Shown here piece after piece: positions 1 through 64,000 of a DNA stretch of 64,000 nt. Numbering within the stretch: the first letter of the stretch is position 1; every line of letters starts with the position of its first letter. The notes under the pieces were generated by a model. That model was given only the letters and a program-made list of their open reading frames with translations, ran no database searches and was not told the origin of the DNA. Where the stretch lies: NCBI GenBank assembly GCA_016916535.1, contig CP070276.1, forward strand, positions 1,674,001 to 1,738,000, read 5' to 3'. The translations under genes and the position numbers were made by a program. Source of the DNA: Dysgonomonadaceae bacterium zrk40 (GTDB lineage Bacteria > Bacteroidota > Bacteroidia > Bacteroidales > Dysgonomonadaceae).

Positions 1-639
1 AACCATCCGGGACATACCGTAATCTCATACGTCAATACCACGGCAGCGGTAAAAGCGTTGACCGACATCGTGGTGACCTCTACCAATGCCCGTCAGATTG
101 TAGAATCGCTTCCGGAAGATGAGAAGATTATCTTCGGACCGGACAAACATCTGGGTGATTACATCAATAAGATCACCGGCAGAAATATGTTGCTTTGGGA
201 CGGCGTTTGCCATGTGCATGCACAATTCTCACTGGAGAAGATATTGGATCTTAAAAGAGAACACCCTGATGCATTGATTCTCGCACATCCTGAGTGTCCC
301 GCTTACCTGTTGGAAGTTTCTGATCATGTGGGTTCTACCTCTTCCATCCTGAAGTATGCCACCCAATCCCCTAAAAAAGAGTTCATCGTGGCTACCGAAG
401 CGGGTATCCTGCACCAGATGCAAAAAGACAATCCGGACAAGATTTTTATTCCTGCTCCACCGGAAGATGCCACCTGTGCCTGCAATGAGTGTTTTTACAT
501 GAAGATGAATACACTTGAAAAGTTGTATCTCTGTCTGAAAAATGAGCAACCCGAAATCTTTGTGGAGGAGTCGGTAAGGGTAAAATCGGTAAAATCAATT
601 GAACGGATGCTGGAGATATCCGAGCGATATGGTTTATAA
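1..639 (+). CDS. nadA: quinolinate synthase NadA (5' end outside window)
   Basis: Reading frame 1 is open from the first base, so the gene begins upstream of the window. NadA condenses iminoaspartate with dihydroxyacetone phosphate to quinolinate in cytoplasmic NAD synthesis. The visible part has the family stretches SYVNTTAAVKA and VVTSTNA near its start, the cysteine of WDGVCHVH, and a C-terminal CNECFYMKMNTLEKL. These carry two of the three ligands of the [4Fe-4S] cluster; the first ligand would lie upstream. HPECP and the serine/threonine-rich GSTSSI are also typical. The protein ends normally at TAA. No nadB or nadC is visible, because the upstream neighbours are cut off. The identification is secure; only the start is missing. 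Confidence 0.95.
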   Translation, partial: NHPGHTVISYVNTTAAVKALTDIVVTSTNARQIVESLPEDEKIIFGPDKHLGDYINKITGRNMLLWDGVCHVHAQFSLEKILDLKREHPDALILAHPECPAYLLEVSDHVGSTSSILKYATQSPKKEFIVATEAGILHQMQKDNPDKIFIPAPPEDATCACNECFYMKMNTLEKLYLCLKNEQPEIFVEESVRVKSVKSIERMLEISERYGL

Positions 640-703
640 TGCTGTTTCAATCGAATAACGACCAGACGGATTGCAGGAGATGAGAAGGTTCATTTCTTTT
701 TTG

Positions 704-711
704 TACCTTTG
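704..711 (+). promoter_or_regulatory. -7 box (TACCTTTG) before ychF
   Basis: The octamer TACCTTTG matches the Bacteroidetes housekeeping -7 consensus TAnnTTTG and lies 62 bases before the ychF start. No clear -33 TTTG is seen at the usual distance. Confidence 0.55.
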
Positions 712-772
712 CATCCCAAATAAAAAAACAGCAATCATCCGTTTCAGATAAACGGACCTAAAATAGCGATCA

Positions 773-1876
773 ATGGCTTTACAATGTGGCATCGTGGGAC
801 TTCCCAACGTGGGAAAATCTACCCTCTTCAACTGTTTGTCGAATGCTAAGGCACAGGCAGCCAACTTTCCCTTTTGTACGATAGAACCGAACGTGGGGGT
901 AATCACCGTACCCGATGAACGGTTGAACAAGCTGGCTGAACTGGTGCATCCCCAGAAAATTGTACCCACCACTGTAGAGATCGTGGACATTGCGGGACTG
1001 GTGAAAGGGGCCAGCAAGGGCGAAGGGCTTGGCAATAAGTTCCTGGCCAATATCCGGGAGACAGACGCGATCCTGCATGTGTTGCGTTGTTTCGACGATG
1101 AAAATGTGACGCATGTAGACGGCAATGTGGATCCCGTAAGGGATAAGGAGATCATTGACGCCGAACTGCAGTTAAAAGATCTGGAGACCATTGAGGCACG
1201 CATCAACAAAGTGGAGAAACAAGCCAAGACAGGTGGCGACAAAGAAGCCCGACTGGCATATGAGGTCTATGCTCGTATCCGGGAGGCACTGCTGAAGGGT
1301 GAATCGGCCCGGACAGTCACCTTTGACACCAAAGATGAAACAAAGGCCGCAAATGAGCTCTATCTGCTTACCGCCAAACCGGTGCTCTATGTCTGCAATG
1401 TGGATGAGGCAAGTGCTGTCAGTGGGAACAGCTACGTAGAGGCAGTACATGAAGCAGTAAAGAACGAAAATGCAGGCATCCTGGTTGTCGCTGCAAAAAT
1501 AGAATCTGAGATTGCCGAATTTGACACATACGAAGAGCGGCAGATGTTCCTCAATGAGATAGGACTCGAGGAATCGGGTGTGAGCAGACTGATCAAAGCT
1601 GCGTATACCCTGCTCAACCTTCAGACTTTTTTGACGGCCGGTCCGCAGGAGGTACGGGCATGGACGTTCCACAAGGGCTGGAAGGCCCCCCAATGTGCCG
1701 GTGTGATTCATACCGACTTTGAGAAGGGATTCATCCGTGCCGAGGTCATCAAGTATGCTGATTACATTCATTACGGATCGGAGAGCGCCGTAAAAGAAGC
1801 GGGGAAAATGAGCGTGGAGGGGAAAGAATACCTGGTGCAGGATGGTGATATCATGCACTTTAGGTTCAATGTATGA
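773..1876 (+). CDS. ychF: redox-regulated ATPase/GTPase YchF (OLA1 family)
   Basis: This is a 367-residue P-loop NTPase of the Obg/OLA1 class, usual length for the family. Members prefer ATP over GTP and associate with ribosomes and stress responses in the cytoplasm. The G1 loop GLPNVGKST is at residues 9-17, the DIAGLVKGASKGEGLGN segment forms switch II and the following loop near residue 70, and NVDE near residue 208 replaces the canonical NKxD, as expected for an ATP-preferring YchF. The C-terminal TGS domain occupies roughly residues 280-365 (AWTFHKGWKAPQCAGVIHTDF). It is transcribed from its own -7 box and overlaps the next gene by four bases (ATGA), which suggests translational coupling. 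Confidence 0.97.
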   Translation: MALQCGIVGLPNVGKSTLFNCLSNAKAQAANFPFCTIEPNVGVITVPDERLNKLAELVHPQKIVPTTVEIVDIAGLVKGASKGEGLGNKFLANIRETDAILHVLRCFDDENVTHVDGNVDPVRDKEIIDAELQLKDLETIEARINKVEKQAKTGGDKEARLAYEVYARIREALLKGESARTVTFDTKDETKAANELYLLTAKPVLYVCNVDEASAVSGNSYVEAVHEAVKNENAGILVVAAKIESEIAEFDTYEERQMFLNEIGLEESGVSRLIKAAYTLLNLQTFLTAGPQEVRAWTFHKGWKAPQCAGVIHTDFEKGFIRAEVIKYADYIHYGSESAVKEAGKMSVEGKEYLVQDGDIMHFRFNV

Positions 1877-2133
1877 TAAATTTCAAAACAAGATATTTTA
1901 ACCAATCACTTATGGATACCACAGAACTTTTCGGCTACCTCGCCATGACTTTTCTTGTTGTCTCTTTTCTTCCCACGCAGGTAAGAAAAGTGCGAATGAT
2001 CAACCTGATTGCCTGTGCTTTGTTTATTGTATACGGGGTACTGCTGGGATTCAAATGGCCATTGATCATCTCAAATGCAGTAGTGTGCATCATTCAAATC
2101 TATCATCTCTTTTTTAGGAAACAGAAAAACTGA
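1873..2133 (+). CDS. small 3-TM membrane protein, SemiSWEET/YgjV-like
   Basis: The 86-residue product has three hydrophobic segments, about residues 18-35, 42-58 and 63-80, separated by a basic loop (QVRKVR). The pattern GYLAMTFLVVSFLP at the start of the first helix, and the size, resemble the half-transporters of the MtN3/SemiSWEET group and the YgjV inner-membrane family, but the SemiSWEET PQ pair is not intact (PTQ). The start at 1873 overlaps the ychF stop as ATGA, so it is likely translationally coupled. An internal ATG at 1912 would give a compact protein beginning at MDTTELFGYLAM and cannot be excluded. Sugar transport is only a possibility; the substrate cannot be read from sequence. 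Confidence 0.7.
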   Translation: MINFKTRYFNQSLMDTTELFGYLAMTFLVVSFLPTQVRKVRMINLIACALFIVYGVLLGFKWPLIISNAVVCIIQIYHLFFRKQKN

Positions 2134-2143
2134 ACTGTATGGT

Positions 2144-2920
2144 TCATCCTGCAACCGTGGTGGGGATGCCCAGCTCCCCCACCCTGCGGGCAATTTCCTG
2201 CAATACCTCATTTGGCGCTTTTTCAAGCTCTCTGGCGGGTGTTTCCCTGTCGATGGTATAGATCATCACCTCGCGTGGCCGGAGCGATCTGACGAGCCCT
2301 AACCATGCTGAAACCTCTTTCTCGGTCGTGTTGTCCACTACCCTCCCCTCAAAACGGCCACGCAGAAACATCGACTGCAGGATAAAATCACCCTCAAACA
2401 AACGATATCGTTCCACCTGCTGGCTCACGCTGTAAGTAGCCGCGTTGGGACGGTCTATTTGTCGCGCTGTCTCATCGAAAGCAGAATCGAGCTTCAAAAT
2501 GGGGTTTTCTATCTTTCTCATGGCGTCGAACACCTCTTTCTTGTTGAGGTGAAGACCGTTGGATAATACACTGATCTTTGCTTGCGGGAAATAGCGGTCA
2601 CGAAGCAACAGTGTGTCATCGATGATTCCCTCAAACTCCGGATGCATGGTAGGCTCTCCGTTGCCGGCGAAGGTGATCACATCGGGTGTTACACCCTCTT
2701 TTTGCAACTGTATCAGTTTATCCTCCATGGCAGCCCGCACGTTCTCCCTGTCAGGCAGTTTCGTTTTGGTGCGGAAGTCCCTGTTGAATCCACATTCACA
2801 GTAGATGCAGTCGAACGAGCAAAGCTTCCCGTCGTAGGGCAATAGATTCACACCCAGTGATTTGCCTAACCGGCGGCTTTGCACCGGTCCGTATACGATT
2901 TCATGAAAGAGAATGGTCAT
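2144..2920 (-). CDS. radical SAM protein
   Basis: The 258-residue protein has the radical SAM cluster motif CxxxCxxC at Cys34, Cys38 and Cys41 (CSFDCIYC). A fourth cysteine follows directly (CECG). GNGEPTMHPEF near residue 88 is the SAM-binding GGE-like strand. The short length and N-terminal VYGPVQSRRLGKSLGVNLLP place it in the COG0731-like group of stand-alone radical SAM proteins found in many anaerobes. No C-terminal SPASM cluster is present. The gene converges with the small membrane gene before it and is not obviously in an operon. Its substrate is unknown; RNA or cofactor modification would be a guess. Confidence 0.85.
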   Translation of the reverse strand: MTILFHEIVYGPVQSRRLGKSLGVNLLPYDGKLCSFDCIYCECGFNRDFRTKTKLPDRENVRAAMEDKLIQLQKEGVTPDVITFAGNGEPTMHPEFEGIIDDTLLLRDRYFPQAKISVLSNGLHLNKKEVFDAMRKIENPILKLDSAFDETARQIDRPNAATYSVSQQVERYRLFEGDFILQSMFLRGRFEGRVVDNTTEKEVSAWLGLVRSLRPREVMIYTIDRETPARELEKAPNEVLQEIARRVGELGIPTTVAG

Positions 2921-2935
2921 ATTGAATAGATTATT

Positions 2936-2959
2936 GGAGTTGTCAGTTGTCAGTTGTCG
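2936..2959. repeat. short tandem repeat GTTGTCA x3
   Basis: Between the radical SAM gene and yqaA there are three consecutive GTTGTC(A) units with a 7-base period. They lie in a 67-base intergenic gap and have no clear function; slippage is a likely origin. Confidence 0.5.
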
Positions 2960-2987
2960 CCGAAAATAAAGAACCAGGCAGCCACCA

Positions 2988-3440
2988 CTAAAAGAGCGAC
3001 AGCATCCCTTCTGTTCCGAAGGCTATGAGCAGGTAGCGGAGGAACTTTCCCAGCGTCATGGTGCTCATCACCAAGGGGACGTTGGCACGCATGAATCCCA
3101 GTGCCACAAGAATTGCATCTCCCACTGCCGGCAGGAATCCGAAGAACCCCATCACCCCACCCTTCCCATGGAGCCACCGGATGATCTTGTCTATTTGTTC
3201 CGGTTTGATACGGAACCATTTTTGCAGCCATTCCGTCTTGCCAAGTCGTCCCAGGTAGTAACAGGTAGCACCCCCCAGCGCATTGCCCACGGTGGCGAAG
3301 AGAATGCACTGCCAGGTGTCCAGGCCCGCTGCGATCAGTGCGGCGAAGACCACTTCTGAACTGAAGGGCAGCACCGTAGCAGCCAGGAAGGAAGCCAGCA
3401 ACAGACCCCAGTAACCATATTCTACCAGACCGTCGAGCAT
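2988..3440 (-). CDS. YqaA/DedA-family (VTT domain) membrane protein
   Basis: The 150-residue protein has about four hydrophobic segments and the small VTT (SNARE-associated, DedA-like) core. An amphipathic re-entrant start, LLLASFLAATVLPFSSEVVF (about residues 14-33), is followed by ATVGNALGGATCYYLGR and a glycine-rich FFGFLPAVGDAILVALGFMR. These resemble YqaA, a short DedA relative of uncertain function; the superfamily includes lipid scramblases and undecaprenyl phosphate translocases. It begins five bases after the polA stop and is probably cotranscribed with polA. The assignment to family is firm; the transported lipid, if any, is unknown. Confidence 0.85.
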   Translation of the reverse strand: MLDGLVEYGYWGLLLASFLAATVLPFSSEVVFAALIAAGLDTWQCILFATVGNALGGATCYYLGRLGKTEWLQKWFRIKPEQIDKIIRWLHGKGGVMGFFGFLPAVGDAILVALGFMRANVPLVMSTMTLGKFLRYLLIAFGTEGMLSLF

Positions 3441-3445
3441 GGCAA

Positions 3446-6229
3446 TTAATGTGCTACAAGCCAGTTCTCACCCACCCCCAGATCGGATACCAGTGGTACC
3501 TTAAGGATATAGGCATTCTCCATCTCCTGGCTTACGATCTGCCGCACCTTTTCCAATTCATCGGGTAAGACGCTGAAGTTCAGTTCGTCATGCACCTGAA
3601 GGATCATCTTCGACTGCAGCTGTTCCTCTTCTAACCTTGCGAAGATGCGGATCATCGCCACCTTGATGATGTCGGCGGCACTTCCCTGGATGGGTGCGTT
3701 GATGGCGTTGCGTTCGGCATAACCCCTTACAGTGGCGTTACGTGAGTTGATATCGGGCAGGAAACGCTTGCGGCCGTAAAGTGTCTCCACATATCCTTTT
3801 TCGCGCGCCTGGAGAATAGCCTCGTCCATGTATCTCTTCACTCCCGGAAAGGTTGCGAAGTACTCGTCTATCAACTCTTTGGCTTCCCCACGGGGGATGT
3901 TGAGTCGTTCCGACAATCCGAAGGGACTGATCCCGTAGATGATGCCGAAGTTGGCGGTTTTCGCTTTCCGTCGTTGGTCGCCGCTCACCTCTTCCAGTGG
4001 TATCTTAAAGATTTTTGCTGCGGTGGCGGCATGAATATCCTGTCCGTCGACAAATGCCTCCACCATGTTCTCGTCACCGCTCAGGTGGGCCATGATGCGC
4101 AGCTCAATCTGTGAGTAGTCAGAAGAGACGAAGAGACACCCCTCATCGGGGATGAACACCTTGCGCATCTCCCTACCCCGTTCATCGCGGATGGGGATGT
4201 TCTGCAGGTTGGGGTTGGTGCTGCTGAGCCGGCCGGTAGCCGCCACCGTCTGATTGAAAGAGGTGTGTACCTTCCCTGTTTTCTCGCTTACCAGCAGGGG
4301 AAATGCATCCACATAGGTGCTCAGCAATTTTTTAAGACCACGTTGTTCCAGTATCTTTTCGATCACAGGATGCCGGTTGCGTAGTTTTTCAAGCTCCTCC
4401 TCGCTGGTCTTGTATTGTCCCGTCTTGGTTTTTTTGGGTTTATCTGCTATTTTAAGCCGGTCGAAAAGCACTTCCCCAATCTGCTTGGGTGAGTTGACAT
4501 TGAAAGGGATACCCGCCATCCCGACAATCTCCTCTTCAATTGCTTCCAGCTCCCTGCTGTACTGTTGCGAGAGTTCTTTCAGAGCTTCCAGGTCGAGACG
4601 TACACCGGTCCACTCCATCTCGGCCAATACATAGACCAGGGGAGCTTCCACATTGAAAAAGAGATGATCCAAGCCGTTCTGCCTGATCTCCTCTTGGAGT
4701 ATGTTCTTTAGTCTCAAGGTGATATCGGCATCTTCTGCGGCATAATCTTTCACCACCGACGGATCTACCTCCCGCATGCTCTTCTGATTCTTGCCGCGCG
4801 GACCGATTAACTCTTCGATATGGATGGTGCGGTACTGCAGGTAGCTCTCCGCCATGTAGTCCATCCCGTGCCGCTGTTCGGGGTTCAGCAGGTAGTGGGC
4901 GATCATGGTGTCGAACAGCTTGCCTTTCACATGTATGTCGTACTGTCGCAATTGCAGGATATCATATTTGATGTTCTGACCAATTTTAACGATCTCCCTG
5001 TTTTCAAAAAAAGGCTTGAATATCGCTATTTCATTCTTAGCCAGCTCACGATCGGCTGATACAGGCACGTAGTATGCCTCACCTTCACGAAAGGCAAAGG
5101 AGAGACCCACCAACTCACTCAGGAGCGGATCCACACCTGTGGTCTCGCTGTCGAAGCATACCTCTTTCTGAGCCGATAACAGCGCCGCCAACTCCTGTCG
5201 CTCCTGCTCTGTGGCTGCCATCCGGTAGTCGTGAGGGGTGCTCCCGATATCGGTGAATCCGGTAGGCAAAGCAGCTGCATCATTCGCATCCGCAGCATCA
5301 AATTGTGCAAAGAGGTCACCCTGAACCGGTTGTGCGGAGGGGGGTGGGGGGGTATCCTCCTTCAGCACACGGCTCAGGAGGGTGCGGAATTCCAGTTCCT
5401 CGAAGATCTTTCTGATCGCCTCCTCGTTCTTCTCGCCACGGACGAGCGATTCCTCCTCCACCTCGATTGGAACATCTGTCTTGATAGTAGCCAGCATGCG
5501 TGAGACCCTGATCTGATCGATGTTTTCTTCCACCTTCTTTTTCAAAGCACCTTTCAGCTGGTCGGTATGCTCCAACAGGTTTTCAATGGAACCAAACTCC
5601 TGTAGGAGCTTCACTGCTGTCTTTTCACCCACCCCCGGGCAACCGGGGATGTTGTCAGAAGCATCACCCATCAGCCCCAGCAAATCGATCACCTGAGAGG
5701 GGTGGGAGAGACCATACTTTTCAGTCACCTTCCTTTCGTCCAGCAGATCGAAATCATTGCTGCCATAGCGCGGCTTGTAGATGAAGATGTGGGGTTCGGT
5801 CAGCTGCCCGTAATCCTTGTCGGGAGTCATCATGTAGACGTCGAAACGCTTTTTGTCAGCCCTTTTGGCCAAGGTTCCAATCACGTCATCCGCCTCGTAG
5901 CCCTCCACCTCCAGCACCGGTATGTTGTAGGCACGTATGATCTCCTTGATCACCGGTACCGACCATTTGATGTCTTCCGGAGTGGCTTCACGTTGTGCCT
6001 TGTAGGCCTCAAATTCAATGTGCCGGAAGGTGGGTCCCGGCGGATCGAATGCCACTGCGATGTGTGAGGGATCTTCCTTGCGCAGCACCTCCTCGAGGGT
6101 ATTCACGAAACCGAAAACGGCAGAGGTGTTCTGACCTTTCGAGTTGATCCTGGGATTGCGGATAAAAGCGTAATAGGAACGATATATGAGTGCGTAGGCG
6201 TCGAGAAGGAAGAGTTTTTTCTTGTTCAT
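3446..6229 (-). CDS. polA: DNA polymerase I
   Basis: This is a full-length Pol I of about 927 residues. The N-terminal 5'-3' exonuclease (LFLLDAYALIYRSYYAF, EADDVIGTLA, GDASDNIPGCPGVGEKTA) covers about residues 1-290. The 3'-5' exonuclease around residues 350-520 keeps the DxE pair in CFDSETTG, so proofreading is likely active. Polymerase motifs follow: A (SDYSQIELR), B (RRKAKTANFGIIYG) and C (QVHDEL). It fills gaps in repair and removes Okazaki primers. I chose ATG 6229 (MNKKKLFLLDAYAL), preceded by AGGAG, over the upstream ATG at 6247, which adds six residues not expected in the family. yqaA follows after five bases. Confidence 0.97.
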   Translation of the reverse strand: MNKKKLFLLDAYALIYRSYYAFIRNPRINSKGQNTSAVFGFVNTLEEVLRKEDPSHIAVAFDPPGPTFRHIEFEAYKAQREATPEDIKWSVPVIKEIIRAYNIPVLEVEGYEADDVIGTLAKRADKKRFDVYMMTPDKDYGQLTEPHIFIYKPRYGSNDFDLLDERKVTEKYGLSHPSQVIDLLGLMGDASDNIPGCPGVGEKTAVKLLQEFGSIENLLEHTDQLKGALKKKVEENIDQIRVSRMLATIKTDVPIEVEEESLVRGEKNEEAIRKIFEELEFRTLLSRVLKEDTPPPPSAQPVQGDLFAQFDAADANDAAALPTGFTDIGSTPHDYRMAATEQERQELAALLSAQKEVCFDSETTGVDPLLSELVGLSFAFREGEAYYVPVSADRELAKNEIAIFKPFFENREIVKIGQNIKYDILQLRQYDIHVKGKLFDTMIAHYLLNPEQRHGMDYMAESYLQYRTIHIEELIGPRGKNQKSMREVDPSVVKDYAAEDADITLRLKNILQEEIRQNGLDHLFFNVEAPLVYVLAEMEWTGVRLDLEALKELSQQYSRELEAIEEEIVGMAGIPFNVNSPKQIGEVLFDRLKIADKPKKTKTGQYKTSEEELEKLRNRHPVIEKILEQRGLKKLLSTYVDAFPLLVSEKTGKVHTSFNQTVAATGRLSSTNPNLQNIPIRDERGREMRKVFIPDEGCLFVSSDYSQIELRIMAHLSGDENMVEAFVDGQDIHAATAAKIFKIPLEEVSGDQRRKAKTANFGIIYGISPFGLSERLNIPRGEAKELIDEYFATFPGVKRYMDEAILQAREKGYVETLYGRKRFLPDINSRNATVRGYAERNAINAPIQGSAADIIKVAMIRIFARLEEEQLQSKMILQVHDELNFSVLPDELEKVRQIVSQEMENAYILKVPLVSDLGVGENWLVAH

Positions 6230-6271
6230 AGTCTCCTGTAATAACATTAAGGAAACGTAAAGTTACGAATA

Positions 6272-6305
6272 TTTGTTGCGAAGCGGAGAAATATTTTTAC
6301 TTTTG
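6272..6305 (+). promoter_or_regulatory. promoter of the polyprenyl synthase gene
   Basis: The -7 box TACTTTTG (6298-6305) fits TAnnTTTG. TTTGTTG at 6272-6278 provides a -33 element with 19 bases between its TTG and the -7 box, the spacing expected for the Bacteroidetes primary sigma factor. Transcription would begin close to 6312, leaving a very short leader before ATG 6327. Confidence 0.65.
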
Positions 6306-6326
6306 TAGCTGTAATTTCAGGTTTTG

Positions 6327-7301
6327 ATGGACCAGGGTCAGCTTATAAAAAATTTTCTTCGGGATGAGATGCTCCTTTTTGAGGAGTATCTGCAGACATC
6401 GGTGAAAAGCGATAATCCGCTGATCAACGAAATGGTCGGCTACCTCTTCAACACCTCGGGCAAGCGATTGAGACCCCTGTTGGTGCTGATGACGGCAAAG
6501 GCATGTGGCGGAATCATCCCGGAGACCTATCACGGTGCCGTAACGGTTGAGTTGCTGCACACCGCAACCCTTATCCACGACGATGTGATCGATAAGTCTG
6601 ACACCCGTCGGGGCAAACGTTCTTTGCATGCGGTTTATGACAACACGCAGGCAGTGTTGCTGGGCGATTACCTCCTCTCCACAGCTTTGCTGGAGAGCGT
6701 CAAAACCAAAGACCTGAACATCATCCGGATCATATCGGAACTGGGGCAGAACCTCGCGGAGGGTGAGCTGAATCAATTCACCCTGGCAAACAAAATCATT
6801 GTGGATGAAGATGCCTATTTCGAGGTGATCGACAAGAAGACAGCCTCACTGATGCGTGCCAGCATCGCCATTGGTGCCATCACCGGTGGTGCCGACAGTG
6901 AGATGATCGCGCGATTCACACAGTTGGGCAGCATCCTAGGCATCTGCTTTCAAATCAGGGATGACATTTTTGATTACTTCACGAAGGATGTGGGCAAGCC
7001 CACCGGCAATGATATCCGTGAAGGGAAGATCACGCTTCCCCTTATTTACGCCTTGCAACATGCCCCCGAAGCCATCTCGGCCGAGATGATGGATATAATC
7101 AAATCACGTGATTACAGTGATGACAACATCTCCCGCCTACTCACCTTTTCAAAGGAACAGGGCGGCATCGATTACGCATACGGGAAGATGAGTGCGCTGA
7201 TTGAGAATGCTGAGGAGATGGTCTCAGGGTTCCGGTTGAACGATGATATGGAGTCGTTAATGCGACTCTTTCTCACCTACCTGAAAGACCGCAGATACTA
7301 A
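6327..7301 (+). CDS. trans-isoprenyl (polyprenyl) diphosphate synthase
   Basis: This 324-residue all-helical prenyltransferase extends allylic diphosphates with isopentenyl diphosphate. In this phylum it most likely makes the octaprenyl-type chain of menaquinone. The first aspartate-rich motif is HDDVIDKSDTRRG near residue 90, and the second is QIRDDIFDYF near residue 210; both are DDxxD. GKRLRPLL near residue 45 contacts IPP. The residues before the first motif (THxATLIHDD-type, here HTATLIHDD) do not by themselves settle chain length. A TTG directly before the ATG could add one residue, but ATG 6327 is preferred. It is divergent from polA and reads toward hsp20. Confidence 0.92.
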   Translation: MDQGQLIKNFLRDEMLLFEEYLQTSVKSDNPLINEMVGYLFNTSGKRLRPLLVLMTAKACGGIIPETYHGAVTVELLHTATLIHDDVIDKSDTRRGKRSLHAVYDNTQAVLLGDYLLSTALLESVKTKDLNIIRIISELGQNLAEGELNQFTLANKIIVDEDAYFEVIDKKTASLMRASIAIGAITGGADSEMIARFTQLGSILGICFQIRDDIFDYFTKDVGKPTGNDIREGKITLPLIYALQHAPEAISAEMMDIIKSRDYSDDNISRLLTFSKEQGGIDYAYGKMSALIENAEEMVSGFRLNDDMESLMRLFLTYLKDRRY

Positions 7302-7329
7302 AAAAATACCACCCCGGGGTGGGGTGGTA
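7300..7329 (-). terminator. rho-independent terminator after hsp20
   Basis: On the minus strand the perfect 9-bp stem TACCACCCC/GGGGTGGTA (7307-7315 with 7321-7329) has a 5-base loop and is followed by seven T residues. The T-run is on the hsp20 side, so it ends the hsp20 transcript rather than the convergent prenyltransferase transcript. Confidence 0.85.
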
Positions 7330-7360
7330 CCTTCATCTCAAACCAGATCATAATCTATCT

Positions 7361-7786
7361 TTACTGAATCTCAATGAGCCTGGAGTTGGGCGTTTTCTCT
7401 TCGTTTACGATCGGTATGTTCACCGACAAAACACCGTTTTCAACCTTGGCCGATATCTGATCCTTCTCCACGTTGTCCGGCAGGATCATGGTGCGTTGGA
7501 ACTGGGTGTAAGTGAACTCACGACGCAGGTAGGTACCCTTATTGTCATTTTCTTCCGATTCATTTTTCTTCTCGAAAGAGATCACCAGGTTGTTTTCCTC
7601 ATCGATTCTCACGTTGCAATCTTCCTTGGTCATGCCGGGAGCGGCAACCTCTACCAGAAAACCGTTTTCGTTTTGCTGGATGTTGATGGCCGGTACCGAT
7701 CGGCTGTTGCTTGGTGTCCATTCATTGCCGAAAAAATCATTGAATACGCTCGGCAGCCAGTTGTTCGTACGTCTGATAATTGTCAT
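7361..7786 (-). CDS. small heat-shock protein Hsp20
   Basis: A 141-residue cytoplasmic chaperone with an alpha-crystallin domain (about residues 35-130) that binds unfolding proteins without ATP. Family marks are the tryptophan/phenylalanine-rich N-terminus (NNWLPSVFNDFFGNEW), VEVAAPGMTKEDCNVRI, the arginine in LRREFTYTQFQRTMILPDNV, and GVLSVNIP near residue 120. The C-terminal I-x-I/V-like tail (RLIEIQ) is present. It is a single-gene unit closed by its own terminator. The 260-base region upstream shows no convincing promoter box, so it may depend on an alternative sigma factor. Confidence 0.95.
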   Translation of the reverse strand: MTIIRRTNNWLPSVFNDFFGNEWTPSNSRSVPAINIQQNENGFLVEVAAPGMTKEDCNVRIDEENNLVISFEKKNESEENDNKGTYLRREFTYTQFQRTMILPDNVEKDQISAKVENGVLSVNIPIVNEEKTPNSRLIEIQ

Positions 7787-8049
7787 AATTGTATCCTTTC
7801 TTTCTTTATTTGTTTTGTTTTACTTTCATTGTTTACACTCACACCAAAGAAATTGCAAATGATATGCCGCAGCAAAACATGGAGTGCAAAAGCATTAAAA
7901 GCGGACAATATGGCACATTATCCTGTTTGAAAGCTCCTGTGAAGCCAAATAATGCGACAAAAAGGCAGTCGCCTCCTCTCTGTAACGGCATGAAAAAAGC
8001 TGTAAGCCCGAAAGCAAACAGCCTTTTGATAGATTTTTTTGTGAAATTG

Positions 8050-9612
8050 TTACTCGAGTATCCGGTAACTCTTTTTTCCGTAGTGTTTTTTACCATATCG
8101 GTCGGTGGCACGTACTTCTATCTGGTGTTCACCGGGGGAGAGGTCTGTTTTGATGGCACCCTGCCAGAGATGGGTACTGTTCACCGCGTTTGAAGGTCTG
8201 CGTCCCGGCAGCAGTTTATCTGCGAAGTCCCATTCAATCAGCTTTACCGAGTAGGAGGGATCGGCTGCTTCCAGGTAGTGCATCTTTTGCCAGTCTCCGT
8301 TGCCGATGCGATACTCAACCAGGTCTTTGGGGCTTCCCATAAAGAAGTTGACCATGATGCGGGAAGTGTTTCTGCCCTTGAATTGTACTACTTTTGGGGC
8401 ATAGATGTGCATCTGATAGTCAGCATCTTTGCCGGCAACCTTGTACTCCACGCTGTATTGGTTGTTTTGCACATGCAGGAACGCATAACCCTGTGGTGTG
8501 CCGTCGCGCATGGTGGCATCGGGAAGCCCGTTTTCATCCTTCTTTCCTGAATACCAGTCGCCTGAGGTGGTTCCAACGTTGTACTCATGCAGTGGTTTCT
8601 TTCCCAGCCATCCTTCTGCGGAGGTGTATTCAATCTGGTCCTGCAGGTGGGTGTGGGCTGACATCACCAGTACATTCTCGTAATCCTTCAACAGATCGAA
8701 GAGTCGCTTTCTGTCTGCTTCCCGGTACCCTGCAAGTTCTTTCATTTGGATATGCTGTGAGAGGACAATCAGTTTATCTTTCGGTACATGCTTCAGGTCG
8801 TTCTCGAGAAAAAGCAGCTGGTCGAGTCTGTATCCGCCCCAGTAGCCATTTCCGTCGCGCGGATCAGGATAGAGGATGTTGTCCAGCACGATAAAATGGG
8901 CATTGCCATAGTTGAATGCATAGTTGGCACTGCCGAAATTCTTTTCGAAGGTCTCATCAGAAAGATCATCGGTTGGTGCATCGTAATTCATGTCATGGTT
9001 GCCCATCACGTTGTACCATGGGAGCTGCAGATGTCGCATACGCTCTTTGTAAACAGGCTGTAGGTCGAGGTTATCACCCACGATGTCACCCAGGCTGATA
9101 CCGAAGAGGGTGTTGTGGCTCTTCTCCACATCCTCCACGATCTTGCGGGTGAAATAGTCTAGGTCATCCATCGAGTAGGGCTGTGGGTCCCCGAAGACGA
9201 TGGCTGTGAAACTCTCCGGTTCATCGTAGCGGTGAAGGGCAAAATCGATTGATCGCGGAAGCTCACCTGTGGGCAAGACACCTTTGTAGGTGTAGTTGTT
9301 CGGTGATCCCTCCGGCTTGTAATGATAATAGAACTGCGGGATAAAATCGTCGTTCAGGGCGGGTTTGTATCCTGCGGGCTTGATCACGAAGAGGGTGTTG
9401 CCACTCTTCACCGGAATACGGTAGCTGCCGTCGTCACGGGTCAGCACCACATCGGTTCCGTTGGAGACCGCTACACCGTCAATACCCGCTTCCCGGCGAT
9501 CTTTGCGGCCGTTTCCGTTGGTGTCTTCAAAAACGAAACCACTGGCCAGCTGCTGTGAGAAGAGTGGGAGGGAGGTGATAAAAAGAAGAATGAACAAAAG
9601 ATTATTTTTCAT
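8050..9612 (-). CDS. secreted calcineurin-like phosphoesterase (MetallophosN/C architecture)
   Basis: The 520-residue protein begins with a signal peptide (MKNNLLFILLFITSLPLFSQ). An N-terminal beta-sandwich follows (about residues 22-130), whose EDTNGNGRKDRREAGIDGV segment is an SdrD/cna-like calcium-binding strand. The metallophosphoesterase core has FGDPQPY, SLGDIVGDN, MGNHDMNY, LSQHIQM and SAHTHLQ as the five metal-binding motifs, so the two-metal site looks intact. A C-terminal beta domain (about 400-520) is typical of Bacteroidetes members. It should act in the periplasm or at the surface on a phosphoester that cannot be deduced. It is not linked to a SusCD pair here. Confidence 0.9.
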   Translation of the reverse strand: MKNNLLFILLFITSLPLFSQQLASGFVFEDTNGNGRKDRREAGIDGVAVSNGTDVVLTRDDGSYRIPVKSGNTLFVIKPAGYKPALNDDFIPQFYYHYKPEGSPNNYTYKGVLPTGELPRSIDFALHRYDEPESFTAIVFGDPQPYSMDDLDYFTRKIVEDVEKSHNTLFGISLGDIVGDNLDLQPVYKERMRHLQLPWYNVMGNHDMNYDAPTDDLSDETFEKNFGSANYAFNYGNAHFIVLDNILYPDPRDGNGYWGGYRLDQLLFLENDLKHVPKDKLIVLSQHIQMKELAGYREADRKRLFDLLKDYENVLVMSAHTHLQDQIEYTSAEGWLGKKPLHEYNVGTTSGDWYSGKKDENGLPDATMRDGTPQGYAFLHVQNNQYSVEYKVAGKDADYQMHIYAPKVVQFKGRNTSRIMVNFFMGSPKDLVEYRIGNGDWQKMHYLEAADPSYSVKLIEWDFADKLLPGRRPSNAVNSTHLWQGAIKTDLSPGEHQIEVRATDRYGKKHYGKKSYRILE

Positions 9613-9652
9613 TGCTGAAATTTTTTTTGTAATGTTGAACAGATTGTTTGGG

Positions 9653-9660
9653 CAAATATA
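9653..9660 (-). promoter_or_regulatory. -7 box (TATATTTG) of the phosphoesterase gene
   Basis: On the minus strand TATATTTG fits TAnnTTTG and lies 40 bases before the ATG. A matching -33 element is not obvious. Confidence 0.5.
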
Positions 9661-9793
9661 CCATTTTATTTGGAACCCATCGGTTACGAAAAAATGAAGA
9701 TTTCAGTTAAGAATGGAGGCCAAACCCCCTCAGAAGTGTAGGTTTTTCGCCTGTTTTTGGAAGCTATTCTTTTATTCTAACCTAATTCTATCT

Positions 9794-9829
9794 TTATATC
9801 CACTCCAATAATTATGGGAGTGGATATAA
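9794..9829. repeat. 13-bp perfect inverted repeat with adjoining 11-base direct repeats
   Basis: TTATATCCACTCC (9794-9806) pairs with GGAGTGGATATAA (9817-9829) across a 10-base loop. Neither strand has a T-run after it, so it is not a standard terminator. Directly adjacent, AAGGGTGCAAT occurs twice in tandem (9828-9838 and 9839-9849). The combination could be a regulator site, an RNA structure, or a relic of a miniature mobile element. Confidence 0.7.
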
Positions 9830-9916
9830 GGGTGCAATAAGGGTGCAATAAGGCTAGAGGCACCGAGAACCTTGTTTCGTCCTTAAAATGGATTACGCTA
9901 CAAATACGACAAAAGC

Positions 9917-9953
9917 AAAAAAAGGCCGTCTCATGTCATATGATGAGACGGCC
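9917..9953 (-). terminator. rho-independent terminator of the beta-galactosidase gene
   Basis: On the minus strand GGCCGTCTCAT (read from 9953) pairs over 11 bp with ATGAGACGGCC across an 8-base loop, and seven T residues follow. It starts 25 bases after the beta-galactosidase stop codon. Confidence 0.9.
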
Positions 9954-9977
9954 TCCTGAATTGATGATCCAATCTGT

Positions 9978-13379
<3,402 letters not shown>

Positions 13380-13424
13380 CTAATATTTTATAGTTGGTTG
13401 GTAATAATTGTTTTTCCGGCGCGA

Positions 13425-14294
13425 TCAAACTGTATTGATCTCTGCGAGCAATGCATCAGCCAGGCGACTGGCACCCACACGGAACAGGGTGTTGTTGCAC
13501 CATTCTTCACCAAGAGTCTCTTTTACAATGGTATAATATGTGAGCGCATCTTCCGGGGTAGCCACCCCGCCGGAAACCTTTATCCCTACCTTGCGTCCTG
13601 TTTTCTGATGGTAGTCACTGATGGCACGGCACATCACCCAGGCCGCCTCCGGTGTGGCACCCGGATAACCCTTACCGGTAGAGGTCTTCAGGAAATCAGC
13701 ACCGGAATAGAGCGAGAGAATCGATGCTTTATAGATGTTTGCACCTGTTTTCAATGCACCGGTCTCCAGAATCACCTTCAAGGATGCCTGGCGACAAGCC
13801 TCTTTGATCTCCGAGAGCTCTTCACACATCTCTTCATAATCTTCTCCAAGAAAGAGACCGAGGTTCATCACTACGTCGATCTCATCTGCCCCGTCGGCCA
13901 CAGCCAGTGCTGTTTCCGCCACTTTTACCTCCGTAAAGGTTTGTGACGATGGGAAACCGGCAGATACAGAAGCGATCCGCACGTCGGCCGTAAGCGCTTC
14001 CTTCACTGTGCGGGCAAAATTTGGATAGACACAGATGGCCGCCACATTTGGGATATCGGGTCGGGTACCGTCGAAGTTGTTCACTTTCTCGGTGAACTGC
14101 CATACTCCCTCACGGGTGTCGGTGCTGTTCAGGGTGGTAAGATCGATGCAGCCATAGATGTTGCTGTAGACCTCTTTTCTTCTGTTCTGTTCACTCTTCT
14201 CAGTCAACAGTTTATTCACCTGTTCTGTCACCTGCTCATCGGTAAGCCTGAAAGGATAGGCCTGCAGGGTGGAATGATACTTCTCTTTTTCCAT
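13425..14294 (-). CDS. deoC: deoxyribose-phosphate aldolase
   Basis: DeoC cleaves 2-deoxyribose-5-phosphate to glyceraldehyde-3-phosphate and acetaldehyde in nucleoside salvage. The 289-residue protein has the Schiff-base lysine in DFLKTSTGKGYPGATPEA and the second active-site lysine in VGIKVSGGVATPEDA. The aspartate of ADEIDVVMNLG matches the third catalytic position. It is longer than the E. coli type because of an N-terminal extension of about 40 residues, usual for this phylum. It is the last gene of the uvrC-dtd-mazG-deoC series, 31 bases after mazG. Confidence 0.95.
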   Translation of the reverse strand: MEKEKYHSTLQAYPFRLTDEQVTEQVNKLLTEKSEQNRRKEVYSNIYGCIDLTTLNSTDTREGVWQFTEKVNNFDGTRPDIPNVAAICVYPNFARTVKEALTADVRIASVSAGFPSSQTFTEVKVAETALAVADGADEIDVVMNLGLFLGEDYEEMCEELSEIKEACRQASLKVILETGALKTGANIYKASILSLYSGADFLKTSTGKGYPGATPEAAWVMCRAISDYHQKTGRKVGIKVSGGVATPEDALTYYTIVKETLGEEWCNNTLFRVGASRLADALLAEINTV

Positions 14295-14325
14295 AAAGGA
14301 TCAAAATTTATTGGTTTAGTTGAAA

Positions 14326-14655
14326 TTATTCGTTCAGTTTTGGATTCTCCTTGTGACGGGTGGCATCCCTCTTGCTTTTTTTCGCAATGTTCCTTTTCAA
14401 TGCCTCTTCCATGTCAACACCTGTCTGGTTGGCCAGACAAAGCAATACCCAGAGTACATCAGCCATCTCATCCGCCAGTTCCGCCTTGCGGTCGCTCTCC
14501 TTGAAGGACTGTTCACCGTAGGTTCTGGCGATGATACGGGCCACTTCCCCCACCTCCTCGGTGAGGATGGCCATGTTGGTCAGCTCACTAAAGTATCGTA
14601 CACCATGGGTGCGTATCCACTCATCGATCAGTTGTTGCGCTTCCAGTAGTCTCAT
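14326..14655 (-). CDS. MazG-like nucleotide pyrophosphohydrolase
   Basis: The 109-residue protein has the single-domain MazG/all-alpha NTP pyrophosphatase pattern: EEVGEVARIIAR with the first metal-binding EExxE-type helix near residue 30, and ELADEMADVLWVLLCLAN with the ExxD motif near residue 63. Such proteins hydrolyse non-canonical or excess (d)NTPs to monophosphates and diphosphate. It begins immediately after dtd, with no intergenic base, so the two are cotranscribed and probably translationally linked. The precise nucleotide preference cannot be read. Confidence 0.88.
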   Translation of the reverse strand: MRLLEAQQLIDEWIRTHGVRYFSELTNMAILTEEVGEVARIIARTYGEQSFKESDRKAELADEMADVLWVLLCLANQTGVDMEEALKRNIAKKSKRDATRHKENPKLNE

Positions 14656-15108
14656 CTATTCCCTGTTTTTTGAATCGATCCAGATGGTGACCGGACCGTT
14701 GTTGTTTAACGCTACCTGCATATCGGCACCAAACTCTCCTGTTTGAACCCTCCGGCCTGAGTGTTGTTCCAAGGCTTGACAGAATTTCTCATACAGGGGG
14801 ATCGCTTTCTCCGGCTTTGACGCACGTATGTAGGAGGGACGGTTACCCTTCCTGGTGCTGGCATGAAGAGTGAACTGCGAAACGACCAACAGCTCTCCGG
14901 CAACATCAGAAACCGAGAGGTTCATCACTCCATTCAGATCGTCAAAAATTCTAAGTTGTACGATCTTCCTGCAAAGATACTCAATATCGTTGTCATCATC
15001 CTCCTCTTCAATCCCTACAAATAGCAACAGACCATTGTCGATGCTGCTTTTTATTTCACCACCGATTGTAACGGCGGCACGCGATACGCGTTGAATCAAT
15101 ACCCTCAT
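14656..15108 (-). CDS. dtd: D-aminoacyl-tRNA deacylase
   Basis: Dtd removes D-amino acids (and glycine from tRNA-Ala) mischarged on tRNA. The 150-residue protein carries both active-site signatures, SQFTL near residue 78 and NNGPVT near residue 138 (family NxGPVT with the cross-subunit Gly-cisPro). Its ATG overlaps the uvrC stop as ATGA, and mazG follows without a gap. The gene order uvrC-dtd-mazG-deoC is a conserved Bacteroidales block. Confidence 0.96.
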   Translation of the reverse strand: MRVLIQRVSRAAVTIGGEIKSSIDNGLLLFVGIEEEDDDNDIEYLCRKIVQLRIFDDLNGVMNLSVSDVAGELLVVSQFTLHASTRKGNRPSYIRASKPEKAIPLYEKFCQALEQHSGRRVQTGEFGADMQVALNNNGPVTIWIDSKNRE

Positions 15109-16916
15109 ATGTCCGTTTTATTGTAGCTGTCACTGATCCATTGGCGAATCAATGCTGCTTTACTTGTTCCAATCAGTTCAATGATCTCCTGGTCGGTTGC
15201 CTCCTTGATCCGTTTGATGCTCTTGAAATGAGTGAGCAGTTTTCTTTTTGTCTCTTTGCCGATTCCTTTCACACCATCGAGCTGTGAGCTGATCTGCGAC
15301 TTGCTTCTCTTTTGTCGGTGGAAAGTGATGCCGAAACGGTGTGCCTCATCGCGTAGCTGCTGAATCAATTTCAGGGTCTCTGAATTCTTGTCAATGTACA
15401 GCGGAACGGAGTCACCCGGATAGTAAATCTCTTCGAGCCGCTTCGCGATGCCTATCACAGCGATTTGACCATAGAGGCCAATTTTCTGAAGCGATTCCAC
15501 CGCAGCGTGGAGTTGCCCCTTACCTCCGTCAATCACAATGAGTTGGGGTAGGGTAGACCCCTCGTTAAGCATGCGAGCGTAGCGTCTTTCAACGATCTCC
15601 CGCATCGATCCGTAATCATCAGGTCCTGTCACGCTTTTCACGTTAAAATGGCGGTACTCTTTTTTTGCCGGTTTAGCTTTTTTGAATACCACGCAGGCTG
15701 CCACCGGATGTGTGCCCTGGATGTTGGAGTTGTCGAAGCACTCGATGTGCCAGGGCATCTCTTTCAGACGGAGATCTTTCTGTACCCCCTTCAAGATGCG
15801 TGTTGCTCTTTGGTCGGGATTCAGCATCTCCGATTTTTTCAGCTTGTCCAGTTTATACTGCTTTACATTTTTTTCCGACAACTGTAACAATGTGCGTTTG
15901 TCCCCACGCTGCGGAATGGTGAAATCTACCCCTGACAGTTTCAACTCGGGCAGGAAGGGGACAATGATCTCCTTCGAGTTGCTGCCGAAACGTTGTCTCA
16001 TTTCAACGATGCCAAGGCCGAGCAACTCTTCCCGTGTCTCTTCCAGCTTCTTCCGGTACTCAAAGGTGTAGGCCTGGTTGATGGCCCCGTTTACCACATG
16101 GAGGTAGTTGATGTAGGCCGCCTGCTCATCCTCCTCCAGTGCAAAGACATCGAGATTGTATCCGAAGTTACTGACAACTTGCGATTTCTCCCGGAAATTC
16201 TGAATAAGCAACAACTTCTCTTTCAGCTCTTGTGCCTCTTCGAAACGTAGTTCATCCGCCAGTTTCTGCATCTCTTCGCGAATTTGCCTTTCGATGATTG
16301 AGATATTTCCCTTGAGGATTTCTGTGATTTCAGCAATGTTGCGGTTGTATTCCTCCAGCGACTGCAACCCTTCGCATGGCCCTTTACACTTTTTGATGTG
16401 GTATTGCAGGCAAACTTTGAATTTACCAGCTGCAATATTTTCAGGTGCCAGGTTAAGCCTGCAAGTACGTACCTTGTAGACATTGCGAAAGATTTCCAGC
16501 AAGGTGTTTACCGATTGTACCGAAGTATAGGGTCCGAAGTAACGGGAGCCATCTTTCACGATGTTGCGTGTTTTGTAGACACGCGGAAAAAACTCGTTTT
16601 TGACAACAATTGAGGGGTAGCTCTTGTCATCTTTCAGTAGCACGTTATAGCGTGGACGGAGTTGTTTGATCAGGTTGTTTTCCAGCAGGAAGGTATCTTC
16701 CTCCGTGTTCACGACGATGTATTTGATCTTACGGATATTCCTTACAAGGATCCTCGTCTTGGGATGTTCATGCTGCTTGTTGAAGTAAGAGGAGACCCTT
16801 TTTTTCAGATTCTTTGCCTTGCCTACATAGATCACCGTACCCTTTTCGTCGAGAAATTGGTAACAACCGGGCTGTTGCGGGATCACTTTAAGGGTATCTT
16901 TAATCTCCTGGTTCAT
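15105..16916 (-). CDS. uvrC: excinuclease ABC subunit C
   Basis: UvrC makes the dual incisions around DNA lesions marked by UvrAB. The protein has the GIY-YIG nuclease at the N-terminus (GCYQFLDEKGTVIYVGKAKNLKKRVSSY shortened in type to residues 17-44), a UvrB-interacting UVR motif (LADELRFEEAQELKEKL near residue 210), the RNase H-like nuclease starting at CFDNSNIQGTHPVA, and C-terminal HhH repeats (GVKGIGKETKRKLL). I chose ATG 16916 (MNQEIKDTLK) because the upstream ATG 16952 lies before the -7 box and would not be transcribed. It overlaps dtd by four bases. Confidence 0.96.
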   Translation of the reverse strand: MNQEIKDTLKVIPQQPGCYQFLDEKGTVIYVGKAKNLKKRVSSYFNKQHEHPKTRILVRNIRKIKYIVVNTEEDTFLLENNLIKQLRPRYNVLLKDDKSYPSIVVKNEFFPRVYKTRNIVKDGSRYFGPYTSVQSVNTLLEIFRNVYKVRTCRLNLAPENIAAGKFKVCLQYHIKKCKGPCEGLQSLEEYNRNIAEITEILKGNISIIERQIREEMQKLADELRFEEAQELKEKLLLIQNFREKSQVVSNFGYNLDVFALEEDEQAAYINYLHVVNGAINQAYTFEYRKKLEETREELLGLGIVEMRQRFGSNSKEIIVPFLPELKLSGVDFTIPQRGDKRTLLQLSEKNVKQYKLDKLKKSEMLNPDQRATRILKGVQKDLRLKEMPWHIECFDNSNIQGTHPVAACVVFKKAKPAKKEYRHFNVKSVTGPDDYGSMREIVERRYARMLNEGSTLPQLIVIDGGKGQLHAAVESLQKIGLYGQIAVIGIAKRLEEIYYPGDSVPLYIDKNSETLKLIQQLRDEAHRFGITFHRQKRSKSQISSQLDGVKGIGKETKRKLLTHFKSIKRIKEATDQEIIELIGTSKAALIRQWISDSYNKTDI

Positions 16917-16941
16917 CTTTACACGAATGTTGCTGTCTTGA

Positions 16942-16949
16942 CAAAGGTA
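16942..16949 (-). promoter_or_regulatory. -7 box (TACCTTTG) of uvrC-dtd-mazG-deoC
   Basis: On the minus strand TACCTTTG fits TAnnTTTG, 25 bases before ATG 16916. It directly follows the terminator of the apt transcript, so uvrC starts a new transcription unit. Confidence 0.6.
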
Positions 16950-16950
16950 C

Positions 16951-17000
16951 AAAAAAAGCCCATTTTTGTTCCCCTACATATCGGTACAACAAAAATGAGC
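16951..17000 (-). terminator. rho-independent terminator between apt and uvrC
   Basis: On the minus strand GCTCATTTTTGTT pairs with AACAAAAATGGGC (13 bp with one G-U) across a 17-base loop and is followed by seven T residues. It begins 22 bases past the apt stop. Confidence 0.75.
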
Positions 17001-17021
17001 AGTATTCAATCAGTAGGTCTT

Positions 17022-17552
17022 CTAAATAGAAAATTTCAGGATCGAGCTTACCTCCACATCGTCCGGGAAAAGCGATCGCCCATCCAGGTCCTCCAGTTCA
17101 ATCAGGAAGTTAATGTAGATGTTTCGTACGCCAAGTTTTTTCACCAGGTTGTAGGCTGCCACCATGGTGCCGCCTGTGGCCAGGAGGTCGTCGTGAATCA
17201 ATACCACATCATCCTTCGTGAGGGCATCCTCATGAATCTGTATGGTGTCTTCGCCATATTCCTTGCTGTAGGTCTCCTCGATGACCTTGTAGGGGAGTTT
17301 ACCCGGCTTACGGATTGGCACGAACCCTGCTTCCAGCTTGATGGCTACTGCCGGTCCCATGAAAAAGCCCCTCGATTCAATGCCCACCACCTTGGTGATG
17401 CCTTTGTCACGATAGCTCTCGTAGAGAATGTCTGAGAGTTCTTTGAGATGCTCCGGCGACTGGAACAGGGTGGTGATGTCCTTGAACTGAATACCCGGGA
17501 TAGGGAAGTCCGGGATGTTCCTCACGGAAGCTGTTAGTTTTTCAATGCTCAT
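17022..17552 (-). CDS. apt: adenine phosphoribosyltransferase
   Basis: Apt joins adenine and PRPP to AMP in purine salvage. The 176-residue protein shows the type I PRTase fold with the PRPP-binding loop VVLIHDDLLATGGTMVAA near residue 120, the N-terminal PDFPIPGIQFKDITTL hood region and GIESRGFFMGPAVA. I chose ATG 17552 (MSIEKLTASVRN). An in-frame ATG at 17600 would add MFHVEHF and a short tail, but that stretch is only the translation of the parS site. It lies 57 bases after mnmG and probably shares its transcript. Confidence 0.95.
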   Translation of the reverse strand: MSIEKLTASVRNIPDFPIPGIQFKDITTLFQSPEHLKELSDILYESYRDKGITKVVGIESRGFFMGPAVAIKLEAGFVPIRKPGKLPYKVIEETYSKEYGEDTIQIHEDALTKDDVVLIHDDLLATGGTMVAAYNLVKKLGVRNIYINFLIELEDLDGRSLFPDDVEVSSILKFSI

Positions 17553-17583
17553 TTTATATGCAATTAATTGTTTTTTTTGGAAA

Positions 17584-17599
17584 TGTTCCACGTGAAACA
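17584..17599. other. parS centromere-like site (ParB binding)
   Basis: TGTTCCACGTGAAACA is a perfect match to the bacterial parS consensus TGTTNCACGTGAAACA and equals the common B. subtilis variant. It lies in the gap between mnmG and apt, ten bases after the mnmG stop. ParB would load here and recruit SMC to the origin-proximal chromosome region, so the window is probably in the origin domain. No parA or parB gene is in the window. This is the only such site I found. Confidence 0.9.
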
Positions 17600-17609
17600 T
17601 TTCGGTTTC

Positions 17610-19484
17610 TTATCTTCCAAGCAACACCAGCAAGACCGATATGTCGTTGGGCGAAACACCGGGTATCCTGCTTGCCTGTGCGATTGTTTCAGGGTTGATA
17701 CGGGTCAGTTTCTGTCTTGCTTCGGTGGAGAGAGACTGAATCTCGTTGTAGTTGAATTTGTCCTTGATACGGATATCTTCAAGCCGTGTGATCTTGTCAG
17801 CCATCACCTGTTCGCGCTTGATGTATCCGCTGTACTTGATCTGGATGTCGGCCGACTCGATGATCTCCTCCTTCCGTTCCGGGATGCTTTCCAGAAGTTC
17901 ACGCAAGGGTGCAACCTCACGTGCCATCACCTCCAGGTCGATGTGTGGTCGCACCAGCAGATCGATCAGCTTCACTCCCTGTTTGAGGGGAGAGGTGCCT
18001 ATGCTCTCCAGGAAGGGATTGATCCTGTCTGCCTTGATGGAGAAATCATTCACGAAACCGATGATCTCATTCACTTTTTCCACTTTGTTCGTAAGCAGAT
18101 TCATTCGTCCTGCAGTCGCCAATCCCAGTTCATATCCCCTGCGGGTGAGCCGTTCGTCGGCATTGTCCTGCCGAAGCAATATGCGGTACTCGGCGCGGGA
18201 GGTAAACATCCTGTAGGGTTCATCCACCCCCTTTGTGATCAGGTCATCAATCAGTACCCCGATATAGGCTTCGTCGCGTTGCAACACAAATGGACTGCCC
18301 CCATGGCAGTTGATGTGGGCGTTGATGCCCGCCATGATGCCCTGTCCTGCGGCCTCCTCATAGCCTGTCGTGCCGTTGATCTGGCCGGCAAAAAAGAGGT
18401 TTTTCACAGCCTTTGTTTCGAGGGTGGGGTAGAGCTGCGTGGGGTCGAAAAAGTCATACTCGATGGCATAACCGGGACGGAAGATATGCGCGTTGCGAAA
18501 AGCGGGAATGCTCTGCAGCGCCTTCAACTGGGTTTCCAACGGCAGTGATGAGGAGAAACCGTTGAGATAACATTCGTGTGTGGTTTCACCCTCCGGTTCG
18601 AGGAAGAGCTGGTGGCTTGTTTTCTCGGAGAAGGTGACAATTTTTGTCTCAATGCTGGGGCAGTAGCGGGGGCCGATGCTCTGTATCTGTCCGTTGTAGA
18701 GCGGTGAGTCATTCAGTCCCTCCCGCAGTGCGGCATGCACCTCATCCGAGGTGTAGGCGATCCAGCAACTCCGTTGTTTGAGGGTGCGCTGTACCTCCGG
18801 GAGATAGGAAAACTTGTGGAAATCGATGTCCCCTTTTTGTTCTTCCAGCAGTGAGTAGTCGATGGATCGGGCATCGATCCGCACCGGTGTGCCTGTCTTC
18901 ATCCTGTCGGTGCGGAATCCTCGCTCCCGCAGTTGTTCTGTCATCCCGAAAGAAGCCGGTTCGGCGATGCGACCACCGCCGATCTGCACCTTGCCGATGT
19001 GGATCAACCCATTTAGAAAGGTGCCGTTCGTAAGGATTACTGCACCGGCGGTGAAGGTGACACCTATGCGGGTTTTCACACCTGTTACCCTGTCATTGTC
19101 AAAGATGAGCTCGGTGACAGTATCCTGCCACATGAAGAGGTTGGGGGTGTTTTCGATGATGTCCCGCCAGGTTTCGATGTATTTCACCCGGTCACTTTGT
19201 ACGCGGGGACTCCACATGGCAGGACCCTTGGAGCGGTTTAGCATCCTGAACTGAATGGCCGTGCGGTCGCTTACGATGCCCATCTGGCCACCCAAAGCAT
19301 CAATCTCACGTACGATCTGGCCTTTGGCCACACCACCCACGGCAGGATTGCAACTCATTTGTGCAATCTTGTTCATGTCCATGGTGATGAGCAACGTCCG
19401 GGAGCCCATGTTGGCTGCGGCCGTTGCTGCTTCGCAGCCGGCATGACCTGCACCCACAACTATGATGTCGTAATTGAAATTCAT
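17610..19484 (-). CDS. mnmG: tRNA uridine-5-carboxymethylaminomethyl modification enzyme MnmG (GidA)
   Basis: MnmG, with MnmE, installs the carboxymethylaminomethyl group on wobble uridine 34 of several tRNAs using FAD and methylene-THF. The 624-residue protein begins with the Rossmann loop IIVVGAGHAGCEAA, has MSCNPAVGGVAKGQIVREIDALGG near residue 45, and FFAGQINGTTGYEEAAGQG near residue 365, all diagnostic. The C-terminal helical MnmE/tRNA-binding part is complete. A -7 box lies just upstream. The parS site and apt follow. Confidence 0.97.
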   Translation of the reverse strand: MNFNYDIIVVGAGHAGCEAATAAANMGSRTLLITMDMNKIAQMSCNPAVGGVAKGQIVREIDALGGQMGIVSDRTAIQFRMLNRSKGPAMWSPRVQSDRVKYIETWRDIIENTPNLFMWQDTVTELIFDNDRVTGVKTRIGVTFTAGAVILTNGTFLNGLIHIGKVQIGGGRIAEPASFGMTEQLRERGFRTDRMKTGTPVRIDARSIDYSLLEEQKGDIDFHKFSYLPEVQRTLKQRSCWIAYTSDEVHAALREGLNDSPLYNGQIQSIGPRYCPSIETKIVTFSEKTSHQLFLEPEGETTHECYLNGFSSSLPLETQLKALQSIPAFRNAHIFRPGYAIEYDFFDPTQLYPTLETKAVKNLFFAGQINGTTGYEEAAGQGIMAGINAHINCHGGSPFVLQRDEAYIGVLIDDLITKGVDEPYRMFTSRAEYRILLRQDNADERLTRRGYELGLATAGRMNLLTNKVEKVNEIIGFVNDFSIKADRINPFLESIGTSPLKQGVKLIDLLVRPHIDLEVMAREVAPLRELLESIPERKEEIIESADIQIKYSGYIKREQVMADKITRLEDIRIKDKFNYNEIQSLSTEARQKLTRINPETIAQASRIPGVSPNDISVLLVLLGR

Positions 19485-19503
19485 TTTCTTTTAATCGAAG
19501 GTG

Positions 19504-19511
19504 CAAATTTA
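19504..19511 (-). promoter_or_regulatory. -7 box (TAAATTTG) of mnmG
   Basis: On the minus strand TAAATTTG fits TAnnTTTG and lies 19 bases before the mnmG ATG. Confidence 0.5.
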
Positions 19512-19576
19512 CTAAAAAAGAAAACGTTGCCTGTCGCTTATACTGTTAATAACCGATAATATCCCATCAGCTGCTC

Positions 19577-20527
19577 TCACTTGATGTTGAGCCGTAGGTG
19601 TATGGGCAGGTGGTCGCTGTAACCGCCCACATATTTGCCGCTGTAGGTGCGGTTGGGCTTGGGTCGGTTGTTGCGACCGAAGTAGAGGAGCCAGGATGGG
19701 TTGAACAGGTCGGCATCTTCCGGTTTGCAGTCGATGGTTGTTGACATGAGCAGGTTTCCTGAGACGATTACCTGGTCAAACATTAGCCATCCCTTGTGGT
19801 AGGTAGTCCCCAATCCTTTCTTGTATCTTGGGTAAAGAAGGTTGTAAAGCCCCATGCTTTTGACTTCCTCAAAGCTTTTATGTGCACCCAGCACCTCGTC
19901 CACGCTGTTGTCATCCGGTGTGTCGTTGAAGTCGCCCATGATGATCACATTCGCTTCCGGTTCTTCCGCAGTTAATTTGTAGACAGCGTTCCTCAATTCA
20001 CTGGCAGCAAAATAACGTCTCCTTTCTGAAAGTTCGCGTCCCTCGGCGCGTGAAGGAAAATGGATGGTGAAGAGATGCAGCACTTCCCCATTGGGGATTG
20101 TTCCTTTCACATAAAGGATATCCCGGGTACGATCTTCAATGCCCGGGAGACGAACCAGTACCGGGTGACTCTCCAGCACCCTGAAAGTACCGGTGTTGTA
20201 TATCATAGCCACATCCGAACCCCGTTCATCGGGACTGTCGTAATGAACGAAGCTGTATCCCTTCAAGCCTCTCTGATTCATTTCCTGCAACATGCTCTCC
20301 ATTACAGTTTTGTTTTCAATTTCAGCAAGCGAGATGACATCAGGATAATTTGGATGAACGATCTTGGTGATTACATTTGTCAATTTTTCAACTTTATCTT
20401 GGTAACGATAATTGGTCCACTCACGAAATCCTTCCGGTGTGAATTCATCATCCATCGTGTTGGGATCATCAACGGTGTCGTAAAAGTTCTCGGTGTTGTA
20501 GAACATCAGAGAGAAGGTTTTGGTCAT
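19577..20527 (-). CDS. endonuclease/exonuclease/phosphatase (EEP) family enzyme, cytoplasmic
   Basis: The 316-residue protein has no signal peptide. It carries the EEP fold motifs: FYNTENFYD at the N-terminus, LAEIENKTV (metal-binding Glu), TIHFPSR, MGDFNDTP near residue 215 and the final SDHLPIH. This fold serves AP endonucleases, DNases and phosphodiesterases. TYHKGWLMFDQVIVS is the substrate-side loop. It lies about 90 bases upstream of mnmG and 60 after ybeY. The particular substrate (DNA or phosphoester) is undetermined. Confidence 0.85.
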   Translation of the reverse strand: MTKTFSLMFYNTENFYDTVDDPNTMDDEFTPEGFREWTNYRYQDKVEKLTNVITKIVHPNYPDVISLAEIENKTVMESMLQEMNQRGLKGYSFVHYDSPDERGSDVAMIYNTGTFRVLESHPVLVRLPGIEDRTRDILYVKGTIPNGEVLHLFTIHFPSRAEGRELSERRRYFAASELRNAVYKLTAEEPEANVIIMGDFNDTPDDNSVDEVLGAHKSFEEVKSMGLYNLLYPRYKKGLGTTYHKGWLMFDQVIVSGNLLMSTTIDCKPEDADLFNPSWLLYFGRNNRPKPNRTYSGKYVGGYSDHLPIHLRLNIK

Positions 20528-20587
20528 ATCAGAAGTGCTTTGTTTTACATATGTGAATTATCGGAAGGTCTTGAGTCGTTTTGTAAA

Positions 20588-21019
20588 TTATTGGCTGTTA
20601 GAATTCAACAGAAATAGTGCTTTATCTTCTGCCTCCCTCATCTCTTTTTGCTCCTTCCTGTTCTTGTCACGCAGGCCACAGAGGTGCAGCACACCATGGA
20701 TGATCACCCGTCGCAGTTCTTCCTCAAACGGAGTCTGATACTTTTGTGAATTGCTGCTTACCGTCTCAAGGCTGATGATGATATCCCCAGCGATGGTATT
20801 TTCTTCCGAATAGTCGAAAGTGATGATGTCGGTGAAATAATCATGCTGAAGATAGTGGCGGTTCATCTCCAGGATTTTCCGGTCGTCACAAAAGAGGTAG
20901 GAAAGTTCTCCAACCTTCTTGCCATAATTGGCAGCAATCGTTTTGATCCAGTTTGCCGTCTCACGTTTTTTGATTGCTCCCGGAAAGGGGACGTTCTCTG
21001 ATTGAAATCTGATGGCCAT
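20588..21019 (-). CDS. ybeY: endoribonuclease YbeY (16S rRNA maturation)
   Basis: YbeY is a metal-dependent RNase used in 16S 3'-end maturation and ribosome quality control. The 143-residue protein has DIITFDYSEENTIAGDIIISLETV and the metal motif HGVLHLCGLRDKN. Two histidines of HGxLHLxGxDH are present, but the third is not: the motif reads LRDK where YDH is usual. This variant form is, to my knowledge, common in Bacteroidetes. It is followed closely by the EEP gene and preceded by the SpmAB-like gene in the same direction. Confidence 0.92.
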   Translation of the reverse strand: MAIRFQSENVPFPGAIKKRETANWIKTIAANYGKKVGELSYLFCDDRKILEMNRHYLQHDYFTDIITFDYSEENTIAGDIIISLETVSSNSQKYQTPFEEELRRVIIHGVLHLCGLRDKNRKEQKEMREAEDKALFLLNSNSQ

Positions 21020-21058
21020 AATTATTAATATATATTAACGTTGAGGATCGCATATTTG

Positions 21059-22291
21059 CTAACCGAAAAAGAGGTAGGCCGTGAATATGGCAGCGATGAC
21101 ACCGGCCAGATCGGCCAAAAGCGCATAGGGAACGGTGTAGCGCGAATTTTTTATGTTCACGGCTCCATAGTAAACAGCTACGATATAAAAAGTAGTGTCG
21201 GTGGCTCCCTGCAATACGGCTGAAAGACGTCCTGTAAATGAGTCGGCACCGAAGTTTTTCATCGTGTCTATCATCATCCCCCTGGCGCCGCTACCGCTGA
21301 GCGGTTTCATCAGTGCCGTGGGCATGCCATCCACCCAACGGGTGTCGCTGCCGGTCATCGCCACCAGGCTGCGCAATCCATCCATGAGGAAATCCATCGC
21401 ACCCGAGGCCCGGAAGACACCGATGCCCACAAGGATGGCGATCAGGTAAGGGATGATGGTGACAGCAGTCTTGAAACCATCTTTTGCACCGTCGATAAAG
21501 GCCTCAAAGATGTTGATTTTTTTTCGCAGCGCCTTTAAGATGAAGAGGCAGATGATAGAAAAGAGAATGATGTTGGCAGCCAGGCTGGAGACAATGTTGA
21601 TCTGCTCCTGCGGCATGGTGCGGAAGAGCAGCACGGTGGCAGCGATGATGGCGCACATGCCCAGCAGGAAGCCCATGATGGCGCGTTGGAAGATGTTGAT
21701 TCCCTGCCTCAGGCATACTGCGATCACTCCCGCGAGTGTGGCGGCGAAGGTGGCGATCATGATGGGGATGAAGACATCGGCCGGGTTGGCAGCACCCAGC
21801 TGAGCGCGGTAAACCATCACTGTGACAGGAATCAGGGTGAGTCCGGAAGCATTCAGCACCAGGAACATGATCATCGGGTTGGAAGCCTGTTCCTTCTGTG
21901 GGTTGATCTCCTGCAGCTGTTGCATCGCCTTCAGACCGAAGGGGGTGGCAGCATTGTCGAGTCCCAGCATGTTGGCAGAGATGTTCATCAGCATTGATCC
22001 CGCGGCGGGGTGGTTTTTCGGAAGGTCAGGGAAGAGTCGTGAAAAGAGGGGTGCCACAGCGCGAGAGAACAGCTCCACCATGCCGCCCCGTTCACCGATC
22101 TTCATCACTCCCAACCAGAGGGAGAGCACTCCCGTCAGTCCCAGTGAGATCTCGAAACCGGTACGTGCGGTGTCGTAGGTGGAGTTCATGATGTCGGTGA
22201 AGACCTGCATGTCTCCAAAGAAGAGCAGCTTTACCAGAGCCACCACAAAGGCGATAAGGAAGAACGCGATCCAGATGTAGTTCAATACCAT
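21059..22291 (-). CDS. fused SpmA-SpmB-like nucleoside-recognition (Gate) membrane protein
   Basis: The 410-residue integral membrane protein has two Gate (nucleoside recognition) domains, about residues 40-200 and 250-400. The first resembles SpmA (SMLMNISANMLGLDNAATPFGLKAM, SGLTLIPVTVM). The second resembles SpmB (IPYLIAILVGIGVFRASGAMD, ALMKPLSGSGARGM, DTTFYIVAVYYGAV). In sporulating firmicutes these are separate spore maturation proteins; fused forms are widespread in non-sporulating Bacteroidetes with unknown cargo. About ten hydrophobic segments are seen. It starts from a -7 box 50 bases upstream and may be cotranscribed with ybeY. Confidence 0.88.
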   Translation of the reverse strand: MVLNYIWIAFFLIAFVVALVKLLFFGDMQVFTDIMNSTYDTARTGFEISLGLTGVLSLWLGVMKIGERGGMVELFSRAVAPLFSRLFPDLPKNHPAAGSMLMNISANMLGLDNAATPFGLKAMQQLQEINPQKEQASNPMIMFLVLNASGLTLIPVTVMVYRAQLGAANPADVFIPIMIATFAATLAGVIAVCLRQGINIFQRAIMGFLLGMCAIIAATVLLFRTMPQEQINIVSSLAANIILFSIICLFILKALRKKINIFEAFIDGAKDGFKTAVTIIPYLIAILVGIGVFRASGAMDFLMDGLRSLVAMTGSDTRWVDGMPTALMKPLSGSGARGMMIDTMKNFGADSFTGRLSAVLQGATDTTFYIVAVYYGAVNIKNSRYTVPYALLADLAGVIAAIFTAYLFFG

Positions 22292-22341
22292 ATTCAGCGG
22301 AAATCAAGGTTGAAAAAGAGTTGTTACTGACATTCAACATC

Positions 22342-22349
22342 CAAAGGTA
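22342..22349 (-). promoter_or_regulatory. -7 box (TACCTTTG) of the SpmAB-like gene
   Basis: On the minus strand TACCTTTG fits TAnnTTTG, 51 bases before the ATG. Confidence 0.55.
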
Positions 22350-22427
22350 CAATTTCTGCTATTTTATCAAGAAGGAAAATAAGATATTTTGTAACTTTAC
22401 CAGGCTGAACAGAGAGCCTTCGATTAA

Positions 22428-23165
22428 ATGCGCTGGAAGGATTTTCTATATTTTCAAAGAGGATCGAGGTTGGGTGTACTGCTTCTGTTGATCCTGATCG
22501 TGTTGACGCTGATCCTGCAGATATTGCTCAGCAGCCGCCGTTCATCCCGCTTCGTGTTACAACAGAACGATTCGCTCATTCAGGCATTTGAGCAGTTTCA
22601 ACACAGCGGGGAAGTTCATCAGGAGGAGAGGATGATTGCTCCTTTAGGAGAACCGGAAGGATTGAAATCCGTGTCGGGAGGTGATGAAAGAAAACAAGCT
22701 GACGCTTCCGGTGGAGAGGGTAGGGATCGCAACTATCCCTCATATCGCGTTGCGGCGAAGCTGCGGCCGGGTGAGACCATCACACTGAATGAGGCCGATA
22801 CGACACGTTGGAAGATGATCCCGGGCATCGGCACCAGCTATGCGTCCCGCATTGTGAAGTATCGTGAGCTGCTGGGAGGCTATGTGCGCAAGGATCAACT
22901 GTTGGAGGTGTATGGGCTAAACGAGGAGTTATATGCCCGCATAACGCCCTATATTACGCCGGACAGTGTATGGCGACCACTGCCGGTGAACCTTGCTGAG
23001 TTCAGTGAGCTGTTACGCCATCCCTATCTCAATTATGAGCAGGTGCAGGCCATCTTTAACCTCCGGCGAAAGAAAGGTAAAATTGAAACGATCCGGGAGC
23101 TGGCGATGCTGGAACAATTTACGCAGGAGGATATTAAACGTCTGGAGCCCTATCTGGAGTTTTAA
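22428..23165 (+). CDS. membrane-anchored helix-hairpin-helix (ComEA-like) protein
   Basis: The 245-residue protein has one N-terminal membrane helix (about residues 15-35), a low-complexity linker to about residue 100, and two ComEA-type HhH domains. The first reads LNEADTTRWKMIPGIGTSYASRIVKYRELLGG; the second (VNLAEFSELLRHPYLNYEQVQAIFNLRRKKGK) has lost the central GIG turn. HhH pairs of this kind bind DNA in ComEA, which acts in DNA uptake. The anchoring fits a periplasmic DNA-binding role, but no other competence gene is nearby, so the function is inferred only from the fold. Confidence 0.85.
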   Translation: MRWKDFLYFQRGSRLGVLLLLILIVLTLILQILLSSRRSSRFVLQQNDSLIQAFEQFQHSGEVHQEERMIAPLGEPEGLKSVSGGDERKQADASGGEGRDRNYPSYRVAAKLRPGETITLNEADTTRWKMIPGIGTSYASRIVKYRELLGGYVRKDQLLEVYGLNEELYARITPYITPDSVWRPLPVNLAEFSELLRHPYLNYEQVQAIFNLRRKKGKIETIRELAMLEQFTQEDIKRLEPYLEF

Positions 23166-23216
23166 ACTCTGCAGATTGGACTTGTTACCAAAGAGACGCC
23201 CAATAGAAGGTTTCTT

Positions 23217-24758
23217 TTATTGAGGCGCATTTTGATAGACGGTTTCCAATGTGTAAGAGGTGTCTGTCGTATAATAACCTCTTGTCATGACCTCCACAAT
23301 TTCTTTGCCATTGTTGACATAATTGCCCGTCGCATGATCAATCAGACCGGAACTTTCATGCCCGGTACCGGTGCTGCCGTTGTCCCAGTAAAAAGCGGCC
23401 ATGCCATAGGTGCGGGCAGCCTTGCACAGATATTCAAGGTAATATTTCCGGAACGACTCGGAGCGACTGTCGCTACGGTGCACGCAGCCCATCTCTCCGA
23501 TATAAACGGGAATACCCTTGTCGACATAGGTGGCCTTCAAATCAGCAAACACCTTCCTCATATGATCTTCGTCACCCCATTGCTCTTTCTTTCCGGTGGC
23601 ACCGGTGTGTCCCCACTCACCAAACTTATCAGTCAGTGTGAACTCATGAGGGTCATAGTAGTGTACCGATACCAACAAGCGATCTGTTGCACTATCCTCC
23701 GGCAGATTCAGGTGTTTCATCGTCAACTCGGGATTGGTGGTGTAACCGCTAACACCCAGGTAACGGGTGGCATTGTTGCCACCGACGGCACGCACGGCAT
23801 CGACAAACGTTTGTTGCCACTCATTGAGGATGGCATATTGCTTCCCGCCGTCACTGGTATTGTCACCATAACCCCATTTACCGTCATGAATCTCATTCAC
23901 TCCTTCGAAGATCAGGAACTCCCCTTTCTCTTTGAAGCGTTCGGCTATCTGAGACCACATGGCACTTAGTTGTGCCTTTATGGCCTCGTTGGCAGCGGCG
24001 TTTGAAGCTGCTTTCGTGATATCGAGCCAGTTTCCGCTTTCATTCTCACTTCGGTGACCATCATGGTGAATGTTGATGATTGCTTTCAATCCTGCTTGCT
24101 CAGCATAACCCACAACCTCTGCCACACGTTCCAGCCATCCGGAGTCGATTAAATATTCAGGTGCCGCTCCCACTTTGCCTAACCAGGTGACGGGTATGCG
24201 TACCGATGTAAAACCAGCCTCCCTCACCTTGTGGAGCGTCTCTTGTGTGGCTTTTCCGTTACCCCACAGTGTCTCGCCAGACACGTTGTTGGCATGTGCA
24301 TCGAGCTGATTGCCCAGATTCCATCCCAGGCCCAGCTGCCGAGCCACTATTACTGCAGGCTGCGTCTCGTCTGCAGGGTCGATACCGCTGTTGTTTCCCT
24401 TCTCCTGGAGGACGATGATGGTCTCCTGCTTGTCGCCGGCGGTAACGGTGATGTTTGCCTTGCGCGAGTCACCTTTATTGGCCTCTGCCATGAACAGGAA
24501 AGAAGTATGGTTCTCCTGTGGTATGGATGATTTCAAAGACAACCACCCGGCGTCGGACACAGCATTGGCCAAAGGCCGCGAGCCCACACTGATGATCGTC
24601 TCACCACCGTTGGCAGGGAGGCTTTTGGATGATATGCTTTTTATGTCAAGGAAAGGATGGTCCTCCGGGGAGTCATTCGAAGAAGAGCATGACAAGCTGA
24701 CAAGTAACATCACAAAGGTTGCCACTATTTGCAGAACGGGAAATTGGATATTCTTCAT
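23217..24758 (-). CDS. BACON-GH5 lipoprotein (endo-beta-glucanase type)
   Basis: The 513-residue protein has a lipoprotein signal with Cys24 (LVSLSC). A BACON domain follows (about residues 36-120, ending in ETIIVLQEKG), a carbohydrate-enzyme companion domain of Bacteroidetes. The GH5 barrel starts with LGLGWNLGNQLDAH. The catalytic acid/base is the glutamate of GVNEIHDG and the nucleophile that of YIGEMGC. HHDGHR and RIPVTW are also family marks. The N-terminus of the barrel resembles subfamily 4 endo-glucanases, xyloglucanases and relatives. It should act on a beta-glucan at the cell surface. It is isolated from other glycan genes, between an HhH gene and valS. Confidence 0.9.
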   Translation of the reverse strand: MKNIQFPVLQIVATFVMLLVSLSCSSSNDSPEDHPFLDIKSISSKSLPANGGETIISVGSRPLANAVSDAGWLSLKSSIPQENHTSFLFMAEANKGDSRKANITVTAGDKQETIIVLQEKGNNSGIDPADETQPAVIVARQLGLGWNLGNQLDAHANNVSGETLWGNGKATQETLHKVREAGFTSVRIPVTWLGKVGAAPEYLIDSGWLERVAEVVGYAEQAGLKAIINIHHDGHRSENESGNWLDITKAASNAAANEAIKAQLSAMWSQIAERFKEKGEFLIFEGVNEIHDGKWGYGDNTSDGGKQYAILNEWQQTFVDAVRAVGGNNATRYLGVSGYTTNPELTMKHLNLPEDSATDRLLVSVHYYDPHEFTLTDKFGEWGHTGATGKKEQWGDEDHMRKVFADLKATYVDKGIPVYIGEMGCVHRSDSRSESFRKYYLEYLCKAARTYGMAAFYWDNGSTGTGHESSGLIDHATGNYVNNGKEIVEVMTRGYYTTDTSYTLETVYQNAPQ

Positions 24759-24801
24759 GTTATAACGGGTTACAATTGATATGATATGTTTTCAGCCGCA
24801 G

Positions 24802-27438
24802 TCATTTCTCCAGTGCGGCTATGTTCTCTTTCAGTGAAGCGATCTTGCTTTCCGCATCCGCCTTCTTCTTTCGCTCGTTCTCTACGATCTCAGGTTTGGC
24901 GTTTTGTACGAATCGCTCGTTGCCCAGCTTTTTTGAAACCGACAGCAGGAAGCCTTCGGTGTATGCCAGTTCTGCTTTCAGCTTCTGGAGCTCCGCTTCC
25001 AGGTCCATCTTGTCGGTCAGCGGCACCGAATATTCGGTGGTGCCCACCATGAATCCTGCAGCTCCTGTCACTTTTTCGGAGACTACCGTGAGTGAGGAGA
25101 GGTTACACATCTTGGTGATCACACTGTTGTACCGGTCGTTGTGCCCTCCGATGACCTGTAACTCCAAAGCGTCTCTGTTGGGAATATTCTTCTCCAGGCG
25201 GATGGTGCGTACCCCTGCGATCAGCTGTTTCACCTGTTCAAACTGGTTCAGCAGTTCCGGGTCAGTTGCACCCTCTTTGGGTTGCTGAGCGGTCATGATG
25301 CTATCCCCTTCCTCTCTTTGAAGCAGTGCTTGCCACAGTTCTTCGGTGATAAAGGGCATAAAGGGGTGCAGCAGGCGGAGCAGCGCATCGAAATAGTCAA
25401 GGGTTACCCGGTAGGTCTCGCTGTCGATAGGCTGCTGGTAGGCAGGCTTGATCATCTCCAGGTACCAGGAGGAGAACTCATCCCAGAAGAGCTTGTAGAG
25501 AAGCATTAATGCCTCGGAGAGGCGGTACTTGGAGAATAAGTCTTCCAGTTCAACGATGGTTTCCGTAAGCTTGCTGCCAAACCAGTCGATGGCAATCCGT
25601 GCCGACTCCGGTTGTGGGATGGTGCCGTTGGTTTCCCATCCCTTGATCAGGCGGAAGGCGTTCCATATCTTGTTGTTGAAGTTACGTCCCTGTTCGCAGA
25701 GGGTCTCGTCGAACAGCAGGTCGTTGCCGGCGGCTGAGGAGAGCAGCATCCCCATGCGGACACCATCGGCACCGTAACGGTTCATCAGCTCGATGGGATC
25801 GGGTGAGTTGCCCAGCTGCTTTGACATCTTGCGTCCCTGATTGTCACGTACGATACCGGTGAAGTAGACATTCCGGAAGCAGGCATCCTGCCGATACTCG
25901 TAGCCCGACATGATCATACGTGCCACCCAGAAGAAGATGATATCGGGTCCTGTAACCAGATCGCTGGTTGGATAGTAGTATTGGATGTCGCTATTCTCCG
26001 GCTGCCTGATACCGTCGAAAACAGAGATGGGCCAGAGCCAGGAGGAGAACCAAGTGTCGAGCACATCCTCATCCTGTTTCAGCTCATCGATTGTAAGTGG
26101 ATAGTCAACGATTTTTTTTGCCTTTTCGAATGCCTCCTCAGGAGTCATCCCTACCACCACACCTCCCCGGGGGAGAAAGTAGGCCGGAATGCGGTGACCC
26201 CACCAGAGCTGTCGGCTGATACACCAGTCCTTGATATTTTCCATCCAGTGGCGGTAGGTGTTCTTATATTTCTCAGGGAAGAAACGAATGGTATCCTGCT
26301 CCACCGCTTCGGCGGCAGGTTGTGCCAACTCATCCATCTTCAGGAACCATTGCATCGAGAGCTTCGGTTCAATTGCCTCATCGGTACGTTCCGAGAAGCC
26401 CACCTTGTTGGTGTAAGGTTCGGTCTTCTCCATCAGTCCTGCAGCCTCCAGATCCTTCTCTATCTCTTTGCGAACCGCGAAACGTTCCTTTCCGGCATAC
26501 ATGGCACCATGCTCGTTGAGTGTGCCATCGGGATTGAAGATGTCGATGGAGGGAAGGTTGTACTTCTCTCCCAGCATGTAGTCATTCACATCATGTGCCG
26601 GCGTCACCTTTAGGCAACCGGTACCGAACTCAATGTCTACATAGTCATCCTCGATCACTGGGACCACGCGGTTCACCAATGGGACAATCACCCTCTTCCC
26701 CTTTAGGTGTGCGTTCTTTGGATCATTAGGGTTGATGCACATGGCGGTGTCGCCCATGATGGTCTCCGGGCGCGTAGTTGCCACCACTGCGAAGCCGCCG
26801 TCAGGATCCCCTTCGATCATATACCGCAGGTAATAGAGCTTGCCGTTCACCTCCTTGTGGATCACCTCCTCGTCGGAGAGAGCGGTGAGCGCCTTCGGGT
26901 CCCAGTTGACCATCCGCACACCGCGGTAGATCAATCCTTTCTCGTAGAGATCGCAGAAGACACGCAGCACGCTTTCCGAGCGGGCCTCATCCATGGTGAA
27001 AGCGGTACGCTCCCAGTCACAGGAGGCACCCAGCTTCTTCAGTTGCTCCAGGATGATCCCTCCGTGCTCGTGGGTCCACTCCCAGGCATGGTTGAGAAAC
27101 GCATCACGGGTGAGATCGCTCTTTTTGATCCCCTGCGCTGCAAGTCGGTTCACCACCTTCGCTTCTGTGGCGATGGAAGCATGGTCGGTGCCGGGCACCC
27201 AGCAGGCATTCTTTCCCTGCATGCGTGCACGGCGCACCAACACATCCTGGATGGTGTTGTTGAGCATGTGCCCCATGTGCAGCACACCGGTGACGTTGGG
27301 GGGCGGGATGACGATGGTATAGGGTTCACGTTCATCCGGCTCGGAGTGGAACAGGTTGTGCTCCATCCAGTACTGGTACCACTTCTCTTCTACCTCTGCA
27401 GGGTTGTATTTGCTTGCAATCTCCATATTTTGATTCAT
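24802..27438 (-). CDS. valS: valyl-tRNA synthetase
   Basis: The 878-residue class I synthetase has HMGH in the HIGH position ([15 protein letters not shown] near residue 48), [12 protein letters not shown] as the KMSKS loop, and an editing domain with [12 protein letters not shown] and [16 protein letters not shown]. The C-terminal coiled coil (about residues 815-878) is complete. It charges tRNA-Val and hydrolyses Thr-tRNA-Val. It is transcribed from its own -7 box after a terminator. Confidence 0.97.
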
Positions 27439-27515
27439 TCGTATTCTTGACGCAATTCAACGAGCGAAAAGACTATTTATCTGAGTTGTCTCCTGAACGT
27501 TGTGTAAATGAAGTG

Positions 27516-27523
27516 CAAAAATA
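27516..27523 (-). promoter_or_regulatory. -7 box (TATTTTTG) of valS
   Basis: On the minus strand TATTTTTG fits TAnnTTTG. It abuts the terminator hairpin of the preceding transcript, giving a valS leader of about 70 bases. Confidence 0.5.
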
Positions 27524-27524
27524 C

Positions 27525-27553
27525 AAAAAATGCGCTTGATAGCGCATTTTTTT
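27525..27553 (-). terminator. terminator between the namZ-type gene and valS
   Basis: AAAAAATGCGC pairs with GCGCATTTTTT across the 6-base loop TTGATA, with T-runs on both strands. On the minus strand it ends the methyltransferase-merR-namZ transcript 27 bases after its last stop codon. Confidence 0.85.
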
Positions 27554-27579
27554 GTCAAACGACTATATTATCGTAACAT

Positions 27580-28749
27580 CTATTCTTCGTAAATCAGGTA
27601 GGGTTTCCGTTGTTGCTTGAACTGCTCCACATCACAATACCATCTTTTGCTGATCTCCTCAGCTGGTTTGCCGGCAATGATGTCATGCCGGATGTAATCA
27701 ACGCCGACCAGCTTTTCGAAGAAAGAGGAGAAGAACTTATTCCCCATATTCAGGTTCCGGTAGGCATCGATCAGGTAGGTGAGATCGAATCCGGTGGCGA
27801 TGATCTGTTCATCCGGTAGCTCACGCAGATCCACCCCGTAGCATTTTTTGTTGAGCATCGGCGGTTTTCTCGCACCCGGCACACTCCTCGGGATAAAAGT
27901 AAAGTCCGATCCGCGGTAATCAGGATGTCCGTACACCTCAAAGGGGTAGGGGGTACCCCTGCCCAGGCTCATCATCGTTCCTTCGAAGAGACAGGTGGAG
28001 GGGTAGAGGTAGATGGCGTGGTTGTTGGGTAGGTTGGGAGACGGAGCGATGGGCAGCTCGTAGCGTGTCTGGTGTGTGTAATTCTCGCAGGGAATCACGG
28101 TAAGCTTGCAGATCCTCTTCCCGGGGAGCCATCCTTCGCCGTTGATCATCAGTGCCAGTTCGCCCAGTGTCATGCCATGTACCACCGGGATGGGGAGCCA
28201 TCCCACTCCTGACTTGTGCTTCATGTCAAGTATCGGTCCATCCACATACATGCCGTTGGGGTTGGGGCGGTCCAGCACGATCATCTGCTTGCCATGTTCC
28301 GCACAGGCATCCATCAGGCGTGCCATGCTGGCGTAATAGGTGTAGAAACGGAGACCCACATCCTGAAGATCAAAAACCAGGATATCGAATGCTTTCATCT
28401 TCTCGGCGGAGGGCTTACCGTTGCCACTGCCGTATAGCGACCAGATGGGGATGCCGGTTTTCTTATCCACCGAGCTGGATACATGTTCACCCGCGTCGGC
28501 AGTGCCCCGAAATCCATGCTCGGGTGAGAAGATGCCCACCAGATTGTGCCGGTGCCGCAGCAACAGATCAACCAGATGCTCATCACCCGCCATGCCGGTC
28601 TGATTGGTCATCACCGCCACCCGCTTTCCTTCCAGCAGGGGGAAATAGCATGCTGTCCGTTCCGCTCCCACCTTCACGATCTCCTGCGGTTGAGCAGGAA
28701 GGGAGGCAACAAAGGCTGTCAAAAGAATGAAGAGTGTTATTTTTGTCAT
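27580..28749 (-). CDS. namZ: exo-beta-N-acetylmuramidase NamZ family (DUF1343, GH171)
   Basis: The 389-residue protein has a signal peptide (LLTAFVASLPAQP) and the DUF1343 fold now known as NamZ, which releases MurNAc from the non-reducing end of peptidoglycan fragments. Family segments are VAVMTNQTGMAGD, FSPEHGFRGTADAGE (near residue 98), LVFDLQDVGLRFYTY and LDRPNPNGMYVDGP. It should act in the periplasm or on the surface and feed MurNAc salvage, for which a murQ-transporter-kinase operon sits at 50.3-53.3 kb. Its ATG overlaps the merR stop by four bases. The family is clear; the sugar specificity is inferred from characterised relatives in Bacillus and Tannerella. Confidence 0.9.
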   Translation of the reverse strand: MTKITLFILLTAFVASLPAQPQEIVKVGAERTACYFPLLEGKRVAVMTNQTGMAGDEHLVDLLLRHRHNLVGIFSPEHGFRGTADAGEHVSSSVDKKTGIPIWSLYGSGNGKPSAEKMKAFDILVFDLQDVGLRFYTYYASMARLMDACAEHGKQMIVLDRPNPNGMYVDGPILDMKHKSGVGWLPIPVVHGMTLGELALMINGEGWLPGKRICKLTVIPCENYTHQTRYELPIAPSPNLPNNHAIYLYPSTCLFEGTMMSLGRGTPYPFEVYGHPDYRGSDFTFIPRSVPGARKPPMLNKKCYGVDLRELPDEQIIATGFDLTYLIDAYRNLNMGNKFFSSFFEKLVGVDYIRHDIIAGKPAEEISKRWYCDVEQFKQQRKPYLIYEE

Positions 28750-29141
28750 TCCTCGGTGATTGTTTTTGTATACTTACGCTGTTCGTGGAGCCGGTCGAAC
28801 TCCTCCTCCAGTTGCAGCAGCTCCTTTTTTATCTCCGACAGTCGAGCAACCGCCTCCACCCGTTTGGTCTCCTCATCTTTCTTGCTGCGAAGCGTTTGTC
28901 GTGCACCCTCCAGTGTCATCCCTTTCTCTTTCACGAGATGGTAAACAATCTCAACCTGCTGGATATCCTCCTGTCTGTACTGACGGGTGCCACCAGCCGT
29001 TTTTTTCGGGTTGATGTTGTCGAACTCCTTCTCCCAGAAACGAAGCAGGGAGACATTCACCGCGAAATGGTCTGCCACCTCCTGTATGGAGTAGTAGAGT
29101 CGCTTTTCGCTGAACTGAATCGGTTTCTTTCGTTTGCCCAT
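28746..29141 (-). CDS. MerR-family transcriptional regulator
   Basis: The 131-residue protein has a MerR-type winged helix (YYSIQEVADHFAVNVSLLRFWEKEFDNINPKKTAGGTRQYRQEDI, about residues 16-60 in outline) and a C-terminal coiled coil (about 80-120) for dimerisation. There is no cysteine-based metal site, so an organic effector or protein contact is more likely. Such stand-alone members are common and mostly uncharacterised in Bacteroidetes. It overlaps the namZ-type gene by four bases, and the methyltransferase gene ends 12 bases before it. Confidence 0.88.
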   Translation of the reverse strand: MGKRKKPIQFSEKRLYYSIQEVADHFAVNVSLLRFWEKEFDNINPKKTAGGTRQYRQEDIQQVEIVYHLVKEKGMTLEGARQTLRSKKDEETKRVEAVARLSEIKKELLQLEEEFDRLHEQRKYTKTITEE

Positions 29142-29153
29142 GGCTGTGAATGG

Positions 29154-30050
29154 TTATTTTTTGATGATATAGATGATTGAACTGCTCTGTTTCAGATCAA
29201 ACAAAGAGAGTAGATAACCTGTCATGCCTCTAAGGAATGCCTTTGGAAATCTGCTCCAGGAAGAAGAACCCTTGTAGGATTCACTTATAAGACTGATATA
29301 AAACGCATCGAGCGGCATGCGATAATGTTTCACCACCCTCATGCCGTGCTTTTGCATCAGTCGCTCCACCGTTTCGGGTGTGAAATGCCAGAGATGGCGC
29401 GGCACATCATAGGCCGCCCACTGCTTGCCATACACACCTGCGTCGTATGAGTGATGGTTGGGCAACGCGATCACCAGCGTGCCCTCCTGTACCAGCATTT
29501 TGCTGATTTTGGCAACACTCTCGTTCAGTTTCTCCAGGTGCTCCAGCACATGCCAGAGGGTGATCACCTCAAACGAATGATCGGGCGTAAATCGATCCAG
29601 ATCTTCCTGTACATTCAGTTGGAACTGGGTTAGAGCTTTTTCCCTTGCCATCTTGCTTTTCTCAATCCCTGTCACCCTGAAGCCGGCCGCTCTTGCTGTC
29701 TGCAGGAAGTGACCGGTACCACAACCGATATCCAGCAGTTCAGCCTCGTTGTGATTGGTAAATCGCTTCACAAGCCTTACTTTCCGCTGCAGCATCTTCC
29801 TGCGGAAGAGTTGGTAAAGCTTGTTGGTGACTCCTTTGTCTGAGTCGGAATGCGAGATATAGTTGGGTGTATCGTAATAATTCCGGATAATCTCTTCCGG
29901 AGGAAAGTGATTGGTGAAACGAAATCCGCATTGCAGGCAGTCACATACCGGAAACAGCTCACTGCTGGAGAAATAATCCTCACAGTCGAACCGTTTCTCT
30001 AGTTGATTGCTGCGGCAAATGGGACATTCAGAAATCACTACAGTTGACAT
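29154..30050 (-). CDS. SAM-dependent methyltransferase with N-terminal zinc-ribbon-like cysteines
   Basis: The 298-residue class I methyltransferase has four N-terminal cysteines in two pairs, CPICRS and CDCLQCGF, as seen in the Methyltransf_23 group. The SAM loop is LLDIGCGTGHFLQTA near residue 100, followed by VITLWHVLEHLEKL, the post-II motif. SYDAGVYGKQWAAYDVPRHLWHFTPETVE is the group's typical insert, found in enzymes acting on sugar or lipid-linked substrates. I chose ATG 30050 because a -7 box lies at 30115-30122 and the longer frame to 30209 would begin upstream of it. It leads the three-gene operon with merR and namZ. Confidence 0.85.
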   Translation of the reverse strand: MSTVVISECPICRSNQLEKRFDCEDYFSSSELFPVCDCLQCGFRFTNHFPPEEIIRNYYDTPNYISHSDSDKGVTNKLYQLFRRKMLQRKVRLVKRFTNHNEAELLDIGCGTGHFLQTARAAGFRVTGIEKSKMAREKALTQFQLNVQEDLDRFTPDHSFEVITLWHVLEHLEKLNESVAKISKMLVQEGTLVIALPNHHSYDAGVYGKQWAAYDVPRHLWHFTPETVERLMQKHGMRVVKHYRMPLDAFYISLISESYKGSSSWSRFPKAFLRGMTGYLLSLFDLKQSSSIIYIIKK

Positions 30051-30114
30051 AGTTTTTGTGTTGGAAGTTATTTGGCGGATACTTAAATCGAAAGTCACAC
30101 ATCCGCCACAGTTG

Positions 30115-30122
30115 CAAATGTA
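30115..30122 (-). promoter_or_regulatory. -7 box (TACATTTG) of the methyltransferase-merR-namZ operon
   Basis: On the minus strand TACATTTG fits TAnnTTTG, 64 bases before ATG 30050. It is divergent from the alaS promoter. Confidence 0.5.
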
Positions 30123-30198
30123 CGAAGAAATGTTCGTAAACAGGAAAGCATTGAAAAGTGATCTCTCCATTTCTGTTCCGTAAAACACAAGAAAATAG

Positions 30199-30206
30199 TA
30201 TCTTTG
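30199..30206 (+). promoter_or_regulatory. -7 box (TATCTTTG) of alaS
   Basis: TATCTTTG is the best form of the Bacteroidetes -7 consensus. Transcription would begin near 30213, about 70-100 bases before the alaS start, leaving room for a 20-codon upstream frame at 30222-30284. Confidence 0.65.
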
Positions 30207-30310
30207 CACTTCGAAATTGAAATGAGCAACATCATTCAGATTTGCGCACTGCGTTTTATCGAAGTCCGTAAATTAGCGAATTAATGAAAACAGCAAACCT
30301 ACAGAGAGAT

Positions 30311-32932
30311 ATGATCACGTCGAAAGAAATCCGCCAGTCGTTCAAAGATTTTTTCCAATCGAAGCAGCACCAGATCGTGCCATCGGCACCCATGGTCATC
30401 AAGGATGACCCCACGTTGATGTTTACCAATGCCGGTATGAACCAGTTCAAGGATATCATCCTGGGAAACGCCCCGGTCAAGTACCCACGGGTAGCCGACT
30501 CTCAGAAGTGCCTTCGTGTGAGCGGTAAGCACAACGACCTGGAGGAGGTGGGACATGACACTTACCACCACACGATGTTCGAAATGCTGGGCAACTGGTC
30601 CTTTGGCGACTACTTCAAGAAGGAGGCCATCAGCTGGGCCTGGGAGTATCTCACCGAGGTGCTGAAACTCGACAAGGAGCGACTCTACGTGACCGTCTTC
30701 GAGGGTTCAAAGGAAGAGGGACTGGAGCGTGACGATGAGGCTGCTTCTTACTGGGAAGCATTTTTGCCGAATGAACGGATCATCAACGGCAACAAGAAAG
30801 ACAACTTCTGGGAGATGGGAGATACCGGTCCCTGTGGTCCCTGTTCCGAGATCCACATCGATATCCGTCCAGAAAGTGAGCGTGAGAAGGTGAGCGGACT
30901 GGCGCTGGTGAACCAGAGCCATCCCCAGGTCATCGAGATCTGGAACCTCGTCTTCATGCAATACAACCGCAAGGCGGACGGCACTTTGGAGCCGCTCCCT
31001 GCGAAGGTGATTGACACCGGCATGGGTTTCGAGCGGCTCTGCATGGCGGTACAGGGAAAGCTCTCCAACTATGACACAGACCTGTTTCAGCCCATCGTTC
31101 AGAGGATTGCGGAGATCACCTCCCATCCCTATGGTGAGGACGTCAGGAAGGATATCGCCATGCGGGTCGTTGCCGACCACCTGCGTACCATCGCCTTCTC
31201 TGTGACCGACGGACAATTACCTTCCAACGCCCGTGCGGGCTATGTAATCCGTCGCATTCTTCGTCGTGCTGTACGCTACGGTTACACCTTCCTGGGGATG
31301 CATGAGTCGTTCATCTACCGCTTACTGCCCACCCTGATCGATGTGATGGGCGAAGCCTACCCCGAGCTGCAGGCACAGCAAACACTGATTGAGAAGGTAA
31401 TCAAGGAGGAGGAGGAGTCGTTCCTCCGAACCCTGGAGACCGGCATCAAAATGCTGGAGAAGAGCATCCCGGAAACCAAAGTTGAGTACCTCAGTGGCGA
31501 AGTCGCTTTCCAGCTTTACGACACCTATGGTTTTCCTGTCGACCTGACAGAGTTAATCTTGCGGGAGCATGACATGCGGGTCGACCTGGCCGGCTTCGAC
31601 GCCGAGATGCAGAAGCAGAAACAAAGGGCGCGCAATGCTGCCGCAACGGAAACAGGCGACTGGACAAGGCTGCACGAGGGTGATCCAACTTTTGTGGGTT
31701 ACGACGAGATGGAAAGCAGCACCCGCATTCTTCGCTATCGTGCCGTAAAGCAGAAGAACAAACAATATTATCAACTGGTGCTTTCCCGTTCACCCTTCTA
31801 TGCCGAAATGGGTGGACAGGTGGGCGACAGCGGCCGCCTCACAGCTGCTGATGGCAGCGAATGGATCCCCATCTTAGACACCAAGCGGGAGAATAACCTG
31901 GCGGTGCACCTCACCGACAGGCTCCCCGCAAATCCGGATGCGGAGTTCATAGCCCGTATCGATGAGGAAAAACGCATTGCCACCGAGTGCAACCATACTG
32001 CCACCCACCTGATGCATGAGGCATTGTGTGAGGTGCTGGGCAGCCATGTGGAGCAAAAAGGGTCTTATGTTTCATCTGATCTATTGCGGTTCGACTTCTC
32101 CCACTTCCAGAAGATGACACCGGAGGAGATCCGTGCGGTGGAGAGAAAGGTCACCGCTGCCATCAGGGGCGACTATCCAATAGAGGAACATCGCAATGTG
32201 CCGATTGAAGAGGCTAAAGCAGAGGGAGCGATGGCGCTCTTCGGAGAGAAGTATGGCGAGGTGGTTCGTACCGTTCGATTTGGCTCTTCCATTGAGTTAT
32301 GCGGAGGGACACACATCTCCTCTACCGGCCGCATCGGGACCTTCCGCATCGTGAGCGAGAGTGCCATCGCTGCAGGTGTGCGCCGCATCGAGGCGGTCAC
32401 CGCAAAAGGATGTGAGGAGTACCTCTATGCCAAGGAGGATGCGATCCTGGAGATCAAAAACATGCTCAACAACGTGCCTGATATTATGCAGGGGGTACAA
32501 CGCCTCATGTCGGAGAACGATGAGATGAAGAAGCAGGTACAGGAGTTCTTGAAAGAGAAGAGCGAGCAACTGCGCCAACGAATCATTGAGAAGAGAGTAG
32601 AACTGGATGGGATTACCCTGTTCCGAGTGGAGTTGCCGGTAGGGATGCCCGACGTGGTGAAGGATATTGCTTTCCAGCTGAAAGCGCAGTTCCCCGAGAA
32701 AATGCTCTTCGTGGCCGGCGTTCAGTTGAACGGTAAACCATCACTGACGGTGATGTTGAGTGACGACCTGGTCGCGAAAGGGTTGCATGCCGGCAACATG
32801 GTGCGAGAGGCGGCGAAGCTGATCCAGGGTGGTGGTGGTGGACAACCCCATTTTGCCACTGCCGGCGGGAAGAACAGTGATGGTCTTCATGCCGCCGTGG
32901 ATGCAATCGTACAGAAGGTGACGCAAAGCTAA
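30311..32932 (+). CDS. alaS: alanyl-tRNA synthetase
   Basis: The class II synthetase is about 873 residues from ATG 30311 ([15 protein letters not shown]), the usual family start. An in-frame ATG at 30284 would add nine residues; it overlaps the stop of a 20-codon upstream frame as TAATG. Motif 1/2 regions include [13 protein letters not shown] and [25 protein letters not shown]. The editing domain has [13 protein letters not shown] with the zinc-binding HxxxH, and CGGTH supplies the other ligands. The C-Ala domain ends with [14 protein letters not shown]. It charges tRNA-Ala and clears Ser/Gly errors. Confidence 0.97.
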
Positions 32933-32985
32933 TTCGGCAATGGCACAGAGTTATTTCGATGTGACATAAAAAAGAGTTCATTCAT

Positions 32986-35235
32986 ATGTATCTGTTCAGA
33001 AACACTTTACTATCCTTACTGCTTTTTCTATTCACCCTGCCACTGATGGCGCAGGAGCCGGCAGAGAGGGTCAATCCCTTTATCGGCACTACTAACTATG
33101 GCACCACGCATCCCGGCCCGGTACTGCCCCACGGTATGATGTCGGTGGCCCCCTTCAACGTGATGGGATCGAAAGAGAACCGTTTCGACAAGGACAAACA
33201 GTGGTGGTCCACCCCCTATTCGTACGACAACTGTTTCTTCACCGGATACTCACACGTCAACCTGAGCGGTGTGGGCTGCCCCGAGATGGGGTCCCTCCTG
33301 CTGATGCCTACGAGTGGTGAGTTGAATGTGGACTACATCCAATACGGGAGTGGCTACAGCGATGAGTACGCCTCGCCAGGTTATTACACCAACAGGCTTA
33401 CGAAGTATGGCGTCAGGACTGAGGTGACGACCACTGAGCGCAGCAGCATCGCCCGCTTCACCTTTCCGGAAGGGGAGGGAAATATCCTGCTCAACCTGGG
33501 TGAGGGACTCACAAACGAGTCGGGGGCCTGGATGCGTCGGGTGAGTGATACCGAGGTGGAGGGGATGAAGTTACTGGGCACCTTCTGCTACAACCCACAG
33601 GCGGTCTTCCCAATCTACTTCGTGATGCGGGTGAACAAGGCACCACAACGCTTCGGCTACTGGAAACAGCAGCGTGAAATGGGAGTCGAGGCGCAGTGGG
33701 ATTCTACCAGCGGCACACGAAAACTCTACACCCGCTACACTCGTGACATTGCCGGTGACGACATTGGTGCCTGGTTCAGCTACGAGTTGGAGGAGGGAGA
33801 ACAGGTGGAGGTGCAGATTAGTGTCTCCTTTGTCAGTACCGAGAATGCACGACTCAACCTGGAGAGAGAACAGCCCCGGTTCGACTTTGACCGTGTTCGT
33901 TGTCAGGCGCGCGAAAGATGGAATGAGGCACTCTCGGTGGTAACCCCACAGGGCGGAACAGACGATCAGCAGACAATCTTTTATACGGCACTCTACCATT
34001 CACTGATACACCCCAACCTGCTGAATGACGTGAACGGGGAATATCCCGAAATGGAGGGTGATGCTATTCGTCACACGGCGACGAGCCGTTACACCGTCTT
34101 CTCTCTGTGGGACACCTACCGCAATGTGCACCAGCTGCTGACACTGCTCTATCCCGGCAGGCAGCTCGACATGGTGCGCTCGTTAGTGGAAATGTACCGT
34201 GAAGGTGGTTGGTTACCACGCTGGGAGCTCTACAGTCGTGAGACCCTCACCATGGAAGGCGATCCGGCCATCCCAGTGATCGTGGACAGCTGGATGAAGG
34301 GGCTACGAGACTTTGATGTGGAGACCGCTTGGGAGGCGATGATCAAGTCGGCTACCACACCAGGGAGTGATAACTTCATCCGTCCCGACATCGATGATTA
34401 CCTTGCCAAGGGATATATACCCCTTCGGGAGGAATATGACAATTCGGTATCGCATGCGCTGGAGTATTATATCGCTGATGCTGCCCTGGGCAAGTTTGCT
34501 GCGGCACTTGGTAAGGAGAAGGAGGCTGAACAGTTCAGCCGTCAATCACTCAACTATCGCCGCTATTACTCACCCGAATATGGAGTCTTCCGTCCCATCC
34601 TGCCGGACGGCACCTTCCTGACCCCTTTCAACCCCAAACAGGGGGAGAACTTTGAGCCGGTGCCAGGCTTCCATGAGGGTAGCTCCTGGAACTACTCCTT
34701 CATGGTGCCGCACGATGTGGAGGGACTTATTCGACTGCATGGGGGCACGAGAAGGTTCGTGAAGAAGCTGCAGGAGGTGTTCGACGATAACCACTATGAC
34801 CCCACCAATGAACCCAATATTGCCTATCCCTACCTTTTCAGCTATGTGAAGGGAGAGGCTTGGCGCACCCAGGAACTCACACAGCAGCTGCTGGAGGCAC
34901 ACTTTAAAAATAGCCCCGACGGACTTCCAGGCAACGATGATACCGGCACCATGTCTACCTGGGCTCTCTTTACCATGATGGGTTTCTACCCCGACAATGC
35001 CACTGATCCCTCCTACACGCTCACCACGCCGCTGTTCGATCGGATCACATTGCAGCTGGATACTGATTATTATGAGGGCCGGCAGTTGGTAATCGAGACC
35101 AATCGTCCATCAGAGGGAGCACGATACATCGACTGGATTGCAGTCGACGGACGCCCCCTAAAAGGCTTCCGAATCAGCCATGAGGAGTTGGTGAAGGCGA
35201 AGAAGATCGTCTTCCATCTGAAGGCGAAGAAATAG
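32986..35235 (+). CDS. secreted GH92 alpha-mannosidase
   Basis: The 749-residue protein has a signal peptide (SLLLFLFTLPLMAQ) and the GH92 layout: an N-terminal beta-sandwich starting VNPFIGTTNYGTTHPGPVLPHGM and a (alpha/alpha)6 catalytic domain from about residue 300. Family marks are FTGYSHVNLSGVGC, SLWDTYRNVHQLLTL, and GNDDTGTMSTWALFTMMGFYP near the end, which carries the calcium- and base-related acidic residues. GH92 enzymes are calcium-dependent exo-alpha-mannosidases, most often 1,2-specific, that trim N-glycans or fungal mannan. It follows alaS without a terminator. The linkage preference cannot be read safely. Confidence 0.93.
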   Translation: MYLFRNTLLSLLLFLFTLPLMAQEPAERVNPFIGTTNYGTTHPGPVLPHGMMSVAPFNVMGSKENRFDKDKQWWSTPYSYDNCFFTGYSHVNLSGVGCPEMGSLLLMPTSGELNVDYIQYGSGYSDEYASPGYYTNRLTKYGVRTEVTTTERSSIARFTFPEGEGNILLNLGEGLTNESGAWMRRVSDTEVEGMKLLGTFCYNPQAVFPIYFVMRVNKAPQRFGYWKQQREMGVEAQWDSTSGTRKLYTRYTRDIAGDDIGAWFSYELEEGEQVEVQISVSFVSTENARLNLEREQPRFDFDRVRCQARERWNEALSVVTPQGGTDDQQTIFYTALYHSLIHPNLLNDVNGEYPEMEGDAIRHTATSRYTVFSLWDTYRNVHQLLTLLYPGRQLDMVRSLVEMYREGGWLPRWELYSRETLTMEGDPAIPVIVDSWMKGLRDFDVETAWEAMIKSATTPGSDNFIRPDIDDYLAKGYIPLREEYDNSVSHALEYYIADAALGKFAAALGKEKEAEQFSRQSLNYRRYYSPEYGVFRPILPDGTFLTPFNPKQGENFEPVPGFHEGSSWNYSFMVPHDVEGLIRLHGGTRRFVKKLQEVFDDNHYDPTNEPNIAYPYLFSYVKGEAWRTQELTQQLLEAHFKNSPDGLPGNDDTGTMSTWALFTMMGFYPDNATDPSYTLTTPLFDRITLQLDTDYYEGRQLVIETNRPSEGARYIDWIAVDGRPLKGFRISHEELVKAKKIVFHLKAKK

Positions 35236-35244
35236 AAAAGTGAT

Positions 35245-36555
35245 TTAAAGCCTGATCAATTCCAGCAATCGCTGCCACTTCTCAGGCTTTTGTGTGGCAA
35301 AACGATATACCTTGCGGTCGCGTTGAAGCTGCTTCCACCACTTGCGCCAGTAAAGCGCAAAATAGAAAGTAAGAGGCATCAACAGGAAATAGGCAATTGC
35401 CGGCAGCCATTCGCCGGTGATGAATCGTACGGCAAGCGACTGCAACAGGTCGAACAGCGGCACGAAGATCAGTCCTGAAGCATATCGTGCTGATGCAACA
35501 AACTGTTTGTCCTTGAAAAGTGTTTGCAGTTTCTTCTGTAACAGGATGGGGAAGAAGCCGTTGAGGAATCCGATGAGCGCCACCGGGGCGGAGATGAGCA
35601 ATGCCAGTATGCGGGTAGTCAACAGGGTTGCTGTTTTCGGCCTCCAAAGGCGGTCGGTTGATTGTAAACCCTCCTTATTCATCAAGGCAGAAGCTTCACG
35701 GAATTGGATCATCTTTTTTTCAAAAGCAACTTGATTCTCTTCCTGAAGCTTGTCAAGCTCCCGCACGATGTGAAGCGACGCCTGTAGGAAACCATCCTTT
35801 TGCCCGGGGAAAAGCTCTTCTGACAGCCTGTCACCATTCCAGTCAATCGTGCGGCGATACTCCTCGTAGTACTCTTCACTCTGTATGTTCACCACCATCT
35901 TTTTGAGGCTCTCTTCCAGGTCTTGTCGCAGTGCATTCACTGCCAGTACAGGGTTTTCATTGTAGAGATCCCTGTATTGATTCACCTCGATAGGGGTTCC
36001 GAAGGTGATGTAGACCTCAGATAGAAAAGCGAAGATGTCGCGGTAGTAAATTGATACCGGCACGATCTGGCTGTTCAGTGTAAAACCCGTTGAAGCCTCA
36101 GTAGGAAGTACAATACGAGGCACCGCCTTTCGTATGGGAAGTAGCGACTGTTTAGGGTTGTGCACACCCTCTGGGAAGAGTGCGAGGTGTTTGTTCCGCT
36201 TCAGTATGCGTGCCGCGTTGTTGAAAACTTCGTTGTTTCTATCCAGGTTATCCTTTCCATCACGCATCCGGAAGACTGGCATGATGCGCATCCCTCTCAG
36301 GACCCATGCAATCAGCTTCTGTTTGAAGATATCGGCACGCGCCAGGAAGACCACTTGTTTCTTGTGATATGTGGCCATCACCACCAGCAAGGCGTCGATC
36401 AAAGCATTACGGTGGTTGGGGGCGAAGATCACCGGCCGATGCTTCGAAACATTCTCGCTTCTGCCGGAGAAAACAATCTTGCTAAAGTTGAGACGTAGGG
36501 CGTTGTTGAAATAAAACTTGGCTATCGAGTAGCGAAAGTCGTAACGGTATAACAT
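35245..36555 (-). CDS. PlsC-like 1-acylglycerol-3-phosphate acyltransferase with extra membrane domain
   Basis: The 436-residue protein has an N-terminal acyltransferase domain: PNHRNALIDALL near residue 47 (the catalytic His-Asp pair, here H-x5-D rather than the textbook H-x4-D) and LALFPEGVHNPK near residue 125 (the substrate-binding FPEG). A C-terminal part with three to four hydrophobic helices (about residues 310-410: LLISAPVALIGFLNGFFP, ALAVRFITGEWL, FLLMPLTFYFALYW) anchors it. It would acylate lysophosphatidate or a related lipid at the inner membrane. It converges with the GH92 gene and is not clearly in an operon. Confidence 0.85.
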   Translation of the reverse strand: MLYRYDFRYSIAKFYFNNALRLNFSKIVFSGRSENVSKHRPVIFAPNHRNALIDALLVVMATYHKKQVVFLARADIFKQKLIAWVLRGMRIMPVFRMRDGKDNLDRNNEVFNNAARILKRNKHLALFPEGVHNPKQSLLPIRKAVPRIVLPTEASTGFTLNSQIVPVSIYYRDIFAFLSEVYITFGTPIEVNQYRDLYNENPVLAVNALRQDLEESLKKMVVNIQSEEYYEEYRRTIDWNGDRLSEELFPGQKDGFLQASLHIVRELDKLQEENQVAFEKKMIQFREASALMNKEGLQSTDRLWRPKTATLLTTRILALLISAPVALIGFLNGFFPILLQKKLQTLFKDKQFVASARYASGLIFVPLFDLLQSLAVRFITGEWLPAIAYFLLMPLTFYFALYWRKWWKQLQRDRKVYRFATQKPEKWQRLLELIRL

Positions 36556-36566
36556 GATGCAAGGGT

Positions 36567-37493
36567 TTAGAGGGTTCCTGTTTTTGCGGGACGTTTACGC
36601 CAGTAGAATGCCAGGAGCAGTCCTGCCACGATGTGCCAGATGCCCCACCATGCGGCGATGAACGCCATACCGCCCAGGTTCAGCTCAGCGGGGAAGATAC
36701 GTGGATTGAAGATGAGCGCCAGTCCCAGTCCGGAGTTTTGGATACCAGTCTCGATAGAAATGGTTCTACTGTTCAGTTCATCCACACCTAAAAGACGTGG
36801 CAGTGAGTAACCGGTGAGGAAGGCAATGCCGTTGTGGATAAGTACCAGCAGGAAGGTGAGGTGAATGTAGCGTAGAAAGATGCTGAAATTGCCTGCCAGT
36901 GCAGCTACGATGAAACCAATGAAGAAAATGATGGATGCAGCCTGTACACTCTTTTCCACTTTTCTCACAAATTTGGGGAACTTCATCCCAACTGTCATCC
37001 CCAGGATCACCGGTATCCCCAGTATCAGGAAAACGGTGCGGAACATCTCTGCCGGTTCGATGGCGATGGGTACCAGCAGAGGTGAGTGTTTCGCATAGAG
37101 GCTACCCCAGAATGCGAAATTAAGTGGTGTCATGAAGAGGCTAAGGATGGTGGTGATGCCGGTGAGGCTCACCGAGAGCGTGATGTTTGATTTTGAGATG
37201 GCGGAAATCAGGTTGGAAACATTTCCACCGGGGCAGGAAGCCACCAGAATCATACCCAGTGCAACCGAGTTGCTGGGGCGGACCACCAACACCAGCAGGT
37301 AGGTGAGTGCCGGAAGCAGGAGATATTGTGAAATGACTCCCAACAAAACAGGTTTGGGACGCATTATGACAACTCTGAAATGTTCAGGTTTGATACCGAG
37401 TGCGACACCAAACATGATAAAGGCGATGGCGATATTCATCAGGTAGACGCTCTCCTGGTTAAAGTTCAGCCGGACTTGGTTAAGTGGTTCCAT
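36567..37493 (-). CDS. bile acid:sodium symporter (SBF) family transporter
   Basis: About 308 residues from ATG 37493 (MEPLNQVRLNF); an in-frame ATG at 37529 would add 12 residues. Nine or ten membrane segments are visible. Family marks are IAFIMFGVALGI, ASCPGGNVSNLISAISKSNITLSVSLTGI near residue 100 and SIETGIQNSGLGLALIF near residue 255, the crossing-helix ion-binding motifs of ASBT-like carriers. Bacterial members carry various organic anions (bile acids, pantoate, keto acids), so the substrate is unknown. It is divergent from rarA. Confidence 0.88.
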   Translation of the reverse strand: MEPLNQVRLNFNQESVYLMNIAIAFIMFGVALGIKPEHFRVVIMRPKPVLLGVISQYLLLPALTYLLVLVVRPSNSVALGMILVASCPGGNVSNLISAISKSNITLSVSLTGITTILSLFMTPLNFAFWGSLYAKHSPLLVPIAIEPAEMFRTVFLILGIPVILGMTVGMKFPKFVRKVEKSVQAASIIFFIGFIVAALAGNFSIFLRYIHLTFLLVLIHNGIAFLTGYSLPRLLGVDELNSRTISIETGIQNSGLGLALIFNPRIFPAELNLGGMAFIAAWWGIWHIVAGLLLAFYWRKRPAKTGTL

Positions 37494-37554
37494 ATTGCCG
37501 AAGAGCGACAGGATCGGGGCAATTTGCATACTCTACTTTTTGACTTTATGGTTA

Positions 37555-37562
37555 CAAATATA
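37555..37562 (-). promoter_or_regulatory. -7 box (TATATTTG) of the SBF transporter gene
   Basis: On the minus strand TATATTTG fits TAnnTTTG. It is back to back with the rarA promoter, 25 bases away. Confidence 0.5.
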
Positions 37563-37587
37563 CAATTTTATTGTGTATTTAATTTCC

Positions 37588-37595
37588 TATCTTTG
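37588..37595 (+). promoter_or_regulatory. -7 box (TATCTTTG) of rarA
   Basis: TATCTTTG lies 22 bases before ATG 37618, so transcription would begin about 16 bases before the gene. This makes the in-frame upstream starts at 37495 and later untranscribed. Confidence 0.6.
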
Positions 37596-37617
37596 TGTAA
37601 TAGGAAAAAATACAATT

Positions 37618-38898
37618 ATGAGTGCACCTCTTGCTGAACGGCTTCGGCCACAAAACCTCGATCAGTTTATCGGCCAGAAACACCTGGTGGGTAAGGGTGC
37701 TGTGTTGCGTCGCATGATCGACTCGGGCAGGATCCCCTCCATTATCTTCTGGGGACCTCCCGGCGTGGGAAAGACCACCTTGGCCAACATCATTTCCAAT
37801 ACACTGAAGGCGCCCTTTTATAAGCTGAGTGCCATCAACTCGGGGGTGAAGGATGTGAGGGAGGTTATCGAGAAGGCGAAGAATGCCCGTTTCTTCGACA
37901 GTGCTGCCCCGATACTCTTCATTGATGAGATACACCGCTTCAGCAAGTCGCAGCAGGACTCCCTGTTGCATGCAGTGGAGACCGGAACAGTGACCCTGAT
38001 AGGTGCCACCACCGAGAACCCCTCCTTCGAGGTGATCCGTCCTCTCCTCTCTCGTTGTCAGGTATACGTCCTGAAATCGCTCGAGAAGCAGGATCTGGAA
38101 GTCTTGCTGCAGCGGGCGCTCACCGAGGATCAGATCCTGAAGGAGCGTAAGATAACCGTATTGGAGAGAGATGCGCTGTTTCGCTTCTCCGGTGGGGATG
38201 CCCGCAAGCTACTCAATATTCTGGATCTGGCTGTTGCCTCCGATGATGCTATTGAAAACAGCGAAGAGGAGTTGGTGATCACCGACAAGCTGGTGACGGA
38301 GAGGCTTCAGGAGAACCCGGCTGCCTATGACAAGGGAGGAGAGATGCACTATGACATTATCTCTGCCTTTATTAAGTCGATACGGGGCAGTGACCCCGAT
38401 GCGGCGATCTACTGGCTGGCGAGGATGGTGGCCGGTGGCGAGGATCCCAAGTTCATTGCCCGCCGCTTGGTGATCTCAGCCGCAGAGGATATTGGCCTGG
38501 CCAACCCCAACGCCCTGTTGCTGGCCAATGCCTGCTTTGAAACGCTTCAGAAAATCGGCTGGCCGGAGGGGCGAATCGTGCTGGCAGAGACCACGCTCTA
38601 CCTGGCCACCTCTCCCAAGAGCAACTCAGCCTACCTTGCCATCGACAAGGCTCTGGCAAAAGTTGAGCAGACCGGTAATCTCCCGGTCCCGCTGCACTTG
38701 CGCAACGCCCCTACCTCGCTGATGAAGGAGCTGGAATATGGGAAGGAGTACAAATATGCACACGATTACAAGGATAATTTCGTGCAGCAGGAGTATCTGC
38801 CAAAGGAGCTCAATAAAAGTCGTTTCTGGGACCCGCAGTCCAATCCCTCAGAAGTCAAGATGCAGGAATGGATGAAAAAGCTCTGGGGGGATCAATAA
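37618..38898 (+). CDS. rarA: replication-associated recombination protein A (MgsA/RarA AAA+ ATPase)
   Basis: The 426-residue AAA+ ATPase from ATG 37618 (MSAPLAERLRPQNLDQFIGQ) is related to clamp loaders and works at stalled replication forks. The Walker A is WGPPGVGKTTLAN near residue 45, Walker B LFIDEIHRFSKSQQD, and sensor 1 GATTENPSFEV. The C-terminal tetramerisation domain has DPDAAIYWLARMVAGGEDPKFIARRL and GWPEGRIVLAETTLYLA. It converges with lptD, leaving two bases between stop codons and no hairpin. Confidence 0.95.
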   Translation: MSAPLAERLRPQNLDQFIGQKHLVGKGAVLRRMIDSGRIPSIIFWGPPGVGKTTLANIISNTLKAPFYKLSAINSGVKDVREVIEKAKNARFFDSAAPILFIDEIHRFSKSQQDSLLHAVETGTVTLIGATTENPSFEVIRPLLSRCQVYVLKSLEKQDLEVLLQRALTEDQILKERKITVLERDALFRFSGGDARKLLNILDLAVASDDAIENSEEELVITDKLVTERLQENPAAYDKGGEMHYDIISAFIKSIRGSDPDAAIYWLARMVAGGEDPKFIARRLVISAAEDIGLANPNALLLANACFETLQKIGWPEGRIVLAETTLYLATSPKSNSAYLAIDKALAKVEQTGNLPVPLHLRNAPTSLMKELEYGKEYKYAHDYKDNFVQQEYLPKELNKSRFWDPQSNPSEVKMQEWMKKLWGDQ

Positions 38899-38900
38899 GA

Positions 38901-41858
38901 TCAATACCACTCCGCACCACGATCGTACGGGGAACTGCGCTGTTCATACTTCAGATCCTGCAACAACGATGAGTTGGCACGAATGGAGAAGTTGTAAGAT
39001 TTATAGGGCCCAATGGGGATAAAACTGGCAGACATGCTCCAGCAATGCAGATTGCGGGTGAGGGTACAATTGACGCTGGTGAATTTCTTCGCATCAAAGT
39101 TGTAGTCTGTGTTAAAGGTGAAGTTCCAGTTTTTGGTGGGTTGCAGAGAGCCACTCAACCCGAAGTTATGGGTCAGTCGTCCTTTGTATTCCATTTTCTC
39201 TTTATCGAATTCACCATAGCCATAGCGCAATGAGTAGTTCATTGAGATGTTCCAGTTGACCCCATTTTTCAGGTAGCCATCGGCATCAAATTCGCCCATC
39301 GAACTATCACTCTCGTTCATCGAGAGGTCTCCACCGCGCGTTTCATATGGGTTCTCCCCCATGGTGCCATCGTCCGGGAGTCCTTCATCCGGATTGTCAG
39401 CATCTTCATCATCCTCATCATCTTCACTTTTATCACGACTGAACAGCTTCTTGAAGGTATCCTGGTTGAGGGAGTAGGAAAAACTGGTGCCGGTGTTCAT
39501 CAGCTTGCCTATTCCCCTGCCATTGAGTACCCTCAGCTTGTCCACCTGACGTGGGTTGCCGTTCTGGTCAAGCTCGTATATGTAGGGATCCCAGGTGGCA
39601 TTCAGGCTGAGGGTGTATGATTTTGAGAGTTTCAGACGGATGTTGGAGTTGATCATGCTCCACTTCATCGAGTCGGCCATCATGTTGTAGCTGAACCCTA
39701 TGCCCAGATCGTCGATCAGACTTATCTTACGGGTGCCGGTAGAGTCTTTGTCGTCACGTATCTTCATCTCCAGGTTGTTCTTGAAGTCGAAGCCAATGCT
39801 CCCGCTCTGTCCCTTTGGTGCAGTGCCGAACATCATGGAGGAATATGGGGAGTAGGTATAGGTTACATCTTCGCCATATTCGTTCTTGTAGGAGTAGGTC
39901 TCGTAGAAGTTGAACCTGGGATCACTGAAATCGGGACGATAGCTGAGACTGATGCTCGGGGAGAAGACGTGGCGGATAGCCTGCACTTTATCACCAAATA
40001 TTTTCCAGGGGGTGTACATCCCATAGAGTTTGGTCTGCGCACTGAGCGATGCATTGTAATCATAAACACGTTTGAACCCCATCACTGTATCCACCGGTAC
40101 ATTTCTCTTTGCGATGGGATCCCAGGCCTGCTTATGGGCACCGGTGTACCACCGCTCGGTATAGTTGATCGAGGGGGAGACCTGGATGAAGTCGAATAAC
40201 GAGAAGGTAGCACTCACCGGTATGTTGTGGCGCATGCCGTTGGTCCAGTCCCTCACCAGGTTTGCCTTGAGGAACCTATCCTCCTTGGTTGTGATGGAGT
40301 TTCGGAACTCACCGGAGTAACTCATCGAAATTTTCTCATACCAACGCTCTTCACCCACTGCATCTTTCCGCTTGAAGGGGTTGATGCGGCTCATGTTCAT
40401 TGAAACATTGGGCAGCGTGGCTGCGATGGTGGAGTCACGCGAAACCTGGTTGACGCTCATGGTGGCGGAGAGACTCCAGGGGGAATCGGGGAAACGCTGG
40501 GTGATGTTCACGCTCGAGCTCTTGGTGTTGTTGGATGCTTCGCGTGAATAGAGTCGGCTGAGGTCACGATGGTTGTTGCGGCTGGTGGAGAAGTTGACGC
40601 TGGCCGAGAGAGTGCGGTACATGTTGGCCTTGGGATCCTGTGAGTGGGTCCAGTTGATGCGCAGGTCCTTTGCCACCGAGTAAGCCTCCGGTACCACTTC
40701 TTTCAGCTCTTTCTCACCGGTCACGGTGTTGAGGTAGTAGACATTGACGTTGCCCGAGTACTTATACCGTTTGCGATAGTTGGAACGAGCTCCCACGCCC
40801 CATGATCCCTTGGTGTAGATCTCGCCGGTGAGTGAGAGATCGATGTAGTCGCTTAACGCGAAGTAGTAACCGCCGTTCTGGAGGTAGAACCCACGGGTCA
40901 TCTCATCACCGTAGCTGGGCATGATGATGCCTGAGGAGTAGGTCTTGGTGAAGGGGAAGAAGGCGAAAGGGAGTACAATTGGAAAGAGCGGCACATCAGC
41001 CACTACCAGCCAAGCAGGGCCTGTCACCACATCTTTGTCGGGACGCACCTTTGCCTTTGAGAGGTTGAGGTAGAAGTGGGGGTGGTCGTGGTTGTCGCAG
41101 GTGGTGTACTTTGCGTTGCGCATGAAGAAGGAGTTGTCAGCATTCATCTTGGCCTCATTGGCTACGATATTTCCTTCTCCCTGCTGGGTAACCACGTTGT
41201 GGATAAAAGCCTTTCGCGTTTCAAAGTTATAGCGAACCTTCTTCATCTCGTACTCGGTGCCTCCTTCCGCGAAGATGGGTAAACCATATTCTTTCCCCAA
41301 CGAATCCAGACCGTATGTAGAAGAGATAAGGCTGCTGTCCATGTCCATGGTGATGTATTCTCCCTTGATACCCATCTCGCCGTATTTGATGTCAGCTTCT
41401 CCAAAGAGATATCCCATGTTGTCTGCGGTGAAGATCATTGAATCTTTGGCAGTGTAGAAGACTGCCGCTTCCAGTGTTTGCTTTTCAGTGACCGAAATGG
41501 AGTCTTGCGCTTTGATTGAGAGAGAATCCTGAGGAGATACTGATAATGAGTCCTGAGATGTGGGCATCAGGGAATCCTGGCCCGCAGCAAGAAGCGTATC
41601 AGAGAGTGCAACGAGTGAATCGGCTCTCTGCGTGAGTCGTGTGGAGTCGGCCGTCAGGGTTCTGTTGGTAGCAATACTGTCGGGGAGAAGGGTAGTAAGG
41701 GTGTCACGATCAATAATCGCCGTATCGGACGGTAGAGCTTCCGATGCAGCGGGCTGACCTGTCTGATCTGCTGTGCTCGTCGCCTGACGGACGGAAGAGC
41801 AGTGGATGAAGAGTGTCAACAGGAGAAAAAGATATGTAACACGTAACAGTCGCCTCAT
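38901..41858 (-). CDS. lptD: LPS-assembly protein LptD (OstA-like outer membrane beta-barrel)
   Basis: The 985-residue protein inserts lipopolysaccharide into the outer leaflet. After the N-terminal signal (ending near Cys20, LFIHCS) comes a Ser/Thr/Asp-rich linker with four 8-residue repeats (94-125), then an LptA-like beta-jelly-roll (about 130-260: ADNMGYLFGEADIKYGEMGIKG is the OstA strand pattern). The barrel spans about residues 290-985, with the marker GIIMPSYGDEMTRGFYLQNGGYY. The signal resembles a lipobox with His before Cys, which is unusual. A -7 box lies at 41895-41902. The neighbour is the threonine operon, not an lptA or lptE gene. Confidence 0.9.
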   Translation of the reverse strand: MRRLLRVTYLFLLLTLFIHCSSVRQATSTADQTGQPAASEALPSDTAIIDRDTLTTLLPDSIATNRTLTADSTRLTQRADSLVALSDTLLAAGQDSLMPTSQDSLSVSPQDSLSIKAQDSISVTEKQTLEAAVFYTAKDSMIFTADNMGYLFGEADIKYGEMGIKGEYITMDMDSSLISSTYGLDSLGKEYGLPIFAEGGTEYEMKKVRYNFETRKAFIHNVVTQQGEGNIVANEAKMNADNSFFMRNAKYTTCDNHDHPHFYLNLSKAKVRPDKDVVTGPAWLVVADVPLFPIVLPFAFFPFTKTYSSGIIMPSYGDEMTRGFYLQNGGYYFALSDYIDLSLTGEIYTKGSWGVGARSNYRKRYKYSGNVNVYYLNTVTGEKELKEVVPEAYSVAKDLRINWTHSQDPKANMYRTLSASVNFSTSRNNHRDLSRLYSREASNNTKSSSVNITQRFPDSPWSLSATMSVNQVSRDSTIAATLPNVSMNMSRINPFKRKDAVGEERWYEKISMSYSGEFRNSITTKEDRFLKANLVRDWTNGMRHNIPVSATFSLFDFIQVSPSINYTERWYTGAHKQAWDPIAKRNVPVDTVMGFKRVYDYNASLSAQTKLYGMYTPWKIFGDKVQAIRHVFSPSISLSYRPDFSDPRFNFYETYSYKNEYGEDVTYTYSPYSSMMFGTAPKGQSGSIGFDFKNNLEMKIRDDKDSTGTRKISLIDDLGIGFSYNMMADSMKWSMINSNIRLKLSKSYTLSLNATWDPYIYELDQNGNPRQVDKLRVLNGRGIGKLMNTGTSFSYSLNQDTFKKLFSRDKSEDDEDDEDADNPDEGLPDDGTMGENPYETRGGDLSMNESDSSMGEFDADGYLKNGVNWNISMNYSLRYGYGEFDKEKMEYKGRLTHNFGLSGSLQPTKNWNFTFNTDYNFDAKKFTSVNCTLTRNLHCWSMSASFIPIGPYKSYNFSIRANSSLLQDLKYEQRSSPYDRGAEWY
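41484..41579 (-). repeat. four 8-residue repeats in the LptD linker (coding)
   Basis: Residues 94-125 of LptD read as four units of eight with QDS at positions 94, 102, 110 and 118 (QDSLMPTS, QDSLSVSP, QDSLSIKA, QDSISVTE). The DNA repeats are diverged, so this is an old duplication within a disordered tether. Confidence 0.8.
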
Positions 41859-41894
41859 GCGCTATAAGCAGATAACCTCCTATGGTTTTACCCG

Positions 41895-41902
41895 CAAAAC
41901 TA
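41895..41902 (-). promoter_or_regulatory. -7 box (TAGTTTTG) of lptD
   Basis: On the minus strand TAGTTTTG fits TAnnTTTG, 36 bases before the lptD ATG and just past the thrC stop. Confidence 0.5.
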
Positions 41903-41945
41903 CTCATTAAAGAGTGATTTTGCAGCAAAAATAATAAAAAGAAAC

Positions 41946-43250
41946 TTAAGAAAGTCGGAATAAGGCTTTTTTAAAGAGATTGAAATCGTTTGGTAGCTCT
42001 GTTGTCTCTTTTTTTTCCTGCATGAATGCAGCCAGTGCTTGCGGTATTTCTGTTTTGATTCCGGTGCAATCCTCCACGATCTCCTTGAACTTGGCAGGGT
42101 GAGCGGTAGCGAGAAAGATACCCGTTTCACCCGGTTGCAGTCCTTCCTTTAGGGCGAGGTACCCACAGGCACCGTGGGGGTCGAGCAGGTAACCGGTGCG
42201 TTGCTGCGCCTCTCTAATGGCATGGCAAATCTCTGCATCGTTGTAGCGGTATGCAGTGATATCGTTGGTGATGGCGTGATGGTCGTGCCCGTAAAGGTCC
42301 AGGATTCGGTCGAAGTTGCTGGGAGCACCAACATCCATGGCGTTGGCGATGGTCTGCACCGATGACCTGGGGGAGTAATCCCCCGTGAGCAGGTATTCAC
42401 GGAACACATCGTTGCGATTGTTGGCAGCGATGAATCGCTCCACCGGCAGTCCCATCCGTTTGGCGAAGAGGCCGGCGGTGAGGTTGCCCAGGTTGCCGCT
42501 GGGTACTGAGATTACAGCCTTTGCAGCAGGATTGTAGCGCATCAACTGTGCCCAGGCATGGAAATAGTAGAACGACTGTGGCAGAAACCGGGCTACGTTG
42601 ATCGAGTTGGCGGAGGTTAGCCGGAGCTGACTGTTCAATTCCTCATCCATGAAAGCGTTCTTTACGAGTGCCTGACAGTCGTCAAAGGTGCCATCTACCT
42701 CCAGTGCCGTGACGTTTTGTCCCAGGGTGGTGAACTGTGCCTCCTGGATATCGCTCACCTTACCGGAGGGGTAGAGCACGTACACACGAATCCCCTCTAC
42801 ACCGAGAAAGCCGTTGGCCACGGCACTGCCTGTATCGCCTGATGTGGCTACCAGCACCTTCACTTCGTCCTGTTGTTCCTTTTTTACGAAATGAGAGAGC
42901 ATGCGTGCCATAAAGCGCGCACCCACATCCTTGAAGGCAAAGGTAGGGCCGTGAAACAGTTCCAGCACCCAGATGTTCTCCTCCACTTGCCGTAGCGGAA
43001 TCCCGAAGCTGAGGGTATCGGCCACAATGGCATCCAGCTCATTTTGAGGGATATCATCGCCGAAGAACGACCTTGCGACGGTTTGGGCGATAGTGGTCAG
43101 GCTCAGCTCGGTGATTTCCTTGTAAAATGATGAAGGCAGCTGTCCGATGGTTTCGGGCATGTACAACCCCCTGTCGGGAGCCAGTCCTTTCACGACGGCT
43201 TCCTTCAGGGAGACGGCGGGCGATTGTTTTTGGGTGCTGTAGTAGCGCAT
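41946..43250 (-). CDS. thrC: threonine synthase
   Basis: ThrC converts O-phosphohomoserine to threonine with PLP. The 434-residue protein has the PLP lysine in FHGPTFAFKDVGARFMARML near residue 110, ATSGDTGSAVANGFLG, and the phosphate-binding SVPSGNLGNLTAG. The N-terminus RYYSTQKQSPAVSLKEAV is typical of the group. It is the last gene of thrA-apgM-thrC and begins 10 bases after the mutase-like gene. Confidence 0.96.
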   Translation of the reverse strand: MRYYSTQKQSPAVSLKEAVVKGLAPDRGLYMPETIGQLPSSFYKEITELSLTTIAQTVARSFFGDDIPQNELDAIVADTLSFGIPLRQVEENIWVLELFHGPTFAFKDVGARFMARMLSHFVKKEQQDEVKVLVATSGDTGSAVANGFLGVEGIRVYVLYPSGKVSDIQEAQFTTLGQNVTALEVDGTFDDCQALVKNAFMDEELNSQLRLTSANSINVARFLPQSFYYFHAWAQLMRYNPAAKAVISVPSGNLGNLTAGLFAKRMGLPVERFIAANNRNDVFREYLLTGDYSPRSSVQTIANAMDVGAPSNFDRILDLYGHDHHAITNDITAYRYNDAEICHAIREAQQRTGYLLDPHGACGYLALKEGLQPGETGIFLATAHPAKFKEIVEDCTGIKTEIPQALAAFMQEKKETTELPNDFNLFKKALFRLS

Positions 43251-43260
43251 GTTATTTTAG

Positions 43261-44475
43261 CTATAGGTTGAAAACTGCTTTGATGAACTGGTTGCCATGT
43301 AGCTGTCCGTAGCTTCCTTCTCTTGCAGCGAATTCATCGTAGTGCTGCACGTTGTCGGGTTGAATTTCTCTGTGCCAGATCAGGAAGGGAATTGCATCAC
43401 GGGTGTGGGTGCGTTTGGCACAGGGGGTGGGGTGGTCCGGCAGGATCGCGATGGTGACCGGCTCGTCCCAGTTCAGCGTCTCCTCGTATATCGTCTTGAT
43501 GATGCGGGCATCGAGATACTCTATCGTCTTCACCTTCAGATCCACATCACCTTCGTGGCCCGCTTCGTCGCTCGCCTCCACATGGAGGTAGACGAAGTCT
43601 TTCTCCTTTAAGGCTTTCAGTGCGGCTTCGGCCTTTCCCTCATAGTTGGTGTCGTACAATCCGGTGGCTCCCTCCACCATAATCACATCCAGCCCCGCAT
43701 AGACTCCTATCCCACGAATCAGGTCTACTGCTGAGATCACAGCCCCACTACGAATGGGGTAGATCTCGCTCAGCGGTTTCATTTGTGGGCGATAGCCGGG
43801 CGACCAGGGCCAGATGCTGCTGGCCGGATGCATACCCTCCTTGATTCTTTTCCTGTTCACCGGATGATCGCGCAACAGCTCCTGAGAGGCCATGATAAGC
43901 CTGTTCAGTGCGTCAGCGGTAGCTTCGGCAGCCGGGTGGGAAGCCCTGATCAGGTAGGGACGAAAGGGAAGTTCAGGAATGTCGTGCGGCGGGGTACACT
44001 CAATCCGTTTGTCACCCCCCTGCATTTTCAGCAGGTGGCGGTAGGAGACACCGGGGTAGAAGCGAAAAGTCTCATCTCCCAGTTTCTCGTTCAGGAAATG
44101 AATCAGTTCTTCTGCCTCTTCGCTGGAGATGTGCCCGGCAGAGTGATTGATCAGCTGATCACCCTCGATGCAAACCAGGTTGCAACGCATGGCCATCTCC
44201 CCGGGATGTATCTCCACCCCCATGCTGGCAGCTTCCAGCACCCCTCTTCCCTCGAACACGGCAGGAAGGTCATAACCCAGCACCGAGAGATTGGCAATCT
44301 CACTGCCGGGGGCAAAGCCGTCGGGCACCGTGTGCAGTAGACCGTTTCTGCCCTTGCGGGCCAGCAGGTCCATGTAGGGTGTATTGGCTGCCTGTATTGT
44401 TGTTTTGTCTCCCAAGGCAGGGATAGGTTCGTCGGCCATTCCGTCGCCCAGGATGATGATTGTTTTGTGTGACAT
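43261..44475 (-). CDS. ApgM-type phosphoglycerate mutase-like protein in the thr operon (possible homoserine kinase analogue)
   Basis: The 404-residue protein belongs to the cofactor-independent phosphoglycerate mutase (archaeal ApgM) branch of the alkaline-phosphatase superfamily. ILGDGMADEPI at the N-terminus supplies metal ligands, PGSEIANLSVLGYD carries the phosphorylated serine, and HVEASDEAGHEGDVDLK and ILPDHPTPC complete the two-metal site. ATG 44475 starts one base after the thrA stop. No thrB is visible, and comparative genomics has proposed such proteins as homoserine kinase analogues. I regard that role as likelier than glycolysis, given its place between thrA and thrC, but it is inference. 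Confidence 0.85.
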   Translation of the reverse strand: MSHKTIIILGDGMADEPIPALGDKTTIQAANTPYMDLLARKGRNGLLHTVPDGFAPGSEIANLSVLGYDLPAVFEGRGVLEAASMGVEIHPGEMAMRCNLVCIEGDQLINHSAGHISSEEAEELIHFLNEKLGDETFRFYPGVSYRHLLKMQGGDKRIECTPPHDIPELPFRPYLIRASHPAAEATADALNRLIMASQELLRDHPVNRKRIKEGMHPASSIWPWSPGYRPQMKPLSEIYPIRSGAVISAVDLIRGIGVYAGLDVIMVEGATGLYDTNYEGKAEAALKALKEKDFVYLHVEASDEAGHEGDVDLKVKTIEYLDARIIKTIYEETLNWDEPVTIAILPDHPTPCAKRTHTRDAIPFLIWHREIQPDNVQHYDEFAAREGSYGQLHGNQFIKAVFNL

Positions 44476-44476
44476 C

Positions 44477-46921
44477 TTAGCGGATGTTAGCAATGGAAAT
44501 GATATCGGCAAAGACACCGGCAGCGGTGACGCTTGCACCGGCACCGTATCCCTTAATCACCATGGGGTACTCGTTGTACCGCTCGGTGGTGATCATGATG
44601 ATGTTGTTGCTTCCCTCCAGGTCGTAGAAGGGATGACCTTTTTCTACCTCACGCAACCCGACCTCGCACCTTCCTTTGTCGTAGGAAGCTACAAAACGGA
44701 GTTTCTTCTCTTCCCTGGCAAGCTCCCTGCGACGTTCTTCGAAAGCGGTATCCAATTGGGGGATAGTCTGCCAGAACTCCTCCAGGCTTCCTTCAAAATA
44801 TTGTTGCGGTACGAACAACTTTTTCACCACATCCGACTGTTCGATGTGGGCACCCGCCTCACGTGAGAGGATCACCAACTTGCGCGTCACATCCAGTCCG
44901 CTCAGGTCAATGCGCGGATCGGGCTCGGCGAATTGCGCCTCAACCGCCATGCTGATGGCTTTGCTGAAAGGAACCTCCTCGCTGAGTGTGTTGAAGATGA
45001 AGTTGAGGGTACCGGAGAGCACCGCCTCCAGCTTCACGATTCTGTCGCCCGAGTTGGTGAGTGAGTTCATCGTGTTGATGATTGGCAACCCGGCTCCCAC
45101 GTTGGTTTCAAATAGGAATTTGACACCGCTCTTGCGGGCTGTCTCCTTCAGGTGGTGATAGTTGTCGTAGGCCGATGAGGCAGCGATCTTGTTGGCGGTG
45201 ACTACCGATACGTTCTTCGCCATCAGCTCATCGTAGATTTCTGCGATAAGCGGACTGGCGGTACAGTCCACGAAGACCGAGTTGAAGATGTTCATCTTCA
45301 GGATCTCATTGCGGATCAACTCCGGAGAGCTCTTGACGCCGTGTTCCATCAGGTTGTCGAAGTAACCCTCGAGTGGGATACCATCGCGGGTGAAGAGTGC
45401 TTTGCGACCGTTGGCGATGCCAACAATGTTAATGCGCAACTTGTTCTGTTCTTTCAGCGTTAGCTGTTGCTGTCTGATTTGCTCCAGCAGGCGGCTGCCC
45501 ACGGTGCCGGTTCCAACGACGAAGAGGTTCAGCTCCTGATAGGGGGAGAGGAAGAAGGAGTCGTGTATGACGTTGAGCGACTTTTTAAGATCCGTCCTGG
45601 ATATGACGCAGGAGATATTGGTTTCACCGGCACCCTGTGCCAGGGCCACGACACTGATACCGTTCCTGCCGAGAGCCCCGAAGAACTTGCCGGAGATACC
45701 CGGTACATGCTTCATGTTCTGACCCACAATGGCGATGGTAGCCAGCTCGTACTCGATGATGATCTCATTGATACTGCCCATGGCGATCTCATGTTCAAAC
45801 TCGCTGTTGAGCACCTTCTGAGCGGTAGTGGCATCCTGTGTACGGACACCAATGGAGGTGCTGTTTTCTGAGGAGGCCTGCGAAACGATGAAGACGCTGA
45901 TGCCATTGTCGGCCAGGGCAGAGAAGATCCGTTTGTTGACACCAATCACGCCCACCATGCCGAGGCCCTGGATGGTGATTAGTGCTGTGTCATTGATGGA
46001 TGAGATTCCCTTGATGATTTGCCCGTTGGGGTTGGGTGCGATGTTGCGGATCAACGTACCCTCGCACTCCGGACGGAAGGTGTTCTTCACCCGGATGGGG
46101 ATGTTCTTGTGGTAAACCGGGAAGATGGTGGGTGGATAGATCACCTTCGCTCCGAAGTTGGAGAGCTCAATCGCTTCGATGAAGGAGAGCTCCTCAATCA
46201 CGTATGCCGAGTTGATGATCCTGGGATCGGCTGTCATAAAGCCATCCACGTCGGTCCATATCTCCAGTACGGAGGCTTCCATCGCAGCGGCGATGATGGC
46301 TGCGGTGTAATCCGACCCGCCGCGCCCCAGGTTGGTGATGTCGCCGTTCTCGCTGCTGGAGGCGATGAAACCGGGGACGACGGCCACCTTCGGGGGGGGC
46401 ATCTCAGAGAAGGTTTTGCGGATCAGCTGATTGCAGCGTGCCAGGTCGGGTAGGTGGTTGTGGAACTGGCGGCTGGTCTTGATGAAGTGCATAGGGTCGT
46501 AGAGCTCTGCTTCATTTATCACGTGACTGATGATCAGCGACGAGAGCCGCTCTCCATAGCTGACGATCTTGTCGGAAGTTTTTTGTGAAAGATCGCCAAT
46601 CAGATAAACCCCACGCAGGATGTTGCGCAGATCATCTAATAGCTGTTGTATTTTCTGTGTCACCTCTTCCCTGAGTTCTGCAGAGAGAATCATCTTTTCA
46701 ATGATCTCCTCATGCCGCGTGATGATCTCCTCGAGGATGCTTTTGTATCCGGGGTTACTGTTCAGTGCAAAGTCGGCAGCCTGCAGCAGCCGGTCGGTTA
46801 CTCCACCCAGGGCGGAGACCACCACGACCACCGGCTCATTCTCCTTTTCAATGATCTGCTTGACCATCTTCAAGCTATCGGGGCTCCCCACGGAGCTCCC
46901 GCCAAATTTCATCACCTTCAT
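44477..46921 (-). CDS. thrA: bifunctional aspartokinase/homoserine dehydrogenase
   Basis: The 814-residue fusion catalyses the first and third steps from aspartate to threonine. The kinase (about residues 1-290) begins MKVMKFGGSSVGSPDS and has TNLGRGGSDYTAAIIAAAM. Two ACT domains follow (about 310-455), with GLGMVGVIGVNKRIF and SASSENSTSIGV-like effector loops. The dehydrogenase (about 465-814) begins LFVVGTGTVGSRLLEQI. ACT domains imply feedback by threonine. The gene is preceded by a 260-base leader with a Thr-rich peptide, so expression probably also responds to threonyl-tRNA. Confidence 0.96.
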   Translation of the reverse strand: MKVMKFGGSSVGSPDSLKMVKQIIEKENEPVVVVVSALGGVTDRLLQAADFALNSNPGYKSILEEIITRHEEIIEKMILSAELREEVTQKIQQLLDDLRNILRGVYLIGDLSQKTSDKIVSYGERLSSLIISHVINEAELYDPMHFIKTSRQFHNHLPDLARCNQLIRKTFSEMPPPKVAVVPGFIASSSENGDITNLGRGGSDYTAAIIAAAMEASVLEIWTDVDGFMTADPRIINSAYVIEELSFIEAIELSNFGAKVIYPPTIFPVYHKNIPIRVKNTFRPECEGTLIRNIAPNPNGQIIKGISSINDTALITIQGLGMVGVIGVNKRIFSALADNGISVFIVSQASSENSTSIGVRTQDATTAQKVLNSEFEHEIAMGSINEIIIEYELATIAIVGQNMKHVPGISGKFFGALGRNGISVVALAQGAGETNISCVISRTDLKKSLNVIHDSFFLSPYQELNLFVVGTGTVGSRLLEQIRQQQLTLKEQNKLRINIVGIANGRKALFTRDGIPLEGYFDNLMEHGVKSSPELIRNEILKMNIFNSVFVDCTASPLIAEIYDELMAKNVSVVTANKIAASSAYDNYHHLKETARKSGVKFLFETNVGAGLPIINTMNSLTNSGDRIVKLEAVLSGTLNFIFNTLSEEVPFSKAISMAVEAQFAEPDPRIDLSGLDVTRKLVILSREAGAHIEQSDVVKKLFVPQQYFEGSLEEFWQTIPQLDTAFEERRRELAREEKKLRFVASYDKGRCEVGLREVEKGHPFYDLEGSNNIIMITTERYNEYPMVIKGYGAGASVTAAGVFADIISIANIR

Positions 46922-47182
46922 ACCATTAATTTTTATGATCTCTGAAGTCCACAGCGCTACATCGATTCATGATGCTACTCTCTGTCAGATCAGATTGTTC
47001 CGCACGGGCGGAGTTGTGAAATATAAGATGTTGGATTGTTGTGCGATAACTGAAATTATCGCTTGTGCAGCTGAGGCCGCTTACGGATGTGAAAATTTAC
47101 CTAACCCCCCAAGGGGTCATGGTCAATGTAGTGGAGGTGCGGGTATATGTGTAATACAAATTCTGCATTGGTTGCCTTGAAT
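46922..47182 (-). promoter_or_regulatory. putative threonine attenuator leader of thrA-apgM-thrC
   Basis: Between the -7 box and thrA the transcript has a 260-base leader with the Thr-rich peptide (47097-47168) and several hairpins. These are TGACCCC/GGGGTTA (47102-47119) over the peptide's last Thr codons, GCGATAA/TTATCGC (47043-47062), and TCCGC/GCGGA (46999-47012). TGATCT also pairs at a distance with AGATCA just before the thrA start. No hairpin has a proper T-run, so either termination is atypical or the switch controls translation of thrA. Confidence 0.6.
47097..47168 (-). CDS. thrL: threonine-rich leader peptide (ThrL-like)
   Basis: The 23-codon frame from ATG 47168 to TAA 47097 encodes a peptide whose residues 6-19 read YTYTRTSTTLTMTP. 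Seven of 23 residues are threonine, and they fall within a stretch of 12, using ACA, ACC and ACT codons. It starts about 15 bases after the expected transcription start and ends 175 bases before thrA. This is the arrangement of the E. coli thr operon leader, although Ile codons are missing. I infer that a ribosome stalling for lack of threonyl-tRNA alters the following hairpins. There is no known sequence family to compare with; the support is composition and position. Confidence 0.7.
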   Translation of the reverse strand: MQNLYYTYTRTSTTLTMTPWGVR

Positions 47183-47188
47183 TTGTTG

Positions 47189-47196
47189 CAAAGATA
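47189..47196 (-). promoter_or_regulatory. -7 box (TATCTTTG) of the threonine operon
   Basis: On the minus strand TATCTTTG is a full match to the Bacteroidetes -7 consensus. It lies 20 bases before the leader-peptide ATG. A weak -33 (TTGT) is about 22 bases further upstream. Confidence 0.65.
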
Positions 47197-47503
47197 AGTG
47201 AATAATTGATTCAAATTACAATTTCGCAGGAAAAACCTGTTTTTAACATTAAAATATCGATTTGGTCTTGAATTTTTAAATGGAATCACCTTCTTCGAGT
47301 GATCAAATCCGGCAATTCCAACCACTCATCACTTGACGAAAGTGAATCTTTCCTCGCAGGCGCATACACCCTTTATTTATCTCTTAGACATGATACTGCC
47401 TGATTTGATATAAGAGTGGATGAAGATCTCACATGTGAATATGTATATAACCTGACAGCTTGCATAACGATGCTTTATAATTGTGAAAGCTCCACAAATA
47501 AGT
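47197..47503. other. intergenic region between the thr promoter and the GH123-type gene
   Basis: About 300 AT-rich bases hold no credible reading frame. A short CAGG/CCTG hairpin followed by five T residues (near 47227-47245, plus strand) and a 5-bp TTGTG/CACAA hairpin near 47483-47499 are the only structures seen. The second may help end the GH123-type transcript. Confidence 0.4.
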
Positions 47504-49282
47504 CTAAGGATTGAGTATCTGTTTGGCATGGAGTAGTTGTTGTTGCCAGTCACCGGAAGGTTCGAGCGTCTCGAAACCGGCTATAGCCTCTTCCAGCTCT
47601 TCCAGTTTAGCGAGTGCTTCGGGTGTGCCTTCTTCGTTGTACTTTTTCCGAAGTACCCTGATTTTTTCCGCATCCTGGATTCCTTCCACCAGCCGTTCAA
47701 AGCGGATGGAGCTGCGGGCATCGGGATAAACCATGTAGGTGTCTCCTGCCGGCCATGTACGAAAGCGGGAGTCGGTCAGCGGATTTTCCACCCAGGAGTT
47801 GTAAGCCCAACGCAGGAATCCATCGAAATCGCATGCCACTGCGTACCATGCGGCGTATACCGATTCAGCCGACGGGGAAAAGGTGAACATGTTGGGAAAA
47901 CTGTCGGCGCAGCTGACGTAGTAGGTGGTGATGAGCCCCTTCGCTCTGCGTGCTGCAATCTCCTCTTTGCTTACCTTAGCCTCTGCCCCCACACAGATAT
48001 CTCTGATCCATGGGTATTCCTGGTAACTCTTGTGGTTGTCGGCAAGAGAGACGCCCAGATCGGGAGCGTAGCGCTCCAGCAGTTCCAGTGCTGCCTTCAT
48101 GTCAGCCGGGGCACGCTCATCCATGGCGATATTGGTTTTTTCCAGCCATCCCTTTTCCCTGAGGTGACGGGTGAAGTCTTTCAGGAAGACTCCCCACAGC
48201 TCTTCATATTCCTTCGACTGTGCCTTCAGCTCCACGGTAACCAGTTCGCCCTTTTCCATGTCGTGGTAGTGCATCTGGTTGTTCCAGGTGAGGAGTGAGT
48301 AACAATTGATCATTCTGTCGATACCCAGCTCCATCATAAACGCGACCCACCGGTCGAAGACGGTATAGTCGAAGCTCCAGCTCCGGTCTTTGTTTTTCGT
48401 CCAGATGATCATGTCGGCATAGGGATCGTAGCACTGGTTGTTCCAGGGATCCTTGTTCAGGGTAGCGGTAATCACCTTCTGACCAGCATCTGCCAGCATT
48501 TGCATGAGCGGGCGCATCTTCTCGAAATGTGCCTCGCTCCAGAGCTCCAGCCCATGTACCCGTGCCACGGCAGAAGGGTGTTGCCAGAGGTCGAGGTGAT
48601 AGAGCCATTCAGATGGTGGTGGCAGCTGCTGATCCACCACCTCCAGTTCAATCTCAAACTCCTGTGGCGATTGATTTAGGGCATGGATGATTGCTTTTCC
48701 CCGATAATTCCCGGCGGCAGCATCGGCCGGTATGTTGAAGGTGAGCCAGAGCGGTCTCACTGTTTTTGCCTCCAGGTCGAAGCACTCCAGGTGATCCAGC
48801 ATATCGGGTGCCAGTGAGGCGGGGAAGTCGTCCGGCTTGCGGTGACCGCAACCGGGACCATACTCATCGGTCATCACGTATCGAACGAATCGTGCCTGAG
48901 CAATTGAAGAGGGAATTGTGCCCCCATTGCCCATGAAGTCGTTGAACCCACACTCCACCTGCCGGATATCCTCAGAACTCCATAGCAGAATTTGAGCGGA
49001 TACTTTCTCCCCTTTCCATCCCGTTACCTTGACACTCTTCACCGGTGCTATCTCCGGTGCTACAGACTTGGGCAACTTTTTATCTACTGAAATAAATGAG
49101 GCATGCAGTCCTGCCGTCACGTGTGACCAGTCGGAGAGTGTGTCGTTCGTGGGGTCTTTCATCTCTTCGAACGTGGTACACTCTTTTTCGGGCTGCTTGC
49201 TCTTGCAAGAAACAATAGCCAGAAGGAATGATCCAAGAAAAATAACGAAAAGAAGTCTGAATGCTGATGACAGGAAGTGCAT
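47504..49282 (-). CDS. GH123-type (DUF4091) glycosidase lipoprotein
   Basis: The 592-residue protein has a lipoprotein signal with Cys26 (LAIVSC). An N-terminal beta-sandwich (about 60-220) precedes the GH123 catalytic barrel (about 225-560). The GH123 acid pair is in NIAMDERAP, Asp388-Glu389, expected to work by substrate-assisted catalysis on a 2-acetamido sugar. GH123 enzymes are beta-N-acetylgalactosaminidases, some acting on glycosphingolipids. DLWQHPSAVARVHG and PDARSSIRFERLVEGIQDAEKIR are typical of the DUF4091 group, which is broader than proven GH123, so the substrate is inferred. A -7 box is at 49311-49318. It adjoins the murQ operon. Confidence 0.82.
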   Translation of the reverse strand: MHFLSSAFRLLFVIFLGSFLLAIVSCKSKQPEKECTTFEEMKDPTNDTLSDWSHVTAGLHASFISVDKKLPKSVAPEIAPVKSVKVTGWKGEKVSAQILLWSSEDIRQVECGFNDFMGNGGTIPSSIAQARFVRYVMTDEYGPGCGHRKPDDFPASLAPDMLDHLECFDLEAKTVRPLWLTFNIPADAAAGNYRGKAIIHALNQSPQEFEIELEVVDQQLPPPSEWLYHLDLWQHPSAVARVHGLELWSEAHFEKMRPLMQMLADAGQKVITATLNKDPWNNQCYDPYADMIIWTKNKDRSWSFDYTVFDRWVAFMMELGIDRMINCYSLLTWNNQMHYHDMEKGELVTVELKAQSKEYEELWGVFLKDFTRHLREKGWLEKTNIAMDERAPADMKAALELLERYAPDLGVSLADNHKSYQEYPWIRDICVGAEAKVSKEEIAARRAKGLITTYYVSCADSFPNMFTFSPSAESVYAAWYAVACDFDGFLRWAYNSWVENPLTDSRFRTWPAGDTYMVYPDARSSIRFERLVEGIQDAEKIRVLRKKYNEEGTPEALAKLEELEEAIAGFETLEPSGDWQQQLLHAKQILNP

Positions 49283-49310
49283 GGTTTTGAAATTTTGATT
49301 GTTTTCAGCA

Positions 49311-49318
49311 CAAAGTTA
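49311..49318 (-). promoter_or_regulatory. -7 box (TAACTTTG) of the GH123-type gene
   Basis: On the minus strand TAACTTTG fits TAnnTTTG, 28 bases before the ATG. Confidence 0.5.
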
Positions 49319-49415
49319 ATAAAATATTTAAATTATCTAACAGCCTTCTCTCCCCGGTTCTGTTCTGCCCTTCATTCCTATTGTTTCGCTGCCACCGAAT
49401 GACTTTAATCGAAGA

Positions 49416-50273
49416 TCAGTTCAACGTCACATTCACCATTACCGGGAAGTGATCGGACGGGAAGTGTCCATATTGCATGTCGTTCAACACCCCGTATTTG
49501 TTCACGGTGAAATGTCTGGTTGTCCATACATAATCAATCCTGTTCTGCATTTTGGCATTCAGGTTGAAGGAGTTGAAGGTGCCGGTAGTACCGTACGGAG
49601 GTTTTTGGGTAGTGCTGTAAGCATCATTCAGTAGACCATCCTGGAGTATTATCCTGATAGGCTCGCTATCCGGTGTTGCATTAAAGTCACCCGTACAGAT
49701 TACCGGTTTGTCACCAGCAATCTCCCGCACTTTTTGCAGCAACAACAGCGATGAGTTCTTACGTGCTACCTCTCCCTCATGATCGTAGTGCATGTTGAAC
49801 AGGTAGAACTCGCTGCCGGAGACCTTATCCCTCAAAGAAGCCCAGGAACAGATGCGGTTACAACAAGTTGCATCCCATCCCTTTCCCGGAACATCGGGTG
49901 TCTCGGAGAACCAGAAATCACCGTTGTCCAAAACCTCAAATCGTTCTTTTTTAAAGATGATTGCAGAATGCTCGCCTGCCGTTAATCCGTCGTCACGACC
50001 GCTACCCACGTAGGCGTAATCGCTCAGTTCCAGGATGTCAGTAATCTGATGGTGAAATCCTTCCTGAATACCGAACAGGTCAAACTCGTGAAAGGCGATC
50101 AATCCTTTCACCATCTCCTTTCTGTTGGGCCATGCATCCAGACTGTCGTTAGGTGTGTCCATACGTATATTGAAGGAAGCCACATTGATGGAAACGGGGA
50201 TATCAGATGCTACTTTGCAGGCTGATAGGAACAGCAGCATTGCCGCCGTAAAAATTAGTACTGTTTTTTTCAT
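49416..50273 (-). CDS. EEP-family (endonuclease/exonuclease/phosphatase) lipoprotein
   Basis: The 285-residue lipoprotein (Cys19, LFLSAC) is therefore outside the cytoplasm, probably anchored to a membrane. EEP motifs are VASFNIRMD, FGIQEGFHHQ (metal-binding Glu), FNMHYDHEG, CTGDFNATPDS, NRIDYVW and the final SDHFPVMV. The fold includes phosphodiesterases, sphingomyelinases and nucleases. A lipoprotein placed after a sugar kinase suggests a phosphodiester in a glycoconjugate rather than DNA, but this is inference. It starts seven bases after the kinase stop and so belongs to the murQ-transporter-kinase operon. Confidence 0.85.
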   Translation of the reverse strand: MKKTVLIFTAAMLLFLSACKVASDIPVSINVASFNIRMDTPNDSLDAWPNRKEMVKGLIAFHEFDLFGIQEGFHHQITDILELSDYAYVGSGRDDGLTAGEHSAIIFKKERFEVLDNGDFWFSETPDVPGKGWDATCCNRICSWASLRDKVSGSEFYLFNMHYDHEGEVARKNSSLLLLQKVREIAGDKPVICTGDFNATPDSEPIRIILQDGLLNDAYSTTQKPPYGTTGTFNSFNLNAKMQNRIDYVWTTRHFTVNKYGVLNDMQYGHFPSDHFPVMVNVTLN

Positions 50274-50280
50274 ACCAAAT

Positions 50281-51150
50281 TCAATTCAACCTTTTCAAAT
50301 CTTTCCGGTGATATTCAATCAGCCCTTGCATCGGATCCTTGTCAATTACCCCGGGTATCATACCCTGTTCAATAATCACCTTCTCCAGGAGCTCCCGAAA
50401 ATGATATGCTATGGATCCGACGCAGTTAAAACTGTATCGTTGGTAGTTGGGATACAATGCAACAATATTGCGGAAGAAATCGCGGAAGGCACCTGTTACC
50501 ACCTGCGCGTAATAGGTATCTTCCTGTAGGTGGTCCCCGGCGAAACGGGCAAAAGAGGCACAGTAACGATTGGCAACGGGATGTTCATACACCCTGTTCA
50601 ACAGATCATTGCCACCAAGGTGATAGGTCTGATAAAATGCATCCCTTATACTTTTGGGCATCACCTCCCTAATATAGTCTCCGATCAATTTCTTGCCGAT
50701 GTAGCTGCCGCTGCCTTCATCTCCCAGCAGAAAACCAAGTGACTCGATGTTGGCGACAACCTCTTTTCCGTTATATATGCAGCTGTTGGCTCCCGTACCG
50801 AGGATGGCCGCGAAGCCCTCCTCCTCGCCCAGCAGGGCGCGGGCGGCCGCCAGCAGGTCGGTTTCGATGGTGATGGCTGCCTTGCGAAAGATGGCGGAGA
50901 TCCCCTGTATCAGGATATCGTCACTCTCGGGGGAGTAGCCGCCACCGGCGCTGTAAAAGAAGATACGGGTTACATCGCCAGCCTTCTCTTGTATCGCAGC
51001 GGGCAGCATTCTCCCAAGTGATTCGCGGATCTGGGCGCTATCCACGAAAAAGGGGTGATATCCCTCGGTCTCGAATGGCTGTGGTGCTCCACGCTGATCG
51101 AGCAGCACCCAGCTTGTCTTTGTTGATCCACCGTCGGCAATCAGTATCAT
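50281..51150 (-). CDS. BadF/BadG-type N-acetyl-hexosamine kinase (MurK/NagK-like)
   Basis: The 289-residue actin-fold kinase begins MILIADGGSTKTSWVLLD, the phosphate-1 loop. It has AAILGTGANSCIYNG near residue 117, the phosphate-2/GlcNAc-kinase signature, and LGFLLGDEGSGSYIGKKLI. Relatives phosphorylate GlcNAc or MurNAc at C6. Being downstream of murQ and a transporter gene, it most likely makes MurNAc-6-phosphate, as MurK does in the murTKQ operon of Tannerella forsythia. GlcNAc kinase activity is the alternative; both could be true. Confidence 0.85.
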   Translation of the reverse strand: MILIADGGSTKTSWVLLDQRGAPQPFETEGYHPFFVDSAQIRESLGRMLPAAIQEKAGDVTRIFFYSAGGGYSPESDDILIQGISAIFRKAAITIETDLLAAARALLGEEEGFAAILGTGANSCIYNGKEVVANIESLGFLLGDEGSGSYIGKKLIGDYIREVMPKSIRDAFYQTYHLGGNDLLNRVYEHPVANRYCASFARFAGDHLQEDTYYAQVVTGAFRDFFRNIVALYPNYQRYSFNCVGSIAYHFRELLEKVIIEQGMIPGVIDKDPMQGLIEYHRKDLKRLN

Positions 51151-51231
51151 ATAGCTCTATTTTTCTTGGTAATATATGTCAGTATTGTCACGTTGTTCAT
51201 CTCTGGTTGGCGGATGAGGTGTTGCCGTCTC

Positions 51232-52506
51232 TCAGGAGCTCTTTGTCCTGATCTTATGTCCCCACAGGGCGTAGAGCGCGATGATCAGATAACCGGGTAC
51301 CACCATCCAGTAAGCCTGGCGTGCATCGAGGCTGTCGGCCAGCCGCTCATAAATGAGCGGCAATACCGCTCCCCCTGAAATGGCCATCACCAGCAGCGAA
51401 GAACCCACCTTGGTGAACCTCCCCAGGTCGGAGATCGCTAGGGGCCATATGGAGGGCCACATCAGTGAGTTGGCCAACCCCAGCAGGGCGATGAAGAGCA
51501 CCGATGTGAAACCGCTGGTCAGCTGTGAGGCGATGATGAAGAGGATGCCCAAAAGTGAGGAGAAGATGAGCGACTGCTGCTGGGAGAAGTAGCGGGGAAT
51601 GCCAATGATGCCAACCACGTAACCGGTCAGCATGAAGAAGAGTGTCATCGAGGTGAACAGCTTGGCACTGCTCATGGCGATACCCTGAAAGGAGCCATAC
51701 CCGATGATGGTGTTGCCGGCAATCACCTCTACCCCCACGTAGATGAAGAGGGTGAACACACCCAGCATGAGGTGGGGGAACTGCACAATGCTCTTCTTCG
51801 AGGCACTGTATGGCGTTTCAGAAGTGAGCTCCTCTTCCTCTTCCTCAACCACCTCCGGCAGCGAGGAGAAATGGATTGCCAGGGCTACCAGCAACAGCAG
51901 GCCGGCGATGAGCAGGTAGGGAACAACCACCTTGCGGGCCAGCTCATCGAGCAGAAACGTTTTCTCAGCAATTGCCATCGTTTCCAGGGCTGTGGTGAGC
52001 CCGTCGGCATCCTTCAGGACGATGGATCCCAGGATCAGGGGACCCAGGATGCCTGCCACGCCATTGCAGATGCCCATGATGCTCATGCGGCGGGCTCCAC
52101 TCTCACGCGGGCCCAGGATGGTCACGTAGGGGTTGGAGGCGGTTTGCAATATGGAGAGACCCAGTCCCTGCACAAACAACCCTAAAAGGAAGACAGCGTA
52201 AATGCGGGTCATCGCAGCCGGTATAAACAGCAATGAACCAACGGCCATGCTCACAAGACCAAAGGTGAGGGCATTCTTGTATCCAATCTTTTTCAAGAGG
52301 TATCCCGATGGGATCGCCATCACGAAGTAGGAGATGTAGAAGGCGGAGGAGACCAGCATGGCCTGGATCGATGTCAGCTCACAGGCAATCTGCAGGTAGG
52401 GAATTAACACGGCGATGGCCCAAGTTACGAAGCCAAAGATGAAGAACAGTCCCCCGATGATCACCAGGGGATAAAGATAGGCTTTCTTGCGCGTTGCATC
52501 CATCAT
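51232..52506 (-). CDS. MFS sugar transporter, FucP/GlcP-like (candidate MurNAc permease)
   Basis: The 424-residue protein has twelve membrane helices and the FucP-family pattern: FFIFGFVTWAIAVLIPYLQIACELTSIQAMLVSSAFYISY in outline at residues 18-57, and GLGLSILQTASNPYVTILGPRESGARRMSIMGICNGVAGILGP in outline around residue 110-150. The central loop (about 210-240) is acidic (VVEEEEEELTS). These proton symporters carry fucose, glucose or N-acetyl amino sugars. Its ATG overlaps the murQ stop (ATGA), so MurNAc or GlcNAc is the expected cargo. Confidence 0.87.
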   Translation of the reverse strand: MMDATRKKAYLYPLVIIGGLFFIFGFVTWAIAVLIPYLQIACELTSIQAMLVSSAFYISYFVMAIPSGYLLKKIGYKNALTFGLVSMAVGSLLFIPAAMTRIYAVFLLGLFVQGLGLSILQTASNPYVTILGPRESGARRMSIMGICNGVAGILGPLILGSIVLKDADGLTTALETMAIAEKTFLLDELARKVVVPYLLIAGLLLLVALAIHFSSLPEVVEEEEEELTSETPYSASKKSIVQFPHLMLGVFTLFIYVGVEVIAGNTIIGYGSFQGIAMSSAKLFTSMTLFFMLTGYVVGIIGIPRYFSQQQSLIFSSLLGILFIIASQLTSGFTSVLFIALLGLANSLMWPSIWPLAISDLGRFTKVGSSLLVMAISGGAVLPLIYERLADSLDARQAYWMVVPGYLIIALYALWGHKIRTKSS

Positions 52507-53330
52507 TCCTGTACGCCCCCGTTTAGGTGCAGTTTCTTCAGCGCGTTGGCCACACTGCCATGCTCAAGCAGGAATGCACGCGCCTGTTCGTAGTCGCTGA
52601 TGCTGGACTTGTCCATCAGGATGCGCACCGCCCTGTCGGTGATCTTGTAGTTGATCAGCTGCACGTTCACCATCCTGTTGTCGAGCACCCTGCCAAGCTG
52701 TATCATCACCGTGGTGCTCATCATGTCGAATACCATCTTCTGGGAGGCGCCGGCCTTCATGCGGGTGCTGCCGGTCACAAACTCGGGACCGGTGATCAAC
52801 TCGAGTGGATAATCGGAGACCGCCGCGATGGGTGAACCGGGGTTGTTGACGATGCAGCAGGTGGTGATGCCGTGTGCCTGACATTGTTCCAGGCCGTAAA
52901 GCACGAACGGCGTGGTGCCGCTGGCCGAGATGCCCACCACGATATCTTTCGGGCTTACCCCCTTTTCGGTGAGCATCTCCCACGACTCTTCCGCATCATC
53001 CTCTTTCTCCTCCAGGGCAAGGATCAGCTTGTCTATGCCACCGGCCAGCACGGCGCAGATGGTGTCATCTTCCATGCCGAAGGTGGTGGGCAGCTCCAGC
53101 ACATCGAGCACCGAGAGACGCCCCCCCGTGCCTGCCCCCAGGTAGATCATCCTTCCCCCTGCCTTCACCTTCTCCACCACTGCCTCCAGCATCAGGTCGA
53201 GTTGTGGCTTGGCCGATTCGATTGCCAGGGCTATTTTCTTGTATTCGGTGATCAATCCGGAGGTGAGCTCCCTGACGCTTTTCATCTCCAGATCGTTGTA
53301 TAACGAGGGTTGTTCAGTAATCTTTTCCAT
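52503..53330 (-). CDS. murQ: N-acetylmuramic acid 6-phosphate etherase
   Basis: MurQ removes D-lactate from MurNAc-6-phosphate to give GlcNAc-6-phosphate in the cytoplasm. The 275-residue protein has the SIS fold with YLGAGTGGRLSVLDVLELPTTFG, where Glu79 is the general acid/base; the E. coli ECPP is ELPT here, a form seen in Bacteroidetes. Further marks are VGISASGTTPFVL, NNPGSPIAAVSDYPLELITGPEFVTGSTRMKAGASQK in outline, and LGRVLDNRMVNVQ. It heads the murQ-transporter-kinase-EEP operon. A clear -7 box is not seen in the 80 AT-rich bases before it. Confidence 0.95.
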   Translation of the reverse strand: MEKITEQPSLYNDLEMKSVRELTSGLITEYKKIALAIESAKPQLDLMLEAVVEKVKAGGRMIYLGAGTGGRLSVLDVLELPTTFGMEDDTICAVLAGGIDKLILALEEKEDDAEESWEMLTEKGVSPKDIVVGISASGTTPFVLYGLEQCQAHGITTCCIVNNPGSPIAAVSDYPLELITGPEFVTGSTRMKAGASQKMVFDMMSTTVMIQLGRVLDNRMVNVQLINYKITDRAVRILMDKSSISDYEQARAFLLEHGSVANALKKLHLNGGVQE

Positions 53331-53411
53331 AGTCTTTTTATATTTATTTAATTATTTAAAAAATGCTAACACTATTAATTATGTTAATTCAGATGTTTAA
53401 TTTAGAGCATA

Positions 53412-54749
53412 TTAAATATTTTTAATTGTATTGGCAGCTCTGTGAATTTTCCAGATTGCATCAGCAATCAATTCCATATTTCCCCTATCGCCCAACAGCA
53501 TGGTCTGCGTGAACCACAAGGCTTCATCGCATAATTTATCATTCACAGGGCAGTTGATCTGTTCCTGCCACTGTTTCATGCTTCTCTCTCCGTAAATTTT
53601 CAGGTAGTGCTTGTTCTTCGAAAGATTTTGCACATATGCCTCTTTGGGAAGAGATGTGTATCCAGTAGAACAGGAAATTCCTTCAGCGTTCAGAGCCCTG
53701 ATAAATTTTGAACGGTCCATACCAGCAAATGCCTCCTTGTCGTAACGGAACATGTAGAGGTGATAGGCACTGCGGGTGGTCCCTTCGTAGAGCTTGGCCG
53801 GCTTGACCCCAGGAATCTCTGAAAGAAGTTTGGTGAGATAAGCAGCGTTTTCAGAACGTTGTTTGATCTGTTCCGGGATACGTGTCATTTGTGCCAACAA
53901 AATGGCAGCCTGAAACTCAGTCATTCTAAGGTTTGAACCGCGTGTACCGGAACCGGGTTCAAGACTCGCCGCATTGGATCCTTGTCCCTGATGGTGGAAA
54001 CTGTAGCATTTGTTGTAAAAATCCTCACTGTTGGTGATGATGGCACCTCCCTCGCCTGAATTCAAATTCTTGGATGCCTGAAAACTGAAGGCGCCACCAA
54101 GTCCGAAGGTCCCCACTTTCTTCCCTTTCCACTCTGCAAAATGTGCCTGACAGGCATCTTCGATCACGGGAAGATTGTATTTCTTGGCAACACTCATCAC
54201 CGCATCCACATCAAATGATGAACCACCGATATGTACAGGCATCAATGCACGTGTCTGGGATGTTATAGCAGACTCAATTTTTGAGGCGTCGATCTGAAAA
54301 CTCTCAATATCGGTATCCACAAAGATGGGGAGTGCATAGTTTTGTACAATCACGTTGTATGTGGCAATAAACGTATAAGGTGGTAGGATCACCTCGTCAC
54401 CGGGCCCAATGTCAAGAGCTCCAAGCATGGTGGTCAGGGCTGTGGTTCCACTCGATGTGGCAAGTGCATGTCCAGAACCAGTCATTTTGCTGAAATCTCG
54501 TTCGAACCGTAGTGCTGTGGGGCTTCCCAAACGGCACCACTTGCCACTGTGCAATACTTTCACCAGTTCCTCCTCTTCGGGAGTACCAATCACCGGCCAT
54601 TTTTGCCATGTACCATTGAATGAACGTTTGCCTCCAAGAACAGCTGGTCCGTGTGTCTGAGAATGCATCGAGATTGGGAATCCAGATAATCCCAGTGCAG
54701 TACCCACACTTAGTATTGAGGTATTTTTTAGAAAATTTCTACGTTTCAT
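53412..54749 (-). CDS. Tat-exported DegT/DnrJ/EryC1/StrS-family PLP protein
   Basis: The 445-residue protein begins with a twin-arginine signal (KRRNFLK at residues 2-8, hydrophobic core to about residue 26). The fold type I PLP domain has ATSSGTTALTTMLGAL, EVILPPYTFIATYN, PVIEDACQAHFAEW with the ring-binding Asp198, and FSFQASKNLNSGEGGAI with the PLP lysine Lys227. All key residues are intact, so PLP could be bound before export. The family makes amino sugars from nucleotide-linked keto-sugars, substrates not expected outside the cytoplasm, so the exported protein probably has a different role. It lies 76 bases after the ceramidase-like gene and 81 before murQ. Confidence 0.85.
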   Translation of the reverse strand: MKRRNFLKNTSILSVGTALGLSGFPISMHSQTHGPAVLGGKRSFNGTWQKWPVIGTPEEEELVKVLHSGKWCRLGSPTALRFERDFSKMTGSGHALATSSGTTALTTMLGALDIGPGDEVILPPYTFIATYNVIVQNYALPIFVDTDIESFQIDASKIESAITSQTRALMPVHIGGSSFDVDAVMSVAKKYNLPVIEDACQAHFAEWKGKKVGTFGLGGAFSFQASKNLNSGEGGAIITNSEDFYNKCYSFHHQGQGSNAASLEPGSGTRGSNLRMTEFQAAILLAQMTRIPEQIKQRSENAAYLTKLLSEIPGVKPAKLYEGTTRSAYHLYMFRYDKEAFAGMDRSKFIRALNAEGISCSTGYTSLPKEAYVQNLSKNKHYLKIYGERSMKQWQEQINCPVNDKLCDEALWFTQTMLLGDRGNMELIADAIWKIHRAANTIKNI

Positions 54750-54825
54750 GTATAATTTTTTTTATTTCAGTATAGTATTTCTCTATAATTCAATAATTAT
54801 CATAGTACACTCTAAGTGAAAATTT

Positions 54826-56787
54826 TTAGTGAGTTATGTATGTTTTTGATTTAATTTTCTCAACTATTCTGCTATCAATATCTTTTGGAAAGATTCCTGG
54901 CATTCCATACCAATAGAAAGAATCATGACCTTCATATGTTTTTTTTATAACATGGTTTGAGTCAGGCAAATAACTAGAAACGTCGTTTGAATAACCAATT
55001 ATCGAAACAATTTCATTAGGGAAAAGATTTTTGATTTCCTTGCTATAAGAATTTACTGGCTCTCTTGATAAACCAATGAGTTTCCAATTTCCTATGTTTA
55101 TTGTTTGAATATATATTGGAACATGTGAAGGAATCAAATTTTTATCAAGTTTACATAAATGTAAATCAGACCATCTGACAAACATTTCAGCATTTATGTC
55201 ACCTGTTCTATGTGAGTTTTTAGTTTTGATGCTTACTATTTGCTCTTTACTAGGGATATTAAGTTGTACAAGAAGTGAGTCAAAGGAAAATGATATTTGT
55301 CCACTGATTTTTTCCATAGATTCTTCCATCCTTAGTGCTACTTCTGAACCCAAAATTTCACCAGTTGTCTTATAATCTTCAAATCTAGGATTAATATCAC
55401 CACCACATCCCTGTAAGAAAACAGATGTTTTTGCAAGTGTAGTTTCTTCAATAAACTTTCTTGCTGTTCCAGGATAATTTGGGCTGATTGTATATGAATA
55501 TAGATCCTTATTTGGGAAAACAGGATGACATCCTGTTAAAAAAATAACATTGTTTAATACCCCATTTAAATTATTAATTTTGACTATATCTAATGAATTG
55601 TCAATATTCTTTACTTTCAAACTTCTATTGAATCCGATAAGCGTTTTAGTTCGGCCAAATGATAACTCTGATTTTTCCATTTTAGCCATAGCTCCTAAAG
55701 TAGCCTTAATTGTTGCCTTTTTTAGCTGATCGTTAAATCTATTATCCGGAATACCTGAAGCTCCGAATGATTCCCAATTTCTTGATAATGGAGCAAAATG
55801 AGTATGAGTTACGTTTATGAGTATTGCTACTGGTTGAATTCCTGTAACTTTACTAATTTCACTTTTTATTTCTGATGACAGTTTATAGTCAATGGTACAA
55901 ATATCTAAACTAATTAAAGCAATTGTTTTAGTTCCGTCGCTGATAACAACCGAACGAACAGATAGATCACCTTCAGAGGTATTCTGTGAAATGAATAAAT
56001 CATTATTAAGATTAGTACCGAATAATCTCCCATCTAAAATAGCCAAGTGTTTTATATATTCAGAATATGTTTCTCCATTGAAGTAACCAACATTCATCCA
56101 TGCGTTTTCTTCTTTAGTCAAACAATATTTCCATATTCTTTGATTCCGTGTAACAACATAGAGGTACCCATCATATGAAATTAATGAAAGCACTTCAGGT
56201 TTAGTTTGGGCCTTTTCCTCCCAAAATATTCCCTTTTCAGTAAATGTGCCTTTTAATAATATATTATCTGGCGTAATTATATAAAAATTATTATTCGCGG
56301 AAGTTATTGTTATTGCATCCGGAATTTTTTCACCTTTGACCCAATCTTTAGATTTGTCCGATAAGTCGTATGTATAAAGGTGGTTGTCCAGTGAAATTGC
56401 ATAAAGTTTTTGATTGAAACCTGTCAATAACTTGAATGAATTCGAACTTAATCCGGCAAGTAATGTATCAGATTTTTGTTGTCCAATTTTTAACCATCTA
56501 TTTTTGCTATTTGTTGTGTCTCTTCTTAAAATTTCACCATGTTGGTTTATACCATACAGTTTATTTTCAATACCCGTCAAGTATACCAAATTGGGAAGAG
56601 TTTGAAAAAATTTCCATTGAATTGTGAATCTCCCTTCTGAGGGAGCTCCATAACCAGCAAGTGCGCTCGAAAAAATAGATTTTTCTGGTTCTATACTACC
56701 ATGATCACTACCTACCAAATAAATGTTTTGACTGTTCGTAATTAAAGAGAAACAGATGAGAAAAATATTGATTAGAATAGTTTTCAT
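54826..56787 (-). CDS. neutral-ceramidase-fold protein interrupted by a five-repeat beta-propeller
   Basis: The 653-residue protein has a signal peptide (residues 1-19). Residues 22-50 (GSIEPEKSIF, AGYGAPSEG) match the start of the neutral/alkaline ceramidase family, and residues 275-620 its body: SLDICTID, INVTHTHFAPLS (metal-binding His328/330), TGCHPVFP (His421) and LQGCGGDINPR. In between, about residues 52-265, five repeats with W-x3-G/K ends look like a tachylectin-type propeller. The family's nucleophilic serine (GDVSPN in Pseudomonas) is Asn466 here, so classical ceramidase activity is doubtful. A hydrolase of another amide, ester or glycoconjugate, or a binding protein, is possible. 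The region is AT-rich. Confidence 0.75.
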   Translation of the reverse strand: MKTILINIFLICFSLITNSQNIYLVGSDHGSIEPEKSIFSSALAGYGAPSEGRFTIQWKFFQTLPNLVYLTGIENKLYGINQHGEILRRDTTNSKNRWLKIGQQKSDTLLAGLSSNSFKLLTGFNQKLYAISLDNHLYTYDLSDKSKDWVKGEKIPDAITITSANNNFYIITPDNILLKGTFTEKGIFWEEKAQTKPEVLSLISYDGYLYVVTRNQRIWKYCLTKEENAWMNVGYFNGETYSEYIKHLAILDGRLFGTNLNNDLFISQNTSEGDLSVRSVVISDGTKTIALISLDICTIDYKLSSEIKSEISKVTGIQPVAILINVTHTHFAPLSRNWESFGASGIPDNRFNDQLKKATIKATLGAMAKMEKSELSFGRTKTLIGFNRSLKVKNIDNSLDIVKINNLNGVLNNVIFLTGCHPVFPNKDLYSYTISPNYPGTARKFIEETTLAKTSVFLQGCGGDINPRFEDYKTTGEILGSEVALRMEESMEKISGQISFSFDSLLVQLNIPSKEQIVSIKTKNSHRTGDINAEMFVRWSDLHLCKLDKNLIPSHVPIYIQTINIGNWKLIGLSREPVNSYSKEIKNLFPNEIVSIIGYSNDVSSYLPDSNHVIKKTYEGHDSFYWYGMPGIFPKDIDSRIVEKIKSKTYITH

Positions 56788-56859
56788 GTTGATATGTATC
56801 TTTTTTCTGGTGTAATAATGTACTTGGAATAATAGATTTTCATATGATGGGTTGAAAAA

Positions 56860-58158
56860 TTATTTTTCCTTAAGTTGTTCATCCATCCATAATATGTCAC
56901 GTTGGATAACATTTTTTGTATCCGGATAAATACCTGGGAATTTGTTGATGAATTTAAAGAGCAGATTTTCTAGTTCAAATTTGTACTTTATTGCATCTTT
57001 TTCGCTTGTATGCAATAAGCGTTTAAATTCATCACGTGCACTGTTTATTCTTGTACTCTTACTCCGATATGTTAGTGCCCCAGGGTAATATGATATCAAA
57101 TCTCTTAAAATAATTTCCTGCTGTTTGTTCTCACTGTTGTATTTTATTGCTTGAACAATTGATTGACTTGGATTATAATTTTTCGGATTAATTGCGTAAT
57201 CAGCCATAGTAAATAAGGGCATTCTGTTCATCAAGTTATCCCGCATTGGATTTCCCATTATTCCATGAACTACATTGTTCAGTTCAGGATCACGTCCAGT
57301 AACAGGTGCGAGATGCAAAGAATTATTGAAATCGTTTACCGGATAATTATCCCATAGTATAAGATCATGACCTATAATATTTTTATATTCTATAGCATCT
57401 TCAATTGTTACCTTATTGGAGACAACATCATCACCTGTCCAAAAACAAAGAATATCTTCGTTTAAATATGTTGAAATTTCAATTAAATATGCTTTCTTGT
57501 CTGGCTCATTCATTGTATCTCCCCAATACCATGTTGGACAAAATATCATTTTACAGTTTGGATCATTTTCTAACAATGCATCATAAAGCCTATTTGTGAA
57601 ATCTGATTGACCAATACCATCAACTTTCATACCTTCATGTAAATGAAGATCGTCTAGTGCTAGATAAAACCAGTTCACGCCTTGGTCCTGAAACCACTTA
57701 TATCTTGATAGTAATGTTTCAAAATCTTCTTCATTTTCTGTGTCTAGTGGCCTAGCTGAGTACAACATAGGATTCATCCCAAAACAAAAATTAATATTGT
57801 GTTTTTTTGATTCCTCTATTACTTCTTTCCACTCTTTTTCCTGTTCTGGATTAAAAGGTACCCACCAATCATTAGTTCCAATTTCGAATTTGTAGTCGCG
57901 AAAGAACGAGCCATAACAAGTCGCAAGAAAGTTCATTCCATAAGATTTAAGTGTTGGTATTTCAGATATATATTGTTCTGGACTCCAGAAAAAACCTTTG
58001 GTTCCTCTTATGGTAAACTCATTTCCTTGGTCTTTTTTTCTTGAAAAATAATTATTCTGTTTATTTTTTGACAAATCAATGGTGTAACCATGAATGGGTT
58101 TCTGAGAAAAGATTGGAAGTGATAATAAAATGGTAAAAATGAATATTATTTTTTTCAT
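56860..58158 (-). CDS. GH84-type beta-N-acetylglucosaminidase
   Basis: The 432-residue protein has a signal peptide (ILLSLPIFSQ). Its barrel starts at GTKGFFWSPEQYISEIPTLKSYGMNFL in outline (residues 52-78), the family's G-F-Y/F-x-x-x-W pattern. The catalytic aspartate pair of substrate-assisted GH84 enzymes is Asp169-Asp170 in FYLALDDLHL. LCFWTGDDVVS and ILWDNYPVND (near residues 237-277) match the conserved WTG and WDN sugar-binding motifs. It would cut terminal beta-GlcNAc from glycoconjugates in the periplasm or outside. It is the first gene after the hairpin that closes the susCD transcript. Confidence 0.88.
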   Translation of the reverse strand: MKKIIFIFTILLSLPIFSQKPIHGYTIDLSKNKQNNYFSRKKDQGNEFTIRGTKGFFWSPEQYISEIPTLKSYGMNFLATCYGSFFRDYKFEIGTNDWWVPFNPEQEKEWKEVIEESKKHNINFCFGMNPMLYSARPLDTENEEDFETLLSRYKWFQDQGVNWFYLALDDLHLHEGMKVDGIGQSDFTNRLYDALLENDPNCKMIFCPTWYWGDTMNEPDKKAYLIEISTYLNEDILCFWTGDDVVSNKVTIEDAIEYKNIIGHDLILWDNYPVNDFNNSLHLAPVTGRDPELNNVVHGIMGNPMRDNLMNRMPLFTMADYAINPKNYNPSQSIVQAIKYNSENKQQEIILRDLISYYPGALTYRSKSTRINSARDEFKRLLHTSEKDAIKYKFELENLLFKFINKFPGIYPDTKNVIQRDILWMDEQLKEK

Positions 58159-58259
58159 TGCATTAGTTATTGAATTTGTTTGATCAATTTATGAATCTCT
58201 GTCTGAGAATAAATTTGAAATTAATTTTTTAAATATAAAAAAACAACATTTATGTTTTA

Positions 58260-58295
58260 AGTACTGGCAATTGAATTATTTCAATTGCCAGTACT
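58260..58295 (-). terminator. 16-bp perfect hairpin after the IPT/NHL gene
   Basis: AGTACTGGCAATTGAA pairs with TTCAATTGCCAGTACT across a TTAT loop, one of the strongest hairpins in the window. On the minus strand it begins seven bases past the IPT/NHL stop and is followed only by TTAAAAC, so it may be a weak terminator or an mRNA 3'-end stabiliser. It separates susCD expression from the enzyme genes. Confidence 0.7.
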
Positions 58296-58301
58296 ATGTT
58301 T

Positions 58302-60386
58302 CTACTTCAAATAAAGTTTTCTAATTCTTAGGTGTTCCTGATCAGGTATATAGATATTTCCATCTGAGTCAATTGCAACTCCCCAACCACGATACGGAAC
58401 TTCTGTACCCCAGCCTTTTTCGACGAATGGTGTTATGGCGCCAGTGCCCATGACAGATGATACATATCCGTCCGGATGAATTTTTCTCAAGTAATAATTT
58501 TGTTTGTTAGTTCCGTCTGATACAAATAGATTTCCGTCCGGAGCAAGTGATAGTCCCTGAGGATTGAAAAATAGCGCTTGATCGCCTGGGCCGTCAACAT
58601 GTCCAATTTTTGTCCGATCAGCCGGACCCGCGATACGGACAACTGTTTTGTCTGGATTAATTTTCTTGATGCAATTGTTTAATGCATCACAAACATATAT
58701 AGTACCATCCGGACCTACAGCCAGACCTCGTGGACTGTTGAAGGAACTAACCGAATTGGCTATCGCAGCATTTAAATCATCCCCGGCAATTGTTGATACT
58801 ATATGATCTGGGAGAGTAATTTTTCGAATTGCGTACCGATCTCCAACAATAAGGTTTCCATCATTATCAAGTGTAATACTGTAAGGTTGATTGAATGTTC
58901 CTTCTGTCCCGACACCATCTTTTGCGGATGTACTTGTTACATTACCTGCAATAGTGGTCACAATACCGTCAGGTGAAATTTTTCTGATGAGCTTATTGGT
59001 GACATCGGCAACATAGATGTTATCATCATTCCCTACTACAAGATCATATGGATATTTAAATGTTGCATCTGCACCTATCCCATCGTTGCTGCCATATATC
59101 TTATACTGACCAGCCAGGAAGATAACTTTGCCATCAGGAGTCAACTTTCTAACGGTACCACCACCAGATTCAGCAATATATATGTTTCCATTTTTGTCTA
59201 GTGCCAAGTTTACCGGTTGTGTAAATGCTGCTTCCATGGCATTGACCGGTGTCAGACTAGATCCCAGAACTCCGTTTCCTGCAATGACCTCGGTGTAATA
59301 ACGCAATAAGTGAAAAGGAAGTGTATTGGAAATGCCATCACCAACTTTCACAGTTACCATTACATCTGAATTTTCATCTGCAAAAGCCGGAACAGATACC
59401 GTGAGTGATGTCTGTGTCGCATCAATTACCTGACCCTCATTGTTGCCAAAGAATACTTTATTGTTACTGATCTCCGGATCGAAACCATTACCGGAAATGG
59501 TAATACGTTCATAAAACTCTGCATCATTTTTAGATAATGAGTGTAACGCGACAGTTGCATAATTGAATTGTACTGATTCTGAAACGTCATCATAAGAGGT
59601 CACAGTTACATTAGCAGCTCCTGATCCAGGAGGAACAATTACTTTTAGTTCTTCATTTGAAGAACTTACAATATTTGCTTCATTATTACCAAAAGTTACT
59701 TTGTTTTCACCAGTTGGAGATTTAAAGGTACCTTCCAATCTAACTGTGTCGCCAGGGAATGCAGAGGCAGGAATAATGGCAGTCAAGGTCGTTTTCGTAA
59801 CCACGTATTCAAATTTTAGGGCACCTGTTTTATTTCGCCCAACAGCCACAGTTACATTCACTGATCCTTTACCTTCTGGAACAATCACATTCAACTTGTT
59901 TTTTTCTGCAGATTTTACAGTGGCTACAACATCATTGAACTGAACAAGATTGTTAAACGGGTTTTCGTTGAAGTTATCACCTGTCAGAATTATTTCATCC
60001 CCAACTGCACCTTTATCTGGTGTTATTGATGAGAGAGTTAAAGTAGGAATAAGAAATTTAAATGGCACTCCTTCGGATGTTATGAGGTCCCGTGTTACCG
60101 TCACATTGACAGTTCCTGTTCCGTTGGGCACAAGTACTTTCAATTCAGTTGTACTACTGTTTTGTACCAATGCAATATGTTCACCAAACCTTACAATATT
60201 ATCTTCAGCATTTAGAGCAAAGTTTTCACCCTTAATGGTGATTACATCATTTACATAACCCTCGGAAGGAGAAATTTCGGTAATAATTGCTCCTCCGTAC
60301 ATCTCGGGTTCAGGACTCTCGCAGGTTATCATCAAAAGTATTGTTAATAACGCGAAAATGGGTATTAATAATTTTCGGTATTTCAT
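58302..60386 (-). CDS. lipoprotein with four IPT/TIG domains and an NHL propeller
   Basis: The 694-residue lipoprotein (Cys22, LLMITC) has four Ig-like IPT/TIG domains at about residues 34-112, 113-196, 197-277 and 278-361, each with the G-x-V/D-x-I-x-G-x-x-F turn. NHL repeats follow at about residues 366-694, marked by PVNLALDKNGNIYIAES, PYDLVVGNDDNIYVAD and PRGLAVGPDGTIYVCD, giving roughly six blades. In SusCD loci such proteins take the SusE/F place, holding glycan at the surface. Enzyme activity is not suggested. It overlaps the preceding gene by four bases (ATGA). Confidence 0.87.
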   Translation of the reverse strand: MKYRKLLIPIFALLTILLMITCESPEPEMYGGAIITEISPSEGYVNDVITIKGENFALNAEDNIVRFGEHIALVQNSSTTELKVLVPNGTGTVNVTVTRDLITSEGVPFKFLIPTLTLSSITPDKGAVGDEIILTGDNFNENPFNNLVQFNDVVATVKSAEKNKLNVIVPEGKGSVNVTVAVGRNKTGALKFEYVVTKTTLTAIIPASAFPGDTVRLEGTFKSPTGENKVTFGNNEANIVSSSNEELKVIVPPGSGAANVTVTSYDDVSESVQFNYATVALHSLSKNDAEFYERITISGNGFDPEISNNKVFFGNNEGQVIDATQTSLTVSVPAFADENSDVMVTVKVGDGISNTLPFHLLRYYTEVIAGNGVLGSSLTPVNAMEAAFTQPVNLALDKNGNIYIAESGGGTVRKLTPDGKVIFLAGQYKIYGSNDGIGADATFKYPYDLVVGNDDNIYVADVTNKLIRKISPDGIVTTIAGNVTSTSAKDGVGTEGTFNQPYSITLDNDGNLIVGDRYAIRKITLPDHIVSTIAGDDLNAAIANSVSSFNSPRGLAVGPDGTIYVCDALNNCIKKINPDKTVVRIAGPADRTKIGHVDGPGDQALFFNPQGLSLAPDGNLFVSDGTNKQNYYLRKIHPDGYVSSVMGTGAITPFVEKGWGTEVPYRGWGVAIDSDGNIYIPDQEHLRIRKLYLK

Positions 60387-61216
60387 TTGTTTGATTTTTT
60401 AATTGTGAAGTCAACAACAATTGGAAGATGATCAGATGCTTGTGTGAGAATAGTATGAGCATTATTTTTAAAAATAATCTTTTCATTCCCGAAAATATAA
60501 TCAATGCGTTTTGTAGGATTATTTGCAGGGAAAGTGTAAAAACTATTTCTTGTTGAAAATGCATCATTGTATTTGTTTGATATAATTTCTAATGGTACAC
60601 TCTCGGGTGTTGCATTTAGATCACCGGCAAAAATTACAGGTTCATTATCAACATCTGCGAGAAACTCCAATGTTTCATTTGCCTGCTTGATCCTTCCTGA
60701 TTCTGTAAGGCCAAAATGTGATACAGCAACATTAACAATTTGACCATTTTGCAACTTAATCTTACTTTTTGTAATTACCCGTGGCCATTGATCACCTTCG
60801 GAGAAGAACCTGGTGCCCAGATGTTCGATAGTTGATTTTGTTAATATTGCATTTCCCACCTCTCTCTCGGGGTTTGGTGAATTTTCAATTATGATTGATG
60901 CTCTAAACAGATGATTCATTCCAAGTTCATCTGCCAAATACTTTGCCATATCCATGTTATTGGAACGGTCACTGTAAAATTTGTCAACTTCATTTAGAAT
61001 GATAATATCTGCTTCAGCATTTTCTAATACATCCTTAATCCGGTCAATATTAAAGATCCCGTCTCCACCTACACCAAAGTGGATATTATACAGCAGAACA
61101 CGAATATCTTCCTCATTTTTTTCAGACGTTTTGGTATCATCAATGCTGTTATCATGACATGCATAAAGGATAAACGATACTAAAAATATGCCTAGGGTTG
61201 ATAATATTTTTTTCAT
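60383..61216 (-). CDS. EEP-family lipoprotein in the susCD operon
   Basis: The 277-residue lipoprotein (Cys20, FILYAC) has EEP motifs LLYNIHFGVGGDG, IIILNEVDKFYSDRS (metal Glu), VAVSHFGL, FAGDLNATPES, RIDYIFGN and SDHLPIVVDF. It differs from the other EEP lipoprotein at 49.4 kb in the NIHFGVG start, which resembles sphingomyelinase- and PGAP-like phosphodiesterase branches, but the fold alone does not reveal the substrate. It is 17 bases after susD and overlaps the IPT/NHL gene, so it is part of the core import operon. Confidence 0.85.
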   Translation of the reverse strand: MKKILSTLGIFLVSFILYACHDNSIDDTKTSEKNEEDIRVLLYNIHFGVGGDGIFNIDRIKDVLENAEADIIILNEVDKFYSDRSNNMDMAKYLADELGMNHLFRASIIIENSPNPEREVGNAILTKSTIEHLGTRFFSEGDQWPRVITKSKIKLQNGQIVNVAVSHFGLTESGRIKQANETLEFLADVDNEPVIFAGDLNATPESVPLEIISNKYNDAFSTRNSFYTFPANNPTKRIDYIFGNEKIIFKNNAHTILTQASDHLPIVVDFTIKKSNK

Positions 61217-61233
61217 ATTATTTTTATTTTCAA

Positions 61234-62970
61234 TTAAAAATTCCAGCCAGGATTTTGAACAAGATTTTCATTTATAGATAATTCATTCAATGGAATGGGA
61301 TACAAATAATCTCGATTTTCATTAAATGTTTTAATTGTAAATGGCTGTGGCAACAGATAACCATAAGTACCATGAGACAATATCTTGGTGTCTCCCAAAA
61401 CCAGGTATGTAATACCTGCCATAGGTTGTGCCGGCTCATTCTTGACAATCATAAAGTCATCAACTCCGTCACCATCCAGATCCTGAAGGCTCATTTTATC
61501 AAAATAGATACCGGTAAATCTTTGTTCAAGTAGTTGCCCTCTCCGCCATCTCATTAAATCCATTCGGCGTAAACCTTCAAAAGCAAGCTCAATTCTTCTT
61601 TCCCTTCGTACTTCCAGTATGGAAGCACTTGTCACTTCCGGATAAAGTAATTGCTGACTTGGATCAATCTTCAAATCTTCAATTTTTAAATCGGGCAGGC
61701 CTCCACGTTTTCGTGTCAAATTTATCGTTCGGTTCAAATCATTCTGGTTGAGGGTCCCAAGTTCAGCTTTTGCTTCAGCGTAGTTCAGCAAGACTTCAGC
61801 GTAACGAAAAACGGGAATTGCATTTGCACTTTCATTGTATGCATCATTATTGATCCCTGATAAGAACTTAGTTACCTGATAACCAGTTGCAGCTTTCTTA
61901 AAATCTGGAAGCAGCACCTCTGTTGTGCCTATTCTTTTATAACCCGGGGTTCTTATTGTCTGAGAGAGTCTTCTATCTCTACCTGTACATTCCTGTGAAA
62001 ACAGAAACCTTTTAGATTCGGGAATTGAAGAATAGAATGAACCATCTTCCATGAGGTATGATTCAACCATCTGTTTTGTCATGCCACTTCCACCAATCAT
62101 TGTTGGTGCTAATAGCATATAGTTCATTGCATGGACAATACTTAATTCTTTACTGTATACCCTGGAAAGAATGAATTCGGCGTTTGGTTCATCTTTGGTG
62201 AACATATCCTGATAGTCCGTAATTTTTCCATTGTCATAAATGGAATAACCACTCTCCTCCATGAGCTTAAGAGAAGCGTTTACGGATTCGTTTAAGAATT
62301 TATTTGCTGAATCGGTCAACTTTAGATTTTTGTGATACTTACGGTATGTACCTTCGTAGAGACAGAACCTTGACTTTAGTGCTAATGCAGTCCACTTAGT
62401 GATTTTTGTTGGGTGTCTGTCCGCATCCAGAAAGCCAATTGCCGTATTTAGGTCAGACAGTATTGAGTCAGTTACAAGGATTCGGGGGTCACGTGGCTTG
62501 TACAATTCAGGAGAGTTGGTCTGAAGAGGAGTCGAATACCAGGGAACATCTCCAAATAGTTGTAACTTATCAAAGTAGAACCAAGCTCTAAAAAACTTTG
62601 AAAGGCCTTCATAATAATTTAAAACTTCATCAGGTAGATCTGCTTTTCTATAATTTTCCAGGAAATAGTTAATACTTCTCAATGTGCCCCAATCCCAGCC
62701 TCCACCGGAAGCAGGGACAGTCCTTACTCCGGCCAAAAATGCGCTATAGACATTCAACTCAACGTTATCACTGGTACTGAAATCACTCTCAACGACATCT
62801 AAACCTGGGACATAACTATAAAATCTGTTTGAATATAATTCCAGTTCTGCTTCTGAGTTGAAAAAATTGGAATCAGTCACCTGCTTCGTGGGTTCTCTTT
62901 CCAGAAAATCGTCATCGCAGCCTCCAAGAAGCATGATTACTATGAAAAGTAATGTTATATTTTTTTTCAT
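61234..62970 (-). CDS. SusD/RagB-family surface glycan-binding lipoprotein
   Basis: The 578-residue lipoprotein (Cys18, MLLGGC) has the SusD opening FLEREPTKQVTDSNFFNSEAE in outline and the TPR-rich fold. YAEVLLNYAEAKAELG near residue 395 and ERRIELAFEGLRRMDLMRWRRG near residue 470 are family signatures. It forms the hinged lid over the SusC-like transporter and captures the glycan. It lies 11 bases after the susC-like gene. Confidence 0.95.
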   Translation of the reverse strand: MKKNITLLFIVIMLLGGCDDDFLEREPTKQVTDSNFFNSEAELELYSNRFYSYVPGLDVVESDFSTSDNVELNVYSAFLAGVRTVPASGGGWDWGTLRSINYFLENYRKADLPDEVLNYYEGLSKFFRAWFYFDKLQLFGDVPWYSTPLQTNSPELYKPRDPRILVTDSILSDLNTAIGFLDADRHPTKITKWTALALKSRFCLYEGTYRKYHKNLKLTDSANKFLNESVNASLKLMEESGYSIYDNGKITDYQDMFTKDEPNAEFILSRVYSKELSIVHAMNYMLLAPTMIGGSGMTKQMVESYLMEDGSFYSSIPESKRFLFSQECTGRDRRLSQTIRTPGYKRIGTTEVLLPDFKKAATGYQVTKFLSGINNDAYNESANAIPVFRYAEVLLNYAEAKAELGTLNQNDLNRTINLTRKRGGLPDLKIEDLKIDPSQQLLYPEVTSASILEVRRERRIELAFEGLRRMDLMRWRRGQLLEQRFTGIYFDKMSLQDLDGDGVDDFMIVKNEPAQPMAGITYLVLGDTKILSHGTYGYLLPQPFTIKTFNENRDYLYPIPLNELSINENLVQNPGWNF

Positions 62971-62981
62971 CGTTCTTAATG

Positions 62982-64000
62982 TTAAAAATTAATGTCAACA
63001 CCTAATGTAAATGTTTTTTGTGTAGGATATACCAGTCCAGCTCCATTGCTGTTAATATTTGCAATACCTTCAGGATCAAATGATTCGTGTAGTCTAGTAA
63101 ATGTGAGTAAATTTTGACCTGTAAAGAATATCCTGAACTTATTTATCCAAACATGATTGGTCAATTTTTGAGGTAATGTATATCCGAAAGTCAATGTTTT
63201 CAGTCTCAGGTATGATGCGTCTTGCAGATATTTTGTCTGAATAGCACCAAGCTCGTAATTGCTCTTTTGCGCAATATAAGCTCTCGGACGTGGGAAATAT
63301 GCATTGGTGTTCTCAGGGGTCCAATAGTTATCTACATGATGTTCCATTACAGGATTGTAATATCTGTTATAAAAACCCCAGAAGAAAGATGATTCGGGCC
63401 CGGGATAGAAATCTCGTTGACCAACACCCTGTAAGTAAAGATTTAAATCAAAACTACTCCAGTTAGCAGAGAAATCAATGCTAAAAGGATAACGAATTGA
63501 ACTATTCCCAATCCTGGTCAGATCGCCATGATCATATAAGGTTTGTTTACCTTTTGTGATTTTTCCATCGTTGTTTAAATCTGCAAACTTGATGTCACCA
63601 GCACTTAGGTCATTGGGCAGCATTGATACTTCTGTCTGATCAGCCCATCCCATTGCATCTTCATCTGACTCGAAGTACCCCAAGGTGGATAATCCCCAAA
63701 TTGTGCCGATTTCCTCTCCAACATTGTATCCGGAAAGTAGTTGCCCATCATTTCCGCTGAACCTTGTTATTACTGCTTTGTTATCTGACATTACAAAAGA
63801 AACTGAGTACCTGCCATTTTTATCAAAGATCTTGAAATTATCCTGCCAGGTCATTGAGGCTTCCCAGCCTTTTACAGAAAGATCTGCTGAATTTGTCCGA
63901 GGAACTGATGCTCCCAAAGTTGCAGGCAATGAGACTCCAGCCACCAACATGTTTCTTGTTTCTCTTTCATATACATCAAAACCGAAGTTCAGTTTGTTTC
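62982..64000 (-). CDS. SusC/RagA-family TonB-dependent transporter (C-terminal part)
   Basis: The frame is open to the window edge, so only the last 339 residues are present; the ATG at 63950 is internal. The visible part is the C-terminal barrel: GWEASMTWQDNFKI, a late-barrel DINNDGKIT-type loop (FADLNNDGKITKGKQ), YLRLKTLTFGYTLPQKL and FFTGQNLLTFT, all typical of SusC ends, and it finishes with an aromatic-terminated strand (TLGVDINF). It would import the glycan released at the surface, powered by TonB. The promoter and plug are outside the window. Confidence 0.93.
   Translation of the reverse strand, partial: NKLNFGFDVYERETRNMLVAGVSLPATLGASVPRTNSADLSVKGWEASMTWQDNFKIFDKNGRYSVSFVMSDNKAVITRFSGNDGQLLSGYNVGEEIGTIWGLSTLGYFESDEDAMGWADQTEVSMLPNDLSAGDIKFADLNNDGKITKGKQTLYDHGDLTRIGNSSIRYPFSIDFSANWSSFDLNLYLQGVGQRDFYPGPESSFFWGFYNRYYNPVMEHHVDNYWTPENTNAYFPRPRAYIAQKSNYELGAIQTKYLQDASYLRLKTLTFGYTLPQKLTNHVWINKFRIFFTGQNLLTFTRLHESFDPEGIANINSNGAGLVYPTQKTFTLGVDINF

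Follow-up and report, generated by a model that had tools for sequence, protein, structure and literature searches.

Control of threonine genes by a leader peptide is the textbook case of the Proteobacteria. Does a leader of this kind also precede thrA in Dysgonomonadaceae bacterium zrk40, a member of the Bacteroidota, and at what level would it act? We analysed a stretch of 64,000 nt (the window), in which thrA lies on the reverse strand behind an intergenic region of 582 nt. A preliminary description of this DNA had proposed that the logic of the E. coli leader operates here, with control of translation as an alternative to termination. Our preferred reading, to which we give a probability of about 0.8, is that the leader lets threonine supply govern the thrA-homoserine kinase-thrC operon by ribosome-mediated attenuation, in the manner of E. 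coli thrL.

The operon, the leader peptide and the P1 hairpin

The features of the locus are collected in Table 1. The ORF of the proposed homoserine kinase overlaps the 3' end of thrA and shares its operon, to which thrC, starting 10 nt further on, also belongs. The candidate target of the leader is thrA, the first gene of this operon. The longest homoserine kinase ORF begins with GTG, and its first 68 nt lie within the end of thrA (window 44477..44544). Its family models align from about residue 27, which makes the internal ATG at residue 24 the probable true start.

Table 1. Positions of the leader elements and operon genes in the window.
Feature	Position	Strand	Basis
-7 promoter box TATCTTTG	47189..47196	(-)	sequence; position shared by almost all leaders of the family
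Predicted leader peptide MQNLYYTYTRTSTTLTMTPWGVR, 23 codons	47097..47168	(-)	ORF reading, shuffle test and conservation
P1 hairpin ACC-A-TGACCCC / TTGG / GGGGTTAGGT	47099..47123	(-)	folding and conservation
Conserved non-coding motif UUUUCACAUCCG, 3' of P1 and the stop codon	47084..47095	(-)	alignment of the family
P2 hairpin GCGGC/CTCA/GCTGC	47067..47080	(-)	structure kept, sequence changed
P3 hairpin GCGATAAT/TTCA/GTTATCGC	47043..47062	(-)	structure kept, sequence changed
Local hairpin TCTGA.AGAG / CGCTGTGGA, 5' of the thrA start	46948..46989	(-)	weak: one-sided changes only
thrA, bifunctional aspartate kinase/homoserine dehydrogenase I	44477..46921	(-)	NCBIfam NF006959 equivalog, 1003 bits (cut-off 726)
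Proposed homoserine kinase (apgM-like)	43261..44544	(-)	TIGR02535, 534 bits; PRK04200, 553 bits
thrC, threonine synthase	41946..43250	(-)	TIGR00260, 305 bits (cut-off 167)

The -7 consensus of Bacteroidota promoters is TAnnTTTG. Judging from the position of the box, transcription should start ~5-8 nt 3' of it, ~15 nt 5' of the leader start codon; no clear -33 TTTG was seen at canonical spacing from the box in the window leader. The predicted peptide carries seven Thr within residues 7-18 (12 residues) and no Ile, and its stop codon lies 175 nt from the thrA ATG (46921). The preliminary description had reported the box, the frame with its Thr content and the distance to thrA, and all of these are in the sequence. 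When the intergenic region was shuffled 5000 times with dinucleotides preserved, no short ORF reached seven Thr in 12 codons (the best count, six, was reached six times), and any residue at 7 of 12 codons occurred in 7 of 1000 such shuffles. The Thr-rich frame is not a chance ORF; it is a short ORF that annotation pipelines have overlooked.

A hairpin, P1, has in its 5' arm the last two Thr codons together with the beginning of the Pro codon that follows. Its inner stem TGACCCC/GGGGTTA (47119-47113 / 47108-47102) had already been described as overlapping the last Thr codons; allowing one bulge, it can be lengthened to ACC.A.TGACCCC/GGGGTTAGGT. The loop contains the Trp codon TGG, where many relatives have a TAG stop, and among relatives the leader stop codon, UAG or UAA, often lies inside the loop. 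The folding energy of P1 is -12 to -14 kcal/mol. The whole leader folds with a z-score of -1.8, and 6 of 100 shuffles folded equally well; on its own, folding energy would not have been convincing for a leader structure. The P1 sequence occurs once in the genome, 5' of thrA. Its downstream flank in the window is AAATTTT (AAAUUUU in the transcript), with no strong U-run. The preliminary statement that no hairpin has a T-run thus holds for runs of five or more, but P1 is followed by this shorter run.

Conservation within the genus and the family

In an alignment of relatives, as the preliminary description had suggested, the peptide frame, the Thr codons and P1 were conserved upstream of thrA. 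This supports the E. coli-like logic that it had proposed; the translational alternative through TGATCT/AGATCA did not pass the comparison with relatives. Among 39 Proteiniphilum genomes, the genus sample, nearly every one with enough sequence had the TAnnTTTG box, the Thr peptide and P1 upstream of thrA. The peptide in this genus is of the type MQRLYSTY..TTTxTMTPWGV* or ..TMTP*. A search for the P1 core ACCCCTTRGGGGG gave 36 matches in 34 of the 39 genomes, 34 of them adjoining thrA; the reversed pattern, used as a control, gave 6. Genomes that lacked the exact core had the loop variants CTGG (L025) or CCGG (L042), or contigs that end early (L010, L038).

Codon use was analysed in 43 distinct leaders of the family, with positions counted relative to P1. 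The four Thr positions closest to P1 (-5, -4, -2 and 0) each held Thr in 30 to 42 of the 43 leaders. At codon -4, Thr was found in 37 leaders and was encoded by ACA (28), ACT (7), ACC (1) or ACG (1); at codon -2 the usage was ACC 22, ACT 9, ACA 3 and ACG 3. Outside the P1 stem the third base of the Thr codons is thus free to vary, and all four codons are used. Because Thr is kept while the third base changes, selection appears from these counts to act on the amino acid Thr (or its tRNA) and not on the nucleotides. The P1 core is nearly invariant within the family, and P1 therefore yields no covariation evidence there.

Two genera of the family have no thr leader, g3 (L055, L244, L245) and g4 (L059). 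In g3, thrA begins only 17-24 nt after another large ORF, and this genus has therefore lost the leader and probably the promoter too.

Occurrence across Bacteroidales and Bacteroidota

In 295 Bacteroidales genomes the pattern ACCCCTTRGGGGG matched 37 times: 24 matches were 5' of thrA, 2 were 5' of thrB and 11 lay elsewhere. Ten of these 11 were read, and none had a Thr tract. Pattern matches in or beside unrelated genes were dropped, as they had no Thr tract (L142, L146, L170, L173, L174, L183, L184, L186, L187, L191, L196, L198).

We also surveyed thrA upstream regions for a short ATG frame with at least 4 Thr in 9 codons. Such frames were found in 42 of 76 regions from the family itself (1.4 expected from shuffles), 31 of 122 from other Bacteroidales families (1.7 expected), 18 of 27 from other orders of the class (0.4 expected) and 3 of 22 from other classes (0.6 expected). 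Among the first three groups, the antisense strand gave 0-1 and six control residues gave 0-6. Thr-rich frames together with P1 precede thrA in ~20 Bacteroidales families (a hand count of the family labels of leader-bearing genomes), and also in other orders and a single family from a second class. Many of the surveyed upstream regions, such as those of genera g3 and g4, have no leader.

Across families the peptides share only a Thr (or Thr/Ile) tract and the ending ..TP* or ..TPWGV, both of which are tied to P1 (examples from different families: MQNKPPYFSYTTTTTPWGV, MMFWQLHITTTTTTTPAGV, MVSSATTITIITTP, MKNNSIKYQSSIITTQTGVAIAATIISTTTTTTP). Last Thr codons inside the 5' arm of P1 are a feature of the relatives' leaders as well as of the window. 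In Bacteroidales family f106, thrB stands in place of thrA behind the leader (homoserine kinase, 357 and 363 bits; L181, 1500-2592, and L182), and these leaders have runs of 8-11 Thr codons and end in TP* over P1. P1 analogues with altered arms but preserved pairing occur in other families, for example ACAACCC/GGGTTGT (L212) and AACCCC/GGGGTT. The distance from P1 to thrA ranges from 76 to 424 nt overall (134-379 nt within the family), with unconserved intervening sequence; it is fairly constant in other orders, at 80-112 nt in most.

Several leaders from outside the Bacteroidales mix Thr and Ile codons (L199, L205, L210, L213, L214, L217), whereas leaders of the family use Thr almost alone and Ile codons are rare in them. 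A shift between lineages in the amino acids that are sensed is possible.

Elements 3' of P1

The conserved motif UUUUCACAUCCG may be a pause site. Other orders and classes carry CATATNATCC at a comparable place; this sequence recurs, 10-35 nt beyond P1, across Bacteroidota orders and classes (L132, L204-L224, L296-L299, L310-L318). A combined pattern, CA[CT][AG]TCC or CATATNNTCC, was present in 30 of 47 leaders of the family and in 7 of 41, 7 of 15 and 2 of 5 leaders of other groups; shuffles of the same four groups gave 0.5, 0.5, 0.2 and 0.3.

The arms of P2 and P3 change in compensation across the family. P2 reads GCGGC/GCCGC, GGCAG/CTGCC, GGCAA/TTGCC, AAGCAG/CTGCTT or AAACAA/TTGTTT in relatives, and P3 reads GCAAACC/GGTTTGC, GCAAATC/GATTTGC, GCTATCC/GGATAGC or GATAACC/GGTTATT. 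Neither hairpin was recognised in leaders outside the family, and neither is followed by a U-run in the window.

Nearer to thrA, the preliminary description had pointed to a long-range pair, TGATCT/AGATCA (46992-46987 / 46941-46936), as a means of control. The pair is present but complete only in the species of the window. In the six nearest species, which include it, the G-C of the second pair is kept in two and the innermost pair in one; other lineages of the genus lack the pairing. It is paired in 64% of cells in these six species, compared to 89% for a competing local hairpin, TCTGA.AGAG / CGCTGTGGA, which lies ~25 nt 5' of the thrA start and is itself confined to the six species.

Mode of control

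We computed the leader frame, the selection on its Thr codons, their overlap with P1, the conservation of frame and hairpin and the specificity for thr genes; from these we infer that the ribosome probably stalls on the Thr codons and that P1 is the likely switch. Transcription would begin just 5' of the 23-codon leader peptide. With charged threonyl-tRNA plentiful, the ribosome would pass the Thr codons and depart, P1 would form and expression of the operon would be low, most likely because RNA polymerase would pause and terminate at P1 or a short way beyond. Under a shortage of threonyl-tRNA the ribosome would stall on the Thr codons and cover the 5' arm of P1, so that P1 would be blocked and the polymerase would read on into thrA. 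This mechanism presupposes coupling of transcription and translation. For a biosynthetic operon the simplest logic is that expression is lowered by P1 and that stalling lifts this effect.

Two observations make control of transcription seem more likely than masking of the thrA start: the sequence from P1 to thrA is unconserved and variable in length, and relatives have canonical terminators at or just after P1. Three other Bacteroidales families have an intrinsic terminator at P1 (L057/L246, L065/L254 and L302): there the P1 stem continues through the Thr codons, and U6 (UUUUAU in L246) comes directly behind it. A terminator scan flagged 7 of 62 leaders and 1 of 120 shuffles. In other orders, T-runs of at least five lie 25-60 nt after P1 in 9 of 15 leaders (background 0.20), and seven leaders there have a U5-8 run 32-35 nt after P1. 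With U-tracts following P1 in three families and in other orders, several lineages are likely to use intrinsic termination within the leader. Within the family itself, P1 was rejected as a canonical intrinsic terminator (0 of 47 leaders). Across leaders, positions +5 to +15 behind P1 are enriched in T, and the longest T-run within 25 nt of the hairpin did not exceed background.

Classical antiterminators were also considered. Pairings that looked attractive by eye (e.g. L050, L046, L224) did not hold up: neither a 2:3 pairing of the G-arm of P1 with CATATNATCC nor one of the G-arm with the 5' arm and loop of P3 showed covariation, and swapping partners between leaders gave P values of 0.97 and 0.69, respectively. 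Masking the 5' arm in folding gave leaders no extra stability over shuffles apart from that of the downstream hairpins. Because an antiterminator is unsupported, the designs that remain are those in which the ribosome directly blocks a terminator stem or a pause hairpin. The lack of support for an antiterminator lowers the case for a classical four-segment attenuator but not that for ribosome stalling, which is still viable because direct blocking needs no 2:3 pairing.

Among the other explanations, the one that we take most seriously, without favouring it, is that P1 is a pause hairpin, which together with UUUUCACAUCCG holds the polymerase for the ribosome, the decision being taken at P2/P3 or at a Rho-dependent site. 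The trp and his leaders of E. coli use pause hairpins, and the spacing between P1 and the motif is that typical between hairpin and 3' end in hairpin pauses. Conservation of the motif past the stop codon, compensatory changes in P2 and P3, a z-score of -2.1 for folding of the downstream part alone in the family and the fixed U-run ~33 nt after P1 in seven leaders of other orders all fit such a pause. P2 and P3 have no U-runs in the window, however, and are confined to the family as far as they were recognised, and here too the antiterminator pairing is unsupported. Improbable in our view is control of translation, in which the position of the ribosome on the leader would set the masking of the thrA start with no premature termination. 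It would account for the lack of a strong terminator in the window species, and the local hairpin close to the thrA start and the 80-112 nt between P1 and thrA in most leaders of other orders would suit it. Against it stand the unconserved TGATCT/AGATCA pair and a region between P3 and thrA that is unconserved even inside the genus; the unconserved sequence and variable distance between P1 and thrA argue against fixed sequestration of the start.

No nucleotides are better conserved than those of P1 and UUUUCACAUCCG, as would be expected if P1 and its flanks were an RNA element that binds a protein or a metabolite, the Thr tract being incidental. We consider this very improbable: Thr is kept at the codon level with all four codons in use, the otherwise unrelated peptides of other families have only the Thr tract and P1 in common, the association is with thrA or thrB only, and no Rfam family matched. 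Short frames are common, and the ORF might be put down to chance or to a free small protein with no part in thrA regulation; the shuffles, none of which equalled the observed Thr density, and conservation across families only upstream of thr genes make this a negligible prospect. A broader proposal extends our preferred reading of a ribosome-mediated attenuator. It would be an undescribed, phylum-wide design of Bacteroidota in which a single hairpin, P1, both closes the leader ORF (UAG often lying in its loop) and serves as the switch, UUUUCA..AUCC is a phylum-specific pause or termination signal, and there is no antiterminator. We hold this generalisation to be tentative and rather unlikely.

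Relation to known leaders

The leader resembles E. coli thrL (Rfam RF00506, Thr_leader) in its Thr-rich peptide before thrA, in control codons that run into a hairpin and in the thrA-kinase-thrC order of the operon, and by analogy a response to charged threonyl-tRNA would be expected. Unlike thrL, the window leader has no Ile codons, no strong U-tract terminator beside the hairpin and no supported antiterminator, and the second gene of the operon is a different kinase gene. The RF00506 covariance model gave no match at its gathering score in the window and 12 relatives, nor did a T-box, a riboswitch or any other Rfam family match in them. The leader very probably works like thrL but is not a member of Rfam Thr_leader, and convergence with thrL is possible. 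Searches of plasmid DNA found nothing.

The Bacteroid-trp motif (RF01692; PMC2864571) is likewise a leader with a candidate cis-regulatory role before an amino acid operon of Bacteroidetes but, judged by its name, before a different operon; it had no match in the window at the Rfam gathering score, nor in the leader at an E-value of 5. A 2010 survey knew leader-peptide systems only from Proteobacteria, Actinobacteria and its own Firmicutes case, histidine leader peptides before hisS/hisZ (PMC2965389), which differs from the present one in phylum, amino acid and gene. Within the Bacteroidota, leader-peptide attenuation has been proposed for amino acid operons of Flavobacterium psychrophilum in a report whose main text has no thr leader and mentions neither thrA nor threonine (PMC9723704), and long 5' UTRs of Bacteroides thetaiotaomicron contain sORFs "reminiscent of leader peptides" (PMC7366714). 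In open-access full text we found no description of a threonine leader from Bacteroidota; subscription surveys (e.g. cited in PMC4833913), which lie outside this scope, may hold one.

Leader-peptide attenuation is poorly documented in the Bacteroidota, where the thr leader reaches widely, and the P1-bearing leader is a candidate new RNA family. Bacteroidota dominate the gut and anaerobic digesters, and thr leaders may serve as a conserved reporter for amino acid sensing and ribosome-polymerase coupling in this phylum. If the single-hairpin design were indeed phylum-wide, it would imply that transcription and translation are coupled in Bacteroidota.

Follow-up and report, generated by a model that had tools for sequence, protein, structure and literature searches.

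We identified, in a 64,000-nucleotide stretch of Dysgonomonadaceae bacterium zrk40 (the whole of which we call the window), a gene whose product combines the neutral-ceramidase fold and intact metal and catalytic residues with a long inserted domain of five repeats. The gene belongs to a conserved set, and the genome carries a second kinase-MurQ pair apart from it. We read the protein, with roughly even confidence, as an exported, catalytically competent zinc amidohydrolase acting in an amino-sugar salvage module (Table 1). According to this model, the propeller, inserted in the loop after the first strand, would most likely help to select or hold the substrate, while the hydrolase would act on an amino-sugar compound by cutting an amide bond, either that of an N-acyl group or that of a peptide carried by a muramyl-type sugar. 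The products would then meet an exported DegT-type PLP enzyme, the sugar would be imported by an MFS transporter, and in the cytoplasm a kinase would phosphorylate it at C6 and a MurQ-like etherase would strip its C3 substituent. The presence of GH84 and SusCD genes in the local block favors a salvage role. Against it, the MurQ-like protein and the kinase may use substrates that never meet the hydrolase, and the exported PLP enzyme is without an assigned role; our search found no biochemically characterized close relative.

Table 1. Features of the propeller gene and its neighborhood, in window coordinates.
Feature	Coordinates	Strand	Basis
Ceramidase-type propeller gene	54826-56787	-	ORF, 653 aa, ATG at 56787
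Signal peptide, N-terminal, residues 1-19	56731..56787	-	Sequence and helix 2-16 in model
Catalytic domain segment 1, ceramidase-like, residues 20-52, AGYGAPSEG at end	56632..56730	-	Alignment with 2zws from its residue 1; conserved
Predicted five-bladed beta-propeller insert, residues 53-270	55978..56631	-	Model, fold match, repeat comparison
Propeller parts: closing strand 56-63 (W58); blades about 64-114, 115-157, 158-197, 198-242, 243-270			
Ceramidase-like putative zinc hydrolase domain, main part, residues 271-653	54829..55977	-	Alignment and fold match
DegT/DnrJ/EryC1/StrS PLP enzyme, Tat-type signal, SKNL lysine	53412..54749	-	Pfam 328 bits, linkage, motifs
Divergent MurQ-like SIS protein (MurNAc-6P etherase relative)	52503..53330	-	Profile scores
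MFS sugar transporter, NagP/GluP-like	51232..52506	-	Profile match, linkage
BadF/BadG-type amino-sugar kinase, N-I-E-S-L where MurK has N-V-S-P-L	50281..51150	-	Motifs
GH84 beta-N-acetylglucosaminidase-like, upstream neighbor	56860..58158	-	Pfam NAGidase 182.6 bits; GC 0.32
TIG-NHL lipoprotein, AT-rich block	58302..60386	-	Profile match, composition
SusD-like outer-membrane glycan-binding lipoprotein	61234..62970	-	Pfam SusD_RagB

The family start (GSDHGSIEP...ALAGYGAPSEG) and the body of the enzyme lie about 215 residues apart, with five repeats between them. The initial annotation had proposed just such a split, and it is borne out by the open reading frame, by the size of the gap and by the repeats themselves, as all ten of the ten possible pairs were positive in a repeat-to-repeat profile comparison (77-98% probability each). 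The insert occupies the loop that joins AGYGAPSEG to EGDLSVRS; in relatives without a propeller, this stretch spans about 10 residues. Orthologs have either a signal peptide or a Cys resembling that of a lipobox. Only in the window copy does blade one contain an extra stretch of about 11 residues (residues 104-114; 56446-56478), where model confidence is low. A promoter and terminator scan of the sequence gave no usable signal.

An AlphaFold model built from 32 related sequences reached a pLDDT of 91 and a pTM of 0.90; a first model from 12 orthologs only had poor active-site loops (pLDDT 76), which the addition of non-propeller relatives mended. The model places strands of four blades at residues 67-99, 118-154, 160-194 and 199-235, followed by three strands at 245-269. 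Ahead of blade one runs a strand at 56-63 that contains W58 and is available to finish blade five, in keeping with the earlier suggestion that the tryptophan strand at 56-60 could close the last blade. A closed propeller had been anticipated at residues 52-265, and modeled residues 50-271 match closed five-bladed propellers, aligning with the glutaminyl cyclase 3nol over 201 residues (Z 18.8, 2.9 Å; VIA-align). From the strand count and this fold match, we infer that the five blades form a ring. A profile of the propeller part from 12 orthologs matched designed and BamB-type propellers. The resemblance to tachylectin, which the initial annotation suggested looking for, and to tectonin is weak in both profile and fold matches, with Tachylectin PF14517 scoring 20.2 bits at residues 74-181, below its cut-off of 29.8.

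Homologs with the same insertion were found in sixteen other loci at 32-41% identity, one of which runs off the end of its contig; at this distance, such conservation rules out a chance reading. Full-length relatives are found among Dysgonomonadaceae, with Proteiniphilum and Petrimonas among the genera, and among three more families of the same order. In a 395-genome sample of the phylum, the full architecture was present only in the window's own genome, the other strong matches starting at the body. In the literature searched, no earlier account turned up of a ceramidase with a propeller or linked to polysaccharide utilization, DegT or peptidoglycan. In two genomes (G053:C1:245077-245184 and G058:C20:4509-4616), only the last 36 residues match, between murQ and degT; these are apparent remnants of a lost copy. 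Related but separate propeller-like proteins with a HETYNAIS or HDTYNAIS motif are encoded directly beside non-propeller ceramidase-like genes in two other loci (L002:2697-3956 and L066:7850-9193), and perhaps represent propeller partners in trans.

The catalytic domain has the fold of a neutral ceramidase. Comparison of the model (residues 19-653) with the Pseudomonas enzyme 2zws (chain residues 1-487) gave Z 40.1 over 390 residues at 3.5 Å, and the human enzyme 4wgk (ASAH2) gave Z 37.6 (VIA-align). A profile of the body from 12 orthologs also matched 2zws and 4wgk, and a profile of the body with 14 non-propeller relatives matched neutral ceramidases only (E 4e-29 and 2e-28). The alignment stops at 2zws residue 487, where the window protein ends, and the C-terminal Ig-like domain of ceramidases is absent. 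Pfam detects this relationship poorly: Ceramidase_alk PF04734 scores 17.8 bits at residues 277-390, below the gathering cut-off of 32.1, and a PF04734 search of the window genome returned no match, the protein sitting below the reach of that search. All 12 orthologs scanned match PF04734 at E values up to 0.1 (best E 1e-8).

Profile alignment to 2zws equates H328, H330, R388, H421, E576, Y606 and Y618 with the Pseudomonas residues H97, H99, R160, H204, E411, Y448 and Y460, the roles of catalytic and zinc residues being taken from a review and general background. Across 32 sequences, the first five are invariant and each tyrosine has one exception. The earlier observation that H328/H330 and H421 remain and that Asn466 occupies the serine position was thus correct, Asn466 aligning with the serine of the 2zws GNLSP motif. 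The proposed lack of a catalytic serine did not hold up, and Asn466 gives no support for a loss of catalysis. The serine of GDVSPN/GNLSPN is not the nucleophile of neutral ceramidase (review), and Asn, though found in 15 of 15 propeller proteins, is also the residue in 11 of 17 relatives without a propeller (the rest being S in 4, D in 1 and T in 1), so its occurrence does not follow that of the propeller. Judged from these alignments, Asn466 is an ordinary state of the branch and no sign of a dead enzyme. What does distinguish the propeller clade is N437, which is D or E in all 17 non-propeller relatives and D in both solved ceramidases, and R575, which adjoins the zinc glutamate E576 and is G or D in non-propeller relatives. 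Their fixation is compatible with changed specificity on an active enzyme. Of the two roles first proposed, a new specificity is probably right.

The propeller gene is flanked in its relatives by genes for DegT, the MurQ-like SIS protein, the BadF-type kinase and the MFS transporter, in varying orders and in several families. The propeller protein occurs in 12 of 101 genomes of the family. Module-type DegT is present in all 12 of these (16 genomes in all; Fisher p 1.5e-12, ancestry ignored) and module-type MurQ in 11 (15 genomes in all; Fisher p 1e-10, again ignoring ancestry). Three propeller loci (L047, L048 and L064) lack the module nearby. Non-propeller ceramidase-like genes of distant Bacteroidota also lie near DegT (L066, L067, L069), and in L007 such a gene lies with kinase, MFS and DegT genes; several of these DegT proteins are Tat-type; the partnership of ceramidase-like protein and DegT therefore probably predates the propeller. 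Tat-like signals with the lysine kept were seen in the window DegT and in those of L002, L006, L041, L045, L063, L065, L066, L067 and L069. These DegT enzymes are closest in sequence to 2-deoxy-scyllo-inosose aminotransferases, and an exported sugar aminotransferase inside a catabolic locus is unusual. Gfo/Idh/MocA-type oxidoreductases, most of them with Tat-like signals, adjoin ceramidase-like genes in three loci (L066:2541-6429, L069:7039-8049 and L064:6748-9787), and in L066 and L069 they also adjoin the DegT genes.

The kinase and MurQ-like protein recall MurNAc salvage, and the Bacillus MurNAc operon includes an amidase, AmiE. By analogy, the propeller protein could be an exported N-acetylmuramoyl-L-alanine amidase that frees MurNAc from muramyl-peptides for import, phosphorylation and cleavage by MurQ. 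Besides the families of the two cytoplasmic enzymes, this is favored by the retention of both acid/base glutamates in the module MurQ proteins, by R575 and N437, which would make the site less acidic and suit an anionic substrate, and by a NamZ exo-beta-N-acetylmuramidase gene (PF07075/PF20732; 27583-28749, minus strand) 26 kb from the propeller gene, which fits MurNAc salvage by the organism. The protein has no Pfam or NCBIfam match to described N-acetylmuramoyl-L-alanine amidase families. A crystal study of MurK attributes its MurNAc specificity to S133-P134-L135, which leaves room for the lactyl group, and to T94 (PMC10465942). The window's module kinase keeps T94; at the S-P-L site, however, module kinases read N-[IV]-[ED]-S-[LM] wherever the site is readable. 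In the module MurQ proteins the ligand loop is altered, TSGRLGVLDASE being replaced by (T/S/N)(G/D)GRL(S/A)VLD..E, and the window's copy scores 286 bits against NF003915 (cut-off 168) but 239 bits against TIGR00274, under the etherase equivalog cut-off of 302. Moreover, the genome encodes a second, canonical kinase and MurQ (L075:7987-9697; G000 C1, about 332-333.7 kb), with the motifs QVSPLGF and DASEIPPTFG, beside an AmpG-type permease and a SpoIID-like protein. These features, together with an exported DegT enzyme that the amidase scheme leaves unexplained, make the amidase reading unlikely, and the kinase-pocket and second-MurQ results lowered plain MurNAc as a candidate for the module sugar. 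They suggest that the pair handles some relative of MurNAc, or a compound that the exported enzymes produce. This reading is drawn from motifs, and in T. forsythia another kinase, K1058, departs from S-P-L as well yet uses MurNAc (PMC10465942).

The window copy of the gene has an unusual setting. Its GC content is 31% (GC3 0.22) versus 46-58% for the DegT, MurQ, MFS and kinase genes, and it belongs to an AT-rich block (GC 0.31-0.40) that spans 54750-64000 and about 2.5 kb beyond (L070 1-4500), with genes of normal composition on both sides. The block holds the SusC, SusD, EEP, TIG-NHL, GH84 and propeller genes, SusC lying beyond SusD and running past the window edge, and ends ahead of an anti-sigma/sigma pair whose composition is closer to normal. 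Compositional evidence makes it likely that this polysaccharide-utilization block was acquired as a unit. The window's DegT, MurQ and MFS proteins are 75-91% identical to those of Petrimonas and Proteiniphilum, but identity of the propeller protein is no more than 33-35%. Trees group the window's DegT and MurQ with these genera and leave its propeller protein alone on a long branch, its exact place unsure. Petrimonas and Proteiniphilum have the gene between degT and murQ, but in the window that slot is 81 bp and the gene is upstream of degT. Our reading is that the native copy was replaced by one carried in with the block, the alternative being fast divergence in place. A crossover inside degT as the block edge was looked for and not clearly seen. 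The 40 kb examined beyond the block contained no tRNA, and no integrase or transposase was recognized there by eye.

This setting also suggests an exported N-deacylase or deacetylase that would strip N-acetyl or N-acyl groups from amino-sugar glycans within a polysaccharide-utilization block (GH84 and GH123; GH20 in relatives). The GH84 and SusCD neighbors, a GH20-like gene near the L006 copy and the NagP-like transporter all fit, as does ceramidase chemistry, itself an N-deacylation. GH84 and GH20 enzymes, however, rely on the N-acetyl group in catalysis, and the conservation of a MurQ-like etherase would be left unexplained; we consider this role improbable.

A non-catalytic protein, in which the propeller and a degenerate enzyme domain serve glycan binding or sensing for the polysaccharide-utilization locus, could account for Asn at the serine position and for the faint likeness to tachylectin and tectonin. 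Against it, 15 propeller proteins that are only about 35% identical all retain the full set of metal and catalytic residues, Asn is frequent among relatives, and the serine that it replaces is not the nucleophile; because the metal site is intact, the pure lectin-like binder that was the other role first proposed is less likely, and we hold it quite improbable. Least probable of all is a genuine lipid ceramidase, with sphingolipids or glycosphingolipids as substrates and EEP-fold (endonuclease/exonuclease/phosphatase) proteins (49416, 60383) as sphingomyelinase-like partners: neutral ceramidases are the closest solved structures, and two EEP-fold proteins and a GH123 enzyme are nearby, but the Pfam score is below cut-off, the ceramidase C-terminal domain is absent, the EEP and GH123 genes are not beside the gene in relatives, and the conserved partners handle amino sugars.

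Beyond the salvage role that we prefer, we tentatively raise a distinct, undescribed catabolic pathway for a C3-substituted amino sugar, parallel to MurNAc salvage, in which the propeller-ceramidase would open an amide, the exported PLP aminotransferase would remodel the compound outside the cytoplasm, and the last steps would fall, inside, to a MurK/MurQ-type pair of altered specificity. Many proteins of these Bacteroidota bear the name neutral/alkaline ceramidase while having no assigned substrate. The propeller clade ties one such lineage to amino-sugar salvage, which suggests that some of the family are misnamed. It also points to another pathway of the MurK/MurQ type, one whose specificity has changed and which includes an exported PLP enzyme.

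The neutral ceramidases 2zws/2zxc and human ASAH2 (4wgk) share with this protein the catalytic-domain fold, the motif order and seven zinc/catalytic positions. They differ from it in that here a propeller occupies the first long loop, Asn stands at the serine position and in place of the conserved Asp of SPDN, Arg precedes the zinc Glu, the Ig-like domain is missing, the Pfam score falls short and the genes around it concern amino sugars. Non-propeller ceramidase-like proteins of Bacteroidota (L035-L037, L054-L059, L020-L026) have the same catalytic residues and mostly a GD(I/Q)NP-type motif, but lack the propeller, carry D/E at 437 and G/D at 575, and are only 19-26% identical to the window protein. 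The insert resembles the five-bladed glutaminyl cyclases 3nol, 3mbr and 2iwa and the tachylectin-2/tectonin propellers in blade number and overall shape (Z up to 18.8), yet identity is 11-16%, the propeller is here an inserted domain and cyclase function is not apparent. At the level of the locus, the closest parallel is the murTKQ operon of Tannerella forsythia (PMC5790795, PMC10465942), in which a BadF-type kinase, a MurQ-family etherase and a sugar transporter are likewise adjacent. In contrast to murTKQ, the module has an MFS transporter rather than a sodium symporter, a kinase with a changed lactyl pocket, and added exported DegT and ceramidase-type proteins, while the canonical pair lies elsewhere in the genome.
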